DNA of 42,856 bases, taken from positions 1-42,856 of the forward strand of contig JAJDAT010000033.1 of the NCBI GenBank assembly GCA_029261715.1. Reading direction: 5' to 3'. The notes beneath the pieces were generated by a model that did not search any database, was not told the DNA's origin, and worked only from the letters and a program-made list of their open reading frames with translations. Source of the stretch: Nitrospinia bacterium (GTDB taxonomy: Bacteria > Nitrospinota > Nitrospinia > Nitrospinales > JAJDAT01). Shown here piece by piece: positions 1 through 42,856 of this stretch. Positions within the stretch are counted from its first letter, which is position 1. The number at the start of each line of letters is the position of its first letter. The position numbers were made by a program, and so were the translations under genes.

Positions 1-420
<420 letters not shown>

Positions 421-432
421 CAAAATTTTTTT

Positions 433-460
433 TCGCCCCCAGGCTTAGGCTTGGAGGCGA
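433..460 (+). other. 23S-5S spacer hairpin
   Basis: Between 23S and 5S, TCGCC..CCAGGCT at 433-445 pairs imperfectly with AGGCTTGG..GGCGA at 447-460 (one mismatch and some G-U pairs). Such spacer stems are usual RNase III or maturation sites in rRNA precursors. No tRNA lies in this spacer. The processing role is inferred. Confidence 0.4.
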
Positions 461-507
461 TCTCAGCTTACTTCGAACTACTTCAATTGCAATAAATTAT
501 AAGATTT

Positions 508-625
<118 letters not shown>

Positions 626-636
626 TTTATATTCGA

Positions 637-673
637 AACCCGCTAACAATTTTTTTGTTAGCGGGTTTTTTAT
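637..673 (+). terminator. Rho-independent terminator of the rRNA operon
   Basis: AACCCGCTAACA (637-648) and TGTTAGCGGGTT (656-667) form a perfect 12-bp stem with a short T-rich loop, followed by a T run. It lies 11 bases after 5S rRNA. Confidence 0.93.
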
Positions 674-806
674 TGCCTAATTCTTTGTAGACTCCCTCCT
701 ATCCCCTTATTGAAGCCAGTTTTGCCTTGCCTTAGAAGTTATACGTCATGTTTTCTCAATGAGTTTACCTTAAATAAATTTAGGTAACGTTGTTAAACTA
801 AGCCTC

Positions 807-1961
807 CTATTTACGAAAATTTAAACTTCTGGAGATTGTATTTGCTAAAACTCTATTTCCTTTTGGAGAATAGTGAAAATCGTCATCTTTAAGATATATT
901 TCAAAAATATTCTCGTTTTGTTTCATTAACTCATCTTGAAAATCCAAGAATTTAAATTTTCTTTCTTCTAGTAACATTCTAAACCTTAAATACCATGCCC
1001 AAGAACCTCCTTTATCAATGTTCATCTCTACAAGACTATGTTTTTTCTTAGCCCTCATATTTTTTTTGTCCAAAAGATGTTTTTGAAAAAGGGTTAGATT
1101 ATTAAAATAAAATTCAGGGTGTTTTTTCATATTACTTTCGCAATATGAAAAATTGGTGTTTTGTCCACACGTTTGAATAAAAAAATCGTTTATTGTTGGA
1201 GAAAGTACGAAAAAAGTTTTAGCTCTAGTAATTTCCCCCAAATCTTTAATCTTTTCTAAAAGTAAACCGATTACTTTTTTGCCTTCGATTGAGTTATGTT
1301 TTTTGGTATTGCAAAAAAAACGTGTCAAAAATTCTTGGTTGAACTTGTTAAAAAACCTATTTTTATTTAAATAATTGCTGCATGAGAACATTGAGATTTT
1401 GGAATTTTTTTTAATTAATTCTCCATTTTCCATTTTAAAAAAAGGTTTACTCGTTCCCCACAGATTGTCTTGAATAGTTTGAAACCAATCATTTCCAGAA
1501 AATAAAATTACGATAATATACTTTGGATTCGTTTTATTGATATTATTTTTTAAAGTTAAATAATACTGGTCAATACTATATCCAGGGACAGCTAAATTCA
1601 AAACCTGATATTTTGCGGTTTTTTTTTGGATAAAGTAGGAAACTGTTTCATTATCATTAACGCCATTTCCAAAAGCAACAGAGTCTCCAAGTATTAAAAT
1701 ATGCTCTTTTGACTGGTTTATTTCCTCTGACCTAAAACCCAGAGAGTTAGTCTTTATTCTTATTTGGTTCTTTGTTGTTATATAATCTGGTATGGAACGC
1801 CATCCTAGTTCTGAGTCTATTTGACAGTGATGACAGCCAAAGTTGTTGGAGTTTTTTAACAATAAACTTATTTCCAATAATTGAAAAATTGAAAAGACAA
1901 GTAAAAACGATACGGTTATTTTTAAAAAGCTCGTGATTACTAAAGAAAACATCTTTTTCAT
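807..1961 (-). CDS. membrane-anchored SGNH/GDSL-type hydrolase
   Basis: A 384-residue protein with one hydrophobic segment near the N terminus (about 8-36) and a periplasm-side SGNH hydrolase fold. Block I is GDSVAFGNG with nucleophile Ser94; block III is SGND (155-158); block V is DDFH, giving the Asp360/His363 pair. The phrase TNSLGFRSEE ahead of the GDS motif is typical of SGNH proteins linked to envelope polysaccharide or lipid acyl-group handling, but the substrate cannot be read from sequence. It faces the rRNA operon tail to tail. The coding sequence is unusually AT-rich, with long A and T runs even for this window, which could mean relaxed selection or acquisition from elsewhere. Confidence 0.82.
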   Translation of the reverse strand: MKKMFSLVITSFLKITVSFLLVFSIFQLLEISLLLKNSNNFGCHHCQIDSELGWRSIPDYITTKNQIRIKTNSLGFRSEEINQSKEHILILGDSVAFGNGVNDNETVSYFIQKKTAKYQVLNLAVPGYSIDQYYLTLKNNINKTNPKYIIVILFSGNDWFQTIQDNLWGTSKPFFKMENGELIKKNSKISMFSCSNYLNKNRFFNKFNQEFLTRFFCNTKKHNSIEGKKVIGLLLEKIKDLGEITRAKTFFVLSPTINDFFIQTCGQNTNFSYCESNMKKHPEFYFNNLTLFQKHLLDKKNMRAKKKHSLVEMNIDKGGSWAWYLRFRMLLEERKFKFLDFQDELMKQNENIFEIYLKDDDFHYSPKGNRVLANTISRSLNFRK

Positions 1962-2424
1962 TTTGTTAATCTCACTTAACTCGTTTTTTTAAGTTCTCAC
2001 TTAAAACAAAGTTATATGATTTTTGGGTTACAGCTGATTTTCTATCTAAACTTTTCTCTTTAACTGTTTTCTCATAAAGATAATGGTCAGATGGGTAATG
2101 CTTATTTCATAGCAATTGAAATGTAGCATAAATAGTATTAACAAGCTTAAAGTTTACTATTCCTATAAGGTCTTTAATTTAGGTGCTTCTTTTGGAGTTG
2201 TTTGAATATGTCGCCTGAAATTGATCTGTTTTTTTAAGACATAAAATTCAGTAGAGCAAAACATTGTATTTCCCCGCCATCCAAAGAAATCTTTTTTCGC
2301 CTAAGCTGAAATTTTTAAAAACCTTTCGAATCAGTGTTTTTTACCGTTTTTTCTTGTAAGTACAAAGTGGACTAGTTACCGTAAACCAAAATTCGTAATT
2401 ATTTTAAAAAACTTAAAATTTCTT
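1962..2424. other. 463-base intergenic region without a recognised gene
   Basis: The region separates two divergent genes (SGNH hydrolase leftwards, methyltransferase rightwards) and so must hold both promoters. It is very AT-rich. I see no tRNA, no clear terminator and no open frame with a ribosome binding site. No convincing -35/-10 pair was found. Confidence 0.5.
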
Positions 2425-3177
2425 ATGCAAGAAAAATACACGCCTGGATATAACAAAAACTCTGTCTCTTTCATGTCTAACCGAAAACTGGAAACGCATG
2501 GGGCTTTTTTTCTATCGTTTTTGAAAAGTGAAATGACTGTCCTTGATTGTGGTTGTGGTCCTGGAGTCCTAACCTGCGATATAGCAGAGCGTATTCCAAA
2601 TGGAAGAGTTTTAGGAATTGATCTCGAAAAATCTCAAATTAAAATAGCTAAAGAAGAAGCAAAGGCAAGGCAATTAAAGAATGTAAGGTTTCGTCAAGCT
2701 AATGTTTACGACTTGGAACATATAGATGAAACCTTTGACGCAGTTTTTTCTCATGCCCTATTAGAGCATCTGAAAGATCCTGCCACTGCGATTATACAAT
2801 TTCATCAGGTCTTAAAACCTGGAGGAACACTTGCCGTCTGCAGTCCTGACTGGGGAGGTTTTTTGCTAACCCCTTCTTCCTATGAATTAAATGAGGCTAT
2901 TGAAGCTTATAAAGATCTCCAAATTAAAAGTGGGGGCGATGTTTTTGTAGGCAGTAAGCTTTCTAGATTTGTTGAAGATGCCGGTTTTGATCAAATTGAA
3001 GTGAATGCAAGATATGAAGTCTATAAATCGTTGAGCTTTATTGGCCAATATTTAGCCCTACAACTTGAACAAGCTGGAGAAGAAACTCATGCGCAATCCT
3101 TGAAAAAATGGATGAATGAGCCTAATGGGCTTTTTGCCCAAGCCTGGGTGTCATGCGTTGGCAAAAAAAACGCTTAA
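2425..3177 (+). CDS. class I SAM-dependent methyltransferase
   Basis: A 250-residue soluble methyltransferase of the UbiE/Methyltransf_11 type. Motif I is LDCGCGPG (about 41-48), which binds S-adenosylmethionine; the acidic end of the next strand is GIDLE (64-68) and binds the ribose. FDAVFSHALLEHL followed by LKPGG are the post-I and motif III regions. The acceptor is not evident: the family includes quinone, sugar and small-molecule methylases. The stop is only 4 bases before the start of the glycosyltransferase-like gene, so the two probably share a transcript. No clear Shine-Dalgarno is seen before the ATG. Confidence 0.85.
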   Translation: MQEKYTPGYNKNSVSFMSNRKLETHGAFFLSFLKSEMTVLDCGCGPGVLTCDIAERIPNGRVLGIDLEKSQIKIAKEEAKARQLKNVRFRQANVYDLEHIDETFDAVFSHALLEHLKDPATAIIQFHQVLKPGGTLAVCSPDWGGFLLTPSSYELNEAIEAYKDLQIKSGGDVFVGSKLSRFVEDAGFDQIEVNARYEVYKSLSFIGQYLALQLEQAGEETHAQSLKKWMNEPNGLFAQAWVSCVGKKNA

Positions 3178-3181
3178 TAAA

Positions 3182-4825
3182 ATGAATTCCCCTACCTTCA
3201 AACTTGATCGGCATCTTGGATATATTGTTTTTTTGTCTTTAATGGTTTTGTTAATTTATGGCCAAACCGTTAACCATGACTTTGTTAACTACGATGATGA
3301 TTTCTACGTTACAGAAAACCCATTTATAAAAGACGGGTTTTCATTGAAGGGCATTGAATGGGCCTTTTCCTTTGACCCTAAAAACTCGCAGTGGGTACCC
3401 GCTAATTGGATTCCATTAACCCATCTCTCTCATTTAATTTCAGTTCAACTATTTGGATTAAACCCGACGGCGCACCATTTAGTAAATGTAGGTTTTCACC
3501 TTTTCAATGTGTTGTTGTTATTCAGTCTTTTGGTAAGAAGCTCTGGTAATAAAAAAGCAAGCTTGATTGCCACTACTCTATTTGCTATTCACCCTCTTCA
3601 TGTTGAATCGGTAGCTTGGATTTCTGAACGCAAGGATGTGCTAAGCCTATTTTTTGGTCTATTGGCAATCCACTCTTATTTAAAATACGTAGAAAAAAAA
3701 TCTACATTCAATGTGCTTCGAGTGTGTGTTTTATTTCTTCTTGGACTAATGGCTAAGCCAATGCTAGTCACTATCCCATTTGTATTACTTTTGTTCGACT
3801 ATTGGCCTCTCAAACGAATTAACTTTCATTCCAAGGGAAGGCACTTTATAAAAAAAAATAAAAATTTAATTTTAGAAAAAGTTCCTTTTTTTCTAATAAC
3901 TATTTTCTCCTGCTGGGTCGCTTTATCATTCCAAGCAAAAGCGAATGCAATTAACTCGCTTCAGTCAATTTCCTTTTGGACGAGAATCGAAAATGTGGCT
4001 ATTTCCTATTGGGTTTATTTACAAAAAGCATTATGGCCATTAGGTTTAACGGTTTTTTATCCTTTACAGCTAACACCGTATGGAACCTTAGAAGTTATTT
4101 TCGGGTTTACTTTGGTTCTTTCAGTTTCAATATTTGCAGTGATAGAAAGAAGGGACAAGCCACATTTTTTCATAGGCTGGTTCTGGTTTATTGGAACCTT
4201 GATTCCCGTAATCGGTTTAATACAAGTTGGATCTCAAGCTTTTGCGGATCGCTATATGTACCTTCCCGCTATAGGATTGTATATCGCCTTCAGTTGGGAG
4301 ATATCGAATTATCAAAGTCTTCATAAATCACAAAAAGAAGTCTTATCTCTTGTGTTTGGGATGACGCTATTTATATTAACTCTATCCAGTTTTTTTCAAG
4401 TTAAACATTGGGAAAATAGCGTGACCCTTTTTTCGCACACTCTTAGGCACACTTGGAAAAATGAAACGGCTCACATAAATCTTGGAATTGCTTATTCTGA
4501 TCCGAAAGATGAAGACAAAAAATTAGATCACTTTTTGAAAGCGATAAAAATTAATCCCAAAAACCATAGAACTTATTACAATATAGGAGATATCTTTTTA
4601 AAAAATAGAGAACTAGAAAAAGCGATTGGCCATTATAAAAAAGCTTTAGAAATTCAACCCAATTTCGCCAAAGCCCATAATAATTTGGGGATCGCCTTTT
4701 CTATGAAAGGGAGTTTTAAAGAAGCCGCCAAGCGCTTTCAAATTGCTTTGACTTTAGATCCACAGATGTCGGAAGCCCAAGAAAATTTGAAAATTACTTT
4801 AGACAAAATAGATAACCTTTCTTAA
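3182..4825 (+). CDS. TMTC-like membrane glycosyltransferase with C-terminal TPRs
   Basis: A 547-residue multi-pass membrane protein of the bacterial TMTC/PMT-related group. The N-terminal signature NYDDDFYVTENP holds the acidic residues of the first extracytoplasmic loop, and HPLHVESVAWISERKDVLS is the other hallmark. About ten hydrophobic segments follow. The last 115 residues or so form TPR-like repeats (for example AHNNLGIAFSMKGSFKEAAKRF). The family transfers sugars from lipid-linked donors to proteins; activity here is inferred. An in-frame ATG at 3116 lies inside the methyltransferase gene; I prefer ATG 3182, which sits 4 bases after that gene's stop and gives a normal N terminus. The preceding methyltransferase may act in the same pathway. 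Confidence 0.8.
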   Translation: MNSPTFKLDRHLGYIVFLSLMVLLIYGQTVNHDFVNYDDDFYVTENPFIKDGFSLKGIEWAFSFDPKNSQWVPANWIPLTHLSHLISVQLFGLNPTAHHLVNVGFHLFNVLLLFSLLVRSSGNKKASLIATTLFAIHPLHVESVAWISERKDVLSLFFGLLAIHSYLKYVEKKSTFNVLRVCVLFLLGLMAKPMLVTIPFVLLLFDYWPLKRINFHSKGRHFIKKNKNLILEKVPFFLITIFSCWVALSFQAKANAINSLQSISFWTRIENVAISYWVYLQKALWPLGLTVFYPLQLTPYGTLEVIFGFTLVLSVSIFAVIERRDKPHFFIGWFWFIGTLIPVIGLIQVGSQAFADRYMYLPAIGLYIAFSWEISNYQSLHKSQKEVLSLVFGMTLFILTLSSFFQVKHWENSVTLFSHTLRHTWKNETAHINLGIAYSDPKDEDKKLDHFLKAIKINPKNHRTYYNIGDIFLKNRELEKAIGHYKKALEIQPNFAKAHNNLGIAFSMKGSFKEAAKRFQIALTLDPQMSEAQENLKITLDKIDNLS

Positions 4826-4869
4826 TTTATCTTCGCCAACGTTATTTCAATAGCCTTGAGAATTTGCGC

Positions 4870-5055
4870 TTAAGCTTTGTCTTTTGAAAAAGCGTTTTTC
4901 CCTCCAAGACGTTCTTCTATCATTAGCCTTTTAAATAAATTGGTGACATATTCTTCAGCTTTTGCTTTCGATTTAAACCCGGTGCACTCTTTTATCCGTT
5001 TACTTCCATAAACGGCGTCTATCCAATACACTTGCTTTCTTTTATAAAGTTTCAT
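4870..5055 (-). CDS. small protein resembling the N-terminal arm domain of tyrosine integrases
   Basis: A 61-residue basic protein: it starts MKLYKRKQVYWIDAVYGSK and continues with RIKECTGFKSKAKAEEYV. This three-stranded-sheet-plus-helix pattern matches the N-terminal DNA-binding (arm/AP2-like) domain of phage-type tyrosine recombinases. The core-binding and catalytic domains are absent: the frame stops and no downstream R-H-R-Y remnant is visible. The gene overlaps the end of the lipoprotein gene by four bases (ATGA), so the two look translationally coupled. It could be a decayed integrase, or a small DNA-binding protein that kept only this domain. The resemblance is by eye. Confidence 0.5.
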   Translation of the reverse strand: MKLYKRKQVYWIDAVYGSKRIKECTGFKSKAKAEEYVTNLFKRLMIEERLGGKNAFSKDKA

Positions 5056-5321
5056 TGGCGTAATCGGTTTTTTTTAATCCAACCTTTTTGAGTCATACCT
5101 TTAAGGGTTTTCCCTTTATTTTCTATGTGTATTTCACCTGACCTTTTACTTCCTTCTGGCTTATCCAATATTTGTTGCGAAAAATAAAGGCATTCTTCCA
5201 AGTCTTTTTTAAAAGCAGTTTCGCTTTTTGGAGTCTTAGAACTCTTAAAGTCTGAAAACTCTAGGGAAGAGTCGCATCCAATGAAAAAAAATGTCAGAAA
5301 AGCCAAAAAAAATTGAACCAA
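5052..5321 (-). CDS. small putative lipoprotein
   Basis: An 89-residue protein with a hydrophobic N terminus ending in a lipobox-like FFIGC (Cys16), followed by a charged, mature part of about 73 residues. The start is TTG at 5321, chosen because AAGGA lies at proper spacing upstream and no ATG exists before the lipobox. The end of the gene (KGMTQKGWIKKNRLRQ) overlaps the start of the next small gene in an ATGA junction. No family was recognised. It is probably attached to a membrane on the periplasmic side. Confidence 0.55.
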   Translation of the reverse strand: MVQFFLAFLTFFFIGCDSSLEFSDFKSSKTPKSETAFKKDLEECLYFSQQILDKPEGSKRSGEIHIENKGKTLKGMTQKGWIKKNRLRQ

Positions 5322-5575
5322 TTTTTTATCCTTAGAGTTTTAGCATTTTAACCGGAGTCACTATTTTTTATAAGCCTCTCAAGCGATTGTCTATTTAAAC
5401 ATTGTATCGGAATTATGTTCGCAAAGAATTGGAATCAAAAGAGGTTTACTTCTTTGCAATTTTTTTGTAAGGGATTATATTGAGAATATACCAAATGCTA
5501 TGGACAGTTATATTTATTGTAATAAAAAACTAAAATCTTTTATAAATCTAAAAACCTTGATGAAAGGATAAGGCT
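5322..5575. other. 254-base divergent intergenic region
   Basis: It separates the leftward lipoprotein gene from the rightward secreted-protein gene and should hold both promoters. GCAAAGAA (5421-5428) can pair with TTCTTTGC (5450-5457) and is followed by a T run, but the 21-base loop makes this a weak hairpin. Nothing else stands out. Confidence 0.35.
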
Positions 5576-6061
5576 ATGCGCCGCAATCTATTTTTAGCTT
5601 TGATTTTTTGTCTTTTACTCGTCCCATCAAGTTCGTTGGCAAGTGATCCAGCCCAGTTAAAATTATTTAAAGTTAATGAATTCACTCTTTGTTCTATCTG
5701 CGGAGAATTCTATCCCGTATTTGAAAACCAAGACGTAAGTAGTCTCGCCAGTTATAGTCAATTTCTTCAAGACAATGAATACAACCTGACCTTTTGGGGA
5801 GACCCAGGAAGCACAGTTACTATTTTTGGAAGCTTTGACTATGTAACAGACAAAGGTTATTTAATAGTACATAAGCTGGACGATCAACCAATCTATCTTT
5901 ACGATTTAGAAAAGTTTCCAGAAAATGAATGGACAGAAGTAGGCGCTAAAGGGGTTTCTAAAGGAAAGTTCTTAGCTTATTACCAACCTTACGAAAATTT
6001 CAAAACAAATATTTCATCCGTTAAATGGGGGCAATGGTGGCCGGACTCTGTTGAGAAATAA
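5576..6061 (+). CDS. exported protein of unknown function with a CSIC motif
   Basis: A 161-residue protein with a clear signal peptide: basic start MRRN, hydrophobic core, and a cleavage site after about residue 22 (SSLASD). The mature part begins with TLCSICGEFYP, a CxxC pair near the N terminus that could form a disulfide or bind metal, followed by a segment rich in aromatic residues and beta-type sequence (LTFWGDPGSTVTIFGSFDYV). No known family was recognised. ATG at 5576 follows AAAGGATAAGG, a good ribosome binding site. It appears monocistronic. A periplasmic location is inferred from the signal peptide. Confidence 0.7.
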   Translation: MRRNLFLALIFCLLLVPSSSLASDPAQLKLFKVNEFTLCSICGEFYPVFENQDVSSLASYSQFLQDNEYNLTFWGDPGSTVTIFGSFDYVTDKGYLIVHKLDDQPIYLYDLEKFPENEWTEVGAKGVSKGKFLAYYQPYENFKTNISSVKWGQWWPDSVEK

Positions 6062-6189
6062 TTCAAACTATAAAGATTAGGTTGTTAGTGAATTAGCAAG
6101 GCTCACTAAGAACCAGGTAGAAACTCTTCTTTCTTTTAAACCAGCATGAGAATTTAAATGGGAATAAGTTTAATCCCTAAGCAATCAAT

Positions 6190-7845
6190 TTAATTAATCC
6201 CTAGTTTAAAAATAAGATATTGGTCTTTTGGGACGTTGCCAAAAACGAATGGTAGAGGACCCCAGGAATAAGAGTAAAACCCTGAGCCTAAAATATTGTT
6301 CATCGAAGCGACGCCAAAAAGAGAGGAGAGTTCGACCTTTTTTTTCCAAAGCGTTTTTTCTGGCGGGAAATAAAGATTAAAATCGCGTGAATTAAATGTT
6401 GGAACAATCATCACGTCTCCGTTTTTTAATCCAGACCCGTCGAAATGCTTGGCTCCTGCTTCTTCCATATAATATTGGAATCCCCAATGTCCCGAAAAAA
6501 ATAATGTGTCAGGTTGTTGCCCATAGGTTTGGGTGAATTCCTTCGCCGCGTCGCGCGCATTGTTTGCCATTCGATAATCTGCCGCTGTTACCCATAAGCT
6601 TAAAACCATAGAAAAAACCAGTGGCGTAATTAATTTTGTATTAAAACCTAAAGATCTATTGGGATGCACTGTTTCGAATTTTCGAATAAGCAGGATTCCA
6701 ATAGCGGGAGCCATAGGTAAGAAAGATCTAGCATTAATGGCCCAATTGATATTCGCGGCAAAAATAAGAGTTCCCAAGATCCAAAGCGCCAGTAGAATAG
6801 ACTTTGGTTCGAAACGGTTTTTTAAATCCTGAATGACTAAGACAATTAAGCCTAATCCTCCAATGGAGAAAATAGAGCACTGAATAATGCCTAGCCAAAA
6901 TTCATTTCCTTCGTTTGGAAATGGCGGCCAGTGTTGAATGGAAGTCTTAGGTAGAATTAATCCAAGAATTAAAATCGCTACTATCCACTTGATTAAGGTT
7001 CTCAATCTGCAAAGTAGAGGAGAGAAAAACAATATAGAAACAAAACAACCTCCGGCGAAAGAGAGCCCGACTAATGTTCTTAACCAAAAAGGCTCACTTA
7101 CGGCTTGTCTGGCCGATTTTGAATATTCCATCGCGGAAAAAAACTGGCCTGAACTATAAAGAGAGAGAGTAATCCATTCATAACCAATTAAAGTTAATAT
7201 TGGGATTGTTAAGAATAGAAGCTCTTTAGATAGTTTCTTTCGATAAGTCAGGGTATAAGCGGCTAGAAGGAAAATTAAATTAACGCCAAAAAATTTTGTT
7301 AAGAATGCTAATCCGATAAGGATTGACGAAATTAAGAAGTAACGATTTTGATTTTGATTGGTTCCTAATATCCAAAAATAGACGGCCCAAGTCCAAATGG
7401 CGACCAACCAAATGTCGCACATTAAGTTAGAACTAGAAATAAAAACAACAGGAGCGGCTAAGGCGATCAGGCTGGTTTCTAGAGGCATCTCGCAAAAGTT
7501 ACGAGATAGAAAATAGGTTCCAAAAACAAAGAGTAATAAAGGTAAAAAAAAGGAAAGGTGAAGAATTGGTTCGCTCCATCCACCAATCCACGCAATTAGA
7601 GCTATGTAATAAGAAGCAAAGGGAGGGTTTTGAGTTATTTCCGAAATTGGCAAAAGCTTGCCTGTCCAATTTACGGATAGGCCAAAAAAGTCAAACGGGT
7701 TTTTGTGGATTTGGCGGGCTATCCAAATAAACAGTGGGTCATCAATGTGGAATGCTTTTCCAATAAATGGTAAATAGCAAATTAAAGAAACCCCAAAAAG
7801 AGCGGTTAAATGGGAGCGGGTTTTTGAATTAAAAGCAGGTATCAT
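6190..7845 (-). CDS. GT39/PMT_2-type membrane glycosyltransferase
   Basis: A 551-residue integral membrane protein with around ten to twelve hydrophobic segments. The first periplasmic loop carries HIDDPLF (about 33-39), the double-acidic motif expected for the catalytic base region of GT-C enzymes, followed by NPPFASYYIALIAW, which resembles the conserved HPPL.Y segment of PMT/ArnT proteins. The C-terminal 130 residues form a soluble part with YGQQPDTLFFSGHWGFQYY. Enzymes of this class move sugars from polyprenyl phosphate donors to lipids or proteins in the periplasm; donor and acceptor are unknown. It is divergent from the DUF2157 gene and shares a 133-base promoter region with it. Confidence 0.78.
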   Translation of the reverse strand: MIPAFNSKTRSHLTALFGVSLICYLPFIGKAFHIDDPLFIWIARQIHKNPFDFFGLSVNWTGKLLPISEITQNPPFASYYIALIAWIGGWSEPILHLSFFLPLLLFVFGTYFLSRNFCEMPLETSLIALAAPVVFISSSNLMCDIWLVAIWTWAVYFWILGTNQNQNRYFLISSILIGLAFLTKFFGVNLIFLLAAYTLTYRKKLSKELLFLTIPILTLIGYEWITLSLYSSGQFFSAMEYSKSARQAVSEPFWLRTLVGLSFAGGCFVSILFFSPLLCRLRTLIKWIVAILILGLILPKTSIQHWPPFPNEGNEFWLGIIQCSIFSIGGLGLIVLVIQDLKNRFEPKSILLALWILGTLIFAANINWAINARSFLPMAPAIGILLIRKFETVHPNRSLGFNTKLITPLVFSMVLSLWVTAADYRMANNARDAAKEFTQTYGQQPDTLFFSGHWGFQYYMEEAGAKHFDGSGLKNGDVMIVPTFNSRDFNLYFPPEKTLWKKKVELSSLFGVASMNNILGSGFYSYSWGPLPFVFGNVPKDQYLIFKLGIN

Positions 7846-7978
7846 ATTGAATGAAAAAGTTAGAGCATTTAAAGAGATTGATGATTGCGCAAACTTGTAG
7901 AAAGTACGCTCTAAATTGGGTAGCAGTATATCTGTAATTAGTTATGTAAATTAATAAAATAACGTTCCTAAATTTTAA

Positions 7979-9121
7979 ATGAATCTAGAAAAAAAAATAA
8001 ATTCTTGGCTTCGAGCTGAAATTATCGATGAGAATATTGCAGATAAGATTCGGCAATTTGAAAACAAGTCCAGTCGAATAGGTGTTTTCCTTGTTTTAAG
8101 CGGTTTAGGTGGTCTTGCCTTAGGCGCGGGAGTTATTGCTTTAGTTGCCAGTAACTGGGAGCTGCTTCCTGCTTGGATAAAACTAGCAATCGATATTCTA
8201 GTTATGGCGGCTCTTTCTTTTGGAATAGTTTTGACAGGTGTTCCCTCTAAACAATGGCAAAAAGAAACTTTAATCATCGTTTATTATCTTATTTTTCTCG
8301 CGTCTATAGGTCTTGTGGGACAGGTGTATCAGCTTGGCTCTCCAGTTTACCAGGGCATGGTTTTGTGGACTTTAGGTTCTGCGCCTTTGGTTTTAATGGG
8401 TGTTAGTAGATCCTTGGCAATGTTTTGGCTTGTCGGGATTTTAACGACTTATGTATGTGTTGTAGAAGCTTTCATCGGTAATTTAGAGCCGTTATATAAA
8501 AAAGAAGCGATTGCTTTATTTACGTTTTTACCCCCTTTTATATTTTTTATTATTTCTTCTTTGTCCTCATTTCGAAGATTGAAGCCCCAGTTTGTGTCGG
8601 TTTTTGAACCTGCTTCAGTTACTTGGGTATTGATTATGGGGTTTTGCTCCCAATTTGTTTGGTATCAAAAGATCTCAGATCAAGATGTTTTGTTTTGGAG
8701 TCCGTTGGCGCTTATGGCTGTGACTGTTGTATTTGCTGTCTTTTATAAATTTGAGTTAATAACTAGTAATATAAAATTTGCCGTAATGTTACGCATTTTT
8801 TTAGTCGTTAATTCTTTTTTGATTTGCCTGCCATGGGTTTTACCTAGACAAGCGTATGATCTAGTAGGCGTGGCTTCTCACTTTGTTTTATGCGGAATTC
8901 TAGGATGGATTGCTATAAAGATATCTCATAGAAAACTGTTCAATTGGATGTCAGGCTTGGCAGGTTTTCGTATCGTAATAGTCTACTTTGAAGTTTTTGG
9001 GTCTTTACTAGAGACTGGTTTTGGGTTGATTGCCACAGGAATTTTTATCTTATCTTTTGTATGGATTTTCCTGAAAAAGTTTCCACGATGGGAAACTTTG
9101 ATTTCTGGAAAGGCGAGTTGA
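7979..9121 (+). CDS. DUF2157 family membrane protein
   Basis: A 380-residue membrane protein. The first 45 residues are soluble and helical (LEKKINSWLRAEIID), as is typical of the DUF2157 N terminus; the rest consists of about nine to ten hydrophobic segments, with a conserved-looking VALVASNWELLPAW stretch at the first pair. The molecular function of the family is unknown. In many bacteria it is paired with a GDYXXLXY-domain protein, and that gene follows here after five bases, so the two very likely form one operon and one complex. ATG 7979 has no strong Shine-Dalgarno. Confidence 0.82.
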   Translation: MNLEKKINSWLRAEIIDENIADKIRQFENKSSRIGVFLVLSGLGGLALGAGVIALVASNWELLPAWIKLAIDILVMAALSFGIVLTGVPSKQWQKETLIIVYYLIFLASIGLVGQVYQLGSPVYQGMVLWTLGSAPLVLMGVSRSLAMFWLVGILTTYVCVVEAFIGNLEPLYKKEAIALFTFLPPFIFFIISSLSSFRRLKPQFVSVFEPASVTWVLIMGFCSQFVWYQKISDQDVLFWSPLALMAVTVVFAVFYKFELITSNIKFAVMLRIFLVVNSFLICLPWVLPRQAYDLVGVASHFVLCGILGWIAIKISHRKLFNWMSGLAGFRIVIVYFEVFGSLLETGFGLIATGIFILSFVWIFLKKFPRWETLISGKAS

Positions 9122-9126
9122 AAAAA

Positions 9127-9624
9127 ATGAATAAGAGAAATAAAATTATCGCTTTGCTCATTCCAATATTAATTATTTTAGGAGGTATTGGGAAATCTGA
9201 ATATCAATTGGCTACTGGCGAAATGTGGAGATTTAAAATTTCGGGATACGACCCAAGAGATTTACTCCGTGGTCATTATGTGACCTATCAAGTCGAGTTT
9301 GATTGGCAGAAGGATAAAGGCGTTTGTTCTGACACGAAAGATTGTTGTTTATGTTTGAGCAGAAAAAAGGACTCATTAGGTTCAACTAAGGTTTCGAAAA
9401 TGTCCTGTTCCATGGCGATTGATCGGTGTGACGGTTTAATGCGAGAAGAATATATTAAGGAACTCAGAAAATATTTTATACCAGAAGATCAGGGAAAGGC
9501 TTTAGAAAAAGTGATACGAGAAAAAGAGGCAGAAATACTTGTTGCAATTAGTGATAAGGGTTATCCAGCGGTTCGCGATTTATTGGTGAATGGGGAAACT
9601 TGGTCAAAAGTTATGAAAGATTAG
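9127..9624 (+). CDS. GDYXXLXY domain protein, partner of DUF2157
   Basis: A 165-residue protein with a single N-terminal membrane anchor (about 6-22) and a soluble domain. Its signature DLLRGHYVTYQVEF corresponds to the family motif, with His in place of the usual Asp (GHY instead of GDY). A cysteine cluster CSDTKDCCLCLS around residues 69-80 could bind metal or form disulfides. I start it at ATG 9127, five bases after the DUF2157 stop; an upstream in-frame ATG at 9061 lies well inside the preceding gene. It probably acts at the inner membrane with the DUF2157 protein. Function is unknown. Confidence 0.75.
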   Translation: MNKRNKIIALLIPILIILGGIGKSEYQLATGEMWRFKISGYDPRDLLRGHYVTYQVEFDWQKDKGVCSDTKDCCLCLSRKKDSLGSTKVSKMSCSMAIDRCDGLMREEYIKELRKYFIPEDQGKALEKVIREKEAEILVAISDKGYPAVRDLLVNGETWSKVMKD

Positions 9625-9696
9625 AATTAGTTTTAAAAGGGTATAGAATGTTCAATACTTGTTTTTAGGTTTTTGGAAAGCAAAAAAATATATTTA

Positions 9697-10566
9697 ATGA
9701 AAGTGGTTTTTATCTTGGAAAATTTGCGAGTCATATTGTCTGATATCAAAATTCAGCACACGATTTTTGCACTACCGTTTGCCGTAATGAGCGCATTTCT
9801 TGCGGCTGAGGGAATGCCTGACATTCGATCTTTATTTTGGATTTTTATAGCGATGGTAGGGGCGAGAAGCGCGGCGATGGCTTTTAATCGTATTGTCGAC
9901 GCCAAATTCGATAGATCAAATCCCAGAACTCAGAATCGAGCTTTACCTTCGGGAAAAGTTCTTCCAGGGCAATATTGGATTTTTCTAGTTTTATCCTCGA
10001 TTATTTTTATAATTGCGAGCGGTATGCTGAATCAATTAGCTCTAATGTTGTCACCAGTGGCATTAGCGATTGTATTTTTCTACTCGTTTACTAAACGATT
10101 TACATCTTTATCCCATTTTTTTTTAGGGATGGCATTATCGGTGGCTCCTGTGGGAGCATGGGTGGCTATAAAGGAAGAAATTTCATTTGCTTCTTTGGTT
10201 TTGGGAGCTGCCGTGGTTTTTTGGTTGATAGGATTTGATATTATTTATTCCTGTCAGGATGTGGAAGTTGATCAAAACTCTGGATTGCATTCTATTCCCG
10301 CCAAATTTGGAGTCCGAAATGCTTTGAGATTGGCCGCTATTTCTCATGCGGTAATGATTGTTTTTTTGTTAGGACTTTTATTCTTACCCCTTTTGGGAAC
10401 ATTATATTTAGTTGGCGTTATTGCGGTGGCGGGATTATTGGTTTACGAACATTCTTTAGTTAAGTGGAACGATTTGTCAAAAGTGAACGTAGCTTTTTTT
10501 AATGTAAATGGTTGGATAGGAGCCGCTCTTATGGCTACAGTGGTTGTCGATTGCGTTTGGCTTTAG
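9697..10566 (+). CDS. mqnP: UbiA-type prenyltransferase, probable MqnP of the futalosine menaquinone pathway
   Basis: A 289-residue membrane prenyltransferase. The first Asp-rich motif is NRIVDAKFD (64-72) and the second lies in the SCQDVEVDQNSG segment; both bind Mg-diphosphate. Opening IKIQHTIFALPFAVMSAFL is usual for UbiA/MqnP proteins. About eight hydrophobic segments are present. In the futalosine route MqnP attaches the polyprenyl chain to a 6-hydroxy-2-naphthoate derivative. The neighbour mqnE supports this role over UbiA of ubiquinone synthesis. A longer frame could begin at TTG 9673; ATG 9697 is preferred, although neither has a strong Shine-Dalgarno. Confidence 0.8.
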   Translation: MKVVFILENLRVILSDIKIQHTIFALPFAVMSAFLAAEGMPDIRSLFWIFIAMVGARSAAMAFNRIVDAKFDRSNPRTQNRALPSGKVLPGQYWIFLVLSSIIFIIASGMLNQLALMLSPVALAIVFFYSFTKRFTSLSHFFLGMALSVAPVGAWVAIKEEISFASLVLGAAVVFWLIGFDIIYSCQDVEVDQNSGLHSIPAKFGVRNALRLAAISHAVMIVFLLGLLFLPLLGTLYLVGVIAVAGLLVYEHSLVKWNDLSKVNVAFFNVNGWIGAALMATVVVDCVWL

Positions 10567-10661
10567 ATTTAATGTAAAATAACAAGTTGATTTCCAATTT
10601 ATTAAAGAAGTAGAATCTTGTTCTTTTTTTAAGTGTAAATTTAGGTTTGTGAGAGGGGTTT

Positions 10662-11765
10662 ATGAAGTTGTTTGAGTTTAGAGATGAAAAGTTAGAGCCG
10701 ATCTACGAGAAAGTAGAATTGGCTAAACGACTAAATTTTGAAGATGGAGTAACTTTATTTAATTCTCCAGATATTAATGGTGTTGGTTTTTTAGCCAATA
10801 TTGTTCGAGAGAGATTGAATGGGGATAATGCTTACTACATTCATAATCGTCATATAAATCCAACTAATATATGCGTTCACAGTTGCCAGTTTTGCGCATT
10901 TGGAGTTAAAGCCGAAGACAAGAGTTCCTATGTGAAATCCTTAGAGGTTATTTTTAGGGACGCTGAAGAATATGAACATGGCAATGTCAGCGAATTTCAT
11001 ATTGTGGGAGGGTTGCACCCAGATTTACCATACCAATATTACGTTGATATGTTAAAAGGCTTGAAAAGTCGTTTCCCTGAGGTTCATATACAGGCTTTTA
11101 CAGCCGTGGAGCTAGAATATCTTTCGAGATTAGCAAGAATTCCATTACGCGACACTCTTTTGGAATTGAAGGATGCCGGTTTAGGATCGGTCCCTGGAGG
11201 TGGAGCGGAGATTTTTGCAAAAAGAGTAAGAAGGAAGATTTGTGCGGATAAAATTACTGGCGAAGAATGGCTAGAAGTCCAAGAAATGGTTCATTCAGTC
11301 GGTCTAAAGAGCAACGCAACAATGCTGTATGGACATTTAGAGACTGTTGAAGAGCGAGTTGATCATCTTATTCGACTGCGAGAGTTACAAGATAAAACGA
11401 ATGGTTTTGTGACGTTTATTCCTTTAGCTTTTCATCCAGAAAACACCAAACTTGATTTTTTGAATTGGACCACAGGTCAATTAGATTTGAGAGCATTGGC
11501 GGTGTCTCGCTTGATGTTAGATAATTTTCCGCATATAAAGGCGTTTTGGATTATGATTACTCCCGAAATTGCTCAGCTTTCGATGGCTTATGGAGCTGAC
11601 GATATGGATGGCACTGTAGTAGAAGAAAAAATAATTCATGCCGCTGGCGGCGTTACGGGACATTTATTTCATAAAAATAATATCGAAGATAAAATCCGAG
11701 AAGCCGGAAGGGTTCCCGTTGAACGGGATACACTTTACGAAGATCTTCAGGAGCATTTGGTCTGA
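10662..11765 (+). CDS. mqnE: aminodeoxyfutalosine synthase (radical SAM)
   Basis: A 367-residue radical SAM enzyme. The [4Fe-4S] cluster ligands are Cys71, Cys75 and Cys78 in NICVHSCQFCAFG. ILVGGLHP-like FHIVGGLHPDLPYQYY, SVPGGGAEIF and FIPLAFHPENT are characteristic of the MqnE/MqnC/CofG group, and the whole length and motif wording fit MqnE. It joins 3-(1-carboxyvinyl)oxybenzoate to the adenosyl radical to give aminofutalosine, an early step of menaquinone synthesis in the cytoplasm. The start has GAGAGGGG just upstream. The gene follows mqnP by 95 bases. Other mqn genes are not in the window. MqnC is the main alternative. Confidence 0.88.
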   Translation: MKLFEFRDEKLEPIYEKVELAKRLNFEDGVTLFNSPDINGVGFLANIVRERLNGDNAYYIHNRHINPTNICVHSCQFCAFGVKAEDKSSYVKSLEVIFRDAEEYEHGNVSEFHIVGGLHPDLPYQYYVDMLKGLKSRFPEVHIQAFTAVELEYLSRLARIPLRDTLLELKDAGLGSVPGGGAEIFAKRVRRKICADKITGEEWLEVQEMVHSVGLKSNATMLYGHLETVEERVDHLIRLRELQDKTNGFVTFIPLAFHPENTKLDFLNWTTGQLDLRALAVSRLMLDNFPHIKAFWIMITPEIAQLSMAYGADDMDGTVVEEKIIHAAGGVTGHLFHKNNIEDKIREAGRVPVERDTLYEDLQEHLV

Positions 11766-11816
11766 TTAAACTGTTGTTCCGTAGAGTAAATGAACCTTAT
11801 GTTACATTTTATTTTC

Positions 11817-11845
11817 TTGACATGAGCTTTGCATAGTAGTATCAA
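11817..11845 (+). promoter_or_regulatory. candidate sigma-70-type promoter of cheY
   Basis: TTGACA (11817-11822), 17-base spacer, TATCAA (11840-11845; four of six to consensus). It lies between mqnE and cheY, about 125 bases before the cheY start. Confidence 0.4.
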
Positions 11846-11970
11846 ATTAAAAAAAACATTAGTTTTTATTTTGTGAAAAAGATGCTTGGGCCGAGAGAAG
11901 CTTTACGGCTTATTAAGTTTAATTTCGGGTATCAAATTGTTTACTAATTTGGCTAGGGGTTCTAAAATCG

Positions 11971-12348
11971 ATGAGTGATAAAAAAATATTAGTTGTAGAC
12001 GATTCGAACGTAATGCGGCAGATTATTAAGAATAATTTGAAGCAATTAGGTTTTTCACCCGACAATATTACCGAAGCGGAAGATGGGGCCGCAGGTTTAA
12101 AGTCTTTAGGCGCAAATATGGTTGATCTAGTTATTTCTGATTGGAATATGCCTAAAATGACTGGTATTGAATTTTTGAAAGCTGTTCGGGCCGATGACGG
12201 TTTAAAGGCAGTTCCTTTTATGATGGTTACTTCGGAAACTGAAAAAGAAAAAATCATGGAAGCTGTTCAAGCCGGCGTTAATCAATATATTGTGAAACCT
12301 TTCAATGCGAATCAATTAGAAGAAAAAATCAAAGCTATTTTTGGTTAA
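11971..12348 (+). CDS. cheY: CheY-type single-domain response regulator
   Basis: A 125-residue receiver domain and nothing else. Acidic pocket Asp10/Asp11, phosphoacceptor Asp57 in VISDWNMPKMTG, switch Thr87 in MVTSE and Lys109 in YIVKPF are all present. The wording (NVMRQIIKNNLKQLGF, GVNQYIVKPF) is that of chemotaxis CheY. Phosphorylated by CheA, it would bind the flagellar switch; the CheX homologue downstream would dephosphorylate it. It has its own promoter candidate and a strong terminator directly after the stop, so it is probably transcribed alone. Confidence 0.9.
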   Translation: MSDKKILVVDDSNVMRQIIKNNLKQLGFSPDNITEAEDGAAGLKSLGANMVDLVISDWNMPKMTGIEFLKAVRADDGLKAVPFMMVTSETEKEKIMEAVQAGVNQYIVKPFNANQLEEKIKAIFG

Positions 12349-12357
12349 TTTTTTTTT

Positions 12358-12399
12358 AGGCCAAGGTTAAAAGCTATTTTTTAACCTTGGCCTTTTTTA
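12358..12399 (+). terminator. Rho-independent terminator after cheY
   Basis: AGGCCAAGGTTAA (12358-12370) and TTAACCTTGGCCT (12381-12393) form a perfect 13-bp stem with a 10-base loop, followed by T residues. It begins 10 bases after the cheY stop and also has a T run before the stem. Confidence 0.93.
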
Positions 12400-12867
12400 T
12401 TTCCTTCCTTCTTTTTATCCTCCCTCTCGATATTTTTATTTTTTCTTGAACCAGGCTGGCTTGTTTAAAATATGAGTCCGTTTGGAAAACTTTATAGTTT
12501 TTCTAAAAATACACTTGTCGTTCTTGCAAAATAAAAGAATGGTTTTGTTGGAATAATATTTAACACCAATTGTTGGTGTTATTTCTGTTTAGAGGTTCAA
12601 TTTGATTTTTACATAGCCTTCAAAAACGGGGAGTTAATTGAAGAAAAAATAATTTTTTTGTTGACAGGATTCTATGAAACGTTTTTAATATAGTATATGT
12701 TTGAAAAATTGAAGTTTATTTGATTGTTCTGTTGAGTAAGCAGTTCTGAGTTTTTATATAAGTTTCAAGAAGCCCAAACGGGCATAACGATTTAATGGTC
12801 TCATTTTTTTGTGGATAGAATGAGATAGAGAAATGAAACGCGACCAACCTCGAAAAAAGGAAAAGCT
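12400..12867. other. 468-base intergenic region upstream of cheX
   Basis: AT-rich, with no open frame having a ribosome binding site and no RNA gene recognised. The promoter candidate at 12661-12691 is the only clear element, which would leave a leader of roughly 170 bases before cheX. The leader could hold regulation, but I see no known riboswitch. Confidence 0.45.
12661..12691 (+). promoter_or_regulatory. candidate sigma-70-type promoter of cheX
   Basis: A perfect TTGACA at 12661-12666 is followed by overlapping -10-like boxes: TTTAAT at 12684-12689 (17-base spacer) and TAATAT at 12686-12691 (19-base spacer). It faces cheX. Confidence 0.45.
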
Positions 12868-13386
12868 ATGGCAGCCTTGGATTTATCGGATGAGCAAACG
12901 CTAGAAACATTAACTGACTGCGTTATTAAAGGGACAGAGAGCATTTTCACCACCATCCTTGGATCAGATACTAAATATTGTGAAGGTGGCGTTGATGGCA
13001 TAGGCGGCGAGGGCGTAGTTGGAATTATTTCTTATGTCGGAGATATTTCCTGGTCAATGATATTGGTTTTGCCAAAAGAGTCTGCAATAAAAATGGGAAA
13101 TCAATTTACAGGTTTTGAGGTTTCTTATGATAGCCCTGATATGGGCGACGTTGTTGGTGAATTGGCGAATGTTTTAGCTGGAGATTTAGTCGGTCGTTTA
13201 AGTACGGAAGGGGTTAAAGTTCAGATGTCTTTACCTACAATTATGAGAGGTGAAAATGTTGAGCCATTTTTACCAAGAGGGATCCCTTCAAAGAAAATGG
13301 GTTTTTCTTCCAGCCATGGTAATTTTACTTTAAAAGTAGCAGGTTCGAAGCCTGACCATTTAGGGCACAAAAAACCAGGCGCTTAA
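12868..13386 (+). CDS. cheX: CheX-type CheY-P phosphatase
   Basis: A 172-residue cytoplasmic protein of the CheC/CheX/FliY phosphatase superfamily. The active-site pattern D-x3-E-x2-N is present once, as Asp94, Glu98 and Asn101 (DVVGELAN); the single copy points to CheX rather than CheC. LVLPKESA before it and GDLVGRLS after it also fit the CheX fold. It would hydrolyse the phosphoryl group on CheY. It has its own upstream region and a terminator downstream, so it is separate from the cheA-cheW unit although next to it. The ATG follows an AAAGGAAAAG ribosome binding site. Confidence 0.8.
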   Translation: MAALDLSDEQTLETLTDCVIKGTESIFTTILGSDTKYCEGGVDGIGGEGVVGIISYVGDISWSMILVLPKESAIKMGNQFTGFEVSYDSPDMGDVVGELANVLAGDLVGRLSTEGVKVQMSLPTIMRGENVEPFLPRGIPSKKMGFSSSHGNFTLKVAGSKPDHLGHKKPGA

Positions 13387-13468
13387 AAACAAAATAAAGC
13401 GTCGTAGGAAAAGTATTTCTGCTTTTTTATTTTTTATGTTTACATTCAGTGTTAAACAGTTTAGTATT

Positions 13469-13501
13469 AGGAAAATCTACTTTTAGGTTTTCCTTTTTTT
13501 T
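13469..13501 (+). terminator. Rho-independent terminator after cheX
   Basis: AGGAAAATCTA (13469-13479) pairs with TAGGTTTTCCT (13484-13494), including one G-U pair, around a four-base loop, and is followed by eight T residues. It lies 80 bases after the cheX stop. Confidence 0.75.
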
Positions 13502-13581
13502 TGCCTAAATGCTTAAAGAACTTAAGCAAAAAAAATAAGTTTTCGGTACTAATATTGTCATTTTGAAGTATAATTACAGTA

Positions 13582-13606
13582 TTATTAGAACGGTTAGTTC
13601 TAATAA
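13582..13606. promoter_or_regulatory. 10-bp perfect inverted repeat upstream of cheA
   Basis: TTATTAGAAC (13582-13591) and GTTCTAATAA (13597-13606) are exact inverted copies around a five-base spacer, about 70 bases before cheA. No T run follows, so it is not a terminator. It could be an operator or a leader hairpin. Confidence 0.4.
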
Positions 13607-13647
13607 ACCGAAAGTGCTTGTGAAGGTTAATAAATAAATAATTGAAT

Positions 13648-13675
13648 CTGGATTAAATTTCCAGGAGGTTTCCTG
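13648..13675 (+). promoter_or_regulatory. cheA ribosome binding site inside a short hairpin
   Basis: CAGGA (13662-13666) with the Shine-Dalgarno AGGAGG can pair with TCCTG (13671-13675), which touches the ATG. A competing pair is CTGGA (13648-13652) with TCCAG (13660-13664). The two stems share bases 62-64 and exclude each other. The AGGAGG decides the start at 13676. A role in translation control is only inferred. Confidence 0.35.
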
Positions 13676-16456
13676 ATGGATGATGTGATCAATGAGTTTT
13701 TGGTTGAAAGTTTTGAAAATTTAGACCAATTGGATCAAGATTTGGTGGATTTGGAGCAAGACCCTTCCAATACCGAACTTTTAGGTAATGTATTTCGTAT
13801 TATTCATACCATTAAGGGAACCTGTGGGTTTTTAGGTTTCTCAAAGTTAGAATCATTAGCTCATGTAGGAGAAAACTTATTAAGTCGACTTCGCGATCTG
13901 GAATTAGCTTTGAATCCCGAAATTACTAGCGGAGTTTTAGCCATGTTTGATGGGGTTCGTAGGATTCTTAGTTGTATTGAGTCCGACCAGAACGAAGGTG
14001 ATGAGGATTTTACTGCATTAAAAGATAAATTAACCCGACTTACTAAAGGTGAGTCCGGTTTAGGAGATGCTACTGCTCCAGCTGAAGCCGCCCCTGCTCC
14101 ACAAGAGGAATCTGCGCCACCCGCAAACGAAAAACCTGAAGAACCGCAACCTGAAGCTCCTGCGCCAACAGCTGCTGCTGAAACTCATGAAGAGCCAGAA
14201 ATTAATGATGAGATGGAAGCGGTGGTGAATGAGTTTTTAGTTGAAAGCTACGAAAACTTAGATCAAATAGATCGAGACTTAGTGGATTTAGAACAAAATC
14301 CTCAAGATAAAGAACTCTTAAGTAGTATTTTCCGAATTATTCATACTATCAAAGGAACCTGCGGGTTTCTGGGGTTTTCTAAGCTTGAGTCTTTGACTCA
14401 TGTTGGAGAAAACCTTTTAAGTAAATTACGAGAAGGTGAGTTAACTCTTAATCCAGTAATCGCAAGCGCTTTGTTAAAGATGGTAGATGCGGTTAGGCAA
14501 ATTCTTGGAAGCATTGAATCTGATAAAAATCAAGGCAATGTAGATTATGGTTCTTTGATTGAAGTTTTGAGTAAGCTAACTAAAGGAGAAGCGGTCGACG
14601 AGGTTCCAGACGCGTCGCCAGCATCTGAAGAAAATCCATCTGAAAAAGTAGAGGCAAAAGCCGAGACAAGCGTTGTCCCAGTCGCTGAAAATTCAGCTGC
14701 TTCAGCCGAGAGTGTGGAGCCTTCTGCTGAGAAGAAACCAGAACGCCGGCAAGAGTCTAGAGGAGCTGGTGTTTCAGAGTCAAGTATTCGGGTAGATGTT
14801 GGATTGTTAGATAAATTAATGAACCTTGTTGGTGAGTTGGTTCTTGCCCGCAATCAAATAATGCAACATTCCTCTAAAAACGACGATAAGGATTCAGCTT
14901 TTGCGGCTAGTTCTCAGCATTTAAATTTAATTACCACAGAGTTGCAAGAAGGAGTAATGAAAACACGGATGCAACCTATCGGGAATGTTTGGAGTAAATT
15001 TCCGCGTGTAGTTAGAGATCTTGCCGTTGCTTGTAATAAAAAAGTTCGAATCGATATGGAAGGAAAAGAAACTGAACTTGATAAAACCATTATTGAAGCT
15101 ATAAAAGATCCCTTAACTCATATTATTCGGAATTCTGTCGATCACGGAATTGAGAGCCCAGAGGACCGTATTGCTAAGGGGAAGGACGAAGAAGGAAGTC
15201 TTTTGCTAAGAGCTTTCCATGAGGGCGGCCAGGTTATTATAGAAATTGTAGATGATGGCGGTGGTATCGATCCAGAAAGAGTGAAGAAAAAAGCCATTGA
15301 AAAGCATGTAATAACTTCTGATCAAGCGAGCCGGATGGGTGAACGCGAATTGATTAATTTAATTTTTGCTCCTGGTTTTTCCACTGCCGCTGCAATTACC
15401 AACGTGTCTGGACGAGGCGTTGGCATGGATGTTGTTAAAACAAATATCGAAAAAATAGGCGGTTCGGTTGATATACACAGTAAGTTTGGAGAAGGCACGA
15501 CTTTAAAAGTAAAAATTCCTTTAACTTTGGCAATTATTCCGGCGCTTGTCGTTACTTGTGGTGGGGAACGGTATGCTATTCCTCAAGTCAATTTGTTAGA
15601 GTTAGTTCGATTGGATCAACAGGCTAACCGCGATGTGGAGATGATCCATGGAACTCCGGTTTACAGATTGCGCGGAAATTTGTTGCCATTGGTAAACTTG
15701 AATGAAGAGCTGGGTTTTAAACAAGGAAATGACAATTTGGACGATGCAAAAATCATTGTCGTTTTACAAGTGAATGATCGACACTTTGGATTAGTTGTGG
15801 AGGGAATCGCCGATACTGAAGAAATTGTTGTTAAACCGCTTAGCAAACAGTTAAAAGGCACTAACGCTTTTGCGGGAGCCACAATCATGGGTGATGGAAG
15901 AGTGGCTCTTATTCTAGACGTATTAGGTTTAGCGCAATCTTCCAGAGTTCTATCAGAAGTGGCGGAAAGAGCTTTGAGCGAAAAAACAACTGTAGAAGCG
16001 AAGAAATCGGCGTCTACACAAAATCTCTTGGTATTTGCTGTTGGTCAAAAAGGTAGAATGGCGATTATCTTGGATATGGTTGGACGCTTGGAAGAATTTA
16101 AAACCTCTGAAGTTGAGAAGTCTGGTAGTTTGGACGTTGTTCAATATCGTGGAGAAATAATGCCTTTGATTTATTTGTCGCAAGTGTTTAGCGCGGATAC
16201 CTATGGGGAAGAGAAAGAGATTATGCAGTCGGTAGTATATTCTGAAAATGGCCGCAGCGTTGGGTTGGTGGTTGACCAAATTATCGATATTGTAGAAGAA
16301 GAAGTGTCGATTCAAAAAGGTTCTGATAGACCTGGGGTTCTTGGCACTGCAGTGATCAAGCAAAGAGTTACGGATCTCGTTGATGTGCGAGATGTTATTC
16401 AGTCTACTATCATGGGATATTATGATTCTGAAACGCCCGCGTTACAGGAGGGTTAA
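13676..16456 (+). CDS. cheA: CheA chemotaxis histidine kinase with two Hpt and two CheW-like domains
   Basis: A 926-residue cytoplasmic kinase. Order: Hpt1 (about 1-124, phospho-His44), Pro/Ala/Glu-rich linker, Hpt2 (183-303, His223), a second Glu/Ala/Pro-rich linker, dimerisation domain P3 (about 370-425), ATPase P4 (N box with Asn486, DDGGG at 526-530, GRGVGM at 579-584), CheW-like P5 (about 621-758), and a second diverged CheW-like domain (about 783-915). No P2 CheY-binding domain is evident. The two Hpt domains share the same IIHTIKGTCGFLGFSKLES core and look like a recent tandem duplication. The kinase would phosphorylate CheY and CheB. It starts behind AGGAGG, and cheW follows two bases after its stop. 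Confidence 0.93.
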   Translation: MDDVINEFLVESFENLDQLDQDLVDLEQDPSNTELLGNVFRIIHTIKGTCGFLGFSKLESLAHVGENLLSRLRDLELALNPEITSGVLAMFDGVRRILSCIESDQNEGDEDFTALKDKLTRLTKGESGLGDATAPAEAAPAPQEESAPPANEKPEEPQPEAPAPTAAAETHEEPEINDEMEAVVNEFLVESYENLDQIDRDLVDLEQNPQDKELLSSIFRIIHTIKGTCGFLGFSKLESLTHVGENLLSKLREGELTLNPVIASALLKMVDAVRQILGSIESDKNQGNVDYGSLIEVLSKLTKGEAVDEVPDASPASEENPSEKVEAKAETSVVPVAENSAASAESVEPSAEKKPERRQESRGAGVSESSIRVDVGLLDKLMNLVGELVLARNQIMQHSSKNDDKDSAFAASSQHLNLITTELQEGVMKTRMQPIGNVWSKFPRVVRDLAVACNKKVRIDMEGKETELDKTIIEAIKDPLTHIIRNSVDHGIESPEDRIAKGKDEEGSLLLRAFHEGGQVIIEIVDDGGGIDPERVKKKAIEKHVITSDQASRMGERELINLIFAPGFSTAAAITNVSGRGVGMDVVKTNIEKIGGSVDIHSKFGEGTTLKVKIPLTLAIIPALVVTCGGERYAIPQVNLLELVRLDQQANRDVEMIHGTPVYRLRGNLLPLVNLNEELGFKQGNDNLDDAKIIVVLQVNDRHFGLVVEGIADTEEIVVKPLSKQLKGTNAFAGATIMGDGRVALILDVLGLAQSSRVLSEVAERALSEKTTVEAKKSASTQNLLVFAVGQKGRMAIILDMVGRLEEFKTSEVEKSGSLDVVQYRGEIMPLIYLSQVFSADTYGEEKEIMQSVVYSENGRSVGLVVDQIIDIVEEEVSIQKGSDRPGVLGTAVIKQRVTDLVDVRDVIQSTIMGYYDSETPALQEG

Positions 16457-16458
16457 TA

Positions 16459-16920
16459 ATGGAAGTTGAAAAGCAGTTTTGTACTTTTTATGTAGACGAT
16501 TTATTTTTGGGGGTTGAGGTTGCAAAGGTTCAAGAAGTCCTGAGATATCAGGAAATGACGAGTGTTCCTCTTTCTTCCCCAACAGTTAGTGGTTTAATAA
16601 ATCTAAGAGGTCAAATTGTTACTGCAATTGATTTAAGAAAACGTTTGGAGTTGAATGGTAGGCCTGAAGGACAATTGCCAATGAACGTCGTTGTTCGTAC
16701 TAACGAGGGAGTTGTTAGCATGTTGGTAGATAGCATTGGAGATGTTTTAGAGGTTCCTGACAATTCTTTCGAAACGCCGCCTGAAACGATTGATGGAATC
16801 ACGCGCCATTTAGTTTTAGGAGTTTATAAGCTTCCAGATAGCTTGTTGTTGATTCTTGATACAGAAAAAGCAGTTAACCTTGAAAGTGTTCCCGACGAGG
16901 TAAAAGCAAAACATGCTTAA
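16459..16920 (+). CDS. cheW: CheW chemotaxis coupling protein
   Basis: A 153-residue single-domain coupling protein. FCTFYVDDLFLGVEV, VSGLINLRGQIVTAIDLRKRL and SMLVDSIGDVLEV are classic CheW segments, including the NLRG turn that contacts CheA and receptors. It links receptor arrays to CheA P5. GGAGGG lies inside the end of cheA, and the start is two bases after the cheA stop, so the pair is certainly cotranscribed. It is the last gene of the rightward unit; a hairpin shared with convergent cheB follows. Confidence 0.93.
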   Translation: MEVEKQFCTFYVDDLFLGVEVAKVQEVLRYQEMTSVPLSSPTVSGLINLRGQIVTAIDLRKRLELNGRPEGQLPMNVVVRTNEGVVSMLVDSIGDVLEVPDNSFETPPETIDGITRHLVLGVYKLPDSLLLILDTEKAVNLESVPDEVKAKHA

Positions 16921-16930
16921 ACGTTTTATT

Positions 16931-16955
16931 AAAGTCGGCTTTTAAAGCCGACTTT
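16931..16955. terminator. bidirectional terminator between cheW and cheB
   Basis: AAAGTCGGCTT (16931-16941) pairs with AAGCCGACTTT (16945-16955) around a three-base AT loop. T and A runs on both sides let it serve both converging transcripts. It overlaps the last codon and stop of cheB. Confidence 0.75.
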
Positions 16956-18063
16956 AGTTTGGCATCCAAGCGTATCTACCTACTTTTACTCTTTCTACTA
17001 TTTCCCTTGCGATCTCTTTAAGAGGCAGTACCTTTTCGGCCATACCAGACTTCGCCACGAATCCAGGCATTCCCCAAACCACGCTAGTTTCTTCGTCCTG
17101 AACGACAATTTGACCGCCCACTTTTTTGATGTGCTCGCATCCGATTAAGCCATCTTGCCCCATTCCAGTTAGAATGACTCCCAATGTTCTTGCCTTATAA
17201 ATTTCACAAACTGATCGAAACAATACATCAACTGCCGGTCTGCAAGAATTTTCTAGTGGAGCTTGGTTGGTGTTTATCGTAACGGCGGTACCATTTTTAC
17301 TTAAGACCATATGGAAATTCCCTGGCGCAATCCATATGGTTCCTGGCTCTAGTTTTTTCCCAGGTTCGCCTTCTTTAACGGTTAGTTTACATTTTTCGTT
17401 TAAGCGATCCGCTAGAAGTTTTGTAAAGAAAGGCGGCATATGTTGGACAAGTACCACTGGAACCGGAAGGTTGGCTGGAATTGATGGTAAAAGTTCTGCC
17501 AAGGCATTTGGACCTCCAGTGGAAACTCCAATGGTTAGGATATCTATTTTCCCTTTATTGATGGCTGCTGTTTTAACTGCAGACCCGCCAGCTCCCAAAC
17601 CGCCTTTGGCGAATTTACTTGAAAGGGAAGGAGATAGTTTAGGCGTTGATCTTCCACACAGAGCTTTAATTTTAGGTATTAGTTCATTTTTTACCTGATC
17701 CATTGCTTTAGAAACGCTGCCAACATTTGCCGGTTTGGTCACATAATCACTAGCTCCAAAGGATAAGGCGTCTAGGGTAGCTTTTGCTCCTCGTTGAGTA
17801 AGAGTACTAAACATGATAATAGGAACTTTTTTATTCCTTTTCCGAATTTCTTTGAGGGCTTGGATTCCATCCATTTCCGGCATTTCGATATCCATAGTTA
17901 CTGCGTCTGGTTTTAGGTTATCGAATTTGGTCTGAGCTATTTTACCATTGGCGGCGGTCCCAATAACTTCAATTTCGGAATCTGTAGCTAAAGTATCGGT
18001 TACTATTCGCCTGACTACAATTGCGTCATCTACTACTAAAACTTTGATTTTATTTAGGGCCAT
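16954..18063 (-). CDS. cheB: CheB chemotaxis methylesterase/glutamine deamidase
   Basis: A 369-residue protein with an N-terminal receiver (phospho-Asp58 in TMDIEMPEMDG), a Ser/Gly/Lys-rich linker, and a C-terminal methylesterase domain. The catalytic triad is Ser181 (GVSTGGP), His208 (VQHMP) and Asp304 (TGMGQDG). It removes methyl groups from receptor glutamates after phosphorylation by CheA and gives adaptation. It is transcribed toward cheW, and no cheR is visible in the window, so the opposing methyltransferase must be encoded elsewhere. The ATG has no obvious Shine-Dalgarno. Length and motif spacing are normal. Confidence 0.93.
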   Translation of the reverse strand: MALNKIKVLVVDDAIVVRRIVTDTLATDSEIEVIGTAANGKIAQTKFDNLKPDAVTMDIEMPEMDGIQALKEIRKRNKKVPIIMFSTLTQRGAKATLDALSFGASDYVTKPANVGSVSKAMDQVKNELIPKIKALCGRSTPKLSPSLSSKFAKGGLGAGGSAVKTAAINKGKIDILTIGVSTGGPNALAELLPSIPANLPVPVVLVQHMPPFFTKLLADRLNEKCKLTVKEGEPGKKLEPGTIWIAPGNFHMVLSKNGTAVTINTNQAPLENSCRPAVDVLFRSVCEIYKARTLGVILTGMGQDGLIGCEHIKKVGGQIVVQDEETSVVWGMPGFVAKSGMAEKVLPLKEIAREIVERVKVGRYAWMPN

Positions 18064-18441
18064 TAGGAGTTTTTTGGACGTGACATTTGTCCGCTTATTG
18101 AAAGAATATTAACAAAATTTCGTAAGGGTAATTACCTTATTATGACCTGATTAGATTACACCAAGCGGTTCTTTTTTTCTATTAATTTATTGAAATAAAA
18201 AGTTTTAGTCACAATTTGTAATGTTTTATTTTAGAACTTTTTATTAGCTTTTGAGGGGTTTGGAGTATGAAAGAAAGTTGATAAATATTTTTTTCTTTTG
18301 AAAAAAGCCTGAAACTCCGAAAAGGATATAAGCTAGTTTTTCTCACACAACAGATTTTTGATACAATGAAAGATCGGAATTACTCTGGGGAAAGATTTAG
18401 CAAGAACTCGACTGACGTTTAACAATTTTATCTTAAGATAA
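18064..18441. other. 378-base divergent intergenic region
   Basis: It lies between cheB (leftwards) and the secreted protein gene (rightwards) and must carry both promoters. It is AT-rich and has no RNA gene or open frame that I can support. A TACAAT at 18362-18367 is a possible -10, without a good -35. The palindrome at its right edge is listed separately. Confidence 0.4.
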
Positions 18442-18442
18442 A
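18427..18442. promoter_or_regulatory. 16-bp perfect palindrome overlapping a start codon
   Basis: TTTATCTTAAGATAAA is self-complementary over all 16 bases, and its last A is the A of the ATG of the next gene. It replaces a normal Shine-Dalgarno region. It could be a repressor site or an RNA stem blocking initiation; both are inferences. Confidence 0.4.
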
Positions 18443-20202
18443 TGAAAATAAATTTTCCGAAATATTTTTTTACTGTTGCTTGGTTTTTCTTGATCGCTGG
18501 CAGTCAAATATTCGCTGCGCCTGAAGATTTTGATCCGAGCGTTACAGATTCTCTTAGGGATGTACAAATAGGTTTGGATGGGGATTTAAGTTTAGATGCG
18601 GGAGATTTACAAAATGCATTAGAAGATGTTGCCGAAATTTCAAGCCAAGAGGGAATAGGGTTAACTGGTCCAGATACAGAAAAATTGGATCTTCCAAAAG
18701 AAAATTTGGGGGAATTATCGAAGGAATTAGATGTTGGAGATACTGTAAGTTCTTTGAAATCAGAAACAGACTCCCTTAAAAAAGAAAGCGAGGGTTTGAC
18801 AAAAGAACTTGGCAACGCCCAATCGGATTTTGATACGTCGGAATTGGACATTGAAGATCAATATGATATTAGTGCGTCTCGCAACGATTTTGATTTAGCG
18901 TCGCTGAGAGATGTCGCTTCTCAAACAGAGTTTGACGCTGAAGGGTTTAGTGGTAAAGGAACTTCTTTTTATAAAGGATCACGAAAAGGCGCCAGTAAAA
19001 TCCGAAAGGAAAGTAGAGACCTTTTGCAGACTGCTAAGGCGAGCACGTTGTCTTCTTTGCTTTCTGGAAAATCGTCTCTAAGAAAATCGTCTAAGCGATT
19101 CCAGTTTGATAAAGGGGCTGGAAAAAGAAAGGGGCTAAAAGGAGTTTTTTCCAGAAGAGGAGGACAAAAAAAATCTGAAGGTAGATTTGGCGGTAGGAAA
19201 GGAAACCGCGTTAACGCTGGCGGTGGTTTGAGAAGGGGATTTCAAAGGCGAAACGATCAATCGAGAGGGCAAAAAAGGGTTGGAGGCTCTGGTAGTTCAA
19301 ACCAAAGTAAAAAGCGATCTCTATTGAGAAGGTCAGGGAAAAATAACTTTGCTTCTTCAGGGTCAAGGTCTTCTAGAGCGGGCAGGTCTAATTCGTTCGA
19401 AAGATCTGGCGCCAGGTCGAAGTCCGCTAGATCAAGGGTTAAGGCTTTAAATGAAGCTCTTGCTCGTCAGAAAAAGAAGAATAGTAAGGATGAAAAAGAT
19501 AAAAAAGCTCTTGGTGCAGAAGGAATTACAGACGGTGAGCAAAAAGCATTAGACGGGACGGGCGTATTAGACGGTAGGAAAGGTTATTCTAATTCTGGAG
19601 AAAGTCTCTCGGCTGAAGAGGTGGTTAACCTTGAAAAGAAAAAACTAAAAGAAGAGTTTGGCGAAGATCAAGTTGGCCTTGCATACCAAATTGAGCAAGA
19701 TTTAAAGAAAAGAGGTTTTCTAACCGATGACGACCCCTTAAAGTACAAAAAAATCCGACTGGCAATATTGAGCGAGTCTATAAAAAAACTCAAAAAAGAT
19801 TTAATTAAAAATGAGGATAAGCAAACTCCGATATTAAAAGCCCTTGGATTGGATTATTTGAAATCTCGAAAATTTTTAGACTCTTTACCCCCCTTAGAGA
19901 ATCTCGCTTTGCTGAAATTTGCGGATATTTCCAAAACAATTTTAGGGAGCTATGAGACAGCTATTTGGGCATATAACGCCATTCTTCAAGAGAACCCATT
20001 AGATGGGCAAACTAACCTTGAGATAGGAAAAGTATATGAAGCAATAGAAAATGAGTCCTATGCTGGTTTTCATTTTAGAAGAGCGGAATATGCATTTACT
20101 TCAAACAATCAATTTCAAAAAGCAACCGAAGCAAAAGAAAGTATCAAGCGCCTTGAAAAAGGTCCGAAAGATCCAGTTGTTGAAGTTTTAGCTTCTCTTT
20201 AA
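18442..20202 (+). CDS. exported protein with acidic coiled-coil half and very basic Arg/Ser/Gly-rich half
   Basis: A 586-residue protein with a signal peptide (about 1-25, cleavage near IFAAPED). Residues 26-150 are strongly acidic with coiled-coil-like heptads (LKSETDSLKKESEGLTKEL). Residues 165-345 are strongly basic and low in complexity, rich in Arg, Lys, Ser and Gly (RGG- and RS-like runs). Residues 355-586 are charged helices ending in a TPR-like part (LGSYETAIWAYNAILQENP, TNLEIGKVYEAIENESYAGFHF). No family was recognised. Opposite charge blocks in one exported protein suggest binding to an anionic polymer or self-association; this is inference. Nearby genes give no clear context. Confidence 0.7.
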   Translation: MKINFPKYFFTVAWFFLIAGSQIFAAPEDFDPSVTDSLRDVQIGLDGDLSLDAGDLQNALEDVAEISSQEGIGLTGPDTEKLDLPKENLGELSKELDVGDTVSSLKSETDSLKKESEGLTKELGNAQSDFDTSELDIEDQYDISASRNDFDLASLRDVASQTEFDAEGFSGKGTSFYKGSRKGASKIRKESRDLLQTAKASTLSSLLSGKSSLRKSSKRFQFDKGAGKRKGLKGVFSRRGGQKKSEGRFGGRKGNRVNAGGGLRRGFQRRNDQSRGQKRVGGSGSSNQSKKRSLLRRSGKNNFASSGSRSSRAGRSNSFERSGARSKSARSRVKALNEALARQKKKNSKDEKDKKALGAEGITDGEQKALDGTGVLDGRKGYSNSGESLSAEEVVNLEKKKLKEEFGEDQVGLAYQIEQDLKKRGFLTDDDPLKYKKIRLAILSESIKKLKKDLIKNEDKQTPILKALGLDYLKSRKFLDSLPPLENLALLKFADISKTILGSYETAIWAYNAILQENPLDGQTNLEIGKVYEAIENESYAGFHFRRAEYAFTSNNQFQKATEAKESIKRLEKGPKDPVVEVLASL

Positions 20203-20234
20203 ATTAATCGTACCGTTTTTTTTCAAAAATTCTT

Positions 20235-20777
20235 TCAGAACTTTTTTATCCAGATATAACGGAAAACAATCGACAAGAAAAAAAATGAGGCTGTGAGAGT
20301 AACTAAAAATATTCCCTCTAAAATTAAAGTCAAAGAAAGTGGAATGTTTTGCAAACTCCAATCGACAACTTGGTGGAGTCCCAACCATGATTGAGGATTA
20401 TTGAGCCAACCTTGAATTGCGGCTCCTTCAAAAAAATAGTTGAACACCGTTAAAAGCGGCAGTTCTGTCCATACCCCATCCTGCAACCATAAAGCTGATT
20501 GATATCCTAAAACTCCGAAGCCGGAAAAAACGATTAAAAAAGCGCAACCAACAATAGATAAGTTAGCCATAAAAAAAGCGTAATCTACAACAGTCAACTT
20601 ATTGCGAATTTCATCAAATTCGTTTTTAGCTATTTTTAATCCCTTTGTCATAACTTGCTTGAAAAGCATTAGTAGTTGGGGGATCGCTAGTTGAAATATT
20701 TCATAGAGTTTTGAAAACTTAGTTATCCAGTTATCTAATAGAGTGGCGCCTTCGGAAGATTGGTTAGAAGTATTCAT
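20235..20777 (-). CDS. small integral membrane protein of unknown function
   Basis: A 180-residue protein with a polar, helical N terminus (1-65) and three hydrophobic segments at roughly 69-93, 100-120 and 150-177; the loop between holds several Trp residues (GWLNNPQSWLGLHQVVDW). The start is ATG 20777, with GAAGGAG at good spacing. It converges on the preceding secreted-protein gene with a 32-base gap. No family was recognised, and no enzyme motif is visible. Confidence 0.6.
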   Translation of the reverse strand: MNTSNQSSEGATLLDNWITKFSKLYEIFQLAIPQLLMLFKQVMTKGLKIAKNEFDEIRNKLTVVDYAFFMANLSIVGCAFLIVFSGFGVLGYQSALWLQDGVWTELPLLTVFNYFFEGAAIQGWLNNPQSWLGLHQVVDWSLQNIPLSLTLILEGIFLVTLTASFFFLSIVFRYIWIKKF

Positions 20778-20935
20778 GAAAAATGCTCCTTCGTTAAACT
20801 TTTATGAATAGTTCCAGATTAAACTGGGCTTGTTTAAAGTCTAGTTTTGCGTTTAAATAAAGTCAAATTAATAAAAAATTAGTTTATTTTAGAATTGCTC
20901 AATTGATTAAATTTATATTAATTTGTTTAAATTAG

Positions 20936-20963
20936 TTGAATTATTGTTGTTGAGTGATATAAT
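20936..20963 (+). promoter_or_regulatory. promoter of a candidate small RNA
   Basis: TTGAAT (20936-20941; five of six), 16-base spacer, perfect TATAAT (20958-20963). Transcription would begin near 20970, about 25 bases before a strong terminator hairpin, with no open frame in between. Confidence 0.5.
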
Positions 20964-20969
20964 TTAATT

Positions 20970-21043
20970 GGACGAATTATCCTCCTTTTAGCTGACCCGT
21001 TTGCCGGGAATCCTGCCCGCCTAGCAAACGGGTTTTGCTTTTT
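20970..21043 (+). ncRNA. candidate small regulatory RNA of about 74 bases
   Basis: The stretch lies between a good promoter and a Rho-independent terminator and has no start codon with a ribosome binding site. Its 5' part is AT-rich and unpaired and contains ATCCTCCTTTT (20979-20989), complementary to Shine-Dalgarno sequences of the AAAAGGAGGA type. The 3' part is a GC-rich hairpin with a T tail. This layout (single-stranded C-rich seed plus terminator stem) is known from trans-acting sRNAs that block translation. Function is inferred; it could also be the leader or remnant of another transcript. Confidence 0.45.
20995..21043 (+). terminator. Rho-independent terminator of the candidate small RNA
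   Basis: ACCCGTTTGC (20995-21004) pairs exactly with GCAAACGGGT (21024-21033); inside, CGGG (21005-21008) can pair with CCCG (21016-21019). TTTTGCTTTTT follows. The T run shows that it serves the plus strand. Confidence 0.75.
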
Positions 21044-21267
21044 AATTCCGCGTTTCCAGCCTAGATTTAGCCTATTCTTTCTTACATCGTTTTTGGTAAA
21101 CTTTAGAGGCACAGGTTTTTTCTAATCAAAATTTAATTGTGAGTTGATATTTTTTGCTCATTCCTTTAAATAATATTAGAAATTACCTATATATTTTTAA
21201 AGTTATCGTTCCAATATCTCGATAAGTTATTTAACGAAAAAGCTTTTTTTATTTTCCCCAAAAACTT

Positions 21268-21498
21268 ATGGAAAAAAACGCATTAAAAAAACGTGTTATT
21301 GAAGCTGTTCCTGGGCTTATAGCCTTGCCTATTATACTTTTGGGCATGGTAGGTAGCGGCTGTGAAGGAGAGCACGACCTTTTGACGACAGGATTTAATT
21401 GTGAAAATCCTTTTCACGTAAATCATTCAACTTGTGGCACTACCACTACGGTTGCCTCAAGCTCCACTACAAGTTTTTTGAGCCCCAACGTGGGGTAG
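21268..21498 (+). CDS. very small putative lipoprotein
   Basis: A 76-residue protein: basic start (MEKNALKKR), hydrophobic stretch LIALPIILLGMV, then GSGC, a lipobox-like site with Cys32. The mature part is about 45 residues, has two further cysteines (FNCENPF, STCGT) and ends in a Thr/Ser-rich run. No family was recognised. The start has only a weak Shine-Dalgarno, so expression is less certain. A CCCCAACGTGGGG hairpin lies over the stop, without a T run. Confidence 0.5.
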   Translation: MEKNALKKRVIEAVPGLIALPIILLGMVGSGCEGEHDLLTTGFNCENPFHVNHSTCGTTTTVASSSTTSFLSPNVG

Positions 21499-21640
21499 CA
21501 GTTTCATTTGCGAATTATCCTATCTATTATTAAAATCTTCTTTTAAAATTTACAGACTTACCTGTTTTTTGAAGAAACTTGTAAATTCTCTAGCAAAACT
21601 CTTTTTTTGAATTTGTTGAAGTAAATTTAAGGGAAACAAT

Positions 21641-21976
21641 ATGGCAATGGTGTTACTGAAAAATCTACGACCAGGCATGGTTGTAGCGGAAGATGTGAAA
21701 GATTTAAACGGAAACGTATTGATACACAAAGGGGCTGAAGTAGAAGATAAGCATGAAAGAATTTTAAAATCTTGGGGAATCCCCGATGTAGAAGTTTTAG
21801 GGGAGCGAATGGACTCAATTATTTTTGATAAATATTTAAATCGAGTAAATTCTGAAGACTTAAAGCAAGCCCAGGATAGTTTGAATACACTATTTAGTCG
21901 ATCAAACACAGAGTTCCCGGCAACTCAAATGCTTTACCGGTTGTGTCTAGAGCGTAAATTAAAAAGAAATAATTGA
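21641..21976 (+). CDS. standalone DUF3391-like module of the HD-GYP/HDOD signalling context
   Basis: A 111-residue soluble protein. The first 50 residues (LKNLRPGMVVAEDVKDLNG, then VLIHKGAEVEDKHERILKSWGI) match the short beta-rich module that normally sits ahead of HD-GYP or HDOD domains. Here no catalytic HD domain follows; the C-terminal 55 residues are helical and charged. In deltaproteobacteria such free modules often occur beside HDOD proteins; an HDOD gene lies 9 kb downstream. Role unknown, presumably signalling. ATG 21641 follows AAGGGAAAC; ATG 21647 is an alternative. Confidence 0.65.
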   Translation: MAMVLLKNLRPGMVVAEDVKDLNGNVLIHKGAEVEDKHERILKSWGIPDVEVLGERMDSIIFDKYLNRVNSEDLKQAQDSLNTLFSRSNTEFPATQMLYRLCLERKLKRNN

Positions 21977-22093
21977 ACCGATAAGTAAAGCCAGTTCATA
22001 TATTTGTTTGTTGAGGTTTAAGTTTTTTAGAACGTTTTGGTGAAATATGAACGTAGGGAAATCTCAAAGAGTAACCATTTCAGAATAATCCTG

Positions 22094-22603
22094 TTAATTC
22101 TTTTCGAAAGCGGCAAACCTAATCCCTCGAGGATCTACTAAAATAGTAAACTGTTTTGAAGGATCTATTGGAGGATTTGCCGCCACAAGTGGAAACCGCC
22201 ATTGCTTCTCTGCAGCTGGTTCATGCGCTCCTCCTTTGATAAGAACTCCGCCTTTGTTTGGATTATTAACTAAGCGAAATTGTGAGGCTCCGCCTTCCTC
22301 CTCTTGTTGGAATTCGTATACCCAGCCAAAAATACTTTGAATACTTCGGGTAGCGTTATTTCTTATTATAAAAATAATACTCTTAGCTCTAGGGGCCAAC
22401 GTATATCTAGGTGAAACGGAGATGTACCCAAAGTTTACAAATTCGGCATCTTCATCAGGATCTTTTGTGTTTTCTTGAGCTTGAGCAAGACTGTTTCCGG
22501 ACACCAATAAAACTAAACCCAATGAATAAGCTCCAAAGTATGGCCCCCATTTTTTTAAAATGACTTTAATGGATTTATTGAAAACCAGTTTCACTCTGCT
22601 CAT
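22094..22603 (-). CDS. exported protein of unknown function
   Basis: A 169-residue protein with a long N-region, a hydrophobic core (about 22-38) and a cleavage site near SLAQAQ. The mature part is beta-rich: FGYISVSPRYTLAPRAKSIIFIIRNNATRSIQSIFGWVYEF resembles a one-domain Ig-like or DUF-type periplasmic fold. It ends with FTILVDPRGIRFAAFEKN. No family was named. The gene lies just downstream of the Ste24-type protease gene and may share its transcript (39-base gap). Confidence 0.6.
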   Translation of the reverse strand: MSRVKLVFNKSIKVILKKWGPYFGAYSLGLVLLVSGNSLAQAQENTKDPDEDAEFVNFGYISVSPRYTLAPRAKSIIFIIRNNATRSIQSIFGWVYEFQQEEEGGASQFRLVNNPNKGGVLIKGGAHEPAAEKQWRFPLVAANPPIDPSKQFTILVDPRGIRFAAFEKN

Positions 22604-22642
22604 TGATTAGTTCTATTGTAAGTTGAAATTTAATGGGCCAAT

Positions 22643-23896
22643 TTATTTTACAGAAACGCTTCCTTCAAGCTTTTTGATGGCATCGATCCTATGTAATAGG
22701 GGTGGGTGAGAGTAATTTAGAAATACATAAAAAGGATGCGGTGTTAAGTTTGACAAATTCTGTACGCAAAGTTTTTTTAACGCAGTAATTAAAGGCTCTG
22801 TTTGCCCTGTTGTTTCTGCGGCAAATTGATCTGCCTCAAATTCGTGTTTTCGAGATTGTCGTTGCAGAAAAATAGACAAAAATAATTCAATGGGAGTGAA
22901 TAGCATTCCAAAGAAGATCAAGCCAGCATACACGGACATTTCGTCCATATAAAAAGCGGAAAATAATTCGGGTGATTTTAGAAAAATGGAAAGTAGAAAG
23001 AATAAAAATCCCATATGAATAATAGAAGACGTCATTCCGATATAAATATGCTTCTTTTTATAGTGACCAATCTCATGGGCGATTATAGATACAAGCTCTT
23101 TAACGCTATTACCTTCTAAAAGAGTATCGAAAAGCGCAATACGTTTGTTTTTCCCAAAGCCTGTAAAAAATGCGTTGGATTTACTTGACCGTTTAGAGCC
23201 ATCCATTACATAGATATTCTTTAAGGGAAAAGAAACAGATTTTGAGTAGTTAAATATAGCTTCTTTTAATTGTCCGTCTTCCAAGGGTTCAAATTTATTA
23301 AATAAAGGCATTATCCAGGTAGGAGCTATAAACTGAAGGACCAACATATATAAAATTGTCGCTATCCAGCAATAAAACCATCCATCTGCTTTTGCATATT
23401 CTAAAAAGGATAAAATTCCGGCTAGGATTGGAATTCCAAGAGCGCACGTTAATAAAATGGATTTGAGAGCGTCAGTCCAAAAGGTTTTTAGGTCCATTTT
23501 ATTGAATCCAAACTTTTCCTCGATTACAAAAGTTGAATAGATTCTAAAGGGTAATGAAAGTAAATTTTGCCCAAACATCAAAATCGAGATGAAAAGAATG
23601 CCGGTAGTTACGGGCCCCCAACCAAAACCTCTTAACCATTGATCTAAAGAATTAAAGCCTGCAGCAAACCAAAATAACAAAATAATGATTAAATCTGCCC
23701 CACCCGAAAATAATTCAAGTTGAGTTGTTGCACGTAAGTAATCTTGAGATTTTTTGTATTTTTCCGTTTCGTATATGCCCTTTACCTCATTGGGTAAATT
23801 AGCCTTAAGGTTGGAAATATTTAAATAGTCGGCACAAATACTCAAAAGAAATCCAAAGACTAAAGAAAAAAGAACGATATATCCTATTAAATTCAT
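22643..23896 (-). CDS. M48 family, Ste24/CAAX-type membrane metalloprotease
   Basis: A 417-residue multi-pass membrane protease. Zinc ligands are His274 and His278 in the HEIGH motif (catalytic Glu275) and Glu354 in HEFEADQFA. The N-terminal half has several hydrophobic segments and the family phrases YEVFVIEEKFGFNKM-like and SKRSSKSNAFFTGFG, which mark the Ste24 subfamily rather than HtpX. Bacterial members are thought to work in membrane protein quality control, as no prenylated CAAX substrates are known. The downstream exported protein is likely cotranscribed. Length is typical. Confidence 0.92.
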   Translation of the reverse strand: MNLIGYIVLFSLVFGFLLSICADYLNISNLKANLPNEVKGIYETEKYKKSQDYLRATTQLELFSGGADLIIILLFWFAAGFNSLDQWLRGFGWGPVTTGILFISILMFGQNLLSLPFRIYSTFVIEEKFGFNKMDLKTFWTDALKSILLTCALGIPILAGILSFLEYAKADGWFYCWIATILYMLVLQFIAPTWIMPLFNKFEPLEDGQLKEAIFNYSKSVSFPLKNIYVMDGSKRSSKSNAFFTGFGKNKRIALFDTLLEGNSVKELVSIIAHEIGHYKKKHIYIGMTSSIIHMGFLFFLLSIFLKSPELFSAFYMDEMSVYAGLIFFGMLFTPIELFLSIFLQRQSRKHEFEADQFAAETTGQTEPLITALKKLCVQNLSNLTPHPFYVFLNYSHPPLLHRIDAIKKLEGSVSVK

Positions 23897-24116
23897 GTTT
23901 ATTTCTAAATATTGTTATAAAAAAAAGTTCTCTGTCTACTATTTTGTCGCTTTTATTGTTGTTTTTAGCATGCGAATGAATTAGTTCTCATTTTGATATT
24001 CGAATGTGGAAATTTTTACCATCTTGATACAAGAGATGTTCTTTTTTTTAACTAATAAAGGTGGCTTAGTTAATTAATGTGTTTATTGTCAATGGTTTAG
24101 CTTGTTTTTTTAAGTT

Positions 24117-24133
24117 TTGGCATTAACTTTGCT
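24117..24133 (+). promoter_or_regulatory. sigma-54 (-24/-12) promoter
   Basis: TTGGCATTAACTTTGCT: the GG of TGGCA (24119-24120) and the GC of TTGCT (24131-24132) are exactly 12 bases apart, as required for RpoN promoters (TGGCAC-N5-TTGCW). Transcription would begin near 24144, 34 bases before the start codon of the small gene. Confidence 0.65.
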
Positions 24134-24177
24134 ATATAAAGTGTTTATTAACTTAACATTTTTTTAGGAGAATTAAA

Positions 24178-24357
24178 ATGAACCTGGTAATGGAAAAATC
24201 TGAAAATAAAGCTGGAATTGATGATAAGGAAAACCCAAACTCTGAACAAGGTTTTGATAGCGATGAAAAAAGCTTTGGCAAAAAATGTGGTCAAGTTACG
24301 GAAGGTTTGAAAAAAAGACTTCATGATTTTTGGCACGGTTGGGTGGTGGTTGACTAA
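24178..24357 (+). CDS. 59-residue acidic small protein behind a sigma-54 promoter
   Basis: The frame runs from ATG 24178 to TAA 24357 and has AGGAG (24166-24170) seven bases before the start. The N-terminal two thirds are acidic and Asn/Ser-rich (KAGIDDKENPNSEQGFDSDE); the C-terminal part is basic and then aromatic (EGLKKRLHDFWHGWVVVD), an amphipathic-helix-like end that might dock on a membrane or partner. One Cys is present. No family was recognised. A near-consensus sigma-54 promoter directly upstream argues strongly that it is a real, conditionally expressed gene. The next gene, on the other strand, ends 10 bases downstream. Confidence 0.65.
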   Translation: MNLVMEKSENKAGIDDKENPNSEQGFDSDEKSFGKKCGQVTEGLKKRLHDFWHGWVVVD

Positions 24358-24367
24358 CTTCGTATAA

Positions 24368-24562
24368 CTAATTTTCAGATCTTTCGCATTTCTTACAATA
24401 AAGAGGAAAGCCAATAAAACTTTCTCTTCCTTTTTGCGTTTGTGTCCAAGGTCTTATTTTCCATGGGGGATTGTGACGAACATGTTGTCTATGCCCGCAA
24501 TCTAGTAAAGCAGTCCAATGGTCCTCCTCATCTTTTATAAAATCTACGATGTTCCTTTCCAT
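24368..24562 (-). CDS. DUF3565 family protein
   Basis: A 64-residue protein that matches DUF3565: IVDFIKDEEDHWTALLDCGH, then QHVRHNPPW, RPW and FPLYCKKCE. Cys22, His24 and the closing CxxC form a likely zinc site. The function of the family is unknown. It follows the trypsin-fold gene by 16 bases and is the last gene of the minus-strand run starting at 27049. Confidence 0.88.
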   Translation of the reverse strand: MERNIVDFIKDEEDHWTALLDCGHRQHVRHNPPWKIRPWTQTQKGRESFIGFPLYCKKCERSEN

Positions 24563-24578
24563 ATAGTTAAGATAGAGA

Positions 24579-25307
24579 TTACGTCTCCGTTTCTATTAAT
24601 ATAATATTTTTTTGTATCCCTTCAATAAAATAAGATAGACCCTTCGAAAGATCCCGTTGCCTTTTGGATAAAGAAGAAGGTGATAATGGTTTTTGTGAAA
24701 TAATCTTCCCAAATTCTTTTATGGCAGAGTATTTCAAACCATATCCGCTTAAATTTGATACCTCCAAATCAGAATTTAAATTTTTTTGAACTTCTTGCGG
24801 CGATAGCGCAACGCCAATAGCCTCTCCCTTTTTGTTGAAAATCGCGGCTCCACTTTCTCCAGGATTTATTGGGAAATCGATTTCAAAAAATCTATTGTCC
24901 CCTCCAGGTCCATTTGTTGAAATAATATTTCCTTCTCTTAATACATGTTTGTCTTCTTGAGTATTTGTAATTGGATAAAATAGGGCGAATAAATAATCTC
25001 CCTTTTTTATTTTAAATGAATTCGAAAATCGAATTGGAACCCTTTCAACTTTAGGTGGGGTTTTTAGCTGGAAAATGGATAAGAGATTAGAAAAGGTTCT
25101 ACCAATTTTCTTCGCTTGAATGTCGTCGGCATTGGGGAATTTAACGATAATATCCGAAGCGTTTTCTACTAGCGAGGTTAAAACGATTAGGCGGCCATCT
25201 TCGTTCAATAAAATACCGGTTCCAATTGTTCTTGTCGGCGTAGCGAGAAATAGAATAGTAAAAATTAAAATCACTAAAGCTGTTAGAATTAAAAACTTTT
25301 GCATCAA
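24579..25307 (-). CDS. membrane-anchored trypsin-fold protein lacking the catalytic histidine
   Basis: A 242-residue protein with one N-terminal membrane helix (about 5-22) and a chymotrypsin-like domain. INPGESGAAIFNKKGEAIGVA (148-168) is the serine block with Ser152 and a DegP-like glycine loop. The block that should carry the active His reads IVLTSLVENA, without His, and the Asp block (NLLSIFQL) also lacks Asp. It therefore looks like a dead protease, perhaps a binding protein. Its start is two bases after the sulfatase-modifying-like gene, showing an operon. A weakly similar active protease is the main alternative. Confidence 0.6.
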   Translation of the reverse strand: MMQKFLILTALVILIFTILFLATPTRTIGTGILLNEDGRLIVLTSLVENASDIIVKFPNADDIQAKKIGRTFSNLLSIFQLKTPPKVERVPIRFSNSFKIKKGDYLFALFYPITNTQEDKHVLREGNIISTNGPGGDNRFFEIDFPINPGESGAAIFNKKGEAIGVALSPQEVQKNLNSDLEVSNLSGYGLKYSAIKEFGKIISQKPLSPSSLSKRQRDLSKGLSYFIEGIQKNIILIETET

Positions 25308-25309
25308 AA

Positions 25310-26239
25310 TTATTGTGAAATTTTAGAGGCTGATAAGGCGCAACGAAAACCAAAATAGTTAGTTTGCGAAGCGGGGTCAGACCAATTCCTGAAAGTGGAA
25401 CGTAAAAAGTCTGGCGCGTTAATCCAAGAGCCGCCGCGAACAATTTTTGAAAAACCAAAGTGAGGGCCGTGGGGATTTTTAGAAGGGGCTTCTTGGTAAT
25501 AGCCTTCTCCATACCAATCGTTAACCCATTCCCAAACATTGCCCGCCATATCGTATAATCCATATCCGTTGGGAGGGTAACTGCCAACGGGGGCCGTATA
25601 TTTTGTGTTGTCTTCAAATTGCCCCGTATGGGTAACCACAACGCAATTTTTATCGCATAAATTCGCTTTACCCGAAAGCATTACATCTCCCCATGGGTAT
25701 AAGTGGTTTTGCCCTCCTTTTGCCGCAATTTCCCATTCTGTTTCAGTCGGCAGTCGCTTTCCAATTTGCTCGCAGAAATTGCTAGCTTGTTTCCAGTGCA
25801 CTCGTTCTACCGGATAATTTTCGCCTAAAAATTCAGAAGGATTTTTACCGGTAACTTCTTCAAACTGTTTTTGTGTGACTTCGTATTTGTCGATGTAATA
25901 ACTATCCACAAAAGCAGTATGTTCAGGGCCTTCTTCAAGAAAAGTAAACATTTTGCAACGGTCAAAATATTTTTGGCACTCACGCAAACCTTTTTCGGGC
26001 GCCAAGCCTACTTTATAATTCCCGCCAGGAATTAATACCATGTCTTTAATTAGCGGAGATACTTCTTTCTGTTCTGTTTTATTTTCGTTTATGGAAGAAA
26101 CTGCTTCGGGTTTGGATGTTGAGTTTTTGGGAAGGGGGGATTGAGCCGAAACTTTAGAACAGGGCAACAGCAGGCCTAATACTAAATAAAGAGAAACAAA
26201 ACTTAGGGAAATTGAGGTTTGATCCTTGGGAGGCACCAT
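25310..26239 (-). CDS. sulfatase-modifying-factor (FGE-sulfatase) domain lipoprotein
   Basis: A 309-residue exported protein. The signal segment SLSFVSLYLVLGLLLPC ends in a lipobox-like LLPC. The FGE-sulfatase domain follows: MVLIPGGNYKVG, YYIDKYEVTQKQFEEVTG, RLPTETEWEIAAKGG, LYPWGD, GLYDMAGNVWEWVNDWYGEGYY, IVRGGSW and FGFRCA. The two active-site cysteines of true formylglycine-generating enzyme, expected after RGGS, are absent (WINAPDFLRSTF), so sulfatase activation is unlikely; such proteins often bind ligands or act in other oxidations. ATG 26239 is chosen because GGAGGG lies directly upstream; longer frames have no ribosome binding site. Confidence 0.8.
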   Translation of the reverse strand: MVPPKDQTSISLSFVSLYLVLGLLLPCSKVSAQSPLPKNSTSKPEAVSSINENKTEQKEVSPLIKDMVLIPGGNYKVGLAPEKGLRECQKYFDRCKMFTFLEEGPEHTAFVDSYYIDKYEVTQKQFEEVTGKNPSEFLGENYPVERVHWKQASNFCEQIGKRLPTETEWEIAAKGGQNHLYPWGDVMLSGKANLCDKNCVVVTHTGQFEDNTKYTAPVGSYPPNGYGLYDMAGNVWEWVNDWYGEGYYQEAPSKNPHGPHFGFSKIVRGGSWINAPDFLRSTFRNWSDPASQTNYFGFRCALSASKISQ

Positions 26240-26344
26240 TACCCTCCTGACTATATAGGTCGGCAGACAAATGTATGGTATTTCATATCCAATTAAAACG
26301 CCAGAAAAATTATTTAGTTTTAAATGTGAAAAGGCGCTCAAAGA

Positions 26345-27049
26345 TTATTTTAATATAGCAAGAGCGGAGGGGAAAATTTTAGAGACCCATTCTTCATATT
26401 GCTTACTCGAAGGGTGAAGCCCGTCGGGAGCAAACATCCCAGGTTTATTGCAAAGTTGTTGTGACAGATGGAAGATATCGGTTGTTGGTAAATTTCTTTT
26501 TTGGGTTAATTCTTTGATGATTTTGTTAAATCTGGAAATTCCGTTAATAGCGCTTTTTCCAAATCCAAATTTGGACCCCATTGGAGAGCAAGAAAAATCT
26601 GGAATTGTAATGACCAATAATTTTTTTGGAGATGGAAGAATTTTTAATATTTCATCCATAAGAATTGTTAAGTCTTGTTTGAAGCGTTCTCCATTAGCGT
26701 GCCTTATCCAGTCGTTAACTCCAATTAACAGAGTGACAAAGTTTGATTGAGATTTTTTCAAAATAGGCAATTCCGTTTGAATAGCCATTGGAACTGTCCA
26801 CCCAGTTTTTGATGGATTTGCAATTAGTTTGATGGGGACACCCGCCTTATTAAGTTTTTGTGTCAGCAGAACGGGCCATGAATTTTTTTGATGAACTCCT
26901 TCTCCTATGGTGTAAGAATCTCCAATAGCAACGTATTTAAAAAAGTTTATTTCGTTAGCTTCAACCTTGCCGTTAGAAATGAACGCCATAATTGCTATAA
27001 TAGTTAAAACCTTCGGGCGCTTTTTAAGAAAAATATTTAAAATAGTCAT
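26345..27049 (-). CDS. exported SGNH/GDSL hydrolase
   Basis: A 234-residue protein with an N-terminal hydrophobic segment (about 15-30, cleavage near VEAN) and a SGNH fold: AIGDSYTIGEG with the nucleophile Ser, LLIGVNDWIRH with the Asn, and APDGLHPSSKQYEEW with the Asp and His. It resembles TesA-type lysophospholipase/arylesterase enzymes, with a periplasmic location expected. It is the first gene of the leftward run that leads into the FGE-like lipoprotein, 105 bases away. It is divergent from the STAS-like gene, with which it shares a short promoter region. Confidence 0.85.
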   Translation of the reverse strand: MTILNIFLKKRPKVLTIIAIMAFISNGKVEANEINFFKYVAIGDSYTIGEGVHQKNSWPVLLTQKLNKAGVPIKLIANPSKTGWTVPMAIQTELPILKKSQSNFVTLLIGVNDWIRHANGERFKQDLTILMDEILKILPSPKKLLVITIPDFSCSPMGSKFGFGKSAINGISRFNKIIKELTQKRNLPTTDIFHLSQQLCNKPGMFAPDGLHPSSKQYEEWVSKIFPSALAILK

Positions 27050-27088
27050 AAGGTCAACGGTTTTTTGTTTAATTCGGGAGAAAATTTG

Positions 27089-27448
27089 ATGAAAGTTAAT
27101 TTGATTGAAAGCATAGGGAAGTCTTGTGTAGCTTTAGAAGATGGATCTAAACTTCACGATATAATCGTATCCAGTATGAATAAGGGAGAAGCGGTAGAAC
27201 TTGATTTTAATGGCGTTGATACAGTCTATACTCCTTTTTTAACCGGTTGCATTGGGAAACTGTTCGAACGCTTTGACAAAGAAACGTTAATGGAAAAATT
27301 GGTTTTTTGTCAAATTGAATCGAGCCACTTGAAAAAAATCAATGAGTATATCGATAGTATAGACAAGCAGAATACCGCTAAGAACGAACGTGAAATGCTT
27401 GCGGAAATTTTTGAAGAAGATGGTATTGACAGTGTTGACGGTCCATAA
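27089..27448 (+). CDS. STAS-like (DUF4325) protein
   Basis: A 119-residue soluble protein. KGEAVELDFNGVDTVYTPFLTGCIGKLFERF matches the DUF4325/STAS-like core, where the serine of anti-sigma antagonists is replaced by other residues. The C terminus is acidic (MLAEIFEEDGIDSVDG). Such proteins take part in protein-protein switching, sometimes with histidine kinase-like ATPases; no such partner lies next to it. An extended frame from TTG 27065 exists, but ATG 27089 with GGGAG eight bases upstream is preferred. It is nearly touching the convergent TVP38-family gene. Confidence 0.65.
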   Translation: MKVNLIESIGKSCVALEDGSKLHDIIVSSMNKGEAVELDFNGVDTVYTPFLTGCIGKLFERFDKETLMEKLVFCQIESSHLKKINEYIDSIDKQNTAKNEREMLAEIFEEDGIDSVDGP

Positions 27449-27449
27449 A

Positions 27450-28151
27450 TTAGGAGATAGTAGATTCCTGCGCGGTTTTTGATTTTTTCTGTTTCCAATT
27501 GTTATAAAGCCCTGGAGCTAATACAGCTAAACCAAGCGCCAATAAAATTCCCATTGTTTCTGGAGTTGCAATTTCTTCTAGAGAATTAATAGTTGCCAAT
27601 CGATTTCCGGCTCCTACGAAAATAAAAGTTATAGGTAACGACCCCAAAAGAGTGGCGAGGGCAAAAGTTCGCAATGATATTTTAGTAAGTCCCGATAAGA
27701 TATTGACCATGAAAAAAGGCATTATAGGGACCATACGAACAAATAAAATGTATTTTCCTGCGTCTTTTTCGATTTTTTTATTAAATGCGTCGATGGATGA
27801 TTGAAACTTATTTTCTAGCCAATCTCTTATTAAAAAACGAGCTGCAATAAACCCCAGTATTGCTCCTAAAGTATCCCCCATATTGACTAAAAATGTTCCC
27901 AGCCAAGGACCAAAAACTAAACCGGCTCCTAAAGTCATTATAGGGGCCGCTGGAATCGCTAAAGCCATAGTAATAATATAAATTAGCAAGAATCCTAAAA
28001 TAGTCCCTAGTTTATTATCTTGGTAGAATAATAAAAGCCATTCGCGATTTTCCTTAAGGCTCTCTAGCGTTAGATATTTGCCAATATCGTAGTATCTATA
28101 GAGGAAGACAATTAGGGCTACAGTTAAGACTGCTATAATTTTATTTTTCAT
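27450..28151 (-). CDS. TVP38/TMEM64 (DedA-like) family membrane protein
   Basis: A 233-residue membrane protein. AAPIMTLGAGLVFGPWLGTFLVNMGDTLGAILGFIAARFL contains the conserved re-entrant SNARE-associated Golgi/TVP38 signature, followed by RMVPIMPFFMVNILSGLT, the second conserved part. About five or six hydrophobic segments are present. Members move phospholipids across membranes or support membrane stability. It is located just downstream of the epimerase-SRPBCC gene, 11 bases away, on the same strand. Confidence 0.85.
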   Translation of the reverse strand: MKNKIIAVLTVALIVFLYRYYDIGKYLTLESLKENREWLLLFYQDNKLGTILGFLLIYIITMALAIPAAPIMTLGAGLVFGPWLGTFLVNMGDTLGAILGFIAARFLIRDWLENKFQSSIDAFNKKIEKDAGKYILFVRMVPIMPFFMVNILSGLTKISLRTFALATLLGSLPITFIFVGAGNRLATINSLEEIATPETMGILLALGLAVLAPGLYNNWKQKKSKTAQESTIS

Positions 28152-28162
28152 TCCTTAAAAAT

Positions 28163-29524
28163 TTAATTGAAGATCTCTTCGATCATTCTTTTTCTATAGC
28201 TAAAGATTTTTTCTAGGTCCTTTTTGATGAATATATCAGAGATAACGTCGCCAATGACTCCAAAGGGAGCGCGGTAACTTATTTTATCGCGGATTAGGGT
28301 ACCCCCGTTTTTTTCGATAAATTCATGACTATGAAACCAATGGGCATACGGACCATGAAGTTGCTTGTCGGAGAAGTGATGGTTTGGCTCCCAATCGACA
28401 ATCTGAGATTGCCACCAAAATGGAATACATCGTAACCAGAGGCAATAGTTTATTTTAGCGCCCTTTTGGATTTCTTTTGGCGATTGGTTTAAAACTCTAA
28501 ATTTTAAAAAATCTGGAGTCAAAAGTTCTAAGTTTTTTGCTTCTTTAAAAAAAGAATAAGTTTTTTCAATGGGCTGGTGAATCCATTGTTCCAAATGGAT
28601 TTCGTGAAACTTATGAGAACAGATTTCTGTCAAAGCCTGCTCCAAATTAGGGAATTTGAAAGAAAACCCAGATCTTGATATTTTTTTTGCGGAGACCTTG
28701 TGGCTTGCTAGAAGTAAGCTGGATAGTTCACCGAGAAGGATTTTTAGTATTGAGGCAGGGACCGAAAAAACTGTTGGTCGGTTAAGAACTTTTCCTAAGA
28801 TTTTTGTAAACTTTTCGTTAGTTTCCGGGTTTGGACTGATAGCGTTAACTGGACCACTGAGATTTATAGCTTCCAATGCATGAATCATCATTTCAGTGAG
28901 ATCTTCTAAGTGAATCCAACTCATCCAATTTTTCCCGCTACCTAACTTTCCGCCCACGCCCATTTGAAAAGGTGGAAGCATTTTTTGTAAAGCTCCGCCA
29001 TCGTGACCTAGGACCAATCCGATTCTAAAAGCGAGAGTTCTAATGCCAAGTTCTTCGGCTTTAAAGATTTCCGTTTCCCATTTTTTACAAACGTCCGCCA
29101 AAAAACCGGAAGCAGGTGAAGAGCTTTCTTCAATATCGTTATCTCCGCAATCTCGGTACAAACCAATTGCAGATGCAGATAAAAAAACCTTTGGTTTCCG
29201 TTCTAAACTTTTCATAGCTGAAACTAAATTTCTAACAGAAAGAACGCGCGATTTCTCTATCGACTTTTTGCGATCAGCGGACCATCGACCTGATGCTATA
29301 TTTTCTCCCGCAAGGTTGATTACGGCATCGACACCATTCATCGCTTCTATTGGTAAAGAGTCAGATTCTGGATCCCATTCATAAGTTTTACAGAGAATAG
29401 GAAGCCGAAATGTTGCCTTTTCTAAACTTCTTGTTAAGACAACAATTTCATGTTTGTAGTCGGCTAACTTTTTGAGCAATGCATTTCCTATAAATCCAGA
29501 AGCTCCTGCGACTAAAATTTTCAT
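28163..29524 (-). CDS. TIGR01777 family NAD(P)-dependent epimerase fused to an SRPBCC domain
   Basis: A 453-residue fusion. Residues 1-300 are an extended SDR of the TIGR01777/YfcH type with nucleotide-binding GASGFIG (7-13), NLAGENIASGRWS and LSASAIGLYRDCG, which carry the catalytic region. Residues from about 305 to 453 form an SRPBCC/polyketide-cyclase-type hydrophobic pocket (WIHQPIEKTYSFFKEAKNL, ..., LIRDKISYRAPFG). The same pairing is known in other bacteria, in one or the other order. Substrate unknown. It is upstream of, and likely cotranscribed with, the TVP38-family gene. Confidence 0.88.
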   Translation of the reverse strand: MKILVAGASGFIGNALLKKLADYKHEIVVLTRSLEKATFRLPILCKTYEWDPESDSLPIEAMNGVDAVINLAGENIASGRWSADRKKSIEKSRVLSVRNLVSAMKSLERKPKVFLSASAIGLYRDCGDNDIEESSSPASGFLADVCKKWETEIFKAEELGIRTLAFRIGLVLGHDGGALQKMLPPFQMGVGGKLGSGKNWMSWIHLEDLTEMMIHALEAINLSGPVNAISPNPETNEKFTKILGKVLNRPTVFSVPASILKILLGELSSLLLASHKVSAKKISRSGFSFKFPNLEQALTEICSHKFHEIHLEQWIHQPIEKTYSFFKEAKNLELLTPDFLKFRVLNQSPKEIQKGAKINYCLWLRCIPFWWQSQIVDWEPNHHFSDKQLHGPYAHWFHSHEFIEKNGGTLIRDKISYRAPFGVIGDVISDIFIKKDLEKIFSYRKRMIEEIFN

Positions 29525-29621
29525 AATACTCTCCGACTATTCTAATAATACAAGCTGATGAATAAAAAGACGTTCTTTTGGCTGGATCGTTTTATTTTTT
29601 AATCTTTAACTATTATATGAT

Positions 29622-29671
29622 TTTGTCTATATTTTTTCAATATTAAATTAGACAATTTTTATTTTTGTCTA
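29622..29671. repeat. TTTTGTCTA repeats upstream of the DUF5069 gene
   Basis: TTTTGTCTA occurs at about 29621-29629 and again at 29663-29671, and its core in inverse (TAGACAA) at 29649-29655. Together they form a small direct/inverted cluster about 150 bases before the DUF5069 start. It could be a regulatory site. The AT-rich background makes chance possible. Confidence 0.25.
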
Positions 29672-29814
29672 GATTTTTGTGGCAAGTAGAAGGAGGTAAA
29701 GTAATTAAAATAAAAACATTGAGAAAGTTTTTCGGTTTATAAGAGACAAATGATGAGCAAATTTATTTTGCAAGCGCTCAAGATGAACTTTGGAGTTTTA
29801 GAAAGAAGGTAGAA

Positions 29815-30228
29815 ATGAGTTTAGAGGAAATAGTTCCAAGAAGTCCTAAAGAAGTTTTAGCCGGGTTTGCCCATATTCCACGAATGTTGGATAAAGCCAG
29901 GGCTTATAAGAAAGGAGGCTTAGGAGAATATATTTATCCATGTCCTATTGATAAAGAAGTTTTAACTTTCTTAGAACTCAGTGGCGACGAATTTGCGGAA
30001 AAGGCAGAAGAGGTAGATGACGATTCATTTGGCGAGTGGCTTAATGGATTCATGAAAAATCGTAAAACTAATGAAATGGAACTTCTAAATAGAGGTATTT
30101 TGAGGAGGAAAGTAGGGCTTTTAAAATGCTTAAAATATTACTTAGCATTTCCAAGAAAAATAAAGTTTGCTGAACTCAAAATTCCTACTTGGGCAGATTA
30201 TGTCGATTGGGAAGAAGACAGAATCTAA
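29815..30228 (+). CDS. DUF5069 family protein
   Basis: A 137-residue soluble protein: PRSPKEVLAGFAHIPRMLDKARAYKKGGLGEYIYPCPID matches DUF5069 very well. The C terminus (AFPRKIKFAELKIPTWADYVDWEEDR) is usual too. The function of the family is unknown. ATG 29815 follows GAAGGTAG. A small membrane protein gene follows after 10 bases and is probably cotranscribed. Confidence 0.85.
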   Translation: MSLEEIVPRSPKEVLAGFAHIPRMLDKARAYKKGGLGEYIYPCPIDKEVLTFLELSGDEFAEKAEEVDDDSFGEWLNGFMKNRKTNEMELLNRGILRRKVGLLKCLKYYLAFPRKIKFAELKIPTWADYVDWEEDRI

Positions 30229-30238
30229 AGTTACGTAA

Positions 30239-30643
30239 ATGAATTGGAAAGGTTTTACTGTGATTCACCCCATGAAAGATTTTTATCAAGGCATTCGAAA
30301 GTTACACATTGGTTGGCAAGTTTGGGTTCTTATCATGGGGATTGTGAATTTTTTAATTCCAGCTTTTTATTTTCACAGGTTTGAAGCTCAGCTTTCCATA
30401 GTTGCTATGTTGGTAAGTATGGTAATCGGATTAACGCTCGTAAAAATCCAAGGATTTACAAAACTTCTTGGCTGGATGCATATACTTTGGGTTCCTCTTG
30501 TCGCATTTTTTATTTTTCAAATGGAGTCAACGCCAATGACAGACTTTTATGGGGTATGGATAAGGATATTGGTTGTAATAAACGGAACCTCCCTAATAAT
30601 TGACACGATGGATGTAATCCAGTTTTATAAAAATAAGCGTTAA
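30239..30643 (+). CDS. small membrane protein with four predicted helices
   Basis: A 134-residue protein with four hydrophobic segments (about 24-43, 50-66, 78-92 and 104-125) and short polar ends (MNWKGFTVIHPMKDF, FYKNKR). Gln/Trp and His residues at membrane borders (GWMHILWVP) are visible, but no enzyme motif. No named family was recognised. Its position just behind the DUF5069 gene suggests one transcript. Nothing indicates function. Confidence 0.65.
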   Translation: MNWKGFTVIHPMKDFYQGIRKLHIGWQVWVLIMGIVNFLIPAFYFHRFEAQLSIVAMLVSMVIGLTLVKIQGFTKLLGWMHILWVPLVAFFIFQMESTPMTDFYGVWIRILVVINGTSLIIDTMDVIQFYKNKR

Positions 30644-30823
30644 ACCTTTCGAAAAAGCGTATCAGACTAAGAACTCCCCAATAAGTTCAATAAGCCGAAA
30701 GCTTAGTTAAGTAACAACTTTATAATGATTTGGCATCTTTATTGACCAAAACCACCAAAAATGGGAAAATCTCGATCAATTCTTTAAGTTTTTGATTAAC
30801 TAAGTATTTCAAAGGCAAATTAT

Positions 30824-31669
30824 ATGGAATTGAAAGTCGAAGATTTTCTGAGCGGTGAAATAAAAACGTTGCCTGCGGTATTTTATAAGCTTACCGAAGC
30901 TTGCGAAGATCCTGACAGTTCTTTCGAGGACATTGGGAGTATTATCAGCATGGATGCCGGTTTATCGGCCCGGTTACTGAAAATTGTAAATAGCCCATTT
31001 TTTGGGTTATCTCAAAAAGTAGATAGCGTGTCGCACGCAATGGGCATTATTGGCGTGAAACAGTTAAACGATCTTGTGCTATCCACTGCCGTTGCCGACA
31101 AGTTTCAAGGTATTCATGAAGACTTGCTGGATATGGAATCGTTTTGGCGACACAGCATTGCTTGCGGGATGATAGCTCGAGATATTGGAAAATTTAATAA
31201 AAACCCAAACTCGGAACAACTCTATTTGGCTGGATTAATTCATGATTTAGGGACCTTAGTTATTTGCGATCAACAGCCCGAGAAATCTAGAGAAATTTTT
31301 AACCGTTGTAACTTTTCAAAAGAGTTTTTATTCGAAGCGGAAAGAGAAGTTTTAGGTTTTGATCATGCCGATGTTGGAGGAGCTTTATTAAAATCCTGGG
31401 GGATGCCCGAGTTATTGATAGAGTCCGTTTTCTTTCACAACGATCCATTATCCGCAAAAGAATACAAGAAGGAGGTTGGAATTGTTCATATAGCCGATCG
31501 TTTGACTTATGACTTGCAACTTGGTACGGGAGGTGAATATTTCTTCCCTCCAATAACTGAAGAATTATTTTCTACGATAAAACTTTCCAAGAATCTCTTC
31601 GATTTCATCAAAGTTAGAGTTATGGACGAAATGGATGAAATCGTTAGCACGTTTTTAACGCACGCCTAA
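30824..31669 (+). CDS. HDOD domain signalling protein
   Basis: A 281-residue soluble protein made of a single HDOD domain: LPAVFYKLTEACEDPDSSFEDIGSIISMDAGLSARLLKIVNSPFFG, AGLIHDLGTLVI and LLKSWGMPELLIESVFFHN. Of the usual HD metal residues only a partial set is kept (HD in LIHDLG), as is common in HDOD proteins, which appear to be regulatory rather than phosphohydrolases. They are frequent next to histidine kinases and c-di-GMP proteins; the following gene is a hybrid kinase. An AAGG lies before the ATG. Confidence 0.9.
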   Translation: MELKVEDFLSGEIKTLPAVFYKLTEACEDPDSSFEDIGSIISMDAGLSARLLKIVNSPFFGLSQKVDSVSHAMGIIGVKQLNDLVLSTAVADKFQGIHEDLLDMESFWRHSIACGMIARDIGKFNKNPNSEQLYLAGLIHDLGTLVICDQQPEKSREIFNRCNFSKEFLFEAEREVLGFDHADVGGALLKSWGMPELLIESVFFHNDPLSAKEYKKEVGIVHIADRLTYDLQLGTGGEYFFPPITEELFSTIKLSKNLFDFIKVRVMDEMDEIVSTFLTHA

Positions 31670-31771
31670 ATTAATTGAGTTTGACGTTTCCTGGGATTAA
31701 TTCCTAATGAAGACTCTTTAGTTCATTGTAAAGATTTGGATATGCCATAATCTAATCTTAGTTTGCTTAAA

Positions 31772-34180
31772 ATGATGAAACAACCTTTCTATAAGCATTG
31801 TTGGCTTGTTCTTTTATTTAACGGAAACATTTTTTCTCGCCTACTACATAAGCTATTACTTGTTTTAACGTTTTCCTTTCTATTTGTTCAATCCAGTCAA
31901 GCTATCAAGAGCGATTCTGACCTTAGTTTTTTGACCTCCACAGAACGCCAATGGTTGCAAAACCACCCTACAATAAACCTGGCTCCAGACCCCGAATTTT
32001 TACCCATTGAATTTATTGATGCAAATGGAAACTACGAAGGGATTGCGGCAGATTATGTCCGGTTAATCGAAAAAAAATTAGGGGTTCGATTCAATATTTT
32101 AAAATTCAATAATTGGACTGAGGTTTTGGAAAAAACCAAAAAGAGGGAAAGCGATATGTGGGGAGCGGCAACGCCTACTCCCCAACGGCTGAATTACATG
32201 CTATTCACCAAGCCGCTGATAAAATTGCCTTCAATCATATTGGTAAAGAAGAATGTCGATAAGTCGTTAAACTCAATTGAATCTTTTAAAGGAATGAGGA
32301 TTGCCGCTATTCAAGGGTATGCCATCCATGACTATCTCACAAAACAATATCCAGGATTAAAGATAGATACGGTTCCTGATATTCAAACAGGTTTAAAAAA
32401 GGTCTCGTTTGGTTTGGTCGATGCAATGGCCGTCAATATTGCGATCGCCACTTATTACATAGAGAAAGGAGGCATTGCCAATCTGCGAGTTGCAGGAGAG
32501 GTTGGATACACTAATAAATGGGCTCTCGCTTCTAGATCGGACTGGCCGACGCTTAATGTGATTCTAGAAAAAGCGTTAGCCGAAATAAGTGAAGCAGAGA
32601 GGAAAGTAATTTATAGAAAATGGGTCGGTATAAGAATTGAAAGCGGTTTTTCATTAAAACAATTTTTGATTTTATTTTTTAGCGCCGTCGCAGTTTTCGG
32701 AATCGTAGGTATTATTATTTGGAACGCATCTCTCAAACAACAGGTTCAATTGAGAACCATTGAGCTTAATAAGAAAAACGAAGAACTTAACGACGCAAAT
32801 GCTGCCAAGAGCGTCTTTCTTGCGAATATGAGTCATGAAATCCGGACTCCAATGAACGCAATTTTAGGGTATGCGCAAATATTAGAACGCGATGATAGTT
32901 TAAATAAGGACCAAAAGGATTCCCTTCGGAATGTATTGTCTAGTGGTACGCATTTACTAAATTTGATAAACGAAATTCTTGATTTATCAAAAATTGAAGC
33001 TGGCAGGATGGAGCTTAATTTGTCAGATTTTGATTTAAAAGAAATCAGCAAAGATATGTCAGCTATGTTTGGTTTGCGTTGTAAAGAAAAGAATCTTTCG
33101 TGGAAAAATGAATGGTTGCTAGAGACTTCGGCATGGGTGGTTGGCGACGAAACAAAACTCAGACAAGTTTTGATAAACCTTCTCGGGAACGCCGTGAAAT
33201 TTACCGATTATGGAGAAGTCGCTCTCAATATAAAAATAGGGTCAAATGATTTGTATACGTTTGAAGTTTTTGACTCTGGGGCGGGAATTCCAGAAGAAGT
33301 GCAAAAGCAGATTTTTGAACCTTTTAAACAAGATTACGAAGGCTCTACTAAAGGCGGCACTGGATTAGGTCTTGCGATTTCAAAAACACAAGTAGATTTG
33401 ATGGGTGGGAACCTTCAGGTTGATTCTGAAATGGGTAAAGGGTCTCGTTTTTATTTTTCAGTCGAGCTTCTACCTGCGATAAAACAATCTAATACAAAGG
33501 AGATTGAAAAATATAAACACGTGAAAGGTTTGGCTCAAAAATATTCATTAAAGATTCTTGTCGTGGACGATGTTAAAGAAAACCGGGAAGTTTTAACAAA
33601 GTTTTTACGAGGGTTGAATATTAAAGTTGAAGTGGCGAAAAATGGAAAAGTGGCCACAGACAAAATTCAAACCGAGTCTTACGATCTCGTCTTTATGGAC
33701 TTGAGGATGCCAGTTATGGATGGTCTTCAGGCGTGTGTTTTTATAAAAACTATTTTACATAAAAAAAGCTTGAAGGTTGTTGGGTTGTCCGCTTCGGTTT
33801 ACGATTATTCAACTGAACAGGTACAAAACGCAGGGTTTGACGACTTCCTTCTCAAGCCCTTCAAAACAGAAGAGATTATAGGCTGTATAGACAAGCTCCT
33901 TTCTTTGGAATGGGAGAGAGAAAATAAAGACCCGTCTTCAAATGACGACACTACTCAAAAATCGGATCTTTCTAATATTCAATTGCCTGAAAAATTATAT
34001 GTAAGCTTAAAGAATTCTGCTGACGATTTTAATTTGACTCAATTCTCAGAGGCTTTAAAAGAGTTAGAGCAGATGGGAATGGAGGGAGCGGGATTGGCAA
34101 GGGAGATAAATGAGTACTTAAAAACTTACGATTTTATCTCCATTCAACAAGTTTTAGAGAAAATAAATAAGAACCGCTAG
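31772..34180 (+). CDS. hybrid histidine kinase with periplasmic solute-binding sensor domain
   Basis: An 802-residue BvgS-like protein. N-terminal hydrophobic signal (about 20-42), SBP_bac_3 sensor (60-290; LAPDPEFLPIEFIDANGNYEGIAADYVRLI), membrane helix (about 298-320), HisKA with His355 in MSHEIRTPMN, HATPase (N box GNAVKF, DSGAGI, GGTGLGLAIS), a receiver with Asp643 (VFMDLRMPVMDG), and a 120-residue helical end without a clear Hpt His. It would sense an amino acid or other small ligand outside the inner membrane. ATG 31772 is taken; TTG 31763 and ATG 31775 are also possible. Its stop overlaps the convergent membrane gene by four bases. No output regulator is adjacent. Confidence 0.88.
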   Translation: MMKQPFYKHCWLVLLFNGNIFSRLLHKLLLVLTFSFLFVQSSQAIKSDSDLSFLTSTERQWLQNHPTINLAPDPEFLPIEFIDANGNYEGIAADYVRLIEKKLGVRFNILKFNNWTEVLEKTKKRESDMWGAATPTPQRLNYMLFTKPLIKLPSIILVKKNVDKSLNSIESFKGMRIAAIQGYAIHDYLTKQYPGLKIDTVPDIQTGLKKVSFGLVDAMAVNIAIATYYIEKGGIANLRVAGEVGYTNKWALASRSDWPTLNVILEKALAEISEAERKVIYRKWVGIRIESGFSLKQFLILFFSAVAVFGIVGIIIWNASLKQQVQLRTIELNKKNEELNDANAAKSVFLANMSHEIRTPMNAILGYAQILERDDSLNKDQKDSLRNVLSSGTHLLNLINEILDLSKIEAGRMELNLSDFDLKEISKDMSAMFGLRCKEKNLSWKNEWLLETSAWVVGDETKLRQVLINLLGNAVKFTDYGEVALNIKIGSNDLYTFEVFDSGAGIPEEVQKQIFEPFKQDYEGSTKGGTGLGLAISKTQVDLMGGNLQVDSEMGKGSRFYFSVELLPAIKQSNTKEIEKYKHVKGLAQKYSLKILVVDDVKENREVLTKFLRGLNIKVEVAKNGKVATDKIQTESYDLVFMDLRMPVMDGLQACVFIKTILHKKSLKVVGLSASVYDYSTEQVQNAGFDDFLLKPFKTEEIIGCIDKLLSLEWERENKDPSSNDDTTQKSDLSNIQLPEKLYVSLKNSADDFNLTQFSEALKELEQMGMEGAGLAREINEYLKTYDFISIQQVLEKINKNR

Positions 34181-34518
34181 CTTACTCCAAAAAATGTAGC
34201 TATTATTTTATATTGGTAAGCGCTTAGGTATCCAGATGCGGCGCTTAAAACCAGAGATAAGAATAAAAATTGATAAGCTTTCCCGCGTTCTATCCGCATT
34301 TGTAGAATATCTATTAAAAAGCCTAAGCACATAATTCCAAAAAATATGACCCTCTGGGCTTTCCAAATAATATCTTCCCGCTCCAATGGCTCTGTTCTAA
34401 ATCCTGGAAAGTAAGATTCGTCGATAAATCCTAAAGCATGAAGGCCAATAAGAAATAGAGCCCAGATCTTTAAAATAAGGTCCAGGGTTTCTTGTTCATT
34501 CCGCTTATTTTCTTCCAA
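34177..34518 (-). CDS. small membrane protein
   Basis: A 113-residue protein with three hydrophobic segments (about 12-27, 52-69 and 82-108) and an acidic-basic N terminus (MEENKRNEQETL). It overlaps the end of the hybrid kinase gene by four bases, tail to tail. No family was recognised and no motif is visible. The frame has a normal composition, but support is limited to its coding look and hydrophobic pattern. Confidence 0.5.
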   Translation of the reverse strand: MEENKRNEQETLDLILKIWALFLIGLHALGFIDESYFPGFRTEPLEREDIIWKAQRVIFFGIMCLGFLIDILQMRIERGKAYQFLFLSLVLSAASGYLSAYQYKIIATFFGVS

Positions 34519-34755
34519 TAGTTTTCAAACTCATTAATACTAATGAGCGCCTCAAAAAATTATTTTTAATGAGTAACGAATTTTTATGGTTATCATTTTC
34601 CCATGATTCTTTGTGAAAATGAAGAATTAGAAGAGCAAGATCAGGTTTAGTCAATTTTGAAAGCTCGGCGATAAGTAATTCTTCTTGACAATTACCCCGT
34701 TTAGGGAGAAAAAGAGGAATGTCTTCTCAATTAACCTGAAAAAAAGGTTTTCCAA

Positions 34756-35253
34756 ATGACCAGGTTCTATTTTGTTTTAGCGATTCTCTTAATTGCCTTT
34801 CCGACTTTTGCTGAAGAAACTAATATCCCAAGTTGTTACCAGTTGGTTAAAGGTAGGGAATTCCCAGGAACGACAAAACCCTGTTCATTGCATCATGTTA
34901 AAAAAGATACCGCTTCGAAAATAATTAATAAACAATTGGGAATGAGAAATATTAAAGAGGACTGGTATTTTTGGATAAATAAAAAAGAAATTGAAAGATG
35001 GACAACAGAAAAATTGTGGGTCAATTTAGTGGTTGCAATTAGTTCAGTTCAATCTTTGCATAATAAAAATGCAGATCTTTATTTTGCTTATCCCCCGGAA
35101 ACAGACGCGTTGAAAAAAAGTTTTTTGAAAAATGGAATTTCTGATGCATCGATTATCGGTCATGCAAAATTTATAGCCACAACCAAAACTTCAAAGGATT
35201 ATAAGTATCCGGAAAAACATCACCAAAATACTTATACTTTGACCATTAATTAG
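34756..35253 (+). CDS. exported protein of unknown function
   Basis: A 165-residue protein with a typical signal peptide (MTRFYFVLAILLIAFPTFAEE, cleaved near 19). The mature protein starts with two cysteines 21 apart (PSCYQLV, TKPCSLHH), likely a disulfide, followed by an alpha/beta-like part with NLVVAISSVQSLHNKNADLYFAYPPETDALKKSF and ISDASIIGHAKFIATTKT. No family was recognised. A ribosome binding site is not obvious (AAAAAGG 11 bases upstream). It stands alone between opposite-strand genes. Confidence 0.6.
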   Translation: MTRFYFVLAILLIAFPTFAEETNIPSCYQLVKGREFPGTTKPCSLHHVKKDTASKIINKQLGMRNIKEDWYFWINKKEIERWTTEKLWVNLVVAISSVQSLHNKNADLYFAYPPETDALKKSFLKNGISDASIIGHAKFIATTKTSKDYKYPEKHHQNTYTLTIN

Positions 35254-35276
35254 CTCGGAAAACTGATTTTTCTAGG

Positions 35277-35549
35277 TTAATTAAATATCGACTTTATTGT
35301 TGAAATAATCGTGGCTCCTCCCGCTATTATAAGCAAACTCCGCTTAATAGAAGAAACGTCGCCCACAATCCCATTTGTTCCTTTCAAACCATAGAGTGAT
35401 TTTTTTAGGCCGTCTATTTCGTTTTGCATATTTTCGACCCTGATTGATATTTTTGCGTATTCAATTTGGATCTCTAGAATTTTGCCATGCTGCTCTAGGA
35501 TTTTTTTTACGCCTTGTCCAATTTCGTCTAAATCTTTCTCGAATCTCAC
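35277..35549 (-). CDS. coiled-coil protein with C-terminal membrane helix
   Basis: A 90-residue protein: residues 1-60 form a helix with heptads (KDLDEIGQGVKKILEQHGKI, ISIRVENMQNEIDGLKKSL), and residues 69-86 form a hydrophobic helix (SLLIIAGGATIISTI). The layout resembles XhlA/holin-associated or small tail-anchored proteins. The GTG start overlaps the stop of the receiver gene (GTGA), which shows translational coupling. Together with the receiver it forms a two-gene unit controlled from the operators at 35971-36046. Role unknown; a partner of the receiver is the simplest guess. Confidence 0.6.
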   Translation of the reverse strand: MRFEKDLDEIGQGVKKILEQHGKILEIQIEYAKISIRVENMQNEIDGLKKSLYGLKGTNGIVGDVSSIKRSLLIIAGGATIISTIKSIFN

Positions 35550-35932
35550 AATTTACCCGCAAAGTGACAGTTTTCTTTATATGTGTTTATAGAGTCCCGA
35601 ATCATACTGAATAACTCAACGGTTAGAAGGTTTTTCGAGATTACGGATATTGCCCCTAAAGCTTTTGCTTCTTCATTTAAACCGGGATATTCAGAATCAG
35701 TAACAATTAAAAGTGGAGTATTATATGTTTCTTTAAAGTTGGTTTGTTTTAAGAACTCTATCCCACTAATTCCGTTAAGCCTGTAATCCAAAAAAACGCA
35801 ATCCAGTTCTGTCTCATTCAGAATTTCAACCCCACTTTTAATCGAATCCGCTTCAAACAAAGTACAATCCTTTAGAGTCTTTCTAACAAGCTTGCGATAA
35901 ATTTCATCGTCGTCAATGATCAATATTTTCAT
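35546..35932 (-). CDS. single-domain response regulator
   Basis: A 128-residue receiver domain: acidic pocket IIDDDE (Asp7-Asp9), phospho-Asp49 in VFLDYRLNGISG, Thr in LIVTDSE and Lys in VISKNLL. No output domain is present. It is different from cheY (lacks the YIVKPF ending). Transcription runs leftwards, and its predicted promoter is covered by the operator at 35971-35998, so its expression is probably governed by the divergent S24 repressor. It overlaps the next gene by four bases. It may act on the coiled-coil protein or as a phosphate relay for one of the nearby kinases. Confidence 0.82.
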   Translation of the reverse strand: MKILIIDDDEIYRKLVRKTLKDCTLFEADSIKSGVEILNETELDCVFLDYRLNGISGIEFLKQTNFKETYNTPLLIVTDSEYPGLNEEAKALGAISVISKNLLTVELFSMIRDSINTYKENCHFAGKL

Positions 35933-35970
35933 ATTTAGTTGTTTCCCAAATAAATTTTTCTAAATCTTCC

Positions 35971-35998
35971 ATTAAAAGTAAGAAAACTTACTTTTAAT
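35971..35998. promoter_or_regulatory. operator O1 for the S24 repressor
   Basis: ATTAAAAGTAAG (35971-35982) and CTTACTTTTAAT (35987-35998) are perfect 12-bp inverted copies around AAAA. Its centre TAAG-N4-CTTA recurs at O2. It covers the -10 box and start of the leftward promoter, a repressing position. Confidence 0.7.
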
Positions 35999-36025
35999 GA
36001 TAAATTATAATAAAACTTATGTCAA
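35997..36025 (-). promoter_or_regulatory. leftward promoter of the receiver/coiled-coil unit
   Basis: On the minus strand TTGACA (36025-36020), 17-base spacer, TATCAT (36002-35997; five of six). Transcription would begin near 35990, inside O1. Confidence 0.6.
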
Positions 36026-36030
36026 TATGT

Positions 36031-36046
36031 TATAAGATAACTTATA
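36031..36046. promoter_or_regulatory. operator O2 for the S24 repressor
   Basis: TATAAG (36031-36036), ATAA spacer, CTTATA (36041-36046) form a perfect 6-bp inverted repeat with the same TAAG-N4-CTTA core as O1. Its last base is the A of the repressor's ATG, a position suited to autoregulation. Confidence 0.6.
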
Positions 36047-36687
36047 TGAAAACTTTGGGATCTAGATTGAAAGAACGTAGGAAGGAATTAGGGCTGACCC
36101 AAAAAGAAATTGCCAATGGAGTTGGCATTTCTTCTGTCGCCGTGACTTATTGGGAAAAGGATATAACAACGCCGTTAAGCGGACACATGAATAAGCTTTG
36201 TAAATTACTTCGATGTACCGATGAGTGGCTTTTGTACGGCAAAGGTATTAATGAGTTGATTGGCGTGTCAGACGATATCTTTATTGTTAAAAAAGTGCCG
36301 TTAATTTCATTAACCCAGGCTGGTAATTGGCAAAAAATAATTAAAAATTTTAAACCTGGAGAGTTTGACGAATGGAAAAATATTTCGACTGACTTAAATC
36401 CGAATTCCTTTGCCATAAGGATGGAAGGGGATTCAATGGTGAATTCGACGGGAGGAGTGTCGATTCCACAAGGTTCTATCGTTGCCGTTGACACTAAGAT
36501 CAAAGCGAAGAATGGCGATATTGTTGTCGCAAAAATAAATGAGTTCAAACAAACCACTTTGAAGAAGATTGAATTCGACCCTCCATATACTTATTTAAAA
36601 CCTCTAAACTCTAATTACAAAACAATCCCCACCGATAAACCTGTTACGGTCATTGGAGTAGTCAAACAAGTGATTTTTGATTTATAA
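36046..36687 (+). CDS. CI/LexA-like repressor: HTH plus S24 peptidase domain
   Basis: A 213-residue repressor. Residues 3-65 are an HTH_3 DNA-binding domain (LGLTQKEIANGVGISSVAVTYWEKD). The C-terminal S24 domain has the Ala92-Gly93 self-cleavage site in LTQAGNW, nucleophile Ser130 in MEGDSM and the base Lys173 in TTLKKI, all as in CI and LexA. It should therefore self-cleave on RecA filaments or another signal. ATG 36046 is preferred over ATG 36019 because it starts directly before the HTH. It is divergent from the receiver gene with two operators in between. It resembles a phage switch, but no other phage genes are nearby. Confidence 0.88.
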   Translation: MKTLGSRLKERRKELGLTQKEIANGVGISSVAVTYWEKDITTPLSGHMNKLCKLLRCTDEWLLYGKGINELIGVSDDIFIVKKVPLISLTQAGNWQKIIKNFKPGEFDEWKNISTDLNPNSFAIRMEGDSMVNSTGGVSIPQGSIVAVDTKIKAKNGDIVVAKINEFKQTTLKKIEFDPPYTYLKPLNSNYKTIPTDKPVTVIGVVKQVIFDL

Positions 36688-36957
36688 ATTTAAAAATACG
36701 GGTTTTTTACCTGGCAACCTCTCTTAAAAATAAGGCTTCTTAAATTTTATAATTTTAATCTCTGTCTATATTTGAGAGCTTAAAAGTAATCCTTTTTTAT
36801 ACTTTAAATAATATGAGGGCTACGCAAGAATCGTTTACTATTTGCAAATTTCTTTGATCGTCAGTACATTATTAAAATCTTTGCAATCAGAAATAAAAGT
36901 GGGCTGTTTCCTTCGACAAAACGTTGGGCCGCGCTAAATAGTTGATGTTACGTTTTT
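36688..36957. other. 270-base intergenic region before the MASE1 kinase gene
   Basis: AT-rich, without open frame or RNA gene that I can support. It should hold the kinase operon promoter, but no convincing -35/-10 or -24/-12 pair was found. Confidence 0.35.
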
Positions 36958-39900
36958 ATGAAGCTCAAGAATAAAAACATTCCAATAGTGATTAGGATAT
37001 TTTTGCTGGCATTAGCATATTTTTTAGCGGGTTATTTTAGCTTAGAAGTGTTGATGGTACCGGGAAGCGTAGCTCCTATAATTCCTGCGGCGGGAATATC
37101 CTTTTTGGGAATTTATTTTTTTGGATATAAAGCCTGGCCAGGAGTTATGTTTGGCTCAATTGGACTTGATTTTGCTTTATGGTTTGGTGTCCCCGATTTT
37201 ACCTATATCAATAAACCAATCATTTCATTAGGTGTCGCCACTGGAGCTACACTACAAGCTCTTCTTGTAACTTGGTCTTTTAAAAGATTTTGCAATCCGG
37301 CTAAATTTCTTTACAAAGCTAAAAATGGCATTTTGTTTGTTGCTTTACCAGCGGGTTTATTCGCTGTAGTGAGTCCATTAATAGGCACTTTAGTGATTTA
37401 CCTAAATGGAGCTGACGATTGGAGCAATTTTGTAACGTATTTAGTAATCGGGTGGTTAGCTGAAGCGGCGGGGATTTTAATGCTAGTTCCCTTTTTATGG
37501 GTTTATTTTTCCCCATTCCCTTCAATTAAATGGAAAGACAATATTTTTGAATTTTCCTTTTTTTGTTTTTCTTTATTCATAGTAAATCAAATTGTATTTG
37601 GAAAAATAATTGGAAATCCTCATTACCCTCTAGTTTATTTGCTTTTTCCTTTTTTAGTTTGGGCAGTTTTTCGATTCAATACTCTATCGACTCTAGTTAC
37701 TTCTTTTTTAATTTGTTGTTTTGCAATTTCGGGGACTTTAAATGAAGGGGGGCCGTTTGTTGGTCGCTCAAACCTTGAGATGCTACTTTTACTTCAAACT
37801 TATTGTTGGTTCGTTATGGCTACGGCTTTAACTTTGATCGGAGCAGTTTCGGAAAGAGTTGCTTCAGAAAATAAGTTAAAAGAATCGAATAGACTATTGG
37901 ATTCGATTCGTGAAATTCAGAATGAATATATGACGAAAATCCAACCCAAGATTTTGTTCGAGGATTTATTAAAAGAGTTCATTGATTTAACGGATAGCGC
38001 CTTTGGTTTTATTGGCGAAATTTTACGTGACGATGAGGGGAGGCCATATTTTAAAGCCTACTCGGTTACGAATACTGCTTGGGATGAATCAACTAAGGAG
38101 CTTTACGATAAAAATTCTGGGATTGGTCTCGAATTTCGCAATATGGATACTCTTTTTGGACAAGCTATCATTAGCGAAAAAGCGGTTATTTCAAATACTC
38201 CTAAACAAGATCCTCTTAGTCATGGGCTTCCACCTGGACATCCCGAATTAAAATCATTTTTAGGTATCCCAATACATGTTGATAGGAAGTTGGTAGGATT
38301 GGTGGGGGTTGCTAATAACGCTCAAGGTTATAGAGAAGAAATAATTAAATTCTTGGACCCGTTAATTTCTACTAGCGGTCAGTTAATTTTAAAATTTCGA
38401 AAAGAAACCGAGCGACTGGAAATCGAAAGTCAACTGAGGTTAGAGAGGGAAAAACTTAAATCAATTGCGGACAAACTTCCTGTTCTTGTTGCTTACGTAG
38501 ATTCAGAAATGCGTTATCAATTTAATAATAAAGCTTATTTTGACTGGATGGGATTAGATCCTCAAGAGCTACGTGGGAAAAAAGTTGAGGAGGTCTTAGG
38601 CGCAAAAGGATTCATGTCTATAAAACCCTACATTGAATCTGTATTAAAAGGGGAGCCTCAATATTATGAAACTAGACTTCCTCATCCGAAAAGAGATGAG
38701 TTACGTTATATAGCGGCATCTTACATTCCGCACAAAAATTCAAAAGGGGAAATCGAAGGATACACTGCTTTGATTCAAGATCTGACAGATAGAAAGAAAG
38801 CCGAAGAGGAGGTTGCCGAGAGAGAACGACTATTAAAAAGTATTATGGATAATACCCCGGCGATCATATTTATGAAAGATATGCAGGGACGTTACCTTCT
38901 GGTTAACAAAAAAAATGAAGAAGTTATTGGTCTGAAAAATGAGGAAATAGTTGGAAAAAACACTCATCAACTTTTTCCAAAAGAAATAGCGGATAATTTT
39001 GTAGAAAATGATCAAAGGGTAATGAAAGAATTAAGGCCAATCGAAGTTGAGGAGATAGTTCCACATAATGGCGATTTAAAGACGGTGCTTTCGGTCCAAT
39101 TTCCCTTATTGTATGAAGACGGAACCCCTTACGGTATCTGCGGTATATCAACTGATATCACAGAAAGAAAAAACGCTGAAAAAAAACTACAAGATTATAA
39201 AGACCAATTAGAAAATATAATTCAGGAAAGAACAAAAGAATTAACGGAAGCTAACGTAAAGCTAAACGAAATCACTACCGAGTTACAAATCAGTGAAGAA
39301 AGGGTCAAGTTTGCTCTTGAAGCGACGACTAATGGTTTTTGGGATTGGAATTTAGAAACTGACGAAATTTTTTTTAGCGATACCTGGATGGAGTCGTTAG
39401 GTTATAAACCAGGCGAAGTGGATTCAAGTTTAGATACCTGGAAAAAACTGGTCCACCCAATAGATATGCCGAAAGTTATGGAAAAATTAGCTTCGCATTT
39501 AGAGGGGGAAACTCCTTTTTACCAGTGCGAAAATCGGCTTCTCACCAAGTCCGGCCATTGGCGTTGGAATCTAGATCGCGGTAAGGTCGTAAAACGAGAC
39601 TCCAAAGGAGTTCCGTTAAGAATGGTAGGATCTGATACTGATATTACAGAGCGAAAATTAGCGGAAGAAGCTGTAAAGATTAGTCAAACGGAGTTAGCCC
39701 AGGCTCAAGAAATAACTCAACTTGGGAGTTGGTCGTACGATGTCGAAGCGAACCACTTGCGTTGGTCGAACGAAGTCTACCGGATATTCGGGTTGAAACC
39801 TGATAAATTTACCGCTAGCTATGAAGCTTTTTTGGAAAGAGTTCATCCCGATGATAGAGAGTTTGTGGATAAGGCAAACAAAGAATCTATTTATGAAAAG

Positions 39901-40782
39901 AAGCAATATGATATTGAACATCGTATTGTTTTGAAAGATGGATCCATAAAGTTCGTACACGAACGATCCAAAACTTTTTATGATGATGATGGGAACCCGC
40001 AACGAGTTGTTGGAACTGTACACGATATTACCGGACGGAAACATGCGGAAGAAGAACTTAAAAAATCGCAAGATCAAATCTTGCATATGGAAAAACTTTC
40101 AGCGTTGGGTAAATTAACGGGATCTATCGCTCATGAGTTTAACAATCCAATTTATGGAACTAAAATAATTTTAGAGCAATTGAGAGACGAAGCCAATTTA
40201 AGCGATCAGCAAAGCAAGGGGCTCGACTTAGCAATTAAAGAATGTTATAGAATGGCGGATCTTATCGTTAAGCTTAGGGATTTTTATCAACCAACCTCTA
40301 AAAAACCTGAAAGAGTCGATATTCATGATTTGTTATTCGACGTCTTGCTTTTGATGAAAAATAAATTCAAAGAAAAGAAAGTTTCTATAGTGAGCGAGCT
40401 TGCAGAAGCATTACCAGAAGTAGTTGTTGTGGGCGATCAAATTAAGCAAGTTCTTTTAAATGTTATCCAGAATGCAGAAGATTCATTTATAAATTCATCA
40501 CTTGAAAATAAAATAACAATAAAAACAGAAGTCAGCGGATTTAATATTTATCTTCATGTTGAAGACAATGGAGTGGGAATATCCAAAGAAAATATAAAAA
40601 ATCTTTTCGATCCTTTTTTTACGACGAAACCTGCCGTAAAAGGCACAGGATTAGGGCTCTCGATAAGTCATGGTATTATTAAAGATCATGGGGGAAGTAT
40701 AGAGGCAAAAAGCAAGCTTGGAACGGGATCTACTTTTTCAATCAAATTACCGGTCAAGGAAGTTGGAAATGAAAAGTCATAA
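36958..40782 (+). CDS. MASE1-GAF-PAS multi-domain sensor histidine kinase
   Basis: A 1274-residue kinase. The first 300 residues are a MASE1 membrane sensor with about eight hydrophobic segments (LALAYFLAGYFSLEV, AAGISFLGIYFFGYKAWPGV). Then come a GAF domain (about 328-481), four PAS domains (about 500-611, 622-735, 778-898 and 911-1026, the latter two with PAC motifs DTDITERK and VHDITGRK), a short coiled coil between PAS2 and PAS3, HisKA with His1059 (GSIAHEFNNPIYG), and HATPase (NVIQNAEDSF, DNGVGI, GTGLGLSIS). It integrates several internal signals. The stop overlaps the start of the regulator gene by 14 bases, so the pair is a two-component operon. Confidence 0.92.
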   Translation: MKLKNKNIPIVIRIFLLALAYFLAGYFSLEVLMVPGSVAPIIPAAGISFLGIYFFGYKAWPGVMFGSIGLDFALWFGVPDFTYINKPIISLGVATGATLQALLVTWSFKRFCNPAKFLYKAKNGILFVALPAGLFAVVSPLIGTLVIYLNGADDWSNFVTYLVIGWLAEAAGILMLVPFLWVYFSPFPSIKWKDNIFEFSFFCFSLFIVNQIVFGKIIGNPHYPLVYLLFPFLVWAVFRFNTLSTLVTSFLICCFAISGTLNEGGPFVGRSNLEMLLLLQTYCWFVMATALTLIGAVSERVASENKLKESNRLLDSIREIQNEYMTKIQPKILFEDLLKEFIDLTDSAFGFIGEILRDDEGRPYFKAYSVTNTAWDESTKELYDKNSGIGLEFRNMDTLFGQAIISEKAVISNTPKQDPLSHGLPPGHPELKSFLGIPIHVDRKLVGLVGVANNAQGYREEIIKFLDPLISTSGQLILKFRKETERLEIESQLRLEREKLKSIADKLPVLVAYVDSEMRYQFNNKAYFDWMGLDPQELRGKKVEEVLGAKGFMSIKPYIESVLKGEPQYYETRLPHPKRDELRYIAASYIPHKNSKGEIEGYTALIQDLTDRKKAEEEVAERERLLKSIMDNTPAIIFMKDMQGRYLLVNKKNEEVIGLKNEEIVGKNTHQLFPKEIADNFVENDQRVMKELRPIEVEEIVPHNGDLKTVLSVQFPLLYEDGTPYGICGISTDITERKNAEKKLQDYKDQLENIIQERTKELTEANVKLNEITTELQISEERVKFALEATTNGFWDWNLETDEIFFSDTWMESLGYKPGEVDSSLDTWKKLVHPIDMPKVMEKLASHLEGETPFYQCENRLLTKSGHWRWNLDRGKVVKRDSKGVPLRMVGSDTDITERKLAEEAVKISQTELAQAQEITQLGSWSYDVEANHLRWSNEVYRIFGLKPDKFTASYEAFLERVHPDDREFVDKANKESIYEKKQYDIEHRIVLKDGSIKFVHERSKTFYDDDGNPQRVVGTVHDITGRKHAEEELKKSQDQILHMEKLSALGKLTGSIAHEFNNPIYGTKIILEQLRDEANLSDQQSKGLDLAIKECYRMADLIVKLRDFYQPTSKKPERVDIHDLLFDVLLLMKNKFKEKKVSIVSELAEALPEVVVVGDQIKQVLLNVIQNAEDSFINSSLENKITIKTEVSGFNIYLHVEDNGVGISKENIKNLFDPFFTTKPAVKGTGLGLSISHGIIKDHGGSIEAKSKLGTGSTFSIKLPVKEVGNEKS

Positions 40783-41698
40783 AATACTATTAGTGGATGA
40801 TGAGGAGACTATTTTATTTGGGCTTGGAAATGCACTAACGAAAGAAGGATACCAGGTTGATACCGCTCCCAATGGAGAAACCGCTATAGAAAAGTTAAGG
40901 TTGGAATCATATGACTTAACGATAACCGACCTTGTGATGGATAATTTAGGAGGAATTGATGTCTTAAAAAGGGTAAAACAATTTGATCCTAACTCTGTGG
41001 TTATTTTACTCACTGCTCATGGAAATCTAACTTCCGCTATTCGGGCTTTGCAATTAGGGGCTTTTGACTATATAGAAAAACCCTGCGAAAAAGCCGCTTT
41101 GCTAAAAACAGTGACTATGGCTCTTAGTCATTTGGACTTAAAGCGTGAGATAGAAGAGAAAAATAGCAAACTTGCGGAAACGAACCAGCTTCTTGAAAAA
41201 GAGATTGAAGAAAGGAAACAATCTGAAAAATTGTTACAACAGAGTCGTTTTGAATTGGAAATGCGAGTCCAAGAAAGAACGGTAGAGTTGAAAGAAAAAA
41301 ATACCGCTTTAGGGGTTTTGTTAAAACAACTGGAAGTGGAAAAAAAAGAACTGAGTAAATCCATTCTTGCAAATATTGAAAGTATTGTTACTCCTCTAAT
41401 TACTAAGATAAAGGCAAATTCTCCCTCAGAAAATCTAAAAAATATTGAACTCTTAGAAAAAAAAATAAGAGAGCTCTCGTCAGATTTTGGGTCGAAAATA
41501 TCGGACCCACAATTCAAACTCACTCCAAAAGAAATCGAAATTTGCGATTTGATCCGATCCGGTCTTAGCAGTAAAGAAATAGCCGAAATTCAAAAAGTTT
41601 CCGCCGAAACTATTGAAACCCACCGCAGTAATATCAGGAAAAAGTTAGGCTTGTCGAACCAGAGTGTTAACTTAACCTCTTATTTAAAAAGACTTTAA
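40769..41698 (+). CDS. response regulator with long coiled coil and LuxR-type HTH
   Basis: A 309-residue regulator. Receiver 1-120 (Asp54 in TITDLVMDNLGG, Thr in VVILLTAHG, Lys in YIEKPC), then about 115 residues of charged helix predicted to be coiled coil (LKREIEEKNSKLAETNQLLEK; MRVQERTVELKEKNTALGV), then a GerE/LuxR HTH at 245-309 (LTPKEIEICDLIRSGLSSKEIAE, ETHRSNIRKKLGL). The middle resembles the helix seen in kinase-linked REC proteins and is unusual for NarL-type regulators. The start is ATG 40769, inside the kinase gene's last codons, behind AAGGAAG; an in-frame ATG at 40718 lies deeper in the kinase gene. Confidence 0.88.
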   Translation: MKSHKILLVDDEETILFGLGNALTKEGYQVDTAPNGETAIEKLRLESYDLTITDLVMDNLGGIDVLKRVKQFDPNSVVILLTAHGNLTSAIRALQLGAFDYIEKPCEKAALLKTVTMALSHLDLKREIEEKNSKLAETNQLLEKEIEERKQSEKLLQQSRFELEMRVQERTVELKEKNTALGVLLKQLEVEKKELSKSILANIESIVTPLITKIKANSPSENLKNIELLEKKIRELSSDFGSKISDPQFKLTPKEIEICDLIRSGLSSKEIAEIQKVSAETIETHRSNIRKKLGLSNQSVNLTSYLKRL

Positions 41699-41838
41699 GG
41701 GGCTAGGAAACTTTTTCCGAATTGTCAAATACCCACTTTTTACCTATTCTTTCTGGGTTGTCATATAGGTGTTCTCAGCTTACAATCTGTGTAAATCTAT
41801 AATGGTTTGCAAATTAATAAAAGTGAGGATCTCCCCCC

Positions 41839-42856
41839 ATGAATGGTTCATCCCGTTTGGCTTCAGATTTCAAATTAGGAATTTTTCGAATACCCGTTAA
41901 GTTATACGGGCTCGTGTTAGCTTTGCTTTTGGCTTTTGGCGGCGTGATGAATTTCACCATCTCCACTTTAGACGCCCAAAAAAATGACTCAGGTGTAATT
42001 AATATGGCTGGTAAGCAGCGGATGCTTACTCAAAAATTGAGTAAAGCCACCATGGAATTACAGTTGGGAAATATGAAAAAAGTAGGGGAAATAAAGGGAA
42101 TCCAGAAAAGTTTTTCCAAAGTATTAACGGGCTTGCAAAAAGGGAATGCGGAATTAAAGCTTCCTGCTGCGGAGACGACGTCGATCGCTGATAAGCTTGG
42201 GGAAGTCGACAAAAAATGGGCGCCGTTTTCAAAAAACATCGATGCACTGGTGGATAATTGGGGTGACGTTCAATTAAATCTGCAAGCGATTGTTGATACC
42301 AACGTTTCTCTTTTTAAAGAAGCGAACCAAGTCGTGATGGCTATGGGGTCAGTAATGGACGCTAAGACAGTATCTTTTTGCGGTAGGTTACGCGCCATTA
42401 CACAACGTGTTTCTAAAGCGACGTTAGAATATGTTTTCTTTAAAGACGAGAAGTATAAAGCTGAAGCTATTAAGTTTACTGGGGTTCAAGACAAAATCAT
42501 CGACGGACTGCTAAATGGCGGTTCCAGCCTACCTATTTCAAAAGCCGAAGACCCAGCGGTGCGAGCTAAAATTGAAACTTTTAAGTCAAACTGGGAAGTA
42601 TTTAAAGGACAGGTCACTAGTGTCTTAGATGGAGCGGGAAGCGTAAAAGAATCGTCTGCATACATTGGCAATAACAACATTGATTTGTTAAAAACGATGA
42701 ATGCGGCTGTTCAAAAATTAGCAAAACATTCTGGCAGTAAAGTGTCCTCCATGATCGATACAGAAAACAATATTTTGATAGCGCTTGTTCTTATCGGATT
42801 GATTTTAAGCACATGGATAATTTGGTCGATCACAAAACCTCTAAAAATAGTGTCCG
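41839..42856 (+). CDS. methyl-accepting chemotaxis protein with PilJ-type sensor domain (5' part)
   Basis: The frame starts at ATG 41839, has no stop, and runs off the window; 339 residues are visible. A membrane helix (about 20-36) leads into a periplasmic sensor with INMAGKQRMLTQKLSKATME and a second copy CGRLRAITQRVSKATLEYV, the paired P-box-like helices of PilJ/NarX-type domains. A second membrane helix (about 313-333, LIALVLIGLILSTWIIW) and the start of a HAMP domain (SITKPLKIVS) follow. The missing part should carry the methyl-accepting and signalling domain. A GTGAGGAT lies upstream, rather far from the ATG. It is the only receptor near the chemotaxis genes. Confidence 0.82.
   Translation, partial: MNGSSRLASDFKLGIFRIPVKLYGLVLALLLAFGGVMNFTISTLDAQKNDSGVINMAGKQRMLTQKLSKATMELQLGNMKKVGEIKGIQKSFSKVLTGLQKGNAELKLPAAETTSIADKLGEVDKKWAPFSKNIDALVDNWGDVQLNLQAIVDTNVSLFKEANQVVMAMGSVMDAKTVSFCGRLRAITQRVSKATLEYVFFKDEKYKAEAIKFTGVQDKIIDGLLNGGSSLPISKAEDPAVRAKIETFKSNWEVFKGQVTSVLDGAGSVKESSAYIGNNNIDLLKTMNAAVQKLAKHSGSKVSSMIDTENNILIALVLIGLILSTWIIWSITKPLKIVS

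Follow-up and report, generated by a model that had tools for sequence, protein, structure and literature searches.

Does the DNA at positions 24,117–24,357 contain a sigma-54 promoter that drives expression of a short protein, and to which cellular programme might such a protein belong? The window analysed here, 42,856 nucleotides in full, is one whole contig of a Nitrospinia bacterium with a genome totalling 5.33 Mb; the GC content of the window is 36.7%. An open reading frame (ORF) of 59 residues begins with an ATG at 24178 and its stop codon ends at 24357 (plus strand). It shares a 281-bp intergenic region with a divergent gene for an M48 (Ste24/CAAX-type) membrane protease (22643–23896, minus strand), recognised from the ORF list and a family match. 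On the other side, a convergent DUF3565 gene (24368–24562, minus strand, assigned by family match) lies 10 bp past the stop codon. Because this neighbour is convergent and so close, the layout suggests that a sigma-54 transcript would probably carry the 59-residue gene alone.

The sigma-54 promoter element and its upstream region

The predicted −24/−12 promoter, TTGGCATTAACTTTGCT (24117–24133, plus strand), consists of the −24 element TTGGCAT (24117–24123), five intervening nucleotides and the −12 element TTGCT (24129–24133). It has GG at −24 and GC at −12 at the fixed spacing, with near-consensus flanks. Transcription from sigma-54 promoters begins ~11–12 nt after the GC and is lost without rpoN. 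The start predicted for the window site is at ~24143–24144, which would give a leader of ~34 nt up to the ATG, and the sequence contains a Shine-Dalgarno motif, AGGAG (24166–24170, plus strand), 7 nt before that ATG. For comparison, the cross-species sigma-54 consensus is quoted as mrNrYTGGCACG-N4-TTGCWNNw and the Geobacter consensus as TTGGCACGGTTTTTGCT (PMC2725144).

Close copies of the element are over-represented in the genome. The exact pattern TTGGCAT-N5-TTGCT occurs 11 times in 5.33 Mb, against ~0.7 expected from base composition at 36.7% GC. Similarly, the looser pattern YTGGCAYRNNNNTTGCW gave 8 matches and its reversed control none; the window site is not among these 8, as it has T where the pattern wants R. 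The pattern TGGCAYNNNNNTTGCW gave 16 matches versus 3 for its control. When two mismatches were allowed, the counts rose to 275 and 211 and the excess was mostly gone, so near-exact sites alone are informative.

These genome-wide counts come from pattern searches, and matrix scoring was applied to the window and to simulated sequence. The matrix drew on 13 further intergenic sites of this genome and excluded the window site; its members were hand-picked as intergenic and leading an ORF and so represent RpoN sites with a selection bias, of which the reversed-pattern controls are free. With this held-out matrix, the window site scored 22.7 bits and the runner-up position in the window 10.7 bits, and the trusted matrix sites scored 15–25 bits in leave-one-out analysis. 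Simulated first-order Markov sequence yielded one site at or above 22.67 bits in 20 Mb. The corresponding machinery is encoded in the genome, which has one copy of the RpoN DNA-binding domain (E 4e-61) and ~16 strong Sigma54_activat proteins (enhancer-binding proteins), none of them listed on this contig. An earlier note on this DNA had described −24/−12 elements with exact spacing and near-consensus bases, followed by a suitably placed AGGAG and ATG; the checked coordinates and the held-out score bear out this description. Its further claim, that a sigma-54 promoter drives a short protein here, is backed by the promoter matrix, the presence of rpoN and enhancer-binding proteins, the codon usage of the frame and the absence of family matches.

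Two upstream features are candidate regulatory sites. A 38-bp block adjoining the −24 element (24080–24117, plus strand) is 87% identical to a block at C49:407848–407884. This is the best non-self genome match of the intergenic DNA (E 2e-4), and the second copy precedes the sigma-54 promoter that serves a gene for a cNMP-binding protein. The placement of the two copies differs, one touching the −24 element in the window and the other lying ~127 bp 5' of the promoter at the C49 locus. Judging from the shared sequence, the block is possibly a common regulatory site. Further upstream, a perfect dyad, TTAACTAA-N10-TTAGTTAA (24048–24073, plus strand), has its centre ~83 bp ahead of the predicted start, a position expected for an activator site. 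Simulated upstream regions contained an equally good dyad in 13% of cases, and the dyad was not shared by the other sigma-54 promoters at which it was sought; we therefore give it little weight, as a weak candidate for an activator site. Its absence at the sibling promoters led us to reject it as an enhancer site common to the regulon.

Coding capacity of the transcript

The 59-residue frame combines genome-like codon usage with a ribosome-binding site. Its codon log-odds of 0.375 bit per codon ranks first among the 117 window ORFs of 40–90 residues and is on a par with the best-scoring known genes; annotated genes range from 0.14 to 0.44. The antisense ORF overlapping the frame scored −0.08, and the codon score of the frame was matched by 10 of 5000 mononucleotide shuffles.

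Small RNAs under sigma-54 control are known from other bacteria, and they resemble the present transcript in that it, too, would be short, monocistronic and sigma-54-dependent. The product might then be a small RNA of ~250–300 nt, with the ORF incidental or secondary; a precedent for such regulation is an ncRNA belonging to the regulon of an enhancer-binding protein in Desulfovibrio (PMC4641369). However, the first-ranking codon usage and the strong Shine-Dalgarno motif set the present locus apart from such RNAs. The predicted fold of the transcript is ordinary, being no better than that of shuffled sequences (z +1.9), an Rfam search with the transcript region returned no match at E ≤ 1, and a terminator scan found none. 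Collectively, the fold, Rfam and terminator results speak for an mRNA rather than a structured small RNA. A structured RNA as the product is thus not supported, and we consider the small-RNA explanation improbable.

It is slightly less probable still that the promoter is a chance resemblance and the ORF behind it young or non-coding. Such an origin would accord with the absence of a homologue from every collection searched (see below) and with two other exact matches in the genome, which lie inside a gene or lack a clear gene downstream. The window site, in contrast, is intergenic and has a held-out score on a par with flagellar promoters, and the frame that follows has both the right Shine-Dalgarno/ATG distance and gene-like codon usage. 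On the strength of the matrix score, the presence of rpoN and its activators, the codon usage and the AGGAG/ATG distance, the promoter and the 59-residue gene are very likely real. The sigma-54 programme of this lineage, which is poorly represented, thereby gains a short and easily overlooked gene, and the case shows how a promoter model specific to one genome can recover small genes lost to length cut-offs.

Elsewhere in the window, a 76-residue ORF at 21268–21498 resembles a short lipoprotein (MEKNALKKRVIEAVPGLIALPIILLGMVGSGCEG...) and has fairly gene-like codon usage; it is a possible further overlooked short gene.

Relatives and predicted structure of the product

The 59-residue protein had no match in Pfam, NCBIfam, PHROGs or PDB sequences, in agreement with its initial description as a product of unknown family. 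It has no paralogue in its own genome and no relative in the phage and viral contig collections searched. In a tblastn search of 100 related genomes, none of them from the same family, it matched only at E ≥ 0.018, and these matches were to larger, unrelated frames or to frames interrupted by stops. As no genome of the same family was among those searched, the lack of relatives argues only weakly for novelty. The gene neighbourhood was likewise without counterpart. Of the 64 genomes of the order that were searched, this one included, 31 have DUF3565, and the DUF3565 loci that were fetched had no M48 neighbour, no 59-residue neighbour and no sigma-54 site at the corresponding place. Nothing matching was found in the M48 neighbourhoods of 80 named loci.

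The earlier note had also portrayed an acidic, Asn/Ser-rich body. The acidic character holds (9 Asp/Glu versus 4 Lys/Arg in residues 1–33), and the Asn/Ser richness proved a mild overstatement, with 4 Asn and 4 Ser among 59 residues. A single-sequence structure model has a flexible N-terminal half and one C-terminal helix spanning approximately residues 27–56 and ending in FWHGW. The pTM of this model is 0.31, and the middle of the helix, residues 31–50, has moderate block pLDDT values of 77–84. Modelling thus suggests, with low to moderate confidence, a flexible acidic N-terminus followed by one amphipathic C-terminal helix, the acidic half probably being disordered or flexible. We read F33, C37, V40, L44, L48, F51 and W55 as lying on one face of the modelled helix; the hydrophobic moment of residues 33–56 is equalled by 1.3% of shuffles.

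In its small size and its combination of a flexible part with a helix, the product recalls the anti-sigma factor FlgM, which acts in the motility programme. The 59-residue protein differs from it in having no match to the Pfam FlgM family (PF04316), and FlgM genes lie elsewhere in the genome; identity with FlgM was accordingly rejected. The same genome carries two FlgM-family genes (L236 and L237; C25 and C38).

Sibling promoters and the probable programme

What the other sigma-54 sites precede bears directly on the role of the 59-residue protein. By Pfam assignment, sibling sites lie in front of flhA (FHIPEP), flgB, flgC, fliK (Flg_hook) and fliL, and in front of genes for a GspH-type pseudopilin, two cNMP-binding proteins and a response regulator. 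The name flgB is our reading of a Pfam match to a flagellar rod-type protein only. Sibling sites with a recognisable gene therefore mostly lead flagellar, pilus or signalling genes, and some lead non-motility genes. A similar motility and surface bias is found in the sigma-54 set of Desulfovibrio vulgaris, in which flagella and cell exterior form the largest group (PMC4641369).

Since most siblings with a recognisable gene precede flagellar, pilus and signalling genes, the 59-residue protein probably serves motility or surface signalling as a small accessory specific to its lineage. We put at about one in two the probability of the full proposal, namely a real RpoN-dependent single-gene unit encoding a motility, chemotaxis or surface accessory that docks through its helix. 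According to this model, sigma-54 polymerase at 24117–24133 would be activated by an enhancer-binding protein, probably one controlling flagellar or surface-structure genes; transcription would begin at the predicted start, and the message would be translated into the 59-residue protein. Most likely, the product would then dock through its C-terminal amphipathic helix, either to a partner protein or to the inner membrane face, and would play a small accessory part in motility, chemotaxis or the surface programme. The promoter match, the coding frame, the monocistronic layout and the flagellar and pilus bias of the sibling promoters are supported by computation; against the proposal stands the absence of any homologue or conserved synteny in the order searched. 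Should the motility link hold, flagellar or chemotaxis control would have a new accessory in this protein.

The promoter class is that of the RpoN-dependent flagellar middle-class genes of Desulfovibrio, Geobacter, Vibrio and Campylobacter, and is shared with flgB, flgC, fliK, fliL and flhA of this genome. Unlike those genes, the one studied here encodes an orphan product with no known flagellar domain, is probably monocistronic and lies outside any flagellar cluster. Flagellar genes are not adjacent to it, and a che cluster lies 6 kb away. This chemotaxis cluster (11971–18063) comprises genes for a response regulator, CheX, a large CheA with Hpt and CheW domains, CheW and CheB.

With ~16 enhancer-binding proteins in the genome and siblings at non-motility genes, the motility link holds by majority only. 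The small protein could instead be real and sigma-54-driven within a non-motility regulon (envelope stress, or a metabolite or metal response), perhaps tied to the M48 protease. The number of enhancer-binding proteins, the siblings preceding cNMP-binding, DsrE-like (our own reading) or periplasmic genes, and the divergent protease gene on the same 281-bp intergenic region are all consistent with this explanation. However, flagella and pili account for the larger share of siblings with a recognised gene, a divergent arrangement by itself is no proof of co-regulation, and the matrix scan found no strong sigma-54 match on the protease side of the intergenic region. We therefore regard a non-motility regulon as possible and less probable than the motility and surface reading.

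Other short ORFs follow sibling sites as well. An orphan ORF of 51 residues at C38:117485 (L232:2486–2697) has a consensus sigma-54 promoter and equally gene-like codon usage, and the gene that follows it encodes an MCP-hemerythrin receptor. A 44-residue ORF at C26:93059, also behind a sibling site, has poor codon usage. Comparison of the 59-residue protein with the other sigma-54-led small ORFs of the genome revealed no relationship. It is conceivable, if rather unlikely, that the 59- and 51-residue proteins, and perhaps more, belong to a group of small proteins particular to this lineage and individually equipped with consensus sigma-54 promoters, which would constitute a hitherto unseen class of small regulators or adaptors of motility and chemotaxis. 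In our assessment, the 59-residue gene is a well-supported, ordinary orphan within a familiar type of regulon.

Two further groups of sigma-54-associated genes were observed in the genome. Three similar short cNMP-binding-type proteins, two of them with sigma-54 promoters of their own, are encoded on C49 (L130:822–1208 and 1570–1986) and at C18:15750 (L141). A sigma-54-type site at C26:3427 (L144/L231) precedes the gene for a 103-residue orphan with a likely membrane segment, which adjoins an enhancer-binding protein gene (C26:4045–4545).
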